Assembly: GCA_012512505.1 (NCBI GenBank) | Contig: JAAZEB010000116.1 | Span: 1 to 49,096, forward strand | Length of the DNA stretch: 49,096 bases | Source: Armatimonadota bacterium | GTDB taxonomy: Bacteria; Armatimonadota; JAAZEB01 | Direction: 5' to 3' | Shown: in pieces, positions 1 to 49,096 of the stretch | Numbering within the stretch: the first letter of the stretch is position 1 | Layout of the letters: the number at the start of each line of letters is the position of its first letter | Position numbers and translations under genes: made by a program | Notes under the pieces: model-generated | The model's database searches: none | The model's input: the letters and a program-made list of their open reading frames with translations, nothing else | Told to the model about the DNA's origin: nothing

Positions 1-231
1 CGCCTGGTCGGCCCCGGCCAGGTAGAGTTCACCGCCGGCGACGACCCGGGTGGCGGCCTCCTCGGCGGCCCGGGTGAGCGCCGGCACGTGCGGCGCGACC
101 CGCGCGATCAGCGCCTCCGTTGCCCGGAGGGTGTCCCGGGCCGGGCTGGCCGCCGCTGGCCCGGCGACCAGGCCGACCAGCAGCCAGGCGAGCCAGGCAC
201 CTCTCGACTGCATCCGCTTGCTTGTTGCCAT
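1..231 (-). CDS. Partial secreted protein, N-terminal 77 residues (C-terminus off the left edge)
   Basis: Reading leftwards from an ATG at 231, an open frame runs to the window edge. The first residues (MATSKRMQSRG, then a Leu/Val/Ala-rich stretch ending AGPAAA) look like a Sec signal peptide cleaved after Ala-Ala-Ala. The mature part has a helical segment (RATEALIARVAPHVPALTRA) followed by RVVAGGELYLAG. That end resembles the first strand of SIS-type sugar-phosphate-binding proteins, but 77 residues are too few to name a family. A G-rich Shine-Dalgarno-like run (GGGGGG) lies just upstream of the ATG. The gene is divergent from the membrane protein starting at 428. Function not assigned. Confidence 0.6.
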   Translation of the reverse strand, partial: MATSKRMQSRGAWLAWLLVGLVAGPAAASPARDTLRATEALIARVAPHVPALTRAAEEAATRVVAGGELYLAGADQA

Positions 232-427
232 GTTGCCCCCCACATTCGGGCGGCGGCACCCTGCCGGCCGCCGGTTTCCCCTTCGTTCGCGCTCTGGTGG
301 GCGTTCCCTGCCCGGCCGCGCCCTTGCGGAGCGGCGCGCGGCGGCGGCAACGTTTAGCCTCGCGTGCCAGCGGCAAACACTGCGCAGGGAGTCGGCCATG
401 CCACTCCCATAGGAGGGAGTTCACCAA

Positions 428-1021
428 ATGGAGAGACGAGAGGGAGAGGAGATCCACATCACCCCTGAGCATGGCTCTGCAGGTGGGGTGGCGCCCGCGG
501 CGGCCGCATGGCCCGCCATCGGCGTGGACCGCATCCGTTGGGGTGCTATCTGGGCGGGTCTCCTGGTCGCCATCGCCACCCAGATGATCCTGAGCGCGTT
601 TGGGCTGGCGATCGGTCTCTACAGCTTCACCGCTGCCACCGTCGGGGGCGTGGGGGGCATCAACTGGAGCGCCGTGGGCCTCTGGAGCGCCATCTGGGGG
701 CTGATCGCGCTGTTCCTCGGGGGCTGGACGGCAGCGCGTCTGGCGTCGTCGCCATCGTTGGCCAATGGGATCTGGCACGGGGCGATCGTGTGGGCGCTGA
801 CCCTGGTGTTGGGCACGCTGTTAGCGGCGCTGGGCATCACCGGGGTGCTGGGCTTCCTGCCGTCGCGCGTGCTCACCACGCCGGGGATCACCACGGGCGA
901 TGTGATCAACACCTCCTGGGGCTTCTTCATCGGGTCCCTGCTCGGCCTGGGTGCGGCGATCTGGGGTGGCGCCGTGGGGCGGCGCCGCGAGAGAACCGAG
1001 GAAGAAGCGCGGGGGGCGTAA
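428..1021 (+). CDS. Four-helix integral membrane protein of unknown function
   Basis: A 197-residue protein with a polar N-terminal 35 residues, then about four hydrophobic helices (roughly residues 38-60, 78-100, 112-138 and 163-185) and a charged C-terminus (GRRRERTEEEARGA). The opening of helix 1, RIRWGAIWAGLLVAIATQM, is the pattern seen in YrzE/PhnA-like small membrane proteins in which the helices are glycine/alanine-rich. The start is fixed by AGGAGGGAG at 411-419. The gene stands alone, convergent with ribonuclease Z. No catalytic residues are visible; a role in the envelope is inferred only from topology. Confidence 0.8.
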   Translation: MERREGEEIHITPEHGSAGGVAPAAAAWPAIGVDRIRWGAIWAGLLVAIATQMILSAFGLAIGLYSFTAATVGGVGGINWSAVGLWSAIWGLIALFLGGWTAARLASSPSLANGIWHGAIVWALTLVLGTLLAALGITGVLGFLPSRVLTTPGITTGDVINTSWGFFIGSLLGLGAAIWGGAVGRRRERTEEEARGA

Positions 1022-1159
1022 CGCAGCCCGCGCGTGATGCCCGAGAGAGACGTGAGGCGTGGCGCACCGGGTGCGTGGCGCGCGCCAGCGGGATGGGTGC
1101 CCGCAGCGGTGCAGGGCCCGCACCCCTTGTGCCGCGGGCACCGCGTGCCTGCCCGTGCG

Positions 1160-2125
1160 TCACGCCACGCGTTTTGGCACCGTTAGCCGCTGCAGATCCG
1201 CCGCCACCACCGTGGCGGGAAAGAGGCAGCCCGCGTCGGCGCGCTGCGCCTCCGGGTCCTGGTAGCGCGGGCTGATGTGGGTGAGCGCCAGCCGACGGGC
1301 ACCCGCCTGCGCCGCGATCGCTGCCGCTTCCGCCGCGGTGGAGTGTCCCTTCTGTTGGGCATCCTCCGCGCGGTCGCTGGTGAAGGTACTCTCGTGGATC
1401 AGCAAGTCGGCGTCGCGGGCCAGGGCCAAGCAGGCGGGGCAGGGGCGCGTGTCGGTGCAGTAGGCGATTCGCCGCCCCGGCACCGGCGGCCGCAGCACCT
1501 CCCGCGCCGTGACCACGCGCCCGTCGGCGGTCGTCACGCTCTCCCCGGCCTTCAGCCGCCCCATCAGCGGCCCATCCGCCACCCCGAGGCGCCGCGCCAC
1601 CGCCACGTCGAGCGCCCCCGGCCGCGGCGCTTCCTGCAGCGCGTAGCCCAGGCAGAGAATACGATGCTCCAGCGGCCGGCACTCCACCTCGTAGCCGCTG
1701 CCGTGCACCACCCGCTCCGGACCGCTGTGCTCGGTGATCTCCAGCGGAAAAGCGACGTGGGCCGCCAGCCGCTCGAGGGTGGCGCGGATGAAGTCGCCGA
1801 TTCCCGGCGGGCCGTGGAGGCCCAGCGGCTGAGTGCGGCCGCCGAGTTGCAGGCTCATCAGGAGACCAGGCAGGCCCAGGACGTGGTCGCCATGCAGGTG
1901 GCTGATCAGGATGTGCGCGAGGCGCCCGGGGCGTAAGCCGGCACGGCGGAACTGTATCTGCGTGCCCTCGCCGCAGTCGAAGAGGAGGATCTCGCCCCCC
2001 AGCGAGAGCGCCAGCGACGGCAGGCCCCGCGTTTCCGTGGGGATGCCGGCGCTGGTACCCAGGAAGGTGACCTGGATCGCGCCCGCCGGCGCCCGCGCGC
2101 TCAGCGCCGCCGTCCTTTCCCCCAC
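1160..2125 (-). CDS. rnz: Ribonuclease Z (tRNA 3'-processing endonuclease)
   Basis: A 321-residue metallo-beta-lactamase-fold nuclease that removes the 3' trailer of tRNA precursors. Zinc ligands are visible: HLHGDH at residues 76-81, His154 in RPLEH, Asp225 in YCTD and His283 in LTHISPRY. The segment DGPLMGRLKAGESV around 185-198 is the lead-in to the substrate arm typical of short bacterial RNase Z enzymes, and ESTF (245-248) is also conserved. Length is normal for the family (about 300-320). The start is a GTG at 2125; the first 16 residues precede the usual QVTFLGT strand, so a slightly later non-ATG start is possible. Monocistronic, convergent with the membrane protein at 428. Confidence 0.93.
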   Translation of the reverse strand: MGERTAALSARAPAGAIQVTFLGTSAGIPTETRGLPSLALSLGGEILLFDCGEGTQIQFRRAGLRPGRLAHILISHLHGDHVLGLPGLLMSLQLGGRTQPLGLHGPPGIGDFIRATLERLAAHVAFPLEITEHSGPERVVHGSGYEVECRPLEHRILCLGYALQEAPRPGALDVAVARRLGVADGPLMGRLKAGESVTTADGRVVTAREVLRPPVPGRRIAYCTDTRPCPACLALARDADLLIHESTFTSDRAEDAQQKGHSTAAEAAAIAAQAGARRLALTHISPRYQDPEAQRADAGCLFPATVVAADLQRLTVPKRVA

Positions 2126-2217
2126 GCTTGCCCGTCGCTCGCCGTCAGGCTCCCGCGTCTAATGCAGACCGATGGCCTCATGGCTGTCCTCCAGCGGCGC
2201 CAGGCCGGCCGAGATCC

Positions 2218-3930
2218 TTAGAGGATTCCTTCGAGCTTCAGCTTGGTGCGGATCTCGTCCAACTCCTGCAAGGCGGCGTTGCGATCAAACGTCTCGCGCA
2301 GCGAGTCTGGCAGCATACTGCGGGTGGAGCACTCGGTGAGCGCCAGCAGCTCCATGTAGCGGATCATGTCCTCGTTGCGCGCCTGGATGAAGTCATCCAA
2401 CGCGGCGAGGAGGTGCCGGTCGGTGAGGGCGCTGGCGCCCTCGTCGTCGGCGATCTCATCGGCGTGGAGGACGATCGACTCGATGTCGGCACCGGAGTAG
2501 CGGTCGGTGGCGGCGACAATCGGGCCCCAGTCCTTGATATCATAGGCGATACCTTCCTTCCTCATGATCGCCTGGAAGATCTGGGGGCGCATGTCGTCTT
2601 CCAGGTAGAGGAAGGGAATGATCTGGTCGATGCGGCCGCGGCGCTTCATCGCCACATCAATCAGGTCGAGGCGGTTGCTGGTGAAGATGAAGATAATGCG
2701 GCCGCGGTGCGCTGGGTCGCCCATGAAGCGGATCTTCTGGGCCCAGAGGCGCTTGTCTACCTCTGAATCTGCCAGGTTGCCGCGCGAGCCCTCGGACTGA
2801 TCGGCCTCATCGACGATGACGATCACGGGTGCCATCGCCTCGATCAGGCGGAAGACGTACTCCTGGTTGCGCTCGCTGGAGCCGACCCACATCTCGCGCG
2901 CTTCTTTGAGGATGACGCAGTTGACGCCCGACTCTTTGGCGAAGGCAAACGCCACCGCCGTCTTGCCGGTGCCGGGAGGGCCACCAAAGGCGATCGCCAT
3001 CGGCACGCGCTTCACGTTGCCCTGGCGCATGTGTTGGGCAATCTTCATCAGACGGTCCTTGATGTAGTCGAGGCCGCCGATGGTGTCGAGGCCGTGTTTT
3101 GGTTCCACCACCTCCAGGAGGCCGGCCGACTCGTCTTGCAAGATCTCCTTTTTCGTATCGCGCACCAGCTCGTAGCTGATCGGGCGCTTGTCGCGTCGGG
3201 CCAGCTTGTGCAGGTTGTAGAGGTTCTGGCGGTTTAAGCCGGCGGTTAGGCCCGCCAGTCGCTCCAGCGACATGTCGGGGGCCAGCGTGGCGCCCTGCTT
3301 CTCGATCAGGTAGCGCAGGTAAGCCAGACGCTCGTCGTAGTCGGGGCGTGGCACCTGCTGCAGATCGATCTGCGGCGCGGAGCGGAGGCTCTCATGCACG
3401 TCGCCTAGCTTGGCGGCGATCAAGACAACAATGGTGTCGGACTGCTCCAAGAGGTACTGGTTGGCGGCCCAGCGCTGAAGGGTGATGATGTTGTGCCGGT
3501 CCTCGGCGTTGAGGAAGGACGCCTGTCCCGAGGGGGCCACAGTCTCCAGGTAATCAATCACCACCGCGATGCTGGCTTTGGGCGACTTCAGCGCCGTCTC
3601 CAGCAGGCCGAGGACGATGGATGCCTGCTTCGGCACTTGCTTGAGGCCAGAGGCGTACTCCTCGCCGCGCAAGCCGGGCAGCGAAAAGAACCGGCGCCGC
3701 ATCTCCTCGTTGGCAAAGGTGAGCCCTTCGCTGACGTTGTAGAAGGCGACGATGTCCTTCTTTCCCTCGAAGAAGCGGTAGAAGAACTCCTTGAGTGAGA
3801 CGTAGTCGCCGTTATACGGCACCCGATCGAAGACGTTGAAGTGGATCAGAAAGGTATTGGCGACACCGGCCAGGTACTTCTGGCGCAGCTCCTCGGCCCA
3901 GGGGGGCAGCACACGGGTTGCGGTCTCCAT
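2218..3930 (-). CDS. AAA+ ATPase with a degenerate N-terminal ATPase-like half
   Basis: 570 residues from the ATG at 3930. The C-terminal half is a classical AAA+ module: Walker A GGPPGTGKT (316-324), Walker B VIVIVDEAD (369-377), sensor-1-like FTSNR (416-420), a MKRRGRID arginine-finger region (about 428-435) and a C-terminal lid with SGADIESIV. The N-terminal half (about 1-260) has strands such as ASIAVVIDYLE and TIVVLIAAKL in the order of a P-loop fold but no Walker A, so it may be an inactive ATPase domain. Substrate unknown; the AAA+ part is closest to the FtsH/CDC48-type classical clade. I chose 3930 over an upstream ATG at 4014 because GGTGGAGGT lies about 11 nt upstream and a promoter at 3954-3983 would exclude the longer form. 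Confidence 0.85.
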   Translation of the reverse strand: METATRVLPPWAEELRQKYLAGVANTFLIHFNVFDRVPYNGDYVSLKEFFYRFFEGKKDIVAFYNVSEGLTFANEEMRRRFFSLPGLRGEEYASGLKQVPKQASIVLGLLETALKSPKASIAVVIDYLETVAPSGQASFLNAEDRHNIITLQRWAANQYLLEQSDTIVVLIAAKLGDVHESLRSAPQIDLQQVPRPDYDERLAYLRYLIEKQGATLAPDMSLERLAGLTAGLNRQNLYNLHKLARRDKRPISYELVRDTKKEILQDESAGLLEVVEPKHGLDTIGGLDYIKDRLMKIAQHMRQGNVKRVPMAIAFGGPPGTGKTAVAFAFAKESGVNCVILKEAREMWVGSSERNQEYVFRLIEAMAPVIVIVDEADQSEGSRGNLADSEVDKRLWAQKIRFMGDPAHRGRIIFIFTSNRLDLIDVAMKRRGRIDQIIPFLYLEDDMRPQIFQAIMRKEGIAYDIKDWGPIVAATDRYSGADIESIVLHADEIADDEGASALTDRHLLAALDDFIQARNEDMIRYMELLALTECSTRSMLPDSLRETFDRNAALQELDEIRTKLKLEGIL

Positions 3931-3953
3931 TGCGGCACGCGACCTCCACCTCG

Positions 3954-3983
3954 ATTCTAACAGAACGGTGCAAAGAGAGTCAA
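3954..3983 (-). promoter_or_regulatory. Sigma-70-like promoter of the AAA+ ATPase gene
   Basis: On the minus strand TTGACT (3983-3978) and TAGAAT (3959-3954) are separated by 18 nt. The predicted start of transcription lies about 15-20 nt before the ATG at 3930, leaving room for the GGAGGT ribosome-binding site. This supports 3930, not 4014, as the start of the ATPase gene. Confidence 0.65.
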
Positions 3984-4018
3984 CGAGATTCCTGACTCGC
4001 AACCAGGACAACAAGCGA

Positions 4019-4047
4019 TTGACAGACAGACGAGTGTTGACTACAAT
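4019..4047 (+). promoter_or_regulatory. Sigma-70-like promoter, divergent, reading toward the comEA-like gene
   Basis: TTGACA (4019-4024) and TACAAT (4042-4047) with a 17-nt spacer. It points at the ComEA-like gene starting at 4299, implying a 5' leader of about 245 nt. The minus-strand promoter of the ATPase gene lies only about 35 bp away, so the two units form a divergent promoter region. Confidence 0.6.
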
Positions 4048-4298
4048 AGGTTGGCTTTCGTGCCGTGTCAGGACCGGCGATGGACAGACGGGTAGCCCGG
4101 GCGGGTGGCCGTTTACGGCGCCTCGCGAACGGCGCCCCGAACCGGCTAGTGTCTGGCGCGGCAGTTCATCGGCGCGTGGCGGTGCGCCGCGCGCGGACTA
4201 TTGTGTCTGGGTTTGTGCTGATGGCGGTCCCCCGCCGACCGCCGATCAGGCGGATCCTGACGGATTACTGACCACTCCCCGCCAACGGAGACAGGGCG
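4048..4298 (+). other. Long 5' leader of the comEA-like gene, with a dispersed repeat and hairpins
   Basis: No convincing gene. It holds a 28-nt sequence at 4095-4122 that recurs with three changes at 7694-7721, a GGCGCC-8nt-GGCGCC hairpin at about 4117-4136, and GGCGGTC/GACCGCC arms at about 4223-4243. No T-tract follows these hairpins. No known riboswitch class is recognised. A 68-codon open frame (4065-4271) is arginine-rich and without a ribosome-binding site, so I do not call it. Confidence 0.4.
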
Positions 4299-5087
4299 AT
4301 GTTGCCTCACTCTCGCCACACGCTGGCGGTTGCCGTCGGGGGGTTGTGCGTGTTGCTGCTGTTGGTGGTCGCCGGCACGCTGCTGCGCCGTCGGATGCCG
4401 CCGCCCCCGCCGCTGCCGGTGGTCGCCGCTCCTGCCCTTGCACCTGCCTCAAACGCGCCCCCGCCAAGCGCCGTGCCGCCGGTGACCCCCGTGCCGGCGC
4501 GGGCCCCCATCGTCGTTCACGTCGTCGGCTGCGTGCGGAAGCCGGGCGTCTACTCCTTTGCGGAGGGCGCCCGCGTCTGCGATGCCGTGCAGCGCGCTGG
4601 CGGCGCCAAGCCGCAGGCCGACCTGGAGGCGGTGAACCTGGCCGCCCGCCTGGAGGACGGCAAGCAGCTCTATGTGCCGCGCAAGCAGCCGGCCACGCCG
4701 GCCCAAACCGCCCGGCGCACCCCGGCGCCGCCGGCGCGGGCGACGACCTTCTGGACCCCACCGGCGGCAGTGAAGCTGGAGCCGATCCCGCCCGGGAGGA
4801 TGCCGCTGGCCAGACCGGCGGCCGGCTCCCCGGCACCGCCGGCTGAGGAGCCGGGCGAGGAAGCGCGCCCGGAGAAGATCCGGTCGCCCGAGGAGGGGCG
4901 CGTGAACATCAACCGCGCCGATGCTGCCGAGTTGCAGCGGCTTCCCGGCGTGGGCGTGGTCACCGCCCAGGCGATCCTGGAGTACCGGGCGCAGCACGGG
5001 CCGTTTCAGTCGGTGGAGCAACTCCTCGAGGTGCGCGGCATCGGCGAGAAACGCCTGGCAAAGCTGCGCGATCTGGTGGATCTGTAG
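4299..5087 (+). CDS. comEA: ComEA-like DNA-binding competence protein (SLBB plus helix-hairpin-helix)
   Basis: 262 residues. A single membrane anchor (about 8-28) is followed by a long Pro/Ala linker, an SLBB-type domain (about 71-127: IVVHVVGCVRKPGVYSF ... QLYVPR), a second Pro-rich linker, and a C-terminal ComEA-type double helix-hairpin-helix (about 202-262: VNINRADAAELQRLPGVG and EVRGIGEKRLAKLR). This is the layout of ComEA, the membrane-tethered DNA receptor of natural transformation. GGAGA at 4287-4291 precedes the ATG. No ComEC or ComF is next to it, so a role in DNA uptake here is inferred from family. The linker is longer than in Bacillus ComEA. Confidence 0.88.
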   Translation: MLPHSRHTLAVAVGGLCVLLLLVVAGTLLRRRMPPPPPLPVVAAPALAPASNAPPPSAVPPVTPVPARAPIVVHVVGCVRKPGVYSFAEGARVCDAVQRAGGAKPQADLEAVNLAARLEDGKQLYVPRKQPATPAQTARRTPAPPARATTFWTPPAAVKLEPIPPGRMPLARPAAGSPAPPAEEPGEEARPEKIRSPEEGRVNINRADAAELQRLPGVGVVTAQAILEYRAQHGPFQSVEQLLEVRGIGEKRLAKLRDLVDL

Positions 5088-5112
5088 CGGCGCAAAAGAG
5101 GGTACCTCCCGT

Positions 5113-5142
5113 TTGACACGGATTCAGGGGGAGTGCTATAAT
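5113..5142 (+). promoter_or_regulatory. Sigma-70 promoter with extended -10
   Basis: TTGACA (5113-5118), 18-nt spacer, TATAAT (5137-5142) preceded by TGC. Near-consensus. It drives the 109-aa gene at 5237 with a leader of about 88 nt. The string TGCTATAATG recurs in two other promoters of the window. Confidence 0.8.
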
Positions 5143-5236
5143 GCCCCTGCGGTAGCCTGCTGCTCTGTTCCGCCCTGGGGCGGCGGCAGGGGCGCTGATC
5201 TGGGTGCTTCATGACCGGTGCATTTGGAGGATACTG

Positions 5237-5566
5237 ATGGATGACGAGCGATGGGATGATATTGTTGATCTGATCGATGAACGGTTTGGCATTGATTCCA
5301 CCGAGAAGACCCAGACGGCACGCCGCGACGGCTCTCCCGAGTGGCGGGAGACGGTTGTCTTCAACGTGAAGGGGCGGCGCATGAAGCTGGAGCGCGTCAG
5401 CCGCCCCCGGGTGCTCGATGTCAAGACCTTCTACGCCCGCCGGCGCGCCGGCAACGCCTCCCGGGAGGAAGTGACCTACTCCGAAACAGAGCGCACCCAC
5501 TCGGTCACCCTCTACGAGTGGAGCAACGGCTGGCAGGAAGTGGACCTCTCGCAGATCTCGCGGTAA
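5237..5566 (+). CDS. Small conserved-looking protein of unknown function
   Basis: 109 residues, acidic at the N-terminus (MDDERWDDIVDLIDERFGI) and then strand-rich and basic (WRETVVFNVKGRRMKLERV, LDVKTFYARRRAG), ending in ETERTHSVTLYEWSNGWQEV. It has no signal peptide or membrane helix, so it is probably cytoplasmic and largely beta. I do not recognise the family. The start is decided by GGAGG at 5226-5230, six nt before the ATG; an upstream in-frame ATG at 5204 lacks a site. A near-consensus promoter directly upstream suggests strong expression. A hairpin at 5605-5628 follows the stop and may end transcription. Confidence 0.75.
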   Translation: MDDERWDDIVDLIDERFGIDSTEKTQTARRDGSPEWRETVVFNVKGRRMKLERVSRPRVLDVKTFYARRRAGNASREEVTYSETERTHSVTLYEWSNGWQEVDLSQISR

Positions 5567-5604
5567 CAGCCTCCCTCCAGCGAGCAGACCGAGCGGCCGT
5601 GCCG

Positions 5605-5628
5605 GCACGCCTCTGTTCAGGGGCGTGC
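5605..5628 (+). terminator. Possible terminator hairpin after the 109-aa gene
   Basis: GCACGCC (5605-5611) pairs with GGCGTGC (5622-5628) across a 10-nt loop. There is no T-run, so factor-independent termination is doubtful. Confidence 0.3.
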
Positions 5629-5826
5629 TCGCTCGCGGCCATCCGCGGCTTTCCAGCCGTCCTTCCCCCGCGGGGCGTGCCCCCGCATCCCCCCACAGTG
5701 CCCCAATCTCCCCACCGCCTGCGTGGCCTTCACCCGGCAGGAGGGGACCCTCTCCCGCCGAACTGAGTGCAAGGATGCTGCCGCCGTGCGCCGCACTCAG
5801 CGGCACGCCGGGAAGGGAAACAGGCG

Positions 5827-6228
5827 ATGGAACAAGACAACGTGCGCATCGTTCAGCAGGCGCTGGGTGCCTTCCTCCGCGGTGACCTGCCGGGCCTCCT
5901 CTCCTTTGTGGCCGAAGATTGCGACTGGTATACCCCCGGGCCGGAGGATATCCCGTTTGCCGGGCAGCGGCATGGTCCCGACGGCGTCGCCCAGTTCTTT
6001 ACCTCGCTGATGCAGACGATCGAGCCGGGACATTGGGAGCCGCACGAGGTCATCCCCGCCGGCGAGCACGTCCTGGTGCTGGGCTACGCCCAGGGCCGGG
6101 TGCGGGCGACGGGCCGCGAGTACGAGAGCCGCTTCGCTATCCTGGTGACCGTGCGCGACGGCAAGGTGGTGCGCTTCCGGGAGTACGGCGATACCTGGTC
6201 GCTGGTATCTGCTTTCCGCAATCTGTAG
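5827..6228 (+). CDS. SnoaL-like / NTF2-fold protein
   Basis: 133 residues with the NTF2-like cone fold of the SnoaL/ketosteroid-isomerase-like superfamily: an N-terminal helix (NVRIVQQALGAFLRGDL), a strand with DCDWYTPGP, the helix GPDGVAQFFTSLMQTI, and antiparallel strands HVLVLGYAQGRV, SRFAILVTVRDGKVVRFREY. The YGDTW ending is typical of the single-domain members. The family includes small-molecule isomerases and hydrolases, and many have no known reaction; no substrate can be given. The start at 5827 is preceded by GGGAAGGGAAA. It lies 86 nt upstream of the GH109-type gene on the same strand and could be cotranscribed. Confidence 0.82.
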   Translation: MEQDNVRIVQQALGAFLRGDLPGLLSFVAEDCDWYTPGPEDIPFAGQRHGPDGVAQFFTSLMQTIEPGHWEPHEVIPAGEHVLVLGYAQGRVRATGREYESRFAILVTVRDGKVVRFREYGDTWSLVSAFRNL

Positions 6229-6314
6229 CGGTGGGGGTGCCCCCGGCCGCGCGCTGGAGGTAGGGCGCGGGAGGAGGGCGTGGGCGTCTGCCGAACTGTT
6301 GCGCCAGGGCCGCC

Positions 6315-7637
6315 ATGGATGCGTGTGGGAGCACCACAACTCGACGGCAACTGCTCAAGGCCGGCGTTGGGGCGGCGGCCCTGGCGGCGTTGAAGGGGGA
6401 GCAGGCGATGGCAGAAGCCACCGGCAAAACGGTTCGGGTCGGCATGGTGGGCGTGGGTAGCCGGGGTACCCACTTGTTGCAGACGCTGCTGCAGATCCCC
6501 GGGGTGGCCGTGCCGGCTATCGGTGACATCAACCAGGAGCACGCGGCGCGGGCACAGGATCTGGTGGAGCAGGCCACCGGCAGACGCCCAGAGGCCTACA
6601 CCAGGGACGAGCGGCACTTTGAGGCGCTGTGCGCCCGCGAGGATCTCGACGCCGTCGTCTGCGCCACCTCCTGGCAGTGGCACACCCCGGTCATGCTGGC
6701 GGCGATGCGCGCTCGCAAGTACGGCGGCACCGAGGTGCCCGCCGGCCTCACCCTCGATGAGTTGTGGGCCCTCGTGCGCACCTCCGAGGCCACCGGCATG
6801 CCCTGCATGATGCTGGAGAACGTCAACTACTTCCAGAACGTGCTGGCGCTGCTGCGCATGGTCCGGGAGGGCGCCTTCGGCGAGCTGCTCCACTGCGAGG
6901 CGGGCTATCAGCACGACTGCCGCTTCCTGCTGTTCACTGAGGACGGAAAGCTCACCTGGCGCGGCGAGCATTACGCCCGCCTGAACGGCAACCTCTATCC
7001 CACCCACCCGATTGGCCCCATCGCCTGGTGGCTCGACATCAACCGGGGCGACCGCTTTGTTTCTCTCTCCAGCGTTAGCAGCCCGGCCGAGGGGATGCGC
7101 CGCTATGCCGCCGCCAAGTTCGGGGCCGATCATCCCCTGGCGAAGCGCGACTACGCCCACGGCGATGTGAATACCACCCTGCTGCGCACCGCCCGGGGGC
7201 GCACCGTCACCCTCTACTTTGACTGCTGCACCCCCCGCCCCTACGACCTCATCTTCCGCCTGCAGGGCACCCAGGGCATCTACTCGGGAACCCTGGATCA
7301 GATCTACCTCGAGGGGGTCTCTCCCCAATCCGACCAGTGGGAGCCGTTCGGCCCCTACCAGGAGCGCTACGCTCACCCGCTCTGGAAAGACCTGGAGGCG
7401 GAAGCGCGCCGCAACGGCGGGCACGGTGGGTGCGACTACCTGGTGATGTACGAGTTCGTCCAGGCGGTGCGCCGGCAGACGCCCACGCCGCAAGATGTCT
7501 ATGACGCTGCCTGCTGGAGCGCGGTGGTGCCGCTCTCGGTGGAATCGGTGGCGAAGGGCGGCGCCCAGATCGAGTTTCCCGATTTCACCCGCGGCCAGTG
7601 GAAGACAGCGCCACGCCTGCCGATCACCGGGGCGTGA
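6315..7637 (+). CDS. GH109-type glycosidase / Gfo-Idh-MocA oxidoreductase with Tat signal
   Basis: 440 residues. The N-terminus has a twin-arginine signal (TTRRQLLKAGVGAAALAAL). A Rossmann domain follows (VRVGMVGVGSRG, about 39-50) for NAD(H). The second half carries features typical of GH109 alpha-N-acetylgalactosaminidases: EVPAG, MMLENVNYF, CEAGYQHDCR, YPTHPIGP, INRGDRF and GGHGG. Family knowledge: GH109 enzymes remove terminal alpha-GalNAc by an NAD-dependent redox-elimination mechanism. Export and substrate here are inferred. An internal ATG at 6409 has a better ribosome-binding site (GGGGGAG) but would lose the Tat signal, so I keep 6315. It is followed by a repeat-rich interval and a convergent operon. 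Confidence 0.87.
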   Translation: MDACGSTTTRRQLLKAGVGAAALAALKGEQAMAEATGKTVRVGMVGVGSRGTHLLQTLLQIPGVAVPAIGDINQEHAARAQDLVEQATGRRPEAYTRDERHFEALCAREDLDAVVCATSWQWHTPVMLAAMRARKYGGTEVPAGLTLDELWALVRTSEATGMPCMMLENVNYFQNVLALLRMVREGAFGELLHCEAGYQHDCRFLLFTEDGKLTWRGEHYARLNGNLYPTHPIGPIAWWLDINRGDRFVSLSSVSSPAEGMRRYAAAKFGADHPLAKRDYAHGDVNTTLLRTARGRTVTLYFDCCTPRPYDLIFRLQGTQGIYSGTLDQIYLEGVSPQSDQWEPFGPYQERYAHPLWKDLEAEARRNGGHGGCDYLVMYEFVQAVRRQTPTPQDVYDAACWSAVVPLSVESVAKGGAQIEFPDFTRGQWKTAPRLPITGA

Positions 7638-7693
7638 GGCCGGCCCCAGCCCTAGAAGGGCTGCCCGATAGAGGCCGAGCGTCCGGAGGGGTG

Positions 7694-7721
7694 GCCCGGG
7701 CGGGTGGCCGTAAACGACGCC
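7694..7721 (+). repeat. Dispersed intergenic repeat, copy 2
   Basis: 28 nt matching 4095-4122: the first 18 nt are identical (GCCCGGGCGGGTGGCCGT) and the remaining ten differ at three positions. Its 3' part overlaps the left arm of the palindrome at 7707-7818. The other copy lies in the leader of the comEA-like gene. Confidence 0.7.
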
Positions 7722-7818
7722 CCTGTCCAAGGGGCAAGCCGACTAAAGCCGGCTAAACCAGCGCTCCGGAGCGTCCCTCAAGGCGCTTGTCCCCAAGGTC
7801 AGGGGCGTCGTTTACGGC
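7707..7818. repeat. 112-bp element with 19-bp perfect inverted repeats
   Basis: Left arm 7707-7725 and right arm 7800-7818 are exact reverse complements (GCCGTAAACGACGCCCCTG and its complement). The 74-nt interior holds GCCGACTAAAGCCGGC. It lies between convergent genes. The right arm plus its flank (7808-7820) matches 13 nt of the repeat at 4110-4122. It sits 3 nt from a heptamer array. Confidence 0.8.
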
Positions 7819-7821
7819 GCC

Positions 7822-7870
7822 CTGACACCTGACACCTATCACCTGACACCTATCACCTCACACCTGACAC
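7822..7870. repeat. Heptanucleotide tandem repeat array (7 units, CTGACAC type)
   Basis: Seven uninterrupted 7-bp units: CTGACAC, CTGACAC, CTATCAC, CTGACAC, CTATCAC, CTCACAC, CTGACAC. All fit CT-N-N-CAC, with variation confined to positions 3-4. A related array on the other strand is at 13482-13523. Confidence 0.9.
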
Positions 7871-7910
7871 CTGCTGGTTCAGCACTCTGGGCGGGTGATG
7901 CCAGGTGGGG

Positions 7911-8920
7911 TCACGCCTGGGCGAGGTACTCCTTGCCGGAGGCAGGGTTGTTCACGCAGCCGATCGGCACGCCGCGGCGGAGGCCGCCAAAGCAGGCCTC
8001 GCTGCACTCGGTGCAGGCGATGATCTCGCCTAGCCGGCCGTCGCGTACCTTGGTCGGCCAGTGGGCGTCGGCGATCAACTGCCGGCCGAGGGCCACCAGG
8101 TCACACTTCCCCTCGCGCAGGGCGGCCTCCGCCCGGGCGACCTCCCGCATCCCGTTCACCGCGATCACCGGCACCGAAACCGCCTGCTTCACCGCCGCGG
8201 CCAGCGCCGCGTGCTCGCCGTGCGGCCCGATGCTGGGGGAGATGTCCAGCACGTCGACCCCGGCATGGACCAGCTCCGGCATGAACTGGAGCGTGTCGGC
8301 GAGCGAGTAGCCCCCAGGGGCATCCTCCTGGGGAGTGTGGCGGTAGAGGAGGAGCAAACGGTCGCCCGCAGCGGCGCGGATGGCACGCACGATCTCCAGG
8401 CCGAGGCGCATCCGCCCGGCGAGCCCGTCGCCGTAAGGTCGCGGCGCTGGTTGGTGCGCGGCGAGAAGAACTGGTTCAGCAGGAAGCCATGCGCCCCGTG
8501 CGGCTCCACGCCGTCGAAGCCGGCATCGGCGCAGACGCGAGCGGCGTGCGCGTAGTCGGCCACAATGCGCTCGATCTCCGCCGCCGTCACCTCCCGCGCG
8601 CTCCCGCCGCCGGTGACGGCGACCGCTTCACCGCCGATGTCGGCCGGCTGATGCAGTTGCACGACGATGGCGGCGCCCTCCGCGTGGACTGCCCGCGCCA
8701 GCGCCGGTAGCCCCGCCACGAACGCCGGGTCGTGGAAGCTGGCCAGCCACGTCGACTCGACGATCACCAGGCCAACGCCACCGCGGGCCCGCTCGCGGTA
8801 CCAGCAGATGCCCTGCTGGCTGGTGATGCCCATATTGCTCACCATCGGCGCCATCACGATGCGGTTGCGCAGCGTCACCTGGCGCAGCGACAGGGGTTGG
8901 AACAGGGGGCTCTGCTGCAT
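7911..8920 (-). pseudogene. Frameshifted Old Yellow Enzyme-family flavin oxidoreductase with 4Fe-4S motif
   Basis: Two overlapping frames together encode one OYE-type TIM barrel of about 336 residues. Residues from 8920 (PLFQPLSLRQVTLRNRIVMA) run to FFSPRTNQRRD, and the protein continues one frame over as GRMRLGLEIVRAI to the stop at 7911. Inserting one C in the GACCTTACG context near 8437 would restore RRDPYGDGLAGRM. The C-terminus has CX2CX3CX11C (CTECSEACFGGLRRGVPIGC), the 4Fe-4S motif of 2,4-dienoyl-CoA reductase/TMA dehydrogenase relatives, but stops at once without the FAD/NAD domain. The start is 9 nt after the UROD-like stop, with GGAGAAGGA between. It may be a true pseudogene or a sequencing error. 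Confidence 0.85.
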
Positions 8921-8929
8921 TCCTTCTCC

Positions 8930-10072
8930 TCACCGCTCCGCGTGGAGCGTTTCCATCATTGCCCAGATGTTCTCGGGCGGGGTGTGTGGCACAATCTGGT
9001 TGGAGCAGCCAACGATGATGCTCCCGTGCTCTTTGGCCACCGCCAGCGCCGAGCGCACCTCCTGGATCACCTCCGCCCGCGTGCCGAGGTGGAGCGTCTC
9101 TGAGGCGATCCCGCCCAAGAGGGTGAGATGGGGGAACGTCGTGCGCAGGCGGGCTAGGTCCATGCCCGCGCGCCGGTCGATCTCGTAGAAGCAGTCCACC
9201 CCGGAGGCGCCGAACAGGTCCTCGGCTACCGGCCAGAGGTCGCCGTCGCTGGCAAACATGTGGTAGGCGCCGACAGCGTGGCAGGCCTCGGAGACGCGGC
9301 GCAGTGCCGGCAGCATCAGGTTGTGGAAGGCGCGCGGCGAGTAGAACGGCCCGTTCTTCGAGGCGAAGTCGCCCCCGCCCATCAGGTAGCGCAGGCCCAG
9401 TTGCGCCATCACCGGGGCGGTGCGAGCGGCGTACTCGGCCTGCGCGTTCAGGTAGCGGCCCACCAGATCGGGATAGAGGGCAACCGCCTCCAGCCAGGCG
9501 GCCTCGCGCGGCACGCAGACGGCGATGCCGCCGCCGGGAACGGCGCGCTCTGCCCCGAACTCCGCCTGGGCGGCCGCTAGTTCGGGAAAGTCTGCCGCTT
9601 TCGGCGCGTAGGTAGCCAGACTCTCCTCGGCGGCAACCACCGTACGCTCCAGATCCTCGCGGGTGAGTGGCGGCTGGGGGCTCGCGGCGACTTCCTGGTA
9701 CAGCTCCAGCGCCGGGTCGAAGCGCATGACCCTCCAGGTGTCCTCTTCCCGGCCATAGAAGAAGGTGAACTCGTCGAGGCGGCGGGTAGGCTTCACCGGC
9801 AGGCGCCAGTAGGAGGGGCGCACCAGGTCGAGGTCCAGCGTGCGCACCAGATCCCAGGCATCCTGTCGGCTGCGCTGAAGAAACTCCGCGTGGGCATCCG
9901 GCCCCTCCCAGAGGGCGCGCGCCTCTCGATACTGCTGAATGCCGCCGCCAACGTAGGCCTCCCGGCCCAGGACCGCCGAAGCCGCGCGCGACGAAAAGCC
10001 TCCCTGATAGATCGGTACCTTGTCGGACGGTTGGTGTGCGAACGCCGCCGCTACTCGCTCCTTAGGCAACAT
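8930..10072 (-). CDS. Uroporphyrinogen decarboxylase-fold protein (URO-D superfamily)
   Basis: 380 residues with URO-D superfamily landmarks: MLPKERVAAAFAHQPSDKVPI at the start, a central GLRYLMGGGDFASKNGPFYSPRAFHNL, HMFASDGD, and GVDCFYEIDRRAGMDLARL, then TLLGGIASETLHLGTRAEV and the end HTPPENIWAMMETL. Family knowledge: besides haem HemE, the fold serves corrinoid-dependent methyltransferases and many uncharacterised catabolic proteins. The divergence from HemE and its operon with an OYE homologue favour a catabolic or methyl-transfer role (inference). The ATG at 10072 has GGGGGAGAG upstream; a longer frame to 10240 lacks support. Divergent from the secreted TIM-barrel gene at 10269. Confidence 0.83.
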   Translation of the reverse strand: MLPKERVAAAFAHQPSDKVPIYQGGFSSRAASAVLGREAYVGGGIQQYREARALWEGPDAHAEFLQRSRQDAWDLVRTLDLDLVRPSYWRLPVKPTRRLDEFTFFYGREEDTWRVMRFDPALELYQEVAASPQPPLTREDLERTVVAAEESLATYAPKAADFPELAAAQAEFGAERAVPGGGIAVCVPREAAWLEAVALYPDLVGRYLNAQAEYAARTAPVMAQLGLRYLMGGGDFASKNGPFYSPRAFHNLMLPALRRVSEACHAVGAYHMFASDGDLWPVAEDLFGASGVDCFYEIDRRAGMDLARLRTTFPHLTLLGGIASETLHLGTRAEVIQEVRSALAVAKEHGSIIVGCSNQIVPHTPPENIWAMMETLHAER

Positions 10073-10268
10073 GCACGAGCTCTCCCCCTCGCAGGTTCCG
10101 CCGGCTCTCCGCGAAGCGGCCGGGGTCTGCAGCTTGGGTTCGCCGGTGGCGGCAGGTTGCCCTGCCGCATCGGCCGCGATCACCGTCCATTTGTGGCAGG
10201 CGTTCTGGCCCCGCCCGCCGAACTTCCCCCCAATCGGCACCGGCTGGTCATCTCGTCAGGGGGAAACC

Positions 10269-12161
10269 ATGGAGACGCACACGACCGTACTGTTCGCCCT
10301 CGGCCTGCTGCTGCTCGCGGCGGCACCCAGCGGGGCGCAGAGCCTCGCCGTCTACCAATCGGAGGCCACCCACGCGCGTTACCAGGGCATCTACCAGGCG
10401 CCGCTGCGGGAGTGGCTGCAGTCTCGCCACCAGGAGTTTCAGGTGATCGGTGACGCGGAGGCCGCCGATGCTCAACGCCTGCGCGCCTACCCGGTGATCC
10501 TCGCCACCGCCAACTACGTGGTGCCGCGGGCGGCCTGCGCCGGCCTGGCGGAGTACGTGGCCCAGGGCGGCCGCCTGCTCTGGATCGATACCCCCGTCCT
10601 CTGCGAGGACCCGGTCCTGCTGACGACGCTGGGGTTGACGGCGAACACCGACTATACGGAGCTGCGCCAGGGCGCGCTGCGGCCGGCGGCGCCCGGCCAC
10701 CCGGCGATCGCGTCGCTGGAGGGCCGGCTGGCGGTGGCCTCCCTGACGAGCAACGCGACGCAGGCGCTCGCGCCGGACGCCCTGACGCTCGCCACCCTGG
10801 AGGGCAAGAACGCCGAGAACGAGACCGTTCAGCTCCCGGCCATCACGCTGACGAGGCGGGGCCAGGGCCTCGCCCTCTTCTTCAACTGGCTGACTTTCCT
10901 GAACCAGGCGCCGGGCGTGCGCGCCCTCCTCGACGATGGGCTGGACCTGCTGATCGCCGACTACCGCCTGAAAACCGAGCCGATGGTGCTGCTGACTGGC
11001 GTGCACCAGGTGGAAGTGCGCCAGCCGGCGCCGGTGCGGGCGGTCGCCAAGCTCTTTTGCCGCGAGGCGGCCTCGGCGCCGGTTCGCGGTCAGGTGGTGT
11101 TGGTGGGGAAGGGGACCGCGGTAGAGAAGGCACGCCGAACGGCGCGTGCCGAGTGGCAGCGCCCGGTGGGGGCGCCAGCCTTTGCCGTCCTCCGGGTGGA
11201 GCTGCCGACGGCCAGGTTGGCCGATGGCGACTACCAGCTCCGCTGGCAGGTCAGTGCCGCGGGAGCGGCGGCGCTGAAGGGGAGCACCTCGGTGACCCTG
11301 GAAGGGCAGCGGTGGGCCGCCCTGAAGCGGGCCGAGCGGCAGCGCTACCGGCTGCTGAAGCCGCTTTTGGCCGGCACGCTGGGTGACTACGACGCGGAAC
11401 CGCGCACGCCGGACGGCCGGGTGGACATCCCCCGCCTGATCGAGCAGATCACCACCGCGCACATGAACATGTACGACTTCCTCATCTGGCACCCGCCCAC
11501 CGACTGGGAGGACTTCCAGCAGTTCCTGCCGGCCGCGCGCGCCAAGGGGATCAAAGTGTGGGTGACCCTCTGCCCACCGAGCGAGCAGGGCGACGCTTTC
11601 CCGTGGAGCGAGCCCTACCGCCTTGACTTCGTGCGCTGGGCGGACGAGATCGGCAAGCTCTCCAAGCGCTATGATAACCTGGTCGCCCTGGTGATTGATG
11701 ACTTCTGGGTGGGGGCCAACATGCAGTTGTTCACCCCGGGTTACGTGGCGCGCGTGGCGGAGACGCTGCGCCGACACAACCCGCGCCTAGCGTTTCTGCC
11801 CACCCTCTACTGGCACAACATTGGCGATGCTGCCTGGATGGAGCAGTTTGGCCCGTCCATCGATGGCATCGTCTTCCCGTATGCCCTCCTGGAAAGCTGG
11901 GACACGCTGCCGGAGCAGCTCCGTGGCTGCCGCAAGTTCCTCGGGCCAGACAAGTTCCTTTTCGTGAACGTCTACGCCGCCGGCTCCAGCGGCCCGCCCG
12001 AGCCGGGGCCGCGCTCTGCCGAGTACCTGCGGCAGGTGCTCACCCTCTCGCGGGAGGGGAGTGACGGCGTGCGCATCTACTGCCTGCCCAAGGAGAAGCT
12101 GCTGGAGGACTACCGCTACGCCATCACCGCTGAACTGTACAAACAGTGGACCAGCCGGTAG
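10269..12161 (+). CDS. Secreted two-part protein: glutamine-amidotransferase-like plus TIM-barrel-like domain
   Basis: 630 residues with a Sec signal peptide (METHTTVLFALGLLLLAAAPSGAQ). Residues about 25-250 resemble the amidotransferase-like domain of beta-galactosidase trimerisation and ThuA-like proteins (YPVILATANYVVP, LAEYVAQGGRLLWID). A beta-sandwich-like middle (about 270-370) follows. The C-terminal 240 residues look like a glycosidase-type barrel: MNMYDFLIWHPPTDWEDFQ, KGIKVWVTLCPPSE, NLVALVIDDFWVGAN, LAFLPTLYWH, IDGIVFPY, KFLFVNVYAAG. Acidic residues in DDF and in EQF are candidate catalytic groups, but no GH family can be named. A substrate is unknown. GGGGGA at 10259-10264 precedes the ATG. 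It probably acts on extracellular glycans (inference). Confidence 0.72.
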   Translation: METHTTVLFALGLLLLAAAPSGAQSLAVYQSEATHARYQGIYQAPLREWLQSRHQEFQVIGDAEAADAQRLRAYPVILATANYVVPRAACAGLAEYVAQGGRLLWIDTPVLCEDPVLLTTLGLTANTDYTELRQGALRPAAPGHPAIASLEGRLAVASLTSNATQALAPDALTLATLEGKNAENETVQLPAITLTRRGQGLALFFNWLTFLNQAPGVRALLDDGLDLLIADYRLKTEPMVLLTGVHQVEVRQPAPVRAVAKLFCREAASAPVRGQVVLVGKGTAVEKARRTARAEWQRPVGAPAFAVLRVELPTARLADGDYQLRWQVSAAGAAALKGSTSVTLEGQRWAALKRAERQRYRLLKPLLAGTLGDYDAEPRTPDGRVDIPRLIEQITTAHMNMYDFLIWHPPTDWEDFQQFLPAARAKGIKVWVTLCPPSEQGDAFPWSEPYRLDFVRWADEIGKLSKRYDNLVALVIDDFWVGANMQLFTPGYVARVAETLRRHNPRLAFLPTLYWHNIGDAAWMEQFGPSIDGIVFPYALLESWDTLPEQLRGCRKFLGPDKFLFVNVYAAGSSGPPEPGPRSAEYLRQVLTLSREGSDGVRIYCLPKEKLLEDYRYAITAELYKQWTSR

Positions 12162-12409
12162 GTCCTGCAGCGTGCAGGCACGAAGTTACCAAAGGCCGCG
12201 AAGGGCATCCGGATCCACCGCACGCCCGGTATCTTGCGCGCAGCCAACGCCGCTCACTCTTCTTGCGTTTGGTTAGCGGGAGAGTGGGACCCTCCCGCCG
12301 AAAAAGGAGGGCGGCGGGTGGTCGGTGCGTCGCCGCGCCGGTCGGGTGGGAGTGACGCCGCCGGCACCCTGGCGCCAGGGACGCGGACGAGATCGGTTGG
12401 GAGATACCC

Positions 12410-13480
12410 ATGGACAAGGTAAGACTGGGAGTCATCGGTTGTGGCAACATGAGCAGGATCCACCTGGCGACGGTGGGCGGCAAGTCGGAGCATACCGCTC
12501 CTGAGCTACTCCCCTTCGCCCGGCAGACCGAGGTCTACGGCCTCGCCGACGTCAATCTGGCGCATGCCGAGGCGCACCGGCAGGCCTACGGCGGTGAGTA
12601 CATCACCGACGACCCGGAGCGGATCTTCACCGACCCCAACATCGACGCGGTGCTGATCAGCACCTGGCACGATACGCACGCACCCTACTCGCTGCGGGCG
12701 CTGGAGTGCGGCAAGCATGTGTTGATCGAAAAGCCGATGGCGATGACCGAGCAGGAGTGCGACGACATCGTCGCCGCGGTGGAGCGCACTGGCCTGAAGT
12801 ACATGGTCGCCTTCCGCTGCCGTTTCGCTCGGGGCACCAAGGACATCAAGCGCGAGTTTCCCCAGCCGGACAACATCATCGCCCACGCCCGTTTCGGCTC
12901 GATCTGGCCGGAGGGAATCTGGCCCCAGGACCCGATCAAGGGTGGCGGGCAGATCCTCTCGCAGGGCTGCCACATCGTTGACTTGATGTTCCACCTGGCC
13001 GGCTCCGAGCCGGAGTCGGTTTACGCCGTGGGGGGCGTCTACCACCACTCGCGACCGGACGTGATCGATACGATCAACGCCTCGGTGCGCTTCCAGAACG
13101 GGAGCGTGGGGGCCTTCCTGGGGGGCGACGGCGGCACCGGCGGCATCCTGGCCAGCCACCCGCTTCCCTGCGGCTGCCCCTTCTTCGTGATGGTGGTGGA
13201 CAAGGGGCGCAGCGCCCTCGCCATCGACCATGGCCACGACGCCCGCTTTGAGTCGGGAGTGCCGGAAGCTGAATGGAAGCCTCCATACGCCGAGCGCGTC
13301 TACTCGCAGGAGCTGGGCGAGAACCCGGCCTCCGGCCTGTCGGACATCCTGCCGACCTTCGCGCGCTGCATCCTGAAGGACGAGGAAGTGCCGGCGACGG
13401 CGGTGGACGGAGCCCGCACCACGCGCTTCATCCTGAAGTGCTTCGAGTCGGCGCGCACCGGGCGCGTGATCCGCTTCTGA
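12410..13480 (+). CDS. Gfo/Idh/MocA-family NAD(P)-dependent oxidoreductase
   Basis: 356 residues, cytoplasmic. The Rossmann motif VRLGVIGCGNMSRIH opens the protein, and GKHVLIEKPMAMT (about 103-115) holds the EKP lysine used in catalysis by the family. The C-terminal domain has GGGQILSQGCHIVDLMFHLAG, where the His of GCHxxD is the usual catalytic His/Asp region. These enzymes oxidise or reduce sugars, inositols or glycoside hydroxyls; the substrate cannot be read from sequence. It differs from the GH109-type gene at 6315 in lacking a Tat signal and GGHGG. The motif GGGACCCTCCCGCCGAA at 12286-12302 upstream resembles one before the SnoaL-like gene. A heptamer array starts 1 nt after the stop. 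Confidence 0.9.
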   Translation: MDKVRLGVIGCGNMSRIHLATVGGKSEHTAPELLPFARQTEVYGLADVNLAHAEAHRQAYGGEYITDDPERIFTDPNIDAVLISTWHDTHAPYSLRALECGKHVLIEKPMAMTEQECDDIVAAVERTGLKYMVAFRCRFARGTKDIKREFPQPDNIIAHARFGSIWPEGIWPQDPIKGGGQILSQGCHIVDLMFHLAGSEPESVYAVGGVYHHSRPDVIDTINASVRFQNGSVGAFLGGDGGTGGILASHPLPCGCPFFVMVVDKGRSALAIDHGHDARFESGVPEAEWKPPYAERVYSQELGENPASGLSDILPTFARCILKDEEVPATAVDGARTTRFILKCFESARTGRVIRF

Positions 13481-13481
13481 G

Positions 13482-13523
13482 GTGTCAGGTGCCAGGTGTC
13501 AGGTGAAGGGTGGTAGGTGATAG
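13482..13523. repeat. Heptanucleotide tandem repeat array (6 units, reverse orientation)
   Basis: Units on the plus strand: GTGTCAG, GTGCCAG, GTGTCAG, GTGAAGG, GTGGTAG, GTGATAG. Read on the minus strand these are CTGACAC-type heptamers as at 7822-7870. The array abuts the stop of the oxidoreductase gene and ends 5 nt before the palindrome at 13529. Confidence 0.85.
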
Positions 13524-13528
13524 GGTTC

Positions 13529-13603
13529 GTAGGGGCGAAACAACCGGCGTGTCTCACCTTGGTGCCTGCGCGTCGATAGGGCTGCCGGTTGCTTCGCCCC
13601 TAC
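13529..13603. repeat. 75-bp palindromic element, copy A (GTAGGGGCGAA ends)
   Basis: 20-bp arms 13529-13548 and 13584-13603 are reverse complements with one mismatch; the outer sequence is GTAGGGGCGAA and the arm interior CAACCGGC/GCCGGTTG. Copy B at 32790-32864 has exactly the same total length and the same ends but a different inner arm. Confidence 0.85.
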
Positions 13604-13609
13604 TGTTGA

Positions 13610-13639
13610 GTACGGGTAGCCTTTGAGGGCTACCCGTAC
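13610..13639 (+). promoter_or_regulatory. Perfect 12-bp stem-loop in the leader of prepilin 1
   Basis: GTACGGGTAGCC (13610-13621), loop TTTGAG, GGCTACCCGTAC (13628-13639). No T-run follows, so it is not a standard terminator of the upstream gene. It lies 115 nt before the prepilin ATG and could be an RNA processing or stability element. Confidence 0.5.
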
Positions 13640-13754
13640 GGACCGTTGGCCTTTGCTCGTTGGCCTTGCTAGAGACGGCCCTTTGAGCCGCACACACACG
13701 AAAGGAAGAGGAACGCGGCCCACCTCCCGGTGGAGCCGCCAGGAAGGACACGGA

Positions 13755-14354
13755 ATGATGCGACGACGAGGTTTCACCCTGATTGAGCTGCTCGTAGTTA
13801 TTGCTATTATAGCTATACTGGCAGCGATCCTATTCCCGGTGTTTGCCCGGGCGCGGGAGAACGCCCGCAAGGCGAACTGCGCCTCCAACCTGAAGCAGAT
13901 CGGCACCGCGCTGCTCATGTACTCTCAGGACTACGACGAGCGCTACATGCTGCACTGCCTGGGCGTCGTGCCCTCCTGCTGGAACCAGGTGCTGGAACCG
14001 TACGTGAAGAACACCCAGGTGTTCAGGTGCCCCAGCACCGATGCTACTTTCGCCTGGTCCTACGGCTACAACATGAAGGCGCTCGACGGCAAGCCGGCAG
14101 CCCAGCTCCAACACCCCTCGGAGGTAATCGCCGTGGCCGACGTGCGGCGCCTCACCAGCGCGGGCCAGCAGGTCGCCGCCAACTTCCTCGATGCCGGCCG
14201 CGTGCCGAACGTTGCCTGCAACGAGTCGATGGATAGCTGCTTGGCCGACCGCCATTCCGACGGCGCCAACCTCGTCTTTGCCGACGGCCACGTCAAGTGG
14301 ATGAAGACCTCCGCGGTGATCGGCGCCTATCCGCGCCTCTGGTACGACTACTGA
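13755..14354 (+). CDS. Type II secretion-like prepilin (DUF1559-type), copy 1
   Basis: 199 residues. The class III prepilin signal is [21 protein letters not shown] with Glu at +5, cleaved and methylated by a PilD-type peptidase at Gly-Phe. The N-terminal helix is followed by [16 protein letters not shown] and [19 protein letters not shown], and the C-terminus has [19 protein letters not shown], the H-x-DG ending of DUF1559 proteins from Planctomycetes and Armatimonadota. Role: minor pseudopilin or surface filament subunit (inference). AGGAAGGA at 13741-13748 precedes the ATG; a second ATG follows immediately. The hydrophobic helix uses AT-rich codons (ATT, ATA, CTA) unlike the rest of the gene. 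Followed by a near-identical N-terminus in copy 2. Confidence 0.92.
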
Positions 14355-14372
14355 TCAGGCATCGCCTGATTT
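14354..14372 (+). terminator. Compact terminator hairpin overlapping the prepilin 1 stop
   Basis: ATCAGGC (14354-14360), loop ATC, GCCTGAT (14364-14370), then TT. The first base is the last base of the TGA stop. The T-tract is only three long. Confidence 0.5.
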
Positions 14373-14516
14373 AGCACTCTCCCTGGGCGGCGGCACCGGC
14401 GGGCTTCACCTGCCGGCCCGCCGCCCGGAACGTGTGGGGGCTCCGGTGATCGGACTCGCCGGAGCCCCCGGCGGTGCCCGCCCAGGCGTGGTGGGCACGC
14501 GTGCCTGGCTGGCGGG

Positions 14517-14536
14517 TCCTCAGGCGGGGGGCGCAC
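14517..14536 (+). repeat. 20-bp direct repeat, copy 1 (flanks prepilin 2)
   Basis: TCCTCAGGCGGGGGGCGCAC, identical to 15462-15481. The two copies are 945 bp apart and each lies downstream of a prepilin gene. Confidence 0.85.
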
Positions 14537-14606
14537 TCCGCCCCCGCCGCCTATAGCGCCCGCTCCTCACCCACCTCCCTCCTCCTCCGCATTCCGCGCG
14601 CTCCTA

Positions 14607-14636
14607 TTGCGGTGGCTGGCAGCGCTGTACTAGAAT
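14607..14636 (+). promoter_or_regulatory. Probable promoter of prepilin 2
   Basis: TTGCGG (14607-14612), 18-nt spacer, TAGAAT (14631-14636). Moderate match to sigma-70 consensus. Confidence 0.5.
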
Positions 14637-14775
14637 GGAGAAAGGCTGCTTAAGGGAGAGTCGGCTCCGGCAGCCTGGTGGTGCCGGCCCTTCCGCTGCC
14701 TCAGCCGAATCGGTTGAGTGCCTGCCGCCCCCGCCTCCAGCAGGCCACTCGGGGGCTGTGCGAGAGGAGAGACGG

Positions 14776-15420
14776 ATGCGGAAGAGAGGTTTTACGTTGA
14801 TTGAGCTGCTGGTGGTTATCGCGATTATAGCGATCCTAGCAGCCATTCTATTCCCCGTCTTCGCGCGTGCCCGCGAGAACGCGCGCAAGGCGAACTGCCA
14901 GAGCAACCTGAAGCAGATCACTCACGCAGCGCTCATGTACGCCTAGGACTACGACGAGACGTTCGCCATGCACCGGTGCGCCTGCGACAACGGCTGGCAG
15001 AAGTGGGACTGCTCCTTCCAGGCCTACCTGCCGTACACTAAGAACTATCATGTGTACGTTTGCCCCAGCGCCCCCACCCCCTATTCTGACTGCGTGCGCC
15101 TGCAGTGGGGGCCGGACCATTGGCTCACCCGCATCGGCTATGCCTGGAACATCAAGGCCGAAGGGCAAAACATCGCCACCTTCCGCCAGGTGGCCGACAC
15201 CGTGCTGTGCGGCGACTCGCAGGTGGGCCATGGCTACTTCGGCAACTGCGACCCGGCGAACCCCAATGCGCGCTGCCCCTGGGACCGCGTGGCGCTCGGT
15301 GCCCGGCACATGGATGACCAGCTCAACATCGGCTTTGCCGATGGGCACGTGAAGACGATGAAGCTAGACCGGCTGCGGATCGGCAACGGCGTCTACTGGT
15401 TCCCCGATCTGACGATGTAG
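14776..15420 (+). pseudogene. Type II secretion-like prepilin (DUF1559-type), copy 2, interrupted by an in-frame amber codon
   Basis: The prepilin signal [18 protein letters not shown] and [16 protein letters not shown] match copy 1 almost exactly. At 14944-14946 a TAG replaces the CAG of the conserved block: copy 1 reads [10 protein letters not shown], this copy reads ALMYA-stop-DYDE. The same frame then stays open to 15420, keeping Cys-rich segments (CACDNGWQKWDC) and the DUF1559 ending DDQLNIGFADGHVKTMK. With the amber read as Gln, the product would be about 214 residues. TAG is an ordinary stop elsewhere here (hisS, comEA), so global recoding is unlikely. Options are a recent nonsense mutation, readthrough or a base-call error. 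GAGGAGA precedes the ATG. Without readthrough only a 56-residue N-terminal peptide is made. Confidence 0.9.
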
Positions 15421-15425
15421 CTCGC

Positions 15426-15460
15426 GCCCGCTGTTTCTCGCGGGCTTCTCATCTTTTCTG
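15426..15460 (+). terminator. Terminator of prepilin 2
   Basis: GCCCGC (15426-15431), 8-nt loop, GCGGGC (15440-15445), followed by a pyrimidine stretch with TTTT (TTCTCATCTTTTCT). Confidence 0.65.
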
Positions 15461-15461
15461 C

Positions 15462-15481
15462 TCCTCAGGCGGGGGGCGCAC
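15462..15481 (+). repeat. 20-bp direct repeat, copy 2
   Basis: Identical to 14517-14536; lies just after the terminator of prepilin 2. Confidence 0.85.
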
Positions 15482-15620
15482 GCCCGGCGTGCGGCCCCTC
15501 GCCGCTGTACGCCAGTGCCCTGCCGGCTTCTGCCTGATCTCCCAATGGCCAGAACGGCGCGCTCGCTGAGGGCGACCTGGAAAGGGAGCCCGCGGGGGAA
15601 GCAGCCCGGCAGAATCGCGT

Positions 15621-15649
15621 TTGACGAGACCCCCGCCCGGTGCTATAAT
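15621..15649 (+). promoter_or_regulatory. hisS promoter, near consensus
   Basis: TTGACG (15621-15626), 17-nt spacer, TATAAT (15644-15649) with extended-10 TGC before it. The leader to the hisS ATG is about 130 nt and contains the stem-loop at 15677-15736. The 15482-15620 stretch just upstream shows nothing gene-like. Confidence 0.85.
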
Positions 15650-15676
15650 GCCTATCGAACAACCCTTGTGTGCAGG

Positions 15677-15736
15677 GGCGAAGCCCTCGTGGCCCGGGAG
15701 AGAAGGGCCCTTTCCTCCCGCCGCGAGGGCTTCGCC
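15677..15736 (+). repeat. Palindromic element, copy C (GGGGCGAAGC type) in the hisS leader
   Basis: GGCGAAGCCCTCG (15677-15689) pairs perfectly with 15724-15736, extended inwards by a G-U and three GC pairs to about 17 bp. The flanking GGGGCGAA resembles the ends of copies A and B. As it lies in transcribed leader RNA it could affect hisS expression. No T-box sequence (AGGGTGGNACCGCG) is visible. Confidence 0.65.
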
Positions 15737-15784
15737 TCCGTTTGAGGCCCCCACGTAACCGGCGGGGCCGGAGAGGAGACGACG

Positions 15785-17098
15785 ATGGCTAACCCACCTC
15801 AGGCGCTGCGCGGCATGCGCGACTTTCTCCCCGAGCGGATGATCCTGCGCCACCACGTCATCGGCGTCTTCCGCCGCGTCTTCGAGCGCTACGGCTTCGC
15901 CCCGCTGGATACCCCGGCCGTCGAGTATGCCGATACCCTCGAAGGGAAGTACGGCGAGGAGGCGGACAAGCTCATCTACAAGTTCGAGGACCGGGGCGGC
16001 CGCCAGGTGGGGCTGCGCTATGACCTCACCGTGCCACTGGCACGAGTAGTGGCGCTCTATCCGGAGCTGCCCAAGCCGTTCAAGCGCTATCAGATCGCCC
16101 CCGTCTGGCGGGCCGAGCGCCCGCAGAAGGGGCGCTACCGCGAGTTCTGGCAGTGCGACGTGGACACCGTTGGCACCTCCAGCATGCTGGCCGACGCCGA
16201 GATCCTGGCCGTCTTGCATGATGCCCTGGTGCAGCTCGGCTTCCGGAACTTCGTGATGCGCTTGAACAACCGCAAGCTCCTCAAGGGCCTCTCCGCCTAT
16301 GCCGGCGTGCCCGAGGGCGAAGAGGCGAGCGTGCTCCGATCCGTCGATAAGCTCGATAAGATCGGCGAGGTCGGCGTGCGCACCGAGTTGCTGGAGAAGG
16401 GCTTCGCCGCCACCGTCGTGGACCGGCTATTCGACCTGCTGGCGCCCGGCGAGGGAGACGACGTGCTGGCGCGCCTGCGCGTGCCGCTGGCCGACAACCC
16501 CGATGCCCAGCAGGGGATCGCCGAGCTGGAGCAGGTGCGGGAGTACCTCGGTGCCCTGGGGGTGCCCGAGACCGCCTACCGCATCGATCTGGCCATGGTA
16601 CGCGGCCTCGATTACTACACCGGCCCGATCTTCGAGACGGTGGTCGAGGAGCCGCGCATCGGCAGCATCACCGGCGGCGGCCGCTACGACCACCTGGTCG
16701 GCATCTTCAGCGGGCGCGACATCCCCGCCGTCGGCTCGACGCTGGGCCTGGAGCGCATCGTCGATGTGATGGAGGCGCTGGGCCTCTTCCCGGAAGAGAA
16801 GACGCGGACGCAGGTGCTGGTGACCCTCTTCGACGCGGACACCACCCCGGAGGCGCTGCGGCTGGCCACCGAGCTGCGCGGTGCCGGCGTGCGCGCCGAG
16901 GTGTACCTGGGCGAGAAGGGCGGGCTGAAGAGGCAGCTTGCCTACGCCAACAACCAAGGGATCCCGTGGGTGGCGCTGCTGGGCCCGGACGAGATCGCCC
17001 GCGGCGAGGTGACCCTCCGCGACATGCGCGATGGCACCCAGCAGGCGGTTCCCCGCGCCCAGGTCGCCGACCGCCTGAAGAGCGCCCCGAGCGGCTAG
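15785..17098 (+). CDS. hisS: Histidyl-tRNA synthetase
   Basis: 437 residues, class II aminoacyl-tRNA synthetase that charges tRNA-His. Motif 1 region begins GMRDFLPERMILRHH. Motif 2 is visible as PVWRAERPQKGRYREFWQCD (about 107-126). The histidine-specific motifs are RGLDYYTGPIFE (about 275-286) and GGGRYDHLV, and motif 3 is GSTLGLERI. The C-terminal anticodon-binding domain covers about 340-430 (TQVLVTLFD to LRDMRDGTQQAV). Length is normal. Preceded by GGAGAGGAGACGACG and by a strong promoter with a structured leader. Aspartyl-tRNA synthetase, its frequent partner, is not adjacent. Uses a TAG stop. Confidence 0.97.
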   Translation: MANPPQALRGMRDFLPERMILRHHVIGVFRRVFERYGFAPLDTPAVEYADTLEGKYGEEADKLIYKFEDRGGRQVGLRYDLTVPLARVVALYPELPKPFKRYQIAPVWRAERPQKGRYREFWQCDVDTVGTSSMLADAEILAVLHDALVQLGFRNFVMRLNNRKLLKGLSAYAGVPEGEEASVLRSVDKLDKIGEVGVRTELLEKGFAATVVDRLFDLLAPGEGDDVLARLRVPLADNPDAQQGIAELEQVREYLGALGVPETAYRIDLAMVRGLDYYTGPIFETVVEEPRIGSITGGGRYDHLVGIFSGRDIPAVGSTLGLERIVDVMEALGLFPEEKTRTQVLVTLFDADTTPEALRLATELRGAGVRAEVYLGEKGGLKRQLAYANNQGIPWVALLGPDEIARGEVTLRDMRDGTQQAVPRAQVADRLKSAPSG

Positions 17099-17111
17099 AA
17101 CCACGGCCGAA

Positions 17112-17182
17112 AAGCCGCGGATGCGTGCCAGGTTTGTTCCTGGGCGCTTCGCCGCGCCCTCGCCCGCACGCATTCGTGGCTT
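17112..17182 (+). repeat. 71-bp inverted repeat downstream of hisS
   Basis: 17112-17128 pairs with 17166-17182: 17 base pairs with no break if two G-U pairs are allowed in plus-strand RNA. The arm core is GCCGCGGATGCGTGC. A related 13-nt string (CATCCGCGGCTTT) is found near 5642-5654. It may act as a terminator-like or mobile palindrome. Confidence 0.6.
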
Positions 17183-17276
17183 GCCGGCCGGCCCTGGGAG
17201 CCGTTTGGGACCGGATGAGACTGCGTGCCGGTGACGGTCGACCCGGGGCGGCCGGCACCGGAGGGGGAACCAACCG

Positions 17277-19535
17277 ATGGGCGCTCTGCATTCCGACTCC
17301 CGCGTTTTGCTTGAGGGAGACACGCTGCGGATCGGGTTCCACGGGGTAGGTAAGACCCCGTATCCGGAGGACATCGTGCCGGCCGGCGTGCTGCGCGCGC
17401 TGGCGCAGCACCTCGCGGTCGACCTGGGCACCGAAGGCGTCTTCTGGGGCGACTACTGCTACTTCGCTGGCGTGACCGGCGAGGCGTTCCGCTTCCTGGA
17501 GTTCATGAACCTCTGCCCGGGCGAGCCGGGCCAGCCGCTGGTGGAGCGGTACGGGCAGATCTCCCAGGCGCAGATGTACCGTCTGGCGTTTGAGGCAGCC
17601 GGGCTGGCGGCCGAGCTGCACCTGAAGCCGGACCTGCCCGACAAGGACGCCCTGAGGCGCCGGATCATGGCAAGCTTGCGCGACCGGCGCACCCCGGTGA
17701 TCGCCCTGGGCGGCTTCGGCCCGCCGGAGCCATGCCTGATCACCGGGTTCGATCAGGGCGGGGAGGTGCTCCTTGGCTGGAGCCACTTCCAGGGCGAGAA
17801 GGAGGGCGACGCGCGCTTCTCATTCGAGCCCACGGGCCAGTTTCGCTTGCGGGAATGGTATGAGGCGCTCGACGGCGTTTTGATCGTCACCGGAACCGCG
17901 GCCAGGCCGGCCCCAAGGGAGGTGTACCGGGGCGCGCTGGAGCGGGCAATCCGCGAGCTGCGCGCGGCTGAGGGTAGTGAAACGCTGGGCACCGCCGCGA
18001 TGGCGAAGTGGGCTGCCCATCTGGAGAACGAGGCCGACTTCGCCGGGTTCTCGGCGGAGCAGTGGGAGAAGGCGCAGTCGGCCCACGGCGCAACCGCCGG
18101 CGACCTCGCCGAGCGCCGGGCGCTGGCGGCATCCTTCCTCTCCCTGGCGTGCCGCCACTTCCCCGAAGCGGAGCCTGACCTGCACCGGGCGGAGACCGCC
18201 TTCCAGGGCGCGCACGAGACCGTCTACGAGATTTGGGAGACGGCGGCCAGAACCGGCCCGTTCGACCCCGACTTGGCCCGGTTCCAGGACCCGGCTTGCC
18301 GGCGGACCCTGGCGAGTCTCGTTCGGCGGTTGGCGGCGTGCGACCGGCGCGGCCTGGCTTGCCTGGAGCGCGCGATCCACACTATCCGTGGCACAGACCC
18401 CGGCCCGGCGATCCCGGCCGATCCGGTGCTCGACGGGGTGGCAGTACTGACTAAGGCCACGACCGCTGAGCCAGGCCAGCCGACGGCGTGGGCACCGGAG
18501 AACATCGCCCTGCCCAACGCTCTGGGCATGCTCCGGACGTTCCTGGGGGAGCCGTTCGGCGCGCTGAACGAGGCGGAGCAGACCGCCACGAAGCTCGACT
18601 ACGGGCTGTGGATGGGCCTCACCGGCGCGGCGTTCGGGATGCCGGGCGATGGGCCGGAGCGGGCCAACCTGCCGCTGGCGTTTGACGCGCTGGGGTATGA
18701 CTACGAGTTGTGGCTCAGCGCGACGCTGGCGCGCGAGACCGGACTGCCCGGCAAGGTTTGGGGCTGGGATGACAACCTGAAGCGGCGGATCTTCTGGAAC
18801 CTGCGCGACCGGAAGCAGCCGGTGCTGCTGTTCGGCTGCGGCGATTGGCCCGACTGGTACCTGGTCACCGAGGCGAAGTCCTGGGGCTGTTTCCGGGGCT
18901 ACGGCGGGAGCACCGGGGAGGGGTACCGCCCCGGTGAGCCGCTGGACCATCCAAAGAACCCACTGCGGCCAATCGACCTGTTTGCCGGGATGAAGGGAGA
19001 GCGCACCTGGACGCTCAACGTCCTGGCCCGGCGGCCCACCCCGAAGCCACCGCTGGAGGTGCTCTACCAGCGCGCCATCGAGTGGGGAGCGACGACGATG
19101 CGCCAGCAGCGGATGAAGCTCCTGGACGCTGCCGGCGAGGAGTTCCTGAGCACGCGGCCCTACCAGGACTGGGCAGCGATGCTGCGCGCCGATGCCCTGT
19201 TCCCGAGCGACGACGTGGCCGTCCTTCAGGGGCGCCGCGCGTGGCTGGAGGGCGCGGAAGTCGAGCTGGCCGAGCGGCGGTTCTATGGCGCGGCGTTTCT
19301 GGACCTGGCGGCGATCCGGCTTGCCCGGCCCGAGCTCAAAGAGGCGGCGGAGCACTTCCGCGCGGTCCATGATCTGATGCAGCGGATCTGGGCGCACGTC
19401 GGCGGGTTGGGGTCGCCTCAGGCGTACCTCCGACTCGCGGAGGGTAAGACCAGGGAAGCGATCGCCGACCTCCTGATGGCGATTGAGCGCAACGACGCGG
19501 CAGCCGCGGCGCTGCTATCAGGCGGCACGGGCTAA
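17277..19535 (+). CDS. 752-aa protein made of two tandem homologous units, function unknown
   Basis: The protein has no signal peptide or membrane helix. Two halves align: in the first (about 50-225) GDYCYFAGVTGEAFRF, RTPVIALGGFGPPEPCLITG and REVYRGALERAIRELR; in the second (about 435-620) LDYGLWMGLTGAAFGM, KQPVLLFGCGDWPDWYLVTE and LEVLYQRAIEWGATTM. Each unit is followed by a helical region with WAAHL.../WAAML.... The layout (GxxG helix, then a PVI/PVL strand with a following LITG/LVTE) recalls papain-like or BtrH_N/C39-like folds, but the first unit has Cys in GDYCYF and the second has no equivalent Cys, so peptidase activity is uncertain. The start at 17277 has GGAGGGGGAACC upstream. Monocistronic between hisS and a convergent nuclease. 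Confidence 0.75.
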   Translation: MGALHSDSRVLLEGDTLRIGFHGVGKTPYPEDIVPAGVLRALAQHLAVDLGTEGVFWGDYCYFAGVTGEAFRFLEFMNLCPGEPGQPLVERYGQISQAQMYRLAFEAAGLAAELHLKPDLPDKDALRRRIMASLRDRRTPVIALGGFGPPEPCLITGFDQGGEVLLGWSHFQGEKEGDARFSFEPTGQFRLREWYEALDGVLIVTGTAARPAPREVYRGALERAIRELRAAEGSETLGTAAMAKWAAHLENEADFAGFSAEQWEKAQSAHGATAGDLAERRALAASFLSLACRHFPEAEPDLHRAETAFQGAHETVYEIWETAARTGPFDPDLARFQDPACRRTLASLVRRLAACDRRGLACLERAIHTIRGTDPGPAIPADPVLDGVAVLTKATTAEPGQPTAWAPENIALPNALGMLRTFLGEPFGALNEAEQTATKLDYGLWMGLTGAAFGMPGDGPERANLPLAFDALGYDYELWLSATLARETGLPGKVWGWDDNLKRRIFWNLRDRKQPVLLFGCGDWPDWYLVTEAKSWGCFRGYGGSTGEGYRPGEPLDHPKNPLRPIDLFAGMKGERTWTLNVLARRPTPKPPLEVLYQRAIEWGATTMRQQRMKLLDAAGEEFLSTRPYQDWAAMLRADALFPSDDVAVLQGRRAWLEGAEVELAERRFYGAAFLDLAAIRLARPELKEAAEHFRAVHDLMQRIWAHVGGLGSPQAYLRLAEGKTREAIADLLMAIERNDAAAAALLSGGTG

Positions 19536-19607
19536 CGGGTCGGCCGGCGTGCTGCGGGTGGGGCGGGGTCGTGGTCGTGGTGGAGGGCGCGCTTACCGAA
19601 CGCCCGC

Positions 19608-20579
19608 TCACGCCAGGTGCCGGGCGCCGATTCCGGCCGCCTGTAGTTCCCGCGCCAGCTTGCCTTCGCCGGCAAAGGTCCACACCAGCCGTGGCTGCAC
19701 CGCCTCGATGAAGCTCAGTAGCTCCGCGCGCGAGGCGTGGTCGCTCCAGGGGATGGCGGCATCGTAGTGGCGGGCGTTCGCCGTGGCTGCCCAGCCGGAG
19801 ACCAGGGCATACTTCGGGCGATGCAGGCGCGCGCCCAGGTCGTTGTGCTCCAGGTAGGCACAGGTGACCAGGACCACATCGGCGTCCGGGACGGTCTCTT
19901 GGCCCAGGCGCGCCCCGAGCGGCACCGGCACTCCCAGCCGGGCGTAGAGCCGGGTGAAGTGCCAGATCTTGCTCTGCAGCGCCGTGGTGAGGCCGGCCGC
20001 CGCGAGGGCGATCACCATCTCCTGGGCTTTGCCGCACCCGCTCATCGTCACCAGCACCGGCGTGGCCCCCTCCTGCCGCGTGCTCTGGCAGAACTCCACC
20101 ACCCGGGCCGCGCCCTCGCGCGAGTCCACGAACGCCTCATCAAGGGCACCGAAAGTGTCCTCCACCACGAGGTGGTCGGCCGGCAAGGGCGCCGCCGGCG
20201 GGGCGGTGGCGGAGCCGGACGGGCGCACATCGCCGGCATAGAGGAGCGAACTGCCACCGTGCTCCAGGTGCAGCATTGCTGCCCCAAGGATGTGCCCGCT
20301 CGGCAGCAGGCGCACCCGCGCGTCGCCGTGCGCCACCTCCCGCCCAAGGCGCAGTGGCCGACAGGGCGGCAGCGCCTCGCCGTAGGGCTTCACCAGGGTC
20401 AGGAGTTGGGCGGTTTCCGGGGTGCAGATGATCACCTGGTGGGCGGCATAGTGGTCGGTGTGCGCGTGGCTGACGAACCCCTTCGGACGCGGGGTGTCGG
20501 CATCCAGCCAGCAATCCAGCGCCGGCACATACAGGTTTCCCTCCTTATGCTGGCAGAGGTCGGCGATCAACGGTGCCAT
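19608..20579 (-). CDS. MBL-fold exonuclease (ligase-associated/SNM1-like type)
   Basis: 323 residues. Metal-binding motifs: HAHTDH (about 36-41), SGHILGAAM (about 90-98, third histidine), YAGDVRP (Asp) and PWSDHAS near the C-terminus. The order, and the final segment RAELLSFIEAVQPRLVWTFAGEGKLARELQ, match the family often named ligase-associated DNA exonuclease or mRNA 3'-end-processing-like exonuclease, with an abbreviated beta-CASP region. Substrate (DNA or RNA) not decided; no ATP-dependent ligase gene is adjacent here. The start is the ATG at 20579, just downstream of AAAGG; a longer frame to 21014 runs into the divergent transporter gene. Promoter at 20594-20623. Confidence 0.85.
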   Translation of the reverse strand: MAPLIADLCQHKEGNLYVPALDCWLDADTPRPKGFVSHAHTDHYAAHQVIICTPETAQLLTLVKPYGEALPPCRPLRLGREVAHGDARVRLLPSGHILGAAMLHLEHGGSSLLYAGDVRPSGSATAPPAAPLPADHLVVEDTFGALDEAFVDSREGAARVVEFCQSTRQEGATPVLVTMSGCGKAQEMVIALAAAGLTTALQSKIWHFTRLYARLGVPVPLGARLGQETVPDADVVLVTCAYLEHNDLGARLHRPKYALVSGWAATANARHYDAAIPWSDHASRAELLSFIEAVQPRLVWTFAGEGKLARELQAAGIGARHLA

Positions 20580-20593
20580 CCTTTCTACTTCCC

Positions 20594-20623
20594 ATGATAC
20601 ACCGGCCGCGGCCGGCGCCGCAA
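20594..20623 (-). promoter_or_regulatory. Probable promoter of the MBL exonuclease gene
   Basis: On the minus strand TTGCGG (20623-20618), 18 nt, TATCAT (20599-20594). It gives a leader of only about 7-10 nt before the ATG at 20579. Confidence 0.5.
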
Positions 20624-20846
20624 GCAGCCGGCGCCGGCGTAGGATGCGGCTGAAACGGCGAGAGGAACCTGCCGGCCGGCCGCCGAAGTAGGGAGCCACG
20701 GGTAGTTCCCCGGCCGCTTCTACCCCGATGCCACGCTGCAGCGTCGGCCTGCCGCAATGCCGGTTGCCGCTGAGCGGCGCTTCCCCAGCGCCGCGGGGCC
20801 GGCCGCGGCGGATCGCCCAATGCCGGAGGTCGAACAGACACACGCC

Positions 20847-22838
20847 ATGTCGATGACTCTGCCGAAGCCGGAGCCACCGGCGCCCACCGAGCAGCCCGTG
20901 GCACAGCCGCGATCTCGCGGCGTGACTGCCCGCGCGGTGCTGATCGCCGCGCTCCTCACGCCGCTCAACTGCCTGTGGATCGTCCACTCCGAGGTGGTCC
21001 AGTACGCCGGCCACCCGACGACGGTCTCCCTCTTCTTCAACGTGATCTTCTGCCTGGCGGTGCTCGTCCTGATCAACGCCCTCCTGGCGCGCTGGGCCCC
21101 TCGCTACCGGCTCTCACAGGGCGAGCTGCTCACGATCTACATCCTCCTTTCCCTCTCCACGGCGATGGTCGGCCACGACCTGTACCAGGTGCTCATCTCC
21201 GTGATCGCCCACCCGGCGTGGTTTGCCCACCTGAACCCGGAGAACCGCTTCGCCGAGCTGTTTCTTGCCGACATCCCCAAGTGGCTCTATGTCTCCGACA
21301 TCAACGTCCTGAAAGACTACTACCAGGGCACCAACCAGTGGACCGGGTTCTACCGCGCGGAGTACCTCCTGGCCTGGCTGAAGCCGGCGCTCATCTGGAC
21401 CGGCTTCTTCCTGATGCTCCTCTTCACGATGCTGTGCATGTCGGTCGTCCTGCGCAAGCAGTGGACCGAGCGCGAGCGCTTGAGATTCCCGATCATCGAG
21501 TTGCCGCTGCGGATGACCGACGGCGGGTTCGCGCTGTTCCGCAACCGGCTCTTCTGGCTGGCCGTGATCCTCGCCGGCACGATCGACGTGGTGAACACCC
21601 TCCACCTGAACATCCCCACGATCCCGGGGATCCCGACGCGCCAGTGGGCGATCAGCAACTACATCACCGGCTGGCCCTGGCGCGCCATTGGCTGGACGCC
21701 GATGCAGGTGATCCCCTTCGTGATCGGTATCGGCTTTCTGCTGCCGGTGGACCTGGCGTTCTCCTGCTGGTTCTTCTACTGGTACTGGAAGCTCCAGTAC
21801 GTGCTCACCGCTCACTTCGGCTGGAACGATGGCCGGCCAGACTTCCCCTACATCATCGAGCAGTCCTCCGGTGCCTTCCTGGGGGTGGGCGTGCTGGTGT
21901 TGTGGCTGGCACGCGGCTACCTGAAGCAGGTGGCGCTGACGGCGCTGGGGCGCAAGTCGGAGGTGTCGGATGAAGACGAGCCGATCAGCTATCGCTTTGC
22001 TTTCCTCGGGATGATCCTGGGCAGCATCGGGTTTGCCGCCTTCGCCTACTGCGGCGGCCTCAGCCTCAGCCTGGTGCCGTGGTTTGTGCTGCTCTACTTC
22101 GCGCTGGCCATTGCCGTGTCGCGTATGCGCGCCGAGATGGGCACCCCGGCGCACGACCTCCACTACGGCGGCCCGGACCAGATGATCCCGCGCTGGCTCG
22201 GCGTGCCGGGGCTCAGCCAGGGCACCAAGATCTGGTTCAACCTCTCCTGGAGCTACAACCGCGCCTACCGCTGCCACCCGATGCCGCACTACCTGGAGGG
22301 GTTCCGGCTGTCGCACCTCGCCCGCATCGAGGGGAGGCGCCTCTTCTGGTGGATGCTGGCGTTCGGGTTGTGGGGCAGCCTCTGTGCCTTCTGGGCGCTG
22401 CTACACGTCTACTACCATATCGGCGCCTCCTCCGCCAAGATCGTCGGCCCAGCGGTGTACTTCGGGAACGAGGCGTGGAACCGCATGGCCAGTTGGTGTA
22501 CGACCCCCAAGCCGGCCGAGGCGCTGAGCATCTGGTTTACGGCGGGGGGCCTGGCGTTCAGCCTCTTCCTCACCTACATGCGGGCGCAGTACACCTGGTG
22601 GTTGTTCCATCCGGTGGGTCTGGCCGTCTCCAGCTCCTGGGCGATGAGCTACATGTGGTTCCCGCTGTTCATCGCCTGGCTCTGCAAGGTAGTCATCCTG
22701 CGCGCCGGTGGTTTGCCGCTCTACCGGAGGGCCCTGCCGTTCTTCCTCGGCCTCATTTTCGGCGAGTTCGTCATCGGCGAGTTGGTGAACCTGATCGGCC
22801 TCGCCTTTGGGCTGCGCATCTATCACTTCTGGGGGTAA
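20847..22838 (+). CDS. Large polytopic membrane protein, OPT-like (DUF6784/DUF6785 type)
   Basis: About 663 residues with roughly 12-14 membrane helices. Landmarks: TPLNCLWIVHSEVVQYAGHPT in the first helix, SQGELLTIYILLSLSTAMVGHD, LRKQWTERERLRFPIIELPL, PVDLAFSCWFFYWYWKLQ, MRAEMGTPAHDLHYGGPDQM and the last TWWLFHPVGLAVSSSWAMSYMW. These fit the OPT-transporter-like membrane family (DUF6785/6784) frequent in Armatimonadota and Planctomycetes. The OPT superfamily moves peptides or metal-siderophores; substrate here unknown. Start uncertain: frames open from 20757, ATGs also at 20820 and 20853; none has a well-spaced site (GGAGGT lies 17 nt before 20847). It is followed 57 nt later by the Nif3-like gene on the same strand. 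Confidence 0.82.
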   Translation: MSMTLPKPEPPAPTEQPVAQPRSRGVTARAVLIAALLTPLNCLWIVHSEVVQYAGHPTTVSLFFNVIFCLAVLVLINALLARWAPRYRLSQGELLTIYILLSLSTAMVGHDLYQVLISVIAHPAWFAHLNPENRFAELFLADIPKWLYVSDINVLKDYYQGTNQWTGFYRAEYLLAWLKPALIWTGFFLMLLFTMLCMSVVLRKQWTERERLRFPIIELPLRMTDGGFALFRNRLFWLAVILAGTIDVVNTLHLNIPTIPGIPTRQWAISNYITGWPWRAIGWTPMQVIPFVIGIGFLLPVDLAFSCWFFYWYWKLQYVLTAHFGWNDGRPDFPYIIEQSSGAFLGVGVLVLWLARGYLKQVALTALGRKSEVSDEDEPISYRFAFLGMILGSIGFAAFAYCGGLSLSLVPWFVLLYFALAIAVSRMRAEMGTPAHDLHYGGPDQMIPRWLGVPGLSQGTKIWFNLSWSYNRAYRCHPMPHYLEGFRLSHLARIEGRRLFWWMLAFGLWGSLCAFWALLHVYYHIGASSAKIVGPAVYFGNEAWNRMASWCTTPKPAEALSIWFTAGGLAFSLFLTYMRAQYTWWLFHPVGLAVSSSWAMSYMWFPLFIAWLCKVVILRAGGLPLYRRALPFFLGLIFGEFVIGELVNLIGLAFGLRIYHFWG

Positions 22839-22895
22839 GCCGCGCCCAACCCGGCTCGCGGTCCGCCGCGGGCGCGACGAGCCTTGGAGCCATCC

Positions 22896-23681
22896 ATGAC
22901 GGTTCAGCAAGTGATTGACACCATCCTCAGCGCGGTTCCTGGCGACCGGCTGCCCGACACGGTGGACACCCTCAAGTCTGGTCGTCCAGAGATGGTGGTG
23001 ACCGGGATTGCCACCACCTTCATCGCCACCCGCGCCGTGCTGCAGCAGGCGAAGGAGCTGGCCGCCAACCTGGTCATCACCCACGAGCCCACCTTCTACA
23101 ACCACCGTGACGAGCGTGAGGGGCTGGAGGGCGACCCGGTGTACGAGGCGAAGCGGGCCTTCCTGGCAGAGAACGGCATCGCGGTGTGGCGCTGTCACGA
23201 CTACTGGCACCGCCACCAGCCGGATGGCATCCTGGAGGGGTTCGCGCGCAAGCTGGAGTGGAAGGATTACCAGGATGCCGAGGCGCCCTACCGCTTCTGG
23301 CTGCCGCCGACCACGCTGCGCGCCCTGGCGGCCAGGGTGAAGGAGCAGACGGGCGCCACCTTGCTGCGAGTGGCGGGCGATCCGGAGCTCCCCTGCCGCG
23401 GGGTGATCGCCATCCCCGGCGCCTGCCCCTGGGAGTGGCACCACCAGGCGCTCTCCCAGGCGGGCACGGACGTGCTGATCTGCGGCGAGTCGGCGGAGTG
23501 GCAGGCGTGCGAGTACGTGCGCGACGCCGCGGCGGCCGGCCAGCGGAAAGGGCTGATCGTTCTCGGGCACTGCAACTCGGAGGAGGCCGGCATGGAGTAT
23601 CTGGCGGAGTGGCTGCGCCCGCGCGTGCCCGGCATCCCCGTCACCTTCCTCCCTGCTGGCGACCCATTCTGGATGCCGTAA
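22896..23681 (+). CDS. Nif3-like (YbgI/DUF34) dinuclear metal-centre protein
   Basis: 261 residues, cytoplasmic. Family motifs: GIATTFIATRAVLQQA, then LVITHEPTFYNHRD (His residues of the metal site, about 61-74), HDYWHRHQPDGI, and the C-terminal GHCNSEEAGMEYLAEWL, where the His and Glu complete the two-metal centre. Members may act as GTP cyclohydrolase-like or metal-insertion proteins; the exact reaction is unsettled in the literature. The insertion domain usual in longer Nif3 proteins is small here. I chose ATG 22896 over a TTG at 22884; TGGAGC lies 6 nt upstream. Follows the OPT-like gene and may be cotranscribed. Confidence 0.88.
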   Translation: MTVQQVIDTILSAVPGDRLPDTVDTLKSGRPEMVVTGIATTFIATRAVLQQAKELAANLVITHEPTFYNHRDEREGLEGDPVYEAKRAFLAENGIAVWRCHDYWHRHQPDGILEGFARKLEWKDYQDAEAPYRFWLPPTTLRALAARVKEQTGATLLRVAGDPELPCRGVIAIPGACPWEWHHQALSQAGTDVLICGESAEWQACEYVRDAAAAGQRKGLIVLGHCNSEEAGMEYLAEWLRPRVPGIPVTFLPAGDPFWMP

Positions 23682-23800
23682 GGTGCGGCTGGCCCACCGC
23701 CTGCGCACGGCAGCGCTCCGGTAGAAAGCCACCCACACAGCCACCCACCTTCGCCATGTGCCGGGCCTTCGAGGGTCTGCAGCGCGAATCGTGGCTCGCG

Positions 23801-23829
23801 TTGCGGGGTCCTGGGTTCCGTGCTATAAT
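23801..23829 (+). promoter_or_regulatory. Promoter of the first toxin-antitoxin-like pair
   Basis: TTGCGG (23801-23806), 17-nt spacer, TATAAT (23824-23829) with extended -10 TGC. The expected start of transcription lies about 13 nt before the ATG at 23849, on the ribosome-binding site GGGGGAGA, giving a very short leader. Confidence 0.7.
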
Positions 23830-23848
23830 GGCCCTGGGGGAGACTGGC

Positions 23849-24124
23849 ATGACAACGAGGGAGCGCGTGCTTGAGCTGATTGAGCGGATGCCCGATGACG
23901 ACCTCGAGGTGTTCGTGCCGCTCCTGGAGCGGATGGCGCCGAAGCGGCTGGATGACCTGCAGGCCAGGTGGGATGCCATGCCTCCGGAGGAGGACGTGGA
24001 CGAGGAGACGCTGGCTCAGATCCGGGCGGCACAGGCTCGAATCGCCGCCGGGGATCCGGTCGCCACACTCGACGACATCCGGGCGCGTTCCGCGAGCCTT
24101 GCTAGGCTCAAGGGCGCTGCCTGA
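23849..24124 (+). CDS. Small antitoxin-like protein (partner of a RelE-like toxin)
   Basis: 91 residues: MTTRERVLELIERMPDDDLE, then an acidic helix with LLERMAPKRLDDLQARWDAM, and EEDVDEETLAQIRAAQARIA. The size, the acidic charge, the position directly before a RelE-like reading frame and the TGATG stop-start overlap (24122-24126) are typical of an antitoxin. The N-terminus resembles the helix-turn start of small Phd/DUF2281-like antitoxins, but I cannot place it in a named family. The start has GGGGGAGA at 23836-23843. Autoregulation of the promoter at 23801-23829 is expected by analogy. Confidence 0.65.
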   Translation: MTTRERVLELIERMPDDDLEVFVPLLERMAPKRLDDLQARWDAMPPEEDVDEETLAQIRAAQARIAAGDPVATLDDIRARSASLARLKGAA

Positions 24125-24294
24125 TGCCTCCCACCATCGTCTTCGAGAAGCACGCCGAGCGCCAGTTCGATGCTCTCAGCCCGAACCACCAGCGATCGGT
24201 AGAGGCCGCTCTCGATTCCCTCGTTCTGTCGGGGAAGGGCGAGTTGCTCGTGGTGCTGCTCATCGACCGTCGAGACCACGTCTACAACCGGTGA
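24124..24294 (+). CDS. RelE/ParE-like toxin remnant with apparent internal deletion
   Basis: 56 residues, read as MPPTIVFEKHAERQFDALSP, followed by NHQRSVEAALDSL, then KGELLVVLLIDRRDHVYNR. The N-terminal helix pair and the last strand with RRDHVYNR match RelE/ParE toxins of about 85-95 residues. The central strands (usual RLRVGDYRVIY) are missing, as if about 25-30 codons had been removed in frame between LVLSG and KGELL. The first base overlaps the antitoxin's stop. It is probably inactive as an mRNase or gyrase toxin, since the missing region holds core and catalytic residues in RelE. It could still bind the antitoxin. Confidence 0.6.
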   Translation: MPPTIVFEKHAERQFDALSPNHQRSVEAALDSLVLSGKGELLVVLLIDRRDHVYNR

Positions 24295-24308
24295 GGGAGG
24301 TGGTATCC

Positions 24309-24593
24309 ATGTCAGAACCGGCACTGGAGTTAGAGGGCACCTGGGAAGAGATCCTGGAGCACGCCGACGAGCTTGAGGGCCGCAGGCTGCGAGTGACGGT
24401 CCTTCCGGCGCCAGACGACGTCAAGGGTGAAGACGGCCTCACGCCGAAGCAGCGGCAGATGCTCGCCGTGCTGGACGAGTGGGAGCGGACGCCTCTCACA
24501 GATGAGGAGAAGCGTATCCTGGACGAGTTCCCTGAGTTCCGGCGGCAGCACCCTATTCGGTTCCGCCGCCTCGACCTGGACGAACAGCAATGA
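24309..24593 (+). CDS. VapB-like antitoxin of the second toxin-antitoxin pair
   Basis: 94 residues, acidic: MSEPALELEGTWEEILEHAD, then RRLRVTVLPAPDD, and a C-terminal helical half with KQRQMLAVLDEWERTPL and EEKRILDEFPEF. The first half, a TWEEIL...GRRLRVTVLP beta-type segment, is the DNA-binding-like portion of small antitoxins in cyanobacteria and Armatimonadota. GGAGG at 24296-24300 supports the ATG at 24309. The ATGA overlap with the PIN-domain gene (24590-24593) is the usual arrangement. It starts only 14 nt after the RelE-like remnant, so both pairs may share one transcript. Confidence 0.78.
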   Translation: MSEPALELEGTWEEILEHADELEGRRLRVTVLPAPDDVKGEDGLTPKQRQMLAVLDEWERTPLTDEEKRILDEFPEFRRQHPIRFRRLDLDEQQ

Positions 24594-24988
24594 CGCTGCT
24601 CCTTGACTCCGATATCGTGAACTACCTCCTCCGGAAGTCACCACGTGTCGGCGAACAGCTCCGCGATGCCATACGGCGCGGGGATGAGTTCGTCCTGTCG
24701 CCCGTGGTCCACTTCGAGGTGACACGCTACCTGCGTCTCAAGGGATCGCACCGGGCCATGCGGTTCTACCGCGATCTGACCGCTCGCTGGAACTGCTACG
24801 AGTTCACACCCGACGACGGGAACGTGGCCGTCGACCTCTGGGCGCAGCGGCACCGTGCCGGCCGGCCCATCGAAGACTCGGACCTTCTGATCGCCGTGAG
24901 CGCGCTGCAGGCCGGCGCGACTCTGGTCACCAACAACCCTCGCCACTTCGAGGGGCTCGGCATTGCCCTCGAATCCTGGTCGACCTAG
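24590..24988 (+). CDS. vapC: PIN-domain (VapC-like) toxin ribonuclease
   Basis: 132 residues. PIN-domain acidic residues: Asp6 in LLLDSDIV, Glu43 in VHFEVTR, Asp96 and Asp98 in IEDSDLLIA. The final conserved position, often Asp in TND, is Asn here (VTNNPRHF, 113-120), as in many VapC proteins of the tRNA-fMet group. Family knowledge: magnesium-dependent endoribonuclease that cuts tRNA or rRNA when its antitoxin is gone. It shares ATGA with the antitoxin upstream. Its TAG stop overlaps, on the opposite strand, the TAG of the LamG/dihaem gene: both stops fall in the palindrome CTAG at 24985-24988. Confidence 0.9.
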   Translation: MTLLLDSDIVNYLLRKSPRVGEQLRDAIRRGDEFVLSPVVHFEVTRYLRLKGSHRAMRFYRDLTARWNCYEFTPDDGNVAVDLWAQRHRAGRPIEDSDLLIAVSALQAGATLVTNNPRHFEGLGIALESWST

Positions 24989-27900
24989 TCCACCGGACCG
25001 GGGCGGATGATGCGGGGGGCGGTGCGGATGCGCGGGCGGATCGCCAGCCACTCCACGCCTTGGAAGACCGGATCCGGCTCCTGGCGCACCTCCTCGTCCC
25101 CCAGGTAAGGGCACATCGCGTCTACCCAGGCAATGAGCCGCTGCCGGCTCACCTCGTCCACCTTCACCCCGTAGTGCTCCCCGCTAGAGGCGATCGCCAC
25201 CAGCCGGCTGGCGTAGGAAAGGCGCGTCATCGGCTCCGGCGTCTGGTAGGCCTTGGGGTCGGTCGTGGCGTAGGCCTCCACCAGGATCGTATCGGCGATG
25301 CCAAACCCGGGCGGCGGGTCCTGCGGCGCCTCGTAGGGTACCGACCAGGTGGGCCGGCCGATGAGCGTCACGTACGGCTCGTCGAACATCAGGAAGCCCG
25401 GGCGGCGCGTCAGGTCCAGCGTCTCCCGCGCCGGGCCGTTCCCCTGGTGGCAGCCGCCGCAGTAGCGGTCGAGCACCGGCTGCACGTAGCGGCTGTAGCT
25501 GACGGTATCCTCTCCCCACGGCGGCGGGGTGATCTTCCGGGGCGTTTGCGCCCGCGCTTTGCCGCTGTTGGCAGGGGCCACCGAGTGTAGTTCGTGGCAG
25601 CCGAGGCAGCCCCGCCGCTCGCCCGGCATCACGCTGGCAAAGCTGCGCATCGTCTGCAGCGCGCGATACTCGCTATCCAAAAGCTGGAAGTGGAGCGCCT
25701 TCCCCGGCGGTACCCGGAAGGCGACGGAGCCGTCGGCCGCGATTGGCACCGTGCCCAACACCCGCTTTACCCCCTCCGATTGCACCATCGAGACCACCGG
25801 GCCGGTGGAGATGTACGGCCGCTGGTGCCAGTAGGTGTACGTCTTCGGCTCGATGTGCAGGATGCGCAGGTACTTCGCCTTCCCGCGCAGCTTCGCCGGC
25901 GCGCCCTGGTAGACGTTCGGGCTGTAGAGCACCCCTTCCGGTGGGTTGTGGCGCTGCTGGGGAGTAGGCCACTGCACGCTGTCTGGGATGACGGGGGGCC
26001 GCCGGCGCGGGCGCACCGGGATCGCGTGGAAGACGTGGTGCGTGCCCTCGTAAATGAGCTCGCGGTTGCCGTCGGTATCCATCAGGTAGAGCACGAACTT
26101 GCCTCCCCGATTGGCCGACACCAGGAAGTCGCGCTCGCTCAGTGGGTAGGGCGAATAGTAGGCCGCATACTGCCCGCTGGCGTGGTAATGGGGCGACTCG
26201 ATCGGGTCTACCGGACCGTTGCCCACCTCCGGCCACGCCACGTCGGCGGTCACCTTCGTCAGGCCGTGGGGGAAGTTGTGGCCGCGGGAGGGATCCACGA
26301 TGCCCACCGCGCCGCTGAACCAGTCGTGGTGGGCGCTCCCGGTGAACATCACCCGGTGGCTGCCCGGGATGCCGCGCGCGTCCTTCAGCACGTCCGGCCA
26401 CACGCTCTGATTGCCCCACAGCGTGTTCACCTGGGTGCCGTCCGGGTTCATCGTCCAGAGGCCCTGTGCCCGCCACAGCGGCTTGTCGGTGTACTCCCAG
26501 CGCGTGTAGAGAACGCGGCCGTCCTCCAGGACGGACGGCAGGTAGTCCGGCTCGTTGTTGGCCGAGACCAGATAGATGTTGCGGCCATCGGCGTCACAGC
26601 GCGCCAGGACAAAGGCATTCGTCGGCGGCATGCAGCGCACGTAGGTGTGCGCCCGCGTCGTGCTGAAGAGGAGGTGTCCGTCCGGTAGGTAGATCGGGTC
26701 GAGGTCGTCGTAGGGGCCGTCGGTGAGCTGCCTCAGGCCAGAGCCGTCGATCCCGATCTCGTAAAGGTGGAACGACTTCTCGTTGTGCGGCTTGAAGCAG
26801 AAGAGCACCTTCCGCGCGTCGAAGGAGAGGTCGGGGCGCCAGAAGGAGCCGTGCAGCGGCGCCTTCGGCATGAGTTGGGTGAGTTGGCCCGCCGGCGAGA
26901 GCCCCTTCAGCACGAGGAGGCGGCCGCCGGGAACCGCCATGTAGCCCAGGCGGTGCCGCGTCTCGTGGGGCCACTCGGAGCCCTGGGGGTACGGCATCTC
27001 CACGAAGAGGACGCGGTCGAAGTCGACCACCGGGTTGGCGAAGAGGAGGGCGCGCTTCACCTGCCGCACGCGGAAGTAGAGCGCCGGGTCGGCGGCCGTG
27101 CCGGGCTGAATCTGCTTCTCCAGGGCGGCGAGGCGGGCACGCTCGCGCTGGAAGCTCACCCGGCCGGGGAAGCTCGCCTCGATCCGGTCGGCCACCTGCC
27201 GCGCCCAGGTGATCTCATTCCGAATCCGTTCCGGAGTGGGGTTGCCGTCCGCCTGGTGCAGCCAGTCGCGCTCCAGCACCTGCCGCGCTTCTGCCGGGCT
27301 CCGATCCCGGGTGGGGGGCGTCTCCGGCGGCACGTAGGGGGCCACCGCTTCCGCCTGGTAGGGGCGGAACTGCACCCGCCGCCCGGCAGCGAGGATGAGC
27401 CGCACCCACTCGGGCGAGTAGCGGGCCGCTGCCCCCTGCGCCTTCAGCCGCTCAAAACGCTGCTCCAGTTCCCCGGCTTCCTCCCAGCGGCGCACCTCCG
27501 CGGGCGTCTGCCTGGCCCACTGCACCTCGGTCAGCGGCCGGTACTCCAGCATCAGCGCCACCAGCCGCTCGGTGTGCGCTTCCTGGAAGCGGTCGTCCGC
27601 CGCGGCGACTAGCTCCAGCGGGCTGGCCCCGGTGTAGGCCACGAACTCGGCGAACTCGTCGGGAAAGGCGCTCCTCAGCTTGCGGGCCAGCACAGTAGCC
27701 AGGTCGGCATCCAGCCGGATGCGCTGCTCCCGCAAGCGACGGCGCGTGCCGGCCAGCGTCTCGGCGAAGTCCGTGCCCGGCGTGTGGAACGTATCCAGCC
27801 GGTCCTCCAGTTGCCGCGCGAAGCGATCGAGCGCTGCCTGGCCGGCCTGGCAGAGCCGCCGCACCTGATCCGGGGTCAGGGCTGCCTGGTAGACGCGGAG

Positions 27901-29262
27901 GTCATCCAGGCCCCCCTGGAAGTGCTCCGCAGCCCCGTTGTTGGAGCCAAGGAACGCCGGGGTGCCCGGCTGCAGGGCGATGACGCCCGGACGCGCCAAC
28001 GAGCCGATCTCTTCCCCGTCGAGGTAGACGCGCATCGTCTGGCCATCGAAGGTGGCGGCACAGTGGTGCCACTCGCCGTCCAACACCCGTGTGGGGTCGA
28101 GCGGAGCGTCGCACTCCACGTAGCCGTCGATATTCAGCCCGAGAGAGAGGATCGTGCCGTTCTCCTGGAAGGAGAAGAGGAGGCGCCGCTCGCCATCCTC
28201 CTTACGGAAGATCTCGCGGAACCCGCCGAGCTCCACCGGGCGCACCCAGGCCGAGAAGGTGAGCGCCGGGAGCGTTTCGATCTCCGGCCAGCCGGCTGTT
28301 GCCAGCGCGTGGGTGCCCGCCAGGTTGAGGGCGTTGCCATGGACGCCCCGGATGCGCGGCGGCGGCGCCGTCGGCCGCACTGCCAGGGCCGGGCCGCCGC
28401 TGGCGTCGGCTACCTCCGGGGCCAGGGCGCCCTCGTTGGCGGTCCAGTGTGCCAGCAGCGGCGCCTCGGGCGGTGGCTCGTCGCCAGGAACCGCCTTGGC
28501 AAGCGCCGCCATCGCCGCCTGGCCGCTCGCGTGCAGCCGAGCGATCTCCGCCGGGCTCAGCGCCGCGGCGTAGATCCGCAGTTCGTCCATCGCGCCCTGG
28601 AAGCACTCGCCGCCGTCGGACGAGCCGAGGTGCCCGGACGCCGGCCCGCCGGCGCTCACCGTGCCGCGCCGCGCCAACGAGCCGATCTCCTCTCCGTCGA
28701 GGTAGACGCGCATTGTCTGGCCGTCGAAGGTGGCGGCACAGTGGTGCCAGCGCCCGTCCAGCACCCGTGTGGGGTCAAGCGGGGCATCGCACTCCACGTA
28801 GCCGCCCACGTTCAGCCCAAGGGAGAGGACCGTGCCATCCTGCTGGAAGGAGAAGAGCACCCGCTGGTCGCCATCCTCCTTGCGGAAGATCTCCCGGTAG
28901 CCGCTGAGGTCGGTGGGAAGCACCCAGACGCTGAACGAGAGCGCCGGGAGCTCGCCAAACTCCGGTTTCCCGGGCACGCGCAGCCGGTGGTTGCCGGAGA
29001 ACGCCATTGCCGTGCCGAAAAGACCCGGCACGCGCTGGAGCCCCGCCGCGCCCGGATGCTCCGGGGAGGCGTGGTGCCCGTGGCCGCTGGCATCGCCACA
29101 GGTACTGCCGAACAACTCGTCGAAGCTCCAACCGGCGATCAGCGGCTGATCGAGGACGGGCGGGGTGGGCGCTGGATCCTCGCCCCGGAGGCCGGCGGCG
29201 GCTCCCGCCAGCAGCACGATGGCGGCGAGACCTCCCAAGACGCGGTGGCGAATGGCAGGCAT
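24985..29262 (-). CDS. Very large secreted protein: two LamG domains, HzsA-like middle, two haem c motifs
   Basis: 1425 residues with a Sec signal (MPAIRHRVLGGLAAIVLLAG). Two concanavalin/LamG-like domains (about 38-245 and 262-470) repeat REIFRKEDG, ILSLGLN-like strands, GEWHHCAATFDGQTMRVYLDGE and DDLRVYQAALTPDQ. A helical region follows (about 480-720), then a beta-propeller-like part (FWRPDLSFDARKVLFCFKPH, GIDGSGLRQLTDGPYDDLDP) as in the hydrazine-synthase-alpha-like proteins of Planctomycetes. The C-terminus has c-type haem motifs CLGCH (1219-1223) and CGGCH (1268-1272). The start at 29262 has GGAGGGAAG six nt upstream; longer frames to 29337 are unsupported. Hydrazine synthesis is not claimed; partners are absent. 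Probable role: periplasmic or surface redox/binding protein (inference). Confidence 0.88.
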   Translation of the reverse strand: MPAIRHRVLGGLAAIVLLAGAAAGLRGEDPAPTPPVLDQPLIAGWSFDELFGSTCGDASGHGHHASPEHPGAAGLQRVPGLFGTAMAFSGNHRLRVPGKPEFGELPALSFSVWVLPTDLSGYREIFRKEDGDQRVLFSFQQDGTVLSLGLNVGGYVECDAPLDPTRVLDGRWHHCAATFDGQTMRVYLDGEEIGSLARRGTVSAGGPASGHLGSSDGGECFQGAMDELRIYAAALSPAEIARLHASGQAAMAALAKAVPGDEPPPEAPLLAHWTANEGALAPEVADASGGPALAVRPTAPPPRIRGVHGNALNLAGTHALATAGWPEIETLPALTFSAWVRPVELGGFREIFRKEDGERRLLFSFQENGTILSLGLNIDGYVECDAPLDPTRVLDGEWHHCAATFDGQTMRVYLDGEEIGSLARPGVIALQPGTPAFLGSNNGAAEHFQGGLDDLRVYQAALTPDQVRRLCQAGQAALDRFARQLEDRLDTFHTPGTDFAETLAGTRRRLREQRIRLDADLATVLARKLRSAFPDEFAEFVAYTGASPLELVAAADDRFQEAHTERLVALMLEYRPLTEVQWARQTPAEVRRWEEAGELEQRFERLKAQGAAARYSPEWVRLILAAGRRVQFRPYQAEAVAPYVPPETPPTRDRSPAEARQVLERDWLHQADGNPTPERIRNEITWARQVADRIEASFPGRVSFQRERARLAALEKQIQPGTAADPALYFRVRQVKRALLFANPVVDFDRVLFVEMPYPQGSEWPHETRHRLGYMAVPGGRLLVLKGLSPAGQLTQLMPKAPLHGSFWRPDLSFDARKVLFCFKPHNEKSFHLYEIGIDGSGLRQLTDGPYDDLDPIYLPDGHLLFSTTRAHTYVRCMPPTNAFVLARCDADGRNIYLVSANNEPDYLPSVLEDGRVLYTRWEYTDKPLWRAQGLWTMNPDGTQVNTLWGNQSVWPDVLKDARGIPGSHRVMFTGSAHHDWFSGAVGIVDPSRGHNFPHGLTKVTADVAWPEVGNGPVDPIESPHYHASGQYAAYYSPYPLSERDFLVSANRGGKFVLYLMDTDGNRELIYEGTHHVFHAIPVRPRRRPPVIPDSVQWPTPQQRHNPPEGVLYSPNVYQGAPAKLRGKAKYLRILHIEPKTYTYWHQRPYISTGPVVSMVQSEGVKRVLGTVPIAADGSVAFRVPPGKALHFQLLDSEYRALQTMRSFASVMPGERRGCLGCHELHSVAPANSGKARAQTPRKITPPPWGEDTVSYSRYVQPVLDRYCGGCHQGNGPARETLDLTRRPGFLMFDEPYVTLIGRPTWSVPYEAPQDPPPGFGIADTILVEAYATTDPKAYQTPEPMTRLSYASRLVAIASSGEHYGVKVDEVSRQRLIAWVDAMCPYLGDEEVRQEPDPVFQGVEWLAIRPRIRTAPRIIRPGPVD

Positions 29263-29356
29263 GTGGCTTCCCTCCGACGCCGCGGCAGTGGCCCGGGCGC
29301 TTGCTGCCATTCTAGCCAAGCGCGCGGGTGCTGTCAACCGGGGGGTGTGGGCATCC

Positions 29357-31723
29357 TCACCGCTCGCGCAGCGTCACCAGGCGGCCGCGCTCGTTCAGCT
29401 TCACCGTCCAGCCTGGCCAGCGGGGAAGGGCCGACTCGCTGAGGGAAGCGTTGCGCATGCCGCTCTGCCAGTGCAGCGTCACCACCCGAGCGCGCGGATC
29501 GTAGGTCACGCGGTAGACCGCCAGGCCGGAGGAGAAGGTGCGCGGGAAGTGGCGGTCTAGCTCCGCCAGCGCCGGGGCATCCAGGCCCTCGAAGCGCAGG
29601 TCGGCGGGCGAGAGGAGCTGCCAGTCTGCCGGCCCCTCCACGCCCAGGCGTTCCAGGCGCTCCAGCAGCCAGTCGCGCGGGGTGATTGGTACCTCGCCAC
29701 CGCCGGCCAGCGCCTGGTGGAGGTTCCAGGCCTCGGTGGCTTCCAGCAGGGCAGGGGAGACTTCCGGCAGCAGCCGGCCGGCCAGGATCAGGTCGGCGAG
29801 CGCCTGCCGCAGCAGTGGCCCCTCCAGCTCGCGCGTCTCGCGCCCGATCTCGCGGCCGGCGTACTCGATGGCAACGTCCGCCACCACTAGCCCCTCAACC
29901 AGTGTCGGGCTTTCCGGGCGGGGTCGTCCGAGGCCGGCGGCGCGCAGATCGGCAAAGGTGCAGGGCATGGCAAAGCGCGCCCGCAGCTCCGTGCGCAACC
30001 CCTTGCCGCCCACCGCCTCGATGTCGAGCATCAGGGCCGCCTGCGGACCCTCCGGCTCCGCGCCTGGAGCCGGCCGCCGCCGGCCCCGCGCCGGTCGCAG
30101 CCCCCACCGCACCTCATCCTGACCGTTGCCCCAGGCATCCCCCTGGCGGCGGCGCACGTAGGCGCGCTCCGGCCACTGGCGCAGAAGGTAGGCCAATAGC
30201 GCCGCGCGGTCGGGCGGTGCCGGGTCGCGCGCCACCGGCGGTAGGTCATAGAGGCCGCGCAGTTGGTCGGCAATGCGCCGGCACTCGGCCAGGGCGTCGG
30301 GGTGCAGCGCGCGGTCGCCGCCCTGACGCACCGCGAGGATCAGCCGCACCGCGTCGCACTGGGGCTGCGGCTCGTCCTCGTTCTCCTCGCCGCCGCGACG
30401 GAAGAGGGGAGCGCGGCTCTCCAAGGCGGCGGCCAGGTCGGCCACGTCGCGCCGCAGTGCCGGGGGCGCCTGGATCAGCAGCCGGGCCAGGGCGGCATCT
30501 ACCGGCACGGCGAAGAGGCGCCGCCCAAACGGGGTGAGTTGGCCCGCGTCGTCGAGGGCACCCCAGGCCTGGAGCTGCTCCTGGGCGCGCTCTACGGCAA
30601 AGTCGGGCGGGGCATCGAGGAAACAGAGCTCTTGGGGCCGGAAGCCGGTGGCCGCCACGGCGAGCACGAATGACATCAGCTCCTCGCGCAGCACCTGCGG
30701 TGGGGTCTCCGCCTCCAGGACGGCGCGCTCGTCCCATAGCCGGTAGCAGTGGCCCGGCGCCACCCGGCCGGCACGCCCGCGCCGCTGCTCGGCCGAGGCT
30801 TGCGAGATCGGCACCACCGCCAGGGTGGAGTGCCCGCCCCGGTGGATGCGCTGGCGCACCAGGCCGCTGTCTACCACGGCGGTGACGCCCGGCAGGGTGA
30901 CCGAGGTCTCCGCCACGTTGGTGGCGAGGATCACCCGCCGCCCCCCAGGGTCGAAAGCGCGATCCTGCTCAGCATTGGTGAGCGTGCCGTGCAGCGGCAG
31001 CACCTCGACGCCGCGGAGGCCCTGCAGGCGGGCGAGACAGTCGGCGATCTCACCCTTGCCGGGGAGGAAGACGAGCACATTGCCTGTCGTCTCTTGCAGT
31101 GCCCGCTGCACGCCCGCCACCACCCGCTCGCTGAGATGCCAGGGGCTGGGCACCGTGGGCCCGCCCAGATAGCGCACCGCCACCGGGTAAACGCGGCCCT
31201 CTGCCTGCAGCCATTCGCCCGCCAGGAAACGGGCGAGCCGCTGCCCGTCGAAGGTGGCCGACATGACTACCAGTCGGGCGGTGGGGCACAGGCGGCGCGC
31301 GACGGCCAGGAATAGGTCGGTCTCCAGACCGCGCTCGTGGAACTCATCGAGGATGAGGGTGCCATAGCGCGCCAGCTCACCCCCGGCCGCGTACTGCAGC
31401 GCCACGCCCGGCGTCATGAAGTGGACGCGCGTTGTCGCGCTGGCGCGGTCCTCAAAACGAACCGTGTAGCCGACGCCTTCCCCCAGGCGCTCGCCCGTCT
31501 GCGCGGCCACCCAGCGCGCCAGCGACCGACACGCCACCCGGCGCGGCTCCACCACCAGTACCGGCCGGCCGCTCGCCTCGGCACACCAGACCGGGATTCG
31601 GGTAGACTTGCCGCTGCCGGTCGGCGCGCTCACCACCAGGTGGCAGTGCGGCAGCCGTGCGTCCACCTGCGGGCGCAGCGCCTCAATCGGCAGCGAAGGA
31701 GCGGATGAGTCTGCAGCTTCCAC
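29357..31723 (-). CDS. hrpB: ATP-dependent helicase HrpB (DEAH/DExH RNA helicase)
   Basis: 788 residues with superfamily 2 motifs: I APTGSGKST (about 33-41), Ia VEPRRVACRSLA, II DEFHERG (DExH), III SATFDG, IV LVFLPGKGEI, V TNVAETSVTLPGV and VI QRRGRAGRVAPG. A HA2/winged-helix segment and the HrpB-type C-terminal domain follow (VKLNERGRLVTLRER at the end). Members of this family are monomeric RNA helicases of unclear cellular role in bacteria. The start is a GTG at 31723 just after GGGCGC and close to a TATCAT -10, so the transcript may be leaderless or nearly so. Followed 94 nt later by the LamG/dihaem gene on the same strand. Confidence 0.93.
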   Translation of the reverse strand: MEAADSSAPSLPIEALRPQVDARLPHCHLVVSAPTGSGKSTRIPVWCAEASGRPVLVVEPRRVACRSLARWVAAQTGERLGEGVGYTVRFEDRASATTRVHFMTPGVALQYAAGGELARYGTLILDEFHERGLETDLFLAVARRLCPTARLVVMSATFDGQRLARFLAGEWLQAEGRVYPVAVRYLGGPTVPSPWHLSERVVAGVQRALQETTGNVLVFLPGKGEIADCLARLQGLRGVEVLPLHGTLTNAEQDRAFDPGGRRVILATNVAETSVTLPGVTAVVDSGLVRQRIHRGGHSTLAVVPISQASAEQRRGRAGRVAPGHCYRLWDERAVLEAETPPQVLREELMSFVLAVAATGFRPQELCFLDAPPDFAVERAQEQLQAWGALDDAGQLTPFGRRLFAVPVDAALARLLIQAPPALRRDVADLAAALESRAPLFRRGGEENEDEPQPQCDAVRLILAVRQGGDRALHPDALAECRRIADQLRGLYDLPPVARDPAPPDRAALLAYLLRQWPERAYVRRRQGDAWGNGQDEVRWGLRPARGRRRPAPGAEPEGPQAALMLDIEAVGGKGLRTELRARFAMPCTFADLRAAGLGRPRPESPTLVEGLVVADVAIEYAGREIGRETRELEGPLLRQALADLILAGRLLPEVSPALLEATEAWNLHQALAGGGEVPITPRDWLLERLERLGVEGPADWQLLSPADLRFEGLDAPALAELDRHFPRTFSSGLAVYRVTYDPRARVVTLHWQSGMRNASLSESALPRWPGWTVKLNERGRLVTLRER

Positions 31724-31783
31724 GCGCCCTATGATACCACGCGGCAGCGAGAATCGCGAATCGTCTGCTGCGGCTGGTAATCC

Positions 31784-32266
31784 TTACCTTTGGAGATGTT
31801 CCTGAATGCGGGCAGTCTCCGCGGCGGCCTCCTCGGGACTGAGCAGGTGCCCATCGACAAAGGCGCTGAGACCGGCGGTGTACTGGGCGAGGGCGGCCGC
31901 CTCGTCCAGCTCCTCCGCGGTGGCCCCGTGTGCCTGCGCCACCCCGCGGTGGTGGGTGGCACAGTAGCGGCAGTGAACCGCCGAGGCCACCGCCAGGCCG
32001 ATCAGCGCCCGGTACTTCGCCGGGATCCGGGTGGCCTCCACCGTGTAGCGCTTCACGAGCTGCCACTGCGCCGCGAGCAGTTCCGGGTCACCCTCGGCAG
32101 CTCGCAGGAAGCCGGGAACCGTTCCCAGCGTCTCCTGGATCTCCTGGAGGATCGCCTGCACCACCTCCGAGTGGGCGATCTCCTCGCGGCCACTTTCCTC
32201 CACTTCCGGCAGGATCTCCAGCATATCCCCGGTGTCGGGGAGATCGCTCAACGAATGGGGAGCCAT
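31784..32266 (-). CDS. AhpD-like carboxymuconolactone decarboxylase-family protein
   Basis: 160 residues. The CMD/AhpD core has AALIGLAVASAVHCRYCATHHRG-type features: the redox pair CRYC at about 99-102 with ATHH behind it, the catalytic arrangement of AhpD alkylhydroperoxidase partners. An N-terminal helix (HSEVVQAILQEIQETLG) and the helical end EEAAAETARIQEHL complete the all-alpha fold. The ATG at 32266 lies 1 nt after the OsmC stop, with AAGGAGG inside the end of the OsmC gene, so the two form a translationally linked operon. Family role: reduction of peroxides or regeneration of a peroxidase via the CxxC thiols; here probably part of organic-peroxide defence (inference). Confidence 0.87.
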   Translation of the reverse strand: MAPHSLSDLPDTGDMLEILPEVEESGREEIAHSEVVQAILQEIQETLGTVPGFLRAAEGDPELLAAQWQLVKRYTVEATRIPAKYRALIGLAVASAVHCRYCATHHRGVAQAHGATAEELDEAAALAQYTAGLSAFVDGHLLSPEEAAAETARIQEHLQR

Positions 32267-32267
32267 C

Positions 32268-32708
32268 TCAGCCTCCTTCGCCCGGCACCAGCTTTGCCTC
32301 CAGGGTGATCGCCGTCGCCGCCAGCGCGCGCGAGACGGGGCAATCCACCTTGGCCTGCAGCGCCTTCTCCTGGAACTCCTGGTCGCTCATGCCCGGCACC
32401 GCGACCTCGGTGTGCAGGTCGATGCGGGTGATGGAGAAGCGGTCGCCCTCCTTCTCCAGGTGAACCGCGGCCGTGGTGTGAATGCGCTGCGGCGTGTGGC
32501 CGGCCTCCGCGAGGATGCCAGCCAGCGCCATGCTGAAGCAGCCGGCATGGGCCGCGCCGATCAGCTCCTCCGGGTTGCCCCCCTTGCCCGCCTCGAAGCG
32601 CGAGGCTGCCGAGTAGTCTCCCAGCGGCACGCCACGCCCCAGCCACAGCTTTCCCTCCCCCCGCTTTAGATCACCCCGCCACTCCGCCTCCGCCTTGCGT
32701 ACCGGCAT
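32268..32708 (-). CDS. osmC: OsmC-family organic hydroperoxide resistance protein
   Basis: 146 residues with the OsmC signature: GNPEELIGAAHAGCFSMAL, with the peroxidatic Cys in HAGCFSM (about 58-64), and VDCPVSRAL with the second Cys (about 123-131). Other conserved parts are AEAEWRGDLKRGEGK at the start and TTAAVHLEKEGDRFSITRI. OsmC proteins detoxify organic hydroperoxides as homodimers using these two cysteines and a lipoyl or dihydrolipoamide donor. GGAGGGAGAGG before the ATG at 32708 decides the start against a frame beginning at 32750. It is the first gene of the two-gene operon with the AhpD-like protein. Confidence 0.93.
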   Translation of the reverse strand: MPVRKAEAEWRGDLKRGEGKLWLGRGVPLGDYSAASRFEAGKGGNPEELIGAAHAGCFSMALAGILAEAGHTPQRIHTTAAVHLEKEGDRFSITRIDLHTEVAVPGMSDQEFQEKALQAKVDCPVSRALAATAITLEAKLVPGEGG

Positions 32709-33082
32709 CGTCCCTCTCCCTCCGCTGCTAACGATCATACCAAGTCCCACGGCCGCTTACACCGATCCCTGCCGGCGGCCGCGCATCCCGTAGGGGCGAA
32801 GCATCTGCACGACCGGGCGTACTGCGTTTGCTCACCATCTGCCGCGCAGACGCTTCGCCCCTACTAGTGCCCCACAAACGCCCAGTTTTCACAAACAGTG
32901 TTCGATTCCGTCAGAGAATCGAGGGCACATAGCCAGCCCAACCGTTTGAAGTGCTGCCAGGCACCTGGACCGGCAGGCCGACGTCGCGCCCGGTACCGAC
33001 CGCGCCGTGGGCCTTTGTGGCCGGCCGCGACGAGACAGCCTACCTACTCCTGCCTCTTGTTGCGCCTGGAATGGGGGAAGCG
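32709..33082. other. Intergenic interval between osmC and the lone receiver gene
   Basis: No gene. It carries the palindromic element copy B (32790-32864), a TATGAT -10-like box on the minus strand near 32734-32739 for osmC, and a short CGATTC...GAATCG inverted repeat near 32902-32920. The rest shows nothing identifiable. Confidence 0.5.
32790..32864. repeat. 75-bp palindromic element, copy B (GTAGGGGCGAAGC ends)
   Basis: 19-bp arms 32790-32808 and 32846-32864 are reverse complements with one mismatch. Outer GTAGGGGCGAA and total length (75 bp) equal copy A at 13529-13603; inner arm bases differ (GCATCTGC against ACAACCGGC) yet still pair, and the loop is unrelated. Confidence 0.85.
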
Positions 33083-33445
33083 ATGAGCCAGCCGCTTGTG
33101 TTGTTGGTGGATGATGATGAGCTTGTTGCGCAGGCGATAGAGGAGGTGCTTTCGCTGCTGGGCTTCACCGTGGTGTGGGCCCGCACCGCCGAGGAGGGAT
33201 GGTCGCGTTTCTGTGGCTGCCAGCCGGACGTGGTAATGACGGACAACTCGATGCCCGACATGAGCGGGTTGGAGCTGGCCCGCCGCATCCGGGAGGTCTC
33301 ACCGCAGGCGATGGTGGTGATGCTGTCGGCGATCCCACCCCCGGAGGCCGACTGCGTCTGCGACCTTGTCCTGAGCAAGCCGGTGCGCCTCGCTGCGTTG
33401 CGCGAGGGCCTGTGTCGGATCGGGGTGCTGTCAGGCAACGCCTGA
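33083..33445 (+). CDS. Stand-alone response-regulator receiver (REC) protein
   Basis: 120 residues, only a receiver domain. Acidic triad VDDDE (10-13), phospho-acceptor Asp54 in VVMTDNSMPDMSG, Ser82 in VVMLSAI and Lys99 in LSKPV. There is no output domain, so it signals by protein-protein contact or acts as a phosphate sink (CheY/Spo0F-like). I chose ATG 33083 (GGGGGAAG upstream) over ATG 33071. It lies 246 nt before the HD-GYP regulator on the same strand and near the two-component operon on the other strand. An unusual CVCD replaces the common hydrophobic loop before Lys99. Confidence 0.9.
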   Translation: MSQPLVLLVDDDELVAQAIEEVLSLLGFTVVWARTAEEGWSRFCGCQPDVVMTDNSMPDMSGLELARRIREVSPQAMVVMLSAIPPPEADCVCDLVLSKPVRLAALREGLCRIGVLSGNA

Positions 33446-33691
33446 GGCCCTCGGTGCCGTTGGCGCGTTCCACTCTCCCTGCCCCTGTTATTCTCCCGCG
33501 TGCTTGACAGGAGATCCCGGGCCCACCCCCGTAAAGAAACCAGAATTGGGCCTCGCGGTGCTCTGCTGCCGTGGCCTATTAGAACGTTTCCGCGATCCGC
33601 TGCCGCCCAGCAGACCCCCTGGCGCAGTTCCCCTGGCGCCCGGCCCGGGCGCGCTCGGCGAAATGGCCCTGCGGTCGGGAGAGGAGCCTAC

Positions 33692-34855
33692 ATGGAGGAG
33701 GGCAGGGGGATGCCAGCGCCGGGGCAAGGTGAGGCCACGGAAGCCGGCGTTCGCACGCGCATCCTGGTGGTAGATGATGAGGAGGCGGTGCGCTGCGCGG
33801 TGGCGGAGCTGCTCACCTCGCTCGGCTACGCGGTCGAGACGGCCGCCGGCGGGTTGGCGGCCCTCGGCAAGCTCCAGCAGCCGTTCGACCTGGTGCTGCT
33901 CGATGTCACGATGCCGGACCTGGATGGGTTCGCGGTGGCGGAGCGGATCCGTCGGCGCTACGCCATGGACGACCTGCCGATCATCATCGTCACCGCGCTG
34001 AACGACCGGGCGGCACGCCTCCGCGCGGTGGAGGTGGGCGTCAACGACTTCGTGGGCAAGCCGGTCGAGCCGTACGAGCTGCGGCTGCGCATGGCCTCGC
34101 TGCTGAAGATGAAGCGCGCGCGCGATGCCCTGAAGCAGCACCAGGCGGAGCTAGAGGAGACGGTTCAGGCGCGCACCGCCGCCCTGCGGCAGGCGCTGGC
34201 GGAGGTGACGGAGGCCGAACAGAAGGCGTATCAGGCGCACGTGGACACGATCCACCGCCTCGCCCTGGCCTCAGAGTTCCGCGACGAAGACACCGGCTCT
34301 CACATCCTGCGCATCTCCGGCTACTGCACCGTGCTCGCGCGTGCCCTGGGCCTTTCCGACGAAGAGGTGGAGTGTGTGCGCCTGGGCAGCCTGATGCACG
34401 ACGTGGGCAAGATCGGCGTGCCAGACTCGATCCTGCTCTGCCCGCATCGGCTCACCTCCGCGCAGCAGATGGTGATGCGCCAGCACACCATAATCGGGGC
34501 GCGCATCCTCGACGGCTCGCCCTCCGCCCTCCTGCAGGCTGGCGCGGTGATTGCCTTGTCACACCACGAGAAGTGGGATGGCTCCGGCTATCCGCACGGA
34601 TTGGTGGGCGCCGACATCCCCCTCTTCGGCCGCATCTGCGCCGTGGCGGACGTGTTCGACGCGCTGACCAGCCAGCGCCCCTACAAGCAGGCTTTCAGCA
34701 TCGAAGAAGCGGTCGCCGTCCTCCGCGGGGGGCGCGGCCAGCACTTCGACCCCGAGGTGCTCGACGCCTTCCTCGCCCATCTAGACCAGATCGTTCCGGT
34801 CCTGACGGCGCACCGCGACGCGCCGGAGCCAAAGCCGCTGGAGGAGGTGCGCTGA
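33692..34855 (+). CDS. HD-GYP response regulator (REC plus HD-GYP phosphodiesterase)
   Basis: 387 residues. The REC domain (about 22-142) has DDEE at 28-31, phospho-Asp71 in LLDVTMPDLDG, Thr101 and Lys123 in VGKPV. A coiled-coil linker (about 145-190) follows, then the HD-GYP domain: HD at 236-237 in GSLMHDVGKIGVPD, HHEKWDGSGYPHGL at 291-304 and DVFDALTSQRPYK. These are intact metal and catalytic motifs for hydrolysis of cyclic di-GMP, so phosphorylation probably controls second-messenger levels. GAGGAG before the ATG at 33692 supports this start; ATG 33710 is an alternative. It is convergent with the PhoB-type regulator gene. No GGDEF partner is in the window. Confidence 0.93.
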   Translation: MEEGRGMPAPGQGEATEAGVRTRILVVDDEEAVRCAVAELLTSLGYAVETAAGGLAALGKLQQPFDLVLLDVTMPDLDGFAVAERIRRRYAMDDLPIIIVTALNDRAARLRAVEVGVNDFVGKPVEPYELRLRMASLLKMKRARDALKQHQAELEETVQARTAALRQALAEVTEAEQKAYQAHVDTIHRLALASEFRDEDTGSHILRISGYCTVLARALGLSDEEVECVRLGSLMHDVGKIGVPDSILLCPHRLTSAQQMVMRQHTIIGARILDGSPSALLQAGAVIALSHHEKWDGSGYPHGLVGADIPLFGRICAVADVFDALTSQRPYKQAFSIEEAVAVLRGGRGQHFDPEVLDAFLAHLDQIVPVLTAHRDAPEPKPLEEVR

Positions 34856-34875
34856 GAACCCGTCCCCAGAGAGAT

Positions 34876-34892
34876 GCCGGCGAGACGCCGGC
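34876..34892. terminator. Small hairpin between convergent regulator genes
   Basis: GCCGGCG (34876-34882), AGA, CGCCGGC (34886-34892). Perfect stem but no T-run; possible bidirectional terminator element. Confidence 0.35.
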
Positions 34893-35022
34893 GATCCGGC
34901 CGCGTGCTAGGCGTAGGAGGGATCTCTGCCCCCGATCCCGCCGCGGGCTCGGTTCCAGCCAGAGGCTCTCCGGGAACGGGCGGGGCGTCACGGTGATGCG
35001 GCTTCCTGGCTGGCGGCGGGCG

Positions 35023-35703
35023 TCAGGGCACGTAGCGAACGCCCATCCCCCGCACGGTGACGACGTGTGCCGGCCGGGAGGGGTTGGGTTCCAGCTTGCT
35101 GCGCAGGCCGCGGATGTGAACGTCTAGGGCGTGTGGATCGACGTAGGCGTCTTCGCCCCAAACGCGCGCCATCAGCTCGTCGCGCGGGTACAGCCGCCCG
35201 GGACGCGCTGCTAGGATGGAGAGGATGCGGTACTCGGTGGGGGTCAGCGGCAGGGGACGGTTACCGAAGACGGCCTCGCCCGTTTCCAGGTTGATTGCCA
35301 GCTCGCCGGCGCGGCTCACACCGGCGCTGGGGTCGGCCGCGCGGGCACCGGCCCGACGCAGCACGGCGCGGAGACGCGCCACCATCTCCGCGTTGCTGAA
35401 CGGCTTCACCAGGTAGTCGTCGGCATACTCCAGGCCGAGCACCTTGTCGTGCTCCTGGCCGCGGGCGCTCATCAGGATCACCGGCACGTCCGACTCGGGG
35501 CGCAGGGCACGCAGCGCATCGAGTCCAGTCATGCTCCCAGGCATCATGATGTCCAGGAGCACCGCGTCCGGCTGCCAGGTCCGCAGCAGCGCTAGGCCGC
35601 TTTCGGCGTTGTGCGCCAGGCGCACGGTGAAGCCTTCGGCGGACAGCACCTCCCGCACTGCCTCAGCCAGGTCCACCTCATCATCTACGACCAGCACTTT
35701 CAT
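35023..35703 (-). CDS. OmpR/PhoB-family response regulator
   Basis: 226 residues. The receiver has DDE at 7-9, phospho-Asp51 in LLDIMMPGS, Ser79 and Lys100 in YLVKPFS. The output is a winged-helix domain (about 128-226): PLPLTPTEYRILSILAARPG, DELMARVWGED and HIRGLRSKLEPNPSRPAHVVTV. Such regulators bind tandem direct repeats spaced about 11 bp. It is the last gene of a minus-strand operon whose first two genes are histidine kinases: its ATG at 35703 lies 10 nt after the hybrid-kinase stop with GAGGGG in between. The CTTGAG array at 41230-41290, upstream of the operon, is a plausible target (inference). Confidence 0.94.
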   Translation of the reverse strand: MKVLVVDDEVDLAEAVREVLSAEGFTVRLAHNAESGLALLRTWQPDAVLLDIMMPGSMTGLDALRALRPESDVPVILMSARGQEHDKVLGLEYADDYLVKPFSNAEMVARLRAVLRRAGARAADPSAGVSRAGELAINLETGEAVFGNRPLPLTPTEYRILSILAARPGRLYPRDELMARVWGEDAYVDPHALDVHIRGLRSKLEPNPSRPAHVVTVRGMGVRYVP

Positions 35704-35713
35704 CGGGAGCCCC

Positions 35714-38700
35714 TCAGTTAGTGTCCGCCTCACCCGGAAGAGCGGCCTCGGGCGGATCGAGTACCGCGCGCACCTTGCGTGCCAGCGCGCCCGGGGTGAA
35801 CGGTTTCTGCAGAAAGGCAACGTCGTGACCCAGCACCCCATGGCGCAGGATTGCGTCTTCCGTGTAGCCTGAGATGTAGATCACCCGCGTCTCCGGCCGC
35901 ATGCTGCGCAGGTGCTCTACCAGCTCGCGGCCGCTCATGCGGGGCATTACCACGTCGGTGACGAGCAGGTGAATCGGCCCGGAGTGCTCTGCCGCCATCT
36001 GCAAGCCCTCCCAGCCGTCGGCGGCCGTCAACACCGTATAGCCACCCAGTTGCAGGAACTCCCGCGCCGCCTCCCGCACCGCCTCCTCATCTTCCACCAG
36101 CAGTACCGTCTCGCTGCCGTGGGGATGGTTGCCCGACTCCAAACCGTCTTTCCCGGCTGCCGCGCACTCCGCCACCCGCGGCAGGTAGATGCGGAAGGTG
36201 GAGCCTTTCCCCGGTTGGGTCTCCACCTCGATCTCGCCACCGCTTTGCTTGACGATACCGTAGACGGTGGACAGGCCCAGGCCGGTGCCCCGGCCCGGCT
36301 CCTTGGTCGTGAAGAACGGCTCGAAGATGTGGGTCGCCGTCGCCTCGTCCATGCCGCAGCCGGTGTCGCGGACGGTCAGCACCACGTAGGGCCCGGGGCG
36401 CACCCCGAGCGGGTCGCCGGCGCTGCCGCTGAACTCCGCGTTGGCGGTCCAGATCGATAGCACGCCGCCCTGCGGCATCGCATCGCGAGCGTTCACCGCC
36501 AGGTTCAGGACCACCTGTTCCAGTTGGCTGGGGTCGGCCTTCACCCGCCCCAGAGCGGGATCGAGGGTAAACTGCAGGGTGATCGTCTCGCCGATCGTGC
36601 GCCGCAGCAGCTTCTCCATGTCGCCGACCACGCGGTTGAGGTCCAGCACCTCTGGTTGCAGCACCTGCTTGCGGCTGAATGCCAGGAGCTGGCGTGGCAG
36701 GGCCGCGGCCCGCTCGGCGATGCTGGTGATCTGCTCGGTGTAGCTGCGCAGGCCCGGGTGGTCGGCCAGACGGAGGTTCAGCAGCTCGCTGTAGGTCATG
36801 ATCGGGGTCAGCAGGTTGTTGATGTCGTGGGCGACGCCGCTGGCCAGACGCCCAATCGCCTCCATCCGCTGCGCCTGCCGTAGCTCGGCCTCCAGCCGCT
36901 TGCTCTGACTGATATCCTGGGCGATCACCGAGAGGAACTCCAGGGAGCCATCCTCGCGCTTGTGCGCCAGCATCACCTGCAGGACGGCGACCTCCTCGCC
37001 AGTGGCTTTCTGGAGCACCGTCTCGGTGCTCCAGGACCCCTCCCGCAGCGCCGTCGTTACCCCCTCGCCTTGGATCTGCGCCCGCACCCGCTCCGGGTAC
37101 AGGTCTGCCAGCGTCAGGCCAGTGATTGCCTCTCCCGGGCCCAGGCCCAACAGCTCACGGCCAGCGGCGTTCAGTGTCAGCAGGCGGCCCTGCGCATCGA
37201 CACTGGCCATCAAGTGCGGCATCGCCTCGATGATCGCTGCCAGCCGTGCCCGCGTTTCCTCTTCCTGCTCGTGTTGCAGCCGCATCCGCAGCGCGGTGAT
37301 GCCGTAGGCCAGGTCCTCCGCCAGTTCCTCCAACAGCGCTACCTCTTGGGCGTCGAAGGTGTCCGGCTCGGTGGCGTAGAGGGTGAGCGCCCCCAGCACT
37401 TCCGACTTGTTGGCCAGGGGGAGTGACACGGCCGCGCATATCCCCTGGGCAGAGGCCAGGTCCTGCCAGGGCGCGCACTCCGGGCAATGGGCCAGGTCTC
37501 GGCATACTGAGGACGCGCCGGTGCGAATGGTGGTTCCGGTGGGTCCGACCCCCAGCTCCATCTTTCCCCAGAAGGTACGCAGGCGGCGCATGGCGGCCGG
37601 CGGCAACCCCGCCACGGCGACGGGGATCACGCTGCACGCGTCGTCATCCGCCGGGATGCCAATCCAGACTACCTGGTAGCCGCCGTCCTCCACCAGGAAC
37701 TGGCAAACCTGGTTGAGGAGGTTCTGCTCGTCGGTGGCGTGGACCAGGGCCTGGTTACAGGCGCTCAGCATCCGCAGGGCGCGGTTCGCCCGCCGCAGCT
37801 CTTGCTCGGCCTGCTTCAGCTCGGTGATGTCCGTGGAGACCCCGATCATCCCGGTCAGCCGACCCTCGGCGTCCAGGATCGGGGCGTCGGTGACGATGGC
37901 GGGGAACGCCGTGCCGTCGCGGCGCCGCACCAGGAACTCGCCAGAGCAGTTTCCGTCCGCTTGCAGGCGCGCCAGGGTCTCCGGCGTCTGCCGCGGCAGC
38001 CCGTCTATCGGCATCACCTCGGTGATCGGGCGGCCCAGCGCCTCGGAACGCGACCATCCACACAGCCGTTCGGCTGCTGGGCTCCAGTAGGTGATGGCGC
38101 CGGTGGCATCGGTGGCGACTACCGCCTGCCCCACCGCGTCCAGCAGCCGCGCCTGGAAGTGGATCGCGTCGGCGGAGCGCTGATGGTGCAGCGCGATGGC
38201 GTAGAGGGCGGCCAGCCGCTCGACCACCGCCACGTCGCGCTCCGTGTAGTCGCGGTCGGCGTTCGCCAGGGCGATCTGCCCCACCAGGGTGTTGCCCTGC
38301 AGAGCCGGCACGGCCAGGAGCCGCTCAATCGGCAGGTGGCCCGGGGGCACTCCCACCGCCCGGGGATCGGCGGCGGCCTGGTTGGTCATCAGCGACTGGC
38401 GGTGGGTGGCCACCCATCCCCACAGCCCGTGAAACCCATGGAACGCCTCGTCACCGCTGTCTGCCGGGCACAGCTCCACGCCCCCGTCCGAGCGCACGGG
38501 GCAGACCAAGCGGCCGGTCTGCGGGTCGATGTAACCAATGAAACCGATGCGGCTGCCGGTGAGCGTGCAGGCGTGCTGCAGGATCAGCCGCGACATCTCA
38601 TCGATGGATGCCGTCTCTATCAGCGCCCGCGACAGCTTGGCGAGGGCGGCGTTCACGGCGCTCTCCCAGGCCAGTGCCTCCTCGGATTGCTTCCGCGGGG

Positions 38701-39463
38701 TGATGTCGTGAACCGCCGTTAGCCACCCCACCGTACTGCCCTCGGCATCCTTGAGGGGTGACGCCACTAGCAGGGCATCAAAGCGACTGCCATCGCGCCG
38801 GCGATAGCGTACCTCTACCCCGCCGGCGGCCGGGCTGCCATCGAGCATCGCCTGCAGCGCCGCGGCGCACGCCTGGTGCGCCTCTGGCGCCCAGTAGACG
38901 AACGGGGGCGTGGCGCCGACCAGCTCCTCCTCGCGCCAGCCGACCATCGCGCAGAACGCCGGGTTGACGTGCGTCTGCCGCCCTTGCAGGTCGACGGCGG
39001 TGATCCCGGCGGCGACCGACCGCTCCACGGCCGCGCGGAACGCCTGCTCGGCACGTGCCGCCTCCTCGGCCCGCCGCTTTTCCTCCCTCAGCCGGCGGGC
39101 CTCGACCGCTTGCGTCACCGCCTGCCCCAGCCGGCCTAGCTGATCCTTCAGCAGGTAGTCGGTGGCGCCCTGGCGCATGGCCGCCACCGCCGTCTCCTCC
39201 CCGATCGCCCCGGAGACGATGATGAACGGGATGTCGAGGCCGCGCTGCCGCAGCAGCTCCAGGGCGCGGAGCGCGCTGAAGCGCGGCAGCGCGTAGTCGG
39301 CCAGGATGATATCGAGATCGGCGCTCAGGTGGGCCAGGAACGCCTCTTCGGTATCGACACGGGTGCAGGTGACCTCCAGGCCCCACTGCCGCAGCTCGAA
39401 CAGAATGATTTCGGTGTCGGTGGGTTGGTCCTCGATGCTGAGAATGGATAACGGTGCAGGCAT
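35714..39463 (-). CDS. Hybrid sensor histidine kinase with REC, PAS, GAF, HisKA, HATPase and C-terminal REC
   Basis: 1249 residues, soluble. Domain order by eye: REC 1 (about 6-120, Asp56 in LADYAL), PAS 1 (about 140-258), GAF 1 (about 285-425), PAS 2 (about 438-548), GAF 2 (about 575-735), PAS 3 (about 742-855), HisKA with phospho-His879 in [11 protein letters not shown], HATPase (about 985-1095; [25 protein letters not shown]) and REC 2 (about 1118-1235; Asp1170 in VTDVVMP, Lys1220). No membrane helix, so it is a cytoplasmic sensor. A PAS-rich hybrid that receives a phosphate at its own N-terminal REC and passes it on through REC 2. Middle gene of the operon; 62 nt separate it from the upstream kinase. 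Confidence 0.94.
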
Positions 39464-39525
39464 CAGGATCCCTTCACAAGATGGCGGTCGCCGCGGCAGC
39501 CGGCGACGATCGTCTGCGGGGGCGG

Positions 39526-41004
39526 TCAGGCATCGGCTGCCTCCCTGCCCAGGGTAAAGTAGAAGGTTGCCCCCTGGTCGGGGGCAGCTTCGGCCCAGAT
39601 TCGGCCGCCGTGGCGGTGAATGATCCGCTGCACGGTAGCCAGGCCGACGCCGGTGCCTTCATACTCGTCGGCGGTGTGCAGGCGCTGAAACACGCCGAAT
39701 AACCGGCCGGCATTGCGCATGTCGAAACCCGCGCCGTTGTCGCGCACGAAGTAAACGGGCACGCCGGCCTGCCACTCACAGTCCACCTCAATCCGCGCCT
39801 GCGCTCGCCGGCGCGTAAACTTGATAGCGTTGTCCAGCAGATTGGCGAAGACCTGGCGCAGCAGGCCGGCATCCGCCTGGCACGGAGGCAGGTCACCCAC
39901 CACAACCGTCACTTCCCGCCCGGCCGGCCGTGCCGCCAGTACCTCGCGCACCAGGGCCGCCGGGTCCACCGGCTGCTTCTTGGGCGCCTGCCGGCCCAGG
40001 CGTGACAATGCCAACAGATCGTCGATCAGTCGGCCCATCTGCCGCGCTCCCTCGCGCACTTGCCGCAGGTAGCGCTGGGCCTCCGGGGGGAGCTGGGCAC
40101 CGTACTCGTACTGCAACATACGGGCGTAGCCGTCCATTGCTCGCAGCGGCACGCGCAGGTCGTGCGAGACCGAGTAGCCGAACGCCTCCAGCTCCTGGTT
40201 CACCCACTGCAGTTCGGCGGTGCGCTCGGCGACGCGCTGCTCTAACTGTTCGTTAAGCCGCCGCAGGTCTTCCTCGGCCCGGCGGCGGGCGGTGACATCG
40301 TGCAGCGAGATCAGCCACGAAGGCTCGCCGTCCCAGTGGATCTGGGCTACCCGCATCGCGACGGTGACCGTCTGCCCGTCCGGGCGAACGATGGTCCGCT
40401 CGGCCGGGTCACCGGCCGGTGCCGGAAGCTCAAACGGGAGGCCGGTCAGCTCGTCTTGCTGGCGCCCAAACAGCTTCTCCGCCGCCGGGTTGGCAAGCCG
40501 GATGATGCCGTCGGCGCCCACGATGACGATCCCGGCGGCATTGCGGGCGATGATCGTCGAGAGGCGCATCTGCTCCGCCCACAGCAACGCCATCGTGCGC
40601 TCCGCCCGCGCCTTCAGTTGCTCCCGCTCGATGGCATAGCGCACGGCGCGGGCCAGCAACGGGCCGGTAAGCTCATCCTTCAGCAGGGAGTCTTGCGCGC
40701 CCCCACGGACGGCCGCCGCGGCGAGCGGCTCGTCGCCCGGCTCTACCAGCAGGATCACCGGCAGGCGCGGCGCCTGTCGGACAACCTGGGTGAACGTCTG
40801 GATGCCCTGGCAATCTGGCAGTCCCAGGTCAAGCAGCACCACGTGGATCCCACCGTCGCGTAGCTTCGCCAGCGCGGCGGCCAGGGAGCCGACGTCACTC
40901 ACCGTGAAGCGACCGCAGGCCGCTTCGACCAGCATCATCGTGACGCGGCGGGCCTGGTCCGGGTCATCCTCGACCAGCAGCACTCTAGATACCTGGTTAG
41001 CCAT
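39526..41004 (-). CDS. REC-PAS histidine kinase, first gene of the two-component operon
   Basis: 492 residues. REC (about 5-125; Asp59 in VLLDLGLPD, Lys109), PAS (about 148-245), a coiled coil (about 245-275), HisKA with His281 in GYSVSHDLRVPLRAM, HATPase (Asn392 in LLDNAIKF, DNGAGFD, EGTGVGLATVQRIIHRHGG). The HisKA sequence is of the phytochrome-kinase type (SVSHDLRxPLRA). The protein has no membrane segment. Start: ATG 41004 fits the REC start; an in-frame GTG at 41064 has AAGGAGG before it and would add 20 residues, so it is a serious alternative. It leads a chain 41004-39526, 39463-35714, 35703-35023. Confidence 0.93.
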   Translation of the reverse strand: MANQVSRVLLVEDDPDQARRVTMMLVEAACGRFTVSDVGSLAAALAKLRDGGIHVVLLDLGLPDCQGIQTFTQVVRQAPRLPVILLVEPGDEPLAAAAVRGGAQDSLLKDELTGPLLARAVRYAIEREQLKARAERTMALLWAEQMRLSTIIARNAAGIVIVGADGIIRLANPAAEKLFGRQQDELTGLPFELPAPAGDPAERTIVRPDGQTVTVAMRVAQIHWDGEPSWLISLHDVTARRRAEEDLRRLNEQLEQRVAERTAELQWVNQELEAFGYSVSHDLRVPLRAMDGYARMLQYEYGAQLPPEAQRYLRQVREGARQMGRLIDDLLALSRLGRQAPKKQPVDPAALVREVLAARPAGREVTVVVGDLPPCQADAGLLRQVFANLLDNAIKFTRRRAQARIEVDCEWQAGVPVYFVRDNGAGFDMRNAGRLFGVFQRLHTADEYEGTGVGLATVQRIIHRHGGRIWAEAAPDQGATFYFTLGREAADA

Positions 41005-41358
41005 GGGGCGTACACGATCCCTCTCGGGAGACGCCACCGTGGCCGGGCAATGCCCACCAGACACGTGCCTCCTTCCAATGGGTTTGCCGGTGTGCCTCTC
41101 CCCTTGATGCAGACTCTGCTGAGCTACTATTCGTATGTCACGCCGCACAGCTTGAGTCTTCGTTGGACGACCCACCCCGGAGCAAATGAGGGACTTCGCG
41201 GTGCACTTCGGTGGTGCGGGCCTAGATCCCTTGAGGAACTGATCTTCAGAACTTGAGCTTGCCCCAACTGCTTCTTGAGCTTCTCTTGAGGTTCGGTTGG
41301 TAAACTCATCCTACCAGAGGTAGGCTGCCCTCATCCAGCAGCCGTGGGGAGAGCCGCC
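41005..41358. other. Divergent regulatory interval between the kinase operon and the CAP-domain gene
   Basis: About 350 bp without a gene, noticeably less GC-rich than the flanks. It holds five CTTGAG hexamers (41151, 41230, 41252, 41274, 41285), a TAAACT -10-like box at 41301-41306 facing the CAP-domain gene, and a CCTACC-AGA-GGTAGG hairpin at about 41310-41324. Confidence 0.6.
41230..41290 (+). promoter_or_regulatory. Phased CTTGAG direct repeats, candidate response-regulator binding site
   Basis: CTTGAG begins at 41230, 41252, 41274 and 41285: intervals 22, 22 and 11 bp, each a whole number of helical turns. The last two are immediately tandem 11-mers (CTTGAGCTTCT, CTTGAGGTTCG). This is the spacing of PhoB/OmpR-family boxes. 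A TAAACT at 41301-41306 follows, as expected for an activator-dependent promoter reading into the CAP-domain gene. Confidence 0.6.
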
Positions 41359-42810
41359 ATGGATGCCAGGCCAGGACCAACCCAGACCGGCACCCGCCAC
41401 CGGCGGGCAGTTGCTAGCGCTCAGGCGCGGGCGCTGTTCGCCGCCGCCCTGGTGGCCGCCCTCCTATCTGTCCTCACCGTCATCCGCCCGGCCGAGGCGG
41501 GCGCCGCCCAAACCGTTTCGACGCACCAGGTGACCGTCCGCGTGCCTGCCAGGGCATCTGCCGTCGACACTGGGGTCTACCTGGAAGCCGGCGAGCCGTT
41601 CGTGATTAGCGCGGCGGGCGAGTGGACGCTGGTCACCGACCGCAAACAGTACATGGCCGATGCCGACGGTGCCGCCTATTGCGTTTACGAGGGGCGGCGG
41701 TTGGGCGTGCTGCTAGGGCGGGTGGCTGGCCTTCCCGGCCCGGCGCAGTTTGCCCTCGGCACCCGGGCGGAGAGCCGGGCGCCGGCATCCGGTGTGCTCT
41801 ACTTGATGTCCAACCACCCCTGGTGGCTGCGCGACCGGCAGCAAGGCGAGTTGACGGTCACCGTGCGCGGAGGGCGTGCGGCAACGCCGGAGCTGCGGTC
41901 GAACAGCGAGGAGGCGGAGCTTCGCGCCGCGCGGGCGGCGGTGCTGCAGCGGCTGAACGCGGTGCGCCAGCGGATGGGGTTGCCGGCGGTGGACGTGGTG
42001 GCGGCGCTGGAACGGGCGGCACAGGGGCACGCCAAGTATGCGGACCGCCATGACTACTCGCACCAGGAGCGGCCGGATCGCGCCGGCTTCGTGGGGGAAT
42101 ACCCCTGGGATCGAGCGCGGGCGTTCGGCTACGTGGGGGGCTGCGGCGAGGTGATGGCGATGGAGGAGGGCGCCGAAGCGGCGCTGGAGATGTGGCTGGC
42201 CAGCGTCTACCATCGGCAGTTCATCACCCATCCCGCCCTCAGCGGCATCGGGTTCGGCCTCTACGGGCGCGTCCAGGTGCTCAACTACGCGCTGGCGGCG
42301 GCGCCGCTCACCGAGCGGGTGGCTGCTTATCCCCCGCCGGACGCGCAGGAAGTGCCGCTCTCCTGGCCCGGCCTGGAGCTGCCCAGCCCGATCCCGGAGG
42401 GGGCTCCCACCCCGGTCGGATACACGGTGAGCGCCCACTTCCCCGCGGTCGTGAAGGCGGTCCACGCCCTGCGGCTGGAGGACCCCCACCGGGGAGTGGT
42501 GGGCTGCTATGCTCGCCACCGTCTCAGTGACGCGGCGCTGTCTAACAGCGATGCCGTGTTCCTGCTGCCGCGCGCGCCGCTGCAGCCCGGCACGACCTAC
42601 CGCGTCTCGATGGCGGTGGAGACCGCGCGCGGCCCCCAAGAGATTGCCTGGTCGTTCACCACCAGCGCCGAGGCGGAGGGGGCGCGCGAGAGCGCTGTGT
42701 TGGGCCCGCCCTCCCTGACGACGATGGCTGCCGACGTGCGGCAGGGGCTGCTCGGGCCGCTGGCCTGGCTGGTTGGGCTGACGTTTGGCCGGGGGGCTGT
42801 GCCGACGTAG
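41359..42810 (+). CDS. Secreted CAP/SCP-domain protein with a LecA-like N-terminal and Ig-like C-terminal region
   Basis: 483 residues. An N-terminal signal or anchor helix (about 24-45) is followed by a beta-sandwich of LecA/PA-IL-like pattern (DTGVYLEAGEPFVISAAGEW, LGVLLGRVAG, SGVLYLMSNHPWW; about 60-165). A CAP domain (about 190-315) has RQRMGLPAVDVVAALERAAQGHAKY, HDYSHQE, GEVMAMEEGAEAALEMWLAS and HRQFITHPALSGIGFG. The C-terminus (about 340-440) has an Ig-like PGTTYRVSMAVETARG. The CAP histidines, the HPA and the two acidic residues are kept. Function of bacterial CAP proteins is poorly known; carbohydrate binding by the LecA-like part is an inference. GGGGAGAG supports ATG 41359 over GTG 41344. 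Confidence 0.85.
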   Translation: MDARPGPTQTGTRHRRAVASAQARALFAAALVAALLSVLTVIRPAEAGAAQTVSTHQVTVRVPARASAVDTGVYLEAGEPFVISAAGEWTLVTDRKQYMADADGAAYCVYEGRRLGVLLGRVAGLPGPAQFALGTRAESRAPASGVLYLMSNHPWWLRDRQQGELTVTVRGGRAATPELRSNSEEAELRAARAAVLQRLNAVRQRMGLPAVDVVAALERAAQGHAKYADRHDYSHQERPDRAGFVGEYPWDRARAFGYVGGCGEVMAMEEGAEAALEMWLASVYHRQFITHPALSGIGFGLYGRVQVLNYALAAAPLTERVAAYPPPDAQEVPLSWPGLELPSPIPEGAPTPVGYTVSAHFPAVVKAVHALRLEDPHRGVVGCYARHRLSDAALSNSDAVFLLPRAPLQPGTTYRVSMAVETARGPQEIAWSFTTSAEAEGARESAVLGPPSLTTMAADVRQGLLGPLAWLVGLTFGRGAVPT

Positions 42811-42953
42811 GTGAAAGTGGGTGCTCTCGGGGTCCGGGATGTTTCTGACCCCGGGGGCGTGGAATAGCGGATGGGCCGGCACGGAGGCCGGCCGCAAGGG
42901 ATCTATCCCGATCGCGAGGGCGGCTCGCGCTGGCCGCCCAAGGAGTGCTGAGC

Positions 42954-43121
42954 ATGACGGACCAATCTGTGGCATCGGTGCAGAGCGAAGTGCGCGCGTA
43001 CCAGGTGGCCGGCTCCGCCGTGAGGCGGGTGACGGGCACCCTGGCGGCGGTGGCGGCCGCGGGGCTGCTGCTGGTGGCCGACCTGGTGCTGTCCGTCACC
43101 CGTGGGCGCTGGCCGGCTTGA
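42954..43121 (+). CDS. Small single-helix membrane protein
   Basis: 55 residues, MTDQSVASVQSEVRAYQVAG followed by a hydrophobic helix (about 27-48: LAAVAAAGLLLVADLVLSV) and the end TRGRWPA. AAGGAG at 42940-42945 supports the ATG. It lies between the CAP-domain gene and the alpha-galactosidase on the same strand. No family recognised. The positive C-terminus suggests an N-out or N-in orientation that cannot be decided. It is short, but the strong ribosome-binding site and clean helix make it likely real. Confidence 0.55.
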   Translation: MTDQSVASVQSEVRAYQVAGSAVRRVTGTLAAVAAAGLLLVADLVLSVTRGRWPA

Positions 43122-43286
43122 TCCCACCGCGGCCCCCCAGGTAGCCGCCTGCCGGGCGCCACTCCTCGCCGCGTTGATGCCCAACGCCGGTCGGCTGGGC
43201 GTTTGCCCGGCGACGTGGGGGCGCACGGTGAGGTGCTTGCCCATCTGATTCTGGGGGAACTCCCAGAGCCGCTGCCGAAAAGTCCC

Positions 43287-43348
43287 CGTGCATCCGGATC
43301 GACCGCCGGGCGCCCCCCGCCGACGCCCGACCTGGTGTCGGATGCACG
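43287..43348 (+). repeat. 10-bp inverted repeat in the alpha-galactosidase leader
   Basis: CGTGCATCCG (43287-43296) and CGGATGCACG (43339-43348), 42 nt apart, ending 12 nt before the ATG at 43361. The right arm is directly beside the AAAGGGA ribosome-binding site, so a hairpin could mask it. Confidence 0.45.
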
Positions 43349-43360
43349 AAAGGGACTGCC

Positions 43361-45385
43361 ATGGATCTCTCGCTGCTGCTGGTGGCCGCCGCCCTGGTGG
43401 CCGTAGTGGCGCTGCCGGCCGACGCGGTGGCGCCAACTGCCGCTGAGAAAGATTGGGCACGCCGCTGGGTGGAGACGGCGTTTGGCCGCCCAGAGGCCCC
43501 CCCTCTCTCGTTTCTCTACGATGGCCAGCCCTCGGGTGAGCTCCTCGCCCGCTGGCAGTTCTCCCAGGCTGAGGAACGCCTGGACCGCAATCGCACCCAA
43601 CGTACCCTGACCTGGCGTGACCCCGGCACCGGCCTGGAGGTGCGCTGCGTTCTGGTGAGCTACCAGGACTTCCCCACCGTTGAGTGGACGGTGTACCTGA
43701 AGAACACCGGCGCGGCCGACACGCCGATCCTGGAGCAGATCCAGGCCCTCGATCTGCACCTGGAGCGCGGCGAGGCCGGCGAATTCCTCCTGCGCCACGG
43801 CGTTGGCTCGCCGTGCCGGCGCGACGACTACGCTCCGCTGCAAACGCCGCTCGGCCCGGAGGCAACTAAGCGAATCACCGCCGCTGGTGGCCGGCCGACC
43901 AACAGCGACTTGTGCTACTTCAACCTGGAGTGGGGAGGTGAGGGGGTCCTCCTCGCCATCGGCTGGCCGGGGCAGTGGGCCGCGACGTTTGCGCGGGAAG
44001 GGGAACGGGGCTTGCGCCTGCGCGTCGGCCAGGAGCTGACCCATTTCCGCCTGCATCCCGGCGAAGAGGTGCGCACGCCGCTGGTTGCCCTCCAGTTCTG
44101 GCAGGGTGGCGACTGGATCCGCGCCCAGAACGTGTGGCGGCGCTGGATGATCGCCCACAACCTGCCGCGCCCTGGCGGGAAGCTGCCGCCCCCGCAGTTC
44201 GTCGCCTCCAGTTCCCGCCAGTACGGCGAGATGATCCACGCCAACGAAGAGAACCAGCGGATGTTCATCGACCGCTACCTGGAGGAGAAGCTGCCCCTCG
44301 ACTACTGGTGGATGGATGCTGGCTGGTACGTCAACGAGACGGGTTGGCCGAACGTTGGCACCTGGGAGGTGGACCGGAAGCGCTTCCCCCGCGGCCTGCG
44401 TGCCGTCAGCGACTACGCCCATGCCAAAGGGCTGAAGACGGTGGTCTGGTTCGAGCCGGAGCGGGTCACTGCCGGCACCTGGCTGGCAACGGAGCATCCC
44501 GAGTGGGTCTTGGGCGGCACCCTCCTCAACCTGGGCCATCCGGAGGCCTGGCAGTGGCTCACCAACCACGTCGATCACCTGATCACCGAGGAGGGGATCG
44601 ACACCTACCGCCAGGACTTCAACATGGACCCGCTTCCCTTCTGGCGGGCGAACGACGCCGAGGATCGCCAGGGGATCACCGAGATCCGGCATGTCACCGG
44701 CCTGCTGGCCTATTGGGATGAGCTGCGCCGCCGCCACCCGAACCTGCTCATCGATACCTGCGCCTCCGGCGGCCGCCGCAACGACCTGGAGACGCTGCGC
44801 CGTGCCGTGCCGTTGTGGCGCACCGACTACGCCTACGAGCCGGTGGGCACCCAGTGCCACACTTACGGCATCTCCTTCTGGATCCCCTACAGCGGCACCG
44901 GAACCTGCTTCGCCCGCTCCGCCGCCTACTACGGCGAGGGAAAGCTGGACGTTGACGCCTACGGCTTCTTCAGCAACGCCGCCCCGAGCCTCGGCTCCGG
45001 GCTGGATATGCGCGTGCGCGAGACCGACTACCGAAAGGTACGCCGCCTGGTGGAGCAGTGGCGGGAGTACCTCGCCCCGCACTACTACGGCGACTACTAC
45101 CCGCTGACCCCCTACAGCCAGGATGAAAGCGTGTGGCTGGCCTGGCAGTTTGACGGGCCGGAGCAGGGCACCGGTGTGGTGCAGGCATTTCGCCGCGCGG
45201 AGAGCCCCTACGAGAGTGCCCGCCTCCGCCTGCGCGGCCTCTCGCCGCGCACGGAGTACACCCTCACCGACCTGACTACCGGCAAGACGCGCACCGAGCG
45301 GGGTCACGTCCTGATGGAGCAGGGTCTGCTGGTCACCCTCCCCGAGCGACCGGCGGCGGGCGTGATCGCCTACCGACGGCAGTAG
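43361..45385 (+). CDS. Secreted GH36-like alpha-galactosidase (melibiase family)
   Basis: 674 residues with a Sec signal (MDLSLLLVAAALVAVVALPADA). An N-terminal beta-sandwich (about 50-270) is followed by a TIM barrel with GH36/GH-D landmarks: DYWWMDAGWYVNE, KTVVWFEPERV, GIDTYRQDFNMDP with the presumed nucleophile Asp in RQDF, and LLIDTCASGGRRND where the Asp is the acid/base candidate. The C-terminal domain (about 590-674) is beta-rich. GH36 enzymes hydrolyse alpha-1,6-galactosides with retention. Substrate specificity (raffinose-type or galactomannan side chains) is not known. Preceded by the 10-bp inverted repeat at 43287-43348. A sirtuin gene follows 78 nt later. Confidence 0.93.
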   Translation: MDLSLLLVAAALVAVVALPADAVAPTAAEKDWARRWVETAFGRPEAPPLSFLYDGQPSGELLARWQFSQAEERLDRNRTQRTLTWRDPGTGLEVRCVLVSYQDFPTVEWTVYLKNTGAADTPILEQIQALDLHLERGEAGEFLLRHGVGSPCRRDDYAPLQTPLGPEATKRITAAGGRPTNSDLCYFNLEWGGEGVLLAIGWPGQWAATFAREGERGLRLRVGQELTHFRLHPGEEVRTPLVALQFWQGGDWIRAQNVWRRWMIAHNLPRPGGKLPPPQFVASSSRQYGEMIHANEENQRMFIDRYLEEKLPLDYWWMDAGWYVNETGWPNVGTWEVDRKRFPRGLRAVSDYAHAKGLKTVVWFEPERVTAGTWLATEHPEWVLGGTLLNLGHPEAWQWLTNHVDHLITEEGIDTYRQDFNMDPLPFWRANDAEDRQGITEIRHVTGLLAYWDELRRRHPNLLIDTCASGGRRNDLETLRRAVPLWRTDYAYEPVGTQCHTYGISFWIPYSGTGTCFARSAAYYGEGKLDVDAYGFFSNAAPSLGSGLDMRVRETDYRKVRRLVEQWREYLAPHYYGDYYPLTPYSQDESVWLAWQFDGPEQGTGVVQAFRRAESPYESARLRLRGLSPRTEYTLTDLTTGKTRTERGHVLMEQGLLVTLPERPAAGVIAYRRQ

Positions 45386-45463
45386 GCGGGCGCCAGCAGG
45401 GAAGGGGTGGCAGGCCGGGGTGACCGCGCGCCACGCCACTCCCCTGGCAGCGAAGGGAGCCCC

Positions 45464-46282
45464 ATGGGTCGTGCCACCTGCATCATTCGGCCGGAAACAG
45501 CGGACGTTCCCGAGGCGCTGGCGCAGACGGTGCGCGACGCGCGGCGGGTGGCAGTCCTCACCGGCGCCGGGGTGTCCGCCGAGAGCGGCATCCCAACGTT
45601 TCGGGGAGTGAGGATCGGCCCCCCAGGTCCCCCGGGTTCGGAGGGATCGGGGGGCCAGGCACCCTTCGATCCGATGGTGCAGGCCTCGCCGGAGGGGTTT
45701 GCCGCCGATCCGGAGCGGGTGTGGCAGTGGTACGAGTGGCGCCGCCGCCTGGTGCTGCAGGCGCGGCCGAACGCGGCGCACCTGGCCCTGGCGCGTCTGG
45801 AGCAGCACGTGCCGCGGTTCACCCTGGCCACGCAGAACGTGGATGACCTCCACGAGCGGGCAGGCAGCCGGCGTGTGCTGCACGTGCATGGCGAGCTTTT
45901 CGCCAACCGCTGCTTTGCCGAGGGGCGCCTGCTGCGCGATGAGGAGCTAGACCACGGCAGCGTACCGCCCCGCTGCCCCTGTGGCGCCCACGCTCGCCCC
46001 GGCGTGGTCTGGTTCGGCGAACCGCTTCCGGGGCGAGTGTGGGAGGCCGCCGCGCGGGCCTTCGCGGAGTGCGACCTCTGCCTGGTGGTCGGCACATCCG
46101 CCACCGTCTACCCCGCCGCTAGCCTCGTCGATCTGGCGCCAGGCGCGGCGGTTCGCGTGGTGGTGAACCCGGCAGCCACCGGGCACGCCGAGGATGCCGA
46201 CTATCTCCTCCTGCAGCCGGCGGGCCGGGCGCTGCCGACACTGGTCGCGGCGGCGTTCGGCGACGCTGCTCCCGGGGCATAA
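45464..46282 (+). CDS. Sirtuin (Sir2-family NAD-dependent protein deacylase), atypical
   Basis: 272 residues with sirtuin motifs: GAGVSAESGIPTFRG (about 35-49), TQNVDDLHERAG, HVHGEL with the catalytic His, VVWFGEPLPG and GTSATVYPAASLVD. Two oddities. After TFRG comes a Gly/Pro/Ser-rich stretch (VRIGPPGPPGSEGSGGQ) where most sirtuins have a GLW-type cofactor loop. The zinc region shows RCFAEG and RCPCG, so only three of the usual four Cys are present. Family role: removal of acyl groups from lysines using NAD+. Activity may be altered. AAGGGAGC precedes the ATG. Confidence 0.88.
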   Translation: MGRATCIIRPETADVPEALAQTVRDARRVAVLTGAGVSAESGIPTFRGVRIGPPGPPGSEGSGGQAPFDPMVQASPEGFAADPERVWQWYEWRRRLVLQARPNAAHLALARLEQHVPRFTLATQNVDDLHERAGSRRVLHVHGELFANRCFAEGRLLRDEELDHGSVPPRCPCGAHARPGVVWFGEPLPGRVWEAAARAFAECDLCLVVGTSATVYPAASLVDLAPGAAVRVVVNPAATGHAEDADYLLLQPAGRALPTLVAAAFGDAAPGA

Positions 46283-46546
46283 GCACCTATCCGCGCACCC
46301 CCGACGCCCGGCGGGTTGCTCCGTTCGTTGGCTCTTCGAGGCGTCGGCGTCCTCGGGGCGCAGCGGCAGCCTGGATTTTCCAGGAAAGCGGGCGCCCCGG
46401 GTCGAAGCAAACGGTTGGATCCCCGGCCCGCCCGGCCAGTGTCCGCCGTTGGCGGCAGGGGCACTGGTGGGAGGGTGATGGGCCGCCGCGGGCGCCTGGG
46501 AGCGGGCGCCGGTGAGTTCGAGCGCGCGGCGGGAGAGGAGCACTCA

Positions 46547-47104
46547 GTGCAGGTGGTGTGGATGACGGCGGCGCTGCCAGCGGAGGTGACGGAGCCGGCC
46601 CTGGTGGTCGCAGGGGCTGTTCTGCTGGTCATGCTGGTGGTGCAGGGGTGGCTGGTGGTGCGCGTGCGGCGGTTGGGCCAGAGCTATAAGCGCCTGATGG
46701 CCGGTTCCTCCGGCGAGGGGCTGGAGCGAACCTTGTTCGAGCACCTCGATCGGGTGGCGGCAGCCACGGCCCGCGCCGATGAAGTGGCCGACACCTGCCG
46801 TGCCCTGGAAGAACGCCTGACCGGGTGCATCCAGCGAGTGGGGATCCTCCGCTTCGATGCCTTTGAGGACGTGGGCGGGCAGTTTAGCTTCGCGCTTGCC
46901 CTGCTCGACGGCCACCAGAATGGCGTGGTGTTGAGTTCCCTGCACGGCCGGCAAGAGACGCGCTTCTACGTCAAGCCGATCACCGAGGGGCGGTCGGAGG
47001 TGCCTCTCACCGAGGAAGAGTGTGCGGCGCTCCGGCAGGCCGGCTGTGAGGTGGAAGGCCCCCGGCTGCAGCGCCTGAACGGTGGCTTAACCACGGCCGG
47101 GTAG
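46547..47104 (+). CDS. DUF4446-family membrane-anchored protein
   Basis: 185 residues from a GTG start at 46547, with GGGAGAGGAG just upstream; an ATG at 46562 is an in-frame alternative. One N-terminal transmembrane helix (about 18-40, LVVAGAVLLVMLVVQGWLVV), a coiled-coil region (GEGLERTLFEHLDRVAAATA, ADTCRALEERL) and the conserved core VGILRFDAFEDVGGQFSFAL, GVVLSSLHGRQETRFYVKPI and SEVPLTEEECAALRQAG. These are the defining segments of DUF4446, a family without known reaction found in many Gram-positive and deep-branching bacteria, sometimes near chromosome-partitioning genes. No par genes are seen here. Confidence 0.85.
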   Translation: MQVVWMTAALPAEVTEPALVVAGAVLLVMLVVQGWLVVRVRRLGQSYKRLMAGSSGEGLERTLFEHLDRVAAATARADEVADTCRALEERLTGCIQRVGILRFDAFEDVGGQFSFALALLDGHQNGVVLSSLHGRQETRFYVKPITEGRSEVPLTEEECAALRQAGCEVEGPRLQRLNGGLTTAG

Positions 47105-47143
47105 CCCCGCCGCGGCCGCCGCCCAGCGCACGCCGGGCAACTG

Positions 47144-47248
47144 GCCGGAGTGCCCGAGCAATCGGGCATCGCACGGTGGGAAGCCGCATTGCTGCGGCGC
47201 TCCGCTGCTTTCTCCGGGGGTTGCCGGAGTGCCCGAGTCATCGGGCAT
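47144..47248 (+). repeat. Direct repeats (26 nt, two copies, 79-bp period), each a hairpin
   Basis: GCCGGAGTGCCCGAGCAATC begins copy 1 (47144-47169); copy 2 (47223-47248) differs at two bases. Each contains TGCCCGA and TCGGGCA around a 3-4 nt loop. Confidence 0.75.
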
Positions 47249-47472
47249 TGGCATCACCCTCTCGCCGCCTGCCCCTGATGATGGGCTGGCCCCCAACCCC
47301 CGAGGGCCAACGGCAGTCCACGCGCGTTACCCCATTCGCCTCACCCACTCTGCCTGGCCATTGGCGCCGTGCCAGGGCAAGCGTGCGCCCCGCGAAGCGC
47401 ATCCTTGGGGCCGGCCGGATGAGCCGCTGTGGATCTGGGTATAACTGAGCGCAAAGACCCTCCGAAAGAGTG

Positions 47473-47501
47473 TTGACAACACCATTGTCAAGTGGTATAC
47501 T
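47473..47501 (+). promoter_or_regulatory. dnaK promoter overlapped by a 7-5-7 palindrome
   Basis: TTGACA (47473-47478), 17-nt spacer, TATACT (47496-47501). TTGACAA (47473-47479) and TTGTCAA (47485-47491) form a perfect inverted repeat with a 5-nt centre that covers the -35 box and half of the spacer. A repressor bound there would block RNA polymerase. It differs from CIRCE (TTAGCACTC-N9-GAGTGCTAA) and from HAIR (CTTGAGT-N7-ACTCAAG). Confidence 0.75.
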
Positions 47502-47618
47502 AGGCATGGACTAAACCCAGGAGCGCCCGGGGGCAGGCTGCGGCGTGGCGCCGGGCGAGCGCGTGAGGAACTGGGAACGGCTGGGCGGAGACCGCCCGCG
47601 CGAAGAGGTGAGGGAACT

Positions 47619-49096
47619 ATGGGCAGGATTGTGGGTATCGATCTGGGGACGACCAACTCCGTGATCTCGGTCATGGAGGCGGGCGAACCCACCGTCGTTC
47701 CAAACGCCGAGGGCGGGCGGATCACGCCGTCGGTGGTGGCGTTCACCAAGACGGGAGAGCGTGTCGTCGGCCAGCCGGCGAAGCGGCAGGCGGTGATCAA
47801 CCCCGAGAACACCATCTTCTCCATCAAGCGTTTCATGGGCCGCCGTTTCGCGGAGGTGCCCGAGGAGCGCAAGATGGTGCCCTACAAGGTGGTGGAGGGC
47901 AAGAACGGCATGGCGATGATCGAGATCCAGGGCAAGCAGTACGCGCCCGAGGAGATCTCGGCGATGATCCTCCAGAAGCTGAAGGCGGATGCCGAGGCTT
48001 TCGTGGGCGAGAAGATCACCGACGCCGTCATCACCGTGCCCGCCTACTTCAACGACGCGCAGCGCACCGCCACCAAGACCGCCGGTGAGATCGCCGGCTT
48101 CAACGTGCGCCGCATCATCAACGAGCCGACCGCCGCGTCGCTGGCCTACGGCCTGGAGAAGAAGAAGAACGAGACGATCCTCGTCTTCGACCTGGGCGGC
48201 GGCACCTTCGACGTGTCCGTCCTCGACGTGGGTGAGGGCGTCTTCGAGGTTAAGTCCACCGCCGGCGACACCCACCTGGGCGGCGACGACTGGGACGAGC
48301 GCCTGGTGAACTACCTGGCCGACGAGTTCCAGCGCAACGAGGGGATTGACCTGCGCAAGGACCGCCAGGCCCTCCAGCGCCTGCGTGAGGCCGCGGAGAA
48401 GGCGAAGGTGGAGCTTTCCAGCGTCACCCAGACGAACATCAACCTGCCCTACATCACCGCCACGCAGGAGGGCGCCAAACACCTCGACACCTCGATCACC
48501 CGCGCCAAGTTTGAGGACCTGACGCGCGACCTGCTGCAGCGCTGCGAAGGCCCGTTCAAGCAGGCGCTGCAAGATGCCGGCCTCACGGCGCAGCAGGTTG
48601 ACGAGATTGTGCTGGTGGGCGGCTCCACCCGGATGCCGATGGTGCAGGAGTTGGTGCGCCGGCTCACCGGGCGTGAGCCCCACAAGGGCGTGAACCCGGA
48701 CGAGGTGGTGGCCGTGGGCGCCGCCATTCAGGGGGGCGTGCTCGCCGGCGAGGTGAAAGATGTTCTGCTGCTGGACGTGACGCCGCTGTCGCTGGGGATC
48801 GAGACGCTGGGCGGCGTGTTCACCCGGCTGATCGACCGCAACACCACCATCCCCACCAAGAAGTCGCAGACCTTCTCGACCGCCGAGGACAACCAGAACG
48901 CGGTGACCATCCGGGTGTTCCAGGGCGAACGGGAAATGGCCGCGGACAACAAGCTGCTGGGCCAGTTCAACCTCGAGGATATTCCTCCCGCACCGCGCGG
49001 CATGCCGCAGATCGAGGTGACCTTCGACATCGACGCCAACGGCATCGTCTCGGTCTCTGCACGGGACAAGGGCACCGGCAAGGAGCAGAAGATCAC
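47619..49096 (+). CDS. dnaK: Chaperone DnaK (Hsp70), C-terminus beyond the right edge
   Basis: The first 492 codons of DnaK. Nucleotide-binding domain: [10 protein letters not shown] (phosphate 1), [49 protein letters not shown] (phosphate 2) and LVGGSTRMP (adenosine motif). The linker [15 protein letters not shown] leads to the substrate-binding domain, up to [14 protein letters not shown]. About 110-140 residues (the lid) are missing off the edge. Role: ATP-dependent folding and heat-shock response with DnaJ and GrpE; those genes are not in view. GAGGTGAGGGA before the ATG is a clear ribosome-binding site. The palindrome over its promoter suggests repressor control. Confidence 0.98.

Follow-up and report, generated by a model that had tools for sequence, protein, structure and literature searches.

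The stretch of Armatimonadota DNA analysed here (the window; 49,096 nucleotides, 69% GC) has two loci at which a long palindrome lies beside a tandem array of heptamers. The original prediction took this pairing to be a mobile or replication-slippage element of its own. The two loci raise the question of whether palindrome and heptamers belong together, and, if they do, what kind of element they form and how its two parts arise.

Two palindromes with adjoining heptamers

An inverted-arm search, TRF and folding found palindromes and adjoining heptamers at both loci, just as claimed (Table 1). The inverted arms measure 28 nt each at locus 1 (89% complementary, around a 56-nt loop) and 20 nt each at locus 2 (13529-13548 and 13584-13603, 95% complementary), and both palindromes are far more foldable as DNA than their shuffles (z-scores of -5.2 and -6.5, respectively). 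The 75-bp type A body of locus 2 has one feature of a MITE, terminal inverted repeats (its 20-nt arms) on a short, non-coding element. Paired units CTNNCACCTNNCAC had 13 matches in the window, about four times the 3.1 expected from shuffling. Relative to the palindrome, the heptamers of both loci are directed alike, in line with the original prediction, and this polarity also holds genome-wide.

Kinship of the two palindromes had been suggested by a shared AGGGGCG core. The letters are indeed present in both, but they lie at the outer end in locus 2 (GTAGGGGCG..) and the inner end in locus 1 (..CAGGGGCGTCG), and thus run in opposite directions relative to the array; moreover, a count over the window with up to one mismatch gave 33 occurrences of GTAGGGGCG, where 23 were expected. 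As the core is reversed, and common in this window of 69% GC, it is no evidence for kinship, and we rejected that relationship. GC skew in the window, looked at for a replication-strand test, was approximately zero with changes of sign. A pilin-like DUF1559 protein is encoded nearby and pointed to Armatimonadota; in support of that phylum, a locus from a genome assigned to it has 1786 40-mers in common with Armatimonadetes bacterium 55-13.

Table 1. Features of the two loci in the window, and palindromic bodies that bear the heptamer tail
Feature	Position	Strand	Description
Type B palindromic body (locus 1)	7707..7818	+	Arms 7707-7734 and 7791-7818; folding; genome matches of right arm
Heptamer tail (locus 1)	7821..7873	+	CCTGACA/CACCTNN units, directed away from palindrome; TRF period 7
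Open frame	7911..8411	-	Stop codon faces locus 1 tail at 38 nt
GFO/IDH/MocA oxidoreductase gene	12410..13480	+	Stop TGA 13478-13480 abuts distal end of locus 2 tail
Heptamer tail of type A element (locus 2)	13480..13526	-	Six CACCTNN-like units plus junction ACCCTAT
Type A palindromic body (locus 2)	13529..13603	-	GTAGGGGCGAAGCAACCGGC..GCCGGTTGTTTCGCCCCTAC; inverted arms, folding, genome copies
Perfect hairpin adjoining type A body	13610..13639	not assigned	12-nt arms GTACGGGTAGCC/GGCTACCCGTAC
Body type A			GTAGGGGCGAAGCAACCGGC
Body type A'			GTAGGGGCGAAGCATTGGCGGGTC; outer 13 bases in common with type A
Body type B			GTAAACGAC..GTCGTTTACGGC
Body type C			CATTGGCGTC..GGCGGCCGGCC
Body type D			AGCGAAGCGAAGGATCT hairpin group

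One heptamer tail on several palindromic bodies

We searched the assembly, a 5.66 Mb Armatimonadota MAG of 96.9% completeness, in which three CACCTNN units in a row occurred 316 times, against 0 in a reversed control. The tandem 7-bp units are dispersed between genes, in arrays that are intergenic or overlap the ends of genes predicted with a purpose-made codon-usage gene caller. Flanks were compared for a sample of 75 arrays with at least three units each, which misses some arrays whose preceding seven bases start with CA. For 68 of the 75 arrays, the 150-nt flank on the palindrome side recurred at other loci of the set, with a match reaching to within 25 nt of the array in 64, whereas the 147-nt flank on the far side recurred in 7 of 75, mostly composites with two arrays. 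A simple stem score of at least 11 was reached by 28 of 74 upstream flanks, versus 3 of 74 downstream flanks and about 5 of 300 random stretches of the window. Because the upstream flank recurs so much more often than the downstream one, the heptamer array is the 3' end of repeat elements, with unique DNA beyond it, and not a free-standing microsatellite.

Palindrome plus array is therefore a recurrent composite, as had been proposed. Adjacency across the genome holds in one direction: arrays seldom occur without a repeat element, but palindromes lacking arrays are common. Of 32 type A bodies found by their own sequence, 22 carried a single outward array and 10 carried none, and type B right arms (n = 38) were divided into 19 with and 19 without an array; allowing up to three mismatches, the type B right arm has 44 genome matches. 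For type A, 20 of the 22 single-sided arrays lie on the side of RAACCC, a non-palindromic linker between the body and its continuation. This linker leads into an array in 24 of 32 cases and into a second hairpin (..GTGCCCGAGCCATCGGGC), the alternative to the heptamers, in 7 of 32, a modular build with two alternative continuations that resembles that of BIMEs. In seven type A palindromes without an array, the 3' end is instead a common module that contains a second hairpin, GGAGTGCCCGAGCCATCGGGC.

At least five distinct bodies bear the tail, every one with CACCT pointing outward; these types were separated by eye, since single-linkage clustering fuses the body families. The tail is joined to them at a fixed ..CC/TNNCACCT junction. 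As five or more unrelated bodies bear the same tail, the array must be regarded as a module, a single mobile element behind all the loci is ruled out, and the notion of one element of its own did not hold up. The pairing is a genuine genome-wide composite, comprising about 75 mosaic intergenic repeats, best read as BIME-like bodies with a slippage-evolved heptamer tail.

Several further observations concern the bodies. Another repeat body, TGTCATCCTGAGCGAAGCGAAGGATCTC, precedes arrays at five loci, and at two of these an outward array flanks it on each side. At five loci, type B bodies are followed by GC-rich runs (for example, GGCGCCCGGCACC) that resemble decayed heptamer arrays, with A to G and T to C changes. 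Palindromes of the form GTAGGGGCGAAGC...GCTTCGCCCCTAC are found twice in an unrelated viral contig, L373 (5557-5624 and 7390-7460), so the 13-nt terminus of type A occurs outside this genome.

On the other hand, the arrays might be the target and not the tail, pre-existing near gene ends, with several palindromic elements inserting preferentially at their 5' edge. Three type A copies are flanked on both sides by CACCT in the same direction, as if they lay within an array, 7 of the 75 arrays have no recurrent upstream flank (i.e., a few have no recognised body), and array-only loci exist in other phyla, all of which would fit such a history. Nevertheless, random insertion predicts units on both sides in most cases, while most copies have none on the left, and the RAACCC linker is common to type A copies, which makes the junction part of the element. 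Array-free orthologous gene ends in relatives are compatible with either model. We consider prior arrays an unlikely explanation, although one that retains some weight.

Growth of the tail and its position at gene ends

Among 493 units, CACCT was conserved at 95% or more per position, and the last two bases were GA (35%), AT (23%), GT (12%), AA (10%) and others. Adjacent units differed at positions 6 and 7 in 53% and 52% of cases, respectively, versus 0.5-8% at positions 1-5. When four units were read in fixed phase from the type A junction, which avoids pattern selection inside the units though the set does require an ACCCT junction, 356 of 360 CACCT letters were conserved. Arrays contain 3 to 15 units. 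Unit identity within arrays was 0.305, compared with 0.206 when units were shuffled across arrays (maximum of 1000 shuffles, 0.240), and lag-2 identity was 0.414 versus 0.310, revealing a 14-bp rhythm. Common unit order between loci did not go beyond that in block shuffles, which rules out that whole composites were copied together with their arrays. Local homogeneity, the 14-bp rhythm and locus-specific unit order together indicate that the arrays grow in place, and the unit statistics are compatible with growth by slippage, the part of the original prediction that fares well here. On the unit strand, both at 13480-13526 and genome-wide, AGGTGAT is exactly complementary to AUCACCU, the anti-Shine-Dalgarno sequence at the 3' end of 16S rRNA; this is probably a coincidence.

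Arrays faced a stop codon in 38 cases and a start codon in 35. The distal array end lay a median of 3 nt from the facing stop (28 of 38 within 20 nt, some overlapping it) and 87 nt from the facing start (5 of 35 within 20 nt; Mann-Whitney P = 5e-7). Approximately ten reading frames run into an array and terminate at a TGA or TAG supplied by it. Stops in all three frames were present on the G strand of 37 of 70 arrays versus 15 of 70 shuffles, and on the C strand of 23 of 70 versus 2 of 70.

This tight placement at stops, including the array-derived stops of some ten genes, might be taken to mean that the array is a selected functional site, such as CACCTNN binding sites in a row, a nucleoid or recombination signal, a Shine-Dalgarno-like AGGTG row or a stop-codon cassette. 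The retention of CACCT while NN varies, the excess over shuffles of three-frame stops on both strands, and the similar placement of GGGNATC arrays in Xanthomonas, as given in the excerpted text of PMC4692102, are also consistent with selection. However, stops and starts are faced about equally often, so that neither transcript strand is preferred, arrays are absent from two other genera of the family, array length varies from 3 to 15 units, and the excess of stops follows from TGA and TAG within the units together with a period not divisible by 3. A selected site is, in our view, rather unlikely.

To account for the demonstrated composite structure, polarity, recurrence, locus-specific tails and position at stop codons, we lean, with somewhat better than even confidence, towards BIME-like mosaic elements in which unrelated stem-loop bodies share a slippage-grown heptamer 3' module. 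The REP/MITE-like bodies would have been copied around the genome, while slipped-strand mispairing, in steps of 7 and 14 bp, would lengthen, shorten and homogenise the tail at its own site. Slippage would probably be favoured by polymerase pausing at the adjoining stem-loop while copying the G-rich nascent strand. Selection against gene damage may then have left the elements between genes, with the tail reaching the facing stop codon. Some observations speak against this mechanism: neutral slippage and mutation fail to explain a near-fixed CACCT beside two variable bases, independent slippage alone fails to explain the same heptamer on unrelated bodies, and the Y1_Tnp search found no mobilising enzyme.

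Alternatively, the mobilising machinery could synthesise the tail, with an enzyme adding or copying heptamers at the 3' end of each element, much as non-LTR retroelements produce short-repeat tails found on unrelated SINEs. One tail with one polarity on several unrelated bodies, its site at the boundary between element and target, and a constant CACCT with a variable NN that looks like templated addition with wobble all agree with it. Nevertheless, the transposase search (Y1_Tnp) gave no candidate enzyme, the 14-bp rhythm and local homogenisation indicate later slippage in place, and the same bodies occur in many copies without a tail; such synthesis appears highly improbable. It is likewise improbable that one trans-acting machinery recognises or builds the common tail of unrelated palindromes, which by analogy would be a bacterial parallel to SINEs that carry the tail of a partner LINE. 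If this were true, the outward-CACCT bias in other phyla and phages would reflect the same process.

Distribution and comparison with known repeats

Returning to the heptamer tail, we found no arrays of four units in two other genera of the family, and only 12 of 291 genomes of the phylum had any, none near the 233 matches of this genome; the array expansion is therefore lineage-specific. The GFO/IDH/MocA gene has orthologs in two other genera of the family (80% and 74% identity), which terminate at roughly the same position and are followed by neither array nor palindrome. As their neighbouring genes differ, a clean empty site is ruled out and the comparison shows absence only.

Further afield, CACCTNN arrays occur in many phyla among the matches listed, with 976 triple matches in Symploca sp. 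SIO1C2 and 201 in a groundwater planctomycete. Several genomes of other phyla and phage contigs contain inverted pairs in which AGGTG lies 5' and CACCT lies 3'. The fetched loci comprised 14 outward and 0 inward pairs, and a scan of viral contigs yielded 15 outward versus 6 inward stretches, and two or more of the inward ones look genuine; outward orientation is thus a bias and not a law. Eight uncultured viral contigs have hairpin stems built of AGGTGNN/CACCTNN in several intergenic gaps, and such hairpins often touch the stop codon of the preceding gene. A search of plasmids with a synthetic array gave no match.

Heptamer repeats are common in bacterial intergenic DNA; here, they terminate repeat elements, have a polarity and a fixed junction, and form tails that evolve separately at each locus. 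This provides a natural system for asking whether repeat growth is driven by stem-loops and why variation is confined to two of the seven bases. Inverted heptamer pairs in other phyla and phages have the same polarity, which suggests a general, testable tendency.

Type A starts with GTAG, a foot typical of REPs. Like REP and BIME elements with RAYT transposases (Nunvar et al. 2010, PMC2817692), the elements described here are numerous intergenic palindromes forming mosaics with accessory modules; by contrast, no Y1_Tnp/RAYT gene was found here, and the accessory module is a heptamer tandem array. Y1_Tnp (PF01797) had 0 matches in the 96.9% complete assembly and was positive in 5 of 14 control genomes, the missing 3% leaving a small doubt. 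REP/RAYT membership thus fails on a defining feature and was rejected.

Among heptamers, the G-rich GGGNATC and GGGGA(C/T)T repeats of Xanthomonas and Nostoc (Rehm et al. 2015, PMC4692102) are, in the excerpts of that study, similar in having limited variable position(s), intergenic sites and genome-wide spread. According to the same excerpts, Xanthomonas GGGNATC arrays have the gene-end placement seen here, and 70-75 pairs of GGGAATC arrays, whose G-rich repeats converge to form inverted repeats, have the polarity of the AGGTG..CACCT pairs of CACCTNN arrays. The excerpted text also reports a general absence of association with mobile elements and describes no arrays on one side of repetitive palindromic bodies, whereas several families of such bodies occur here. 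As the AGGTGNN unit has a GG pair only, and not the tract of at least three G of standard G-quadruplexes, it falls outside the GGGNATC quadruplex family, which it nonetheless resembles in placement and polarity; judging from the unit sequence, a two-tier quadruplex is possible.

The TAACTGA direct repeats of Beggiatoaceae, Cyanobacteria and Bacteroidetes (MacGregor 2015, PMC4679880) are, in the portion of that paper considered, likewise intergenic 7-bp repeats, patchy across phyla, with 7-nt length steps and repeat-borne stops. They differ from CACCTNN in their unit and, in Guaymas Maribeggiatoa, in lying mostly upstream of starts, and palindrome families are not described in that portion. Compared with these published sources, as excerpted, in which the nearest counterparts are arrays without described palindromic bodies, what is new is the composite form, heptamer arrays fused to REP/MITE-like palindromes.
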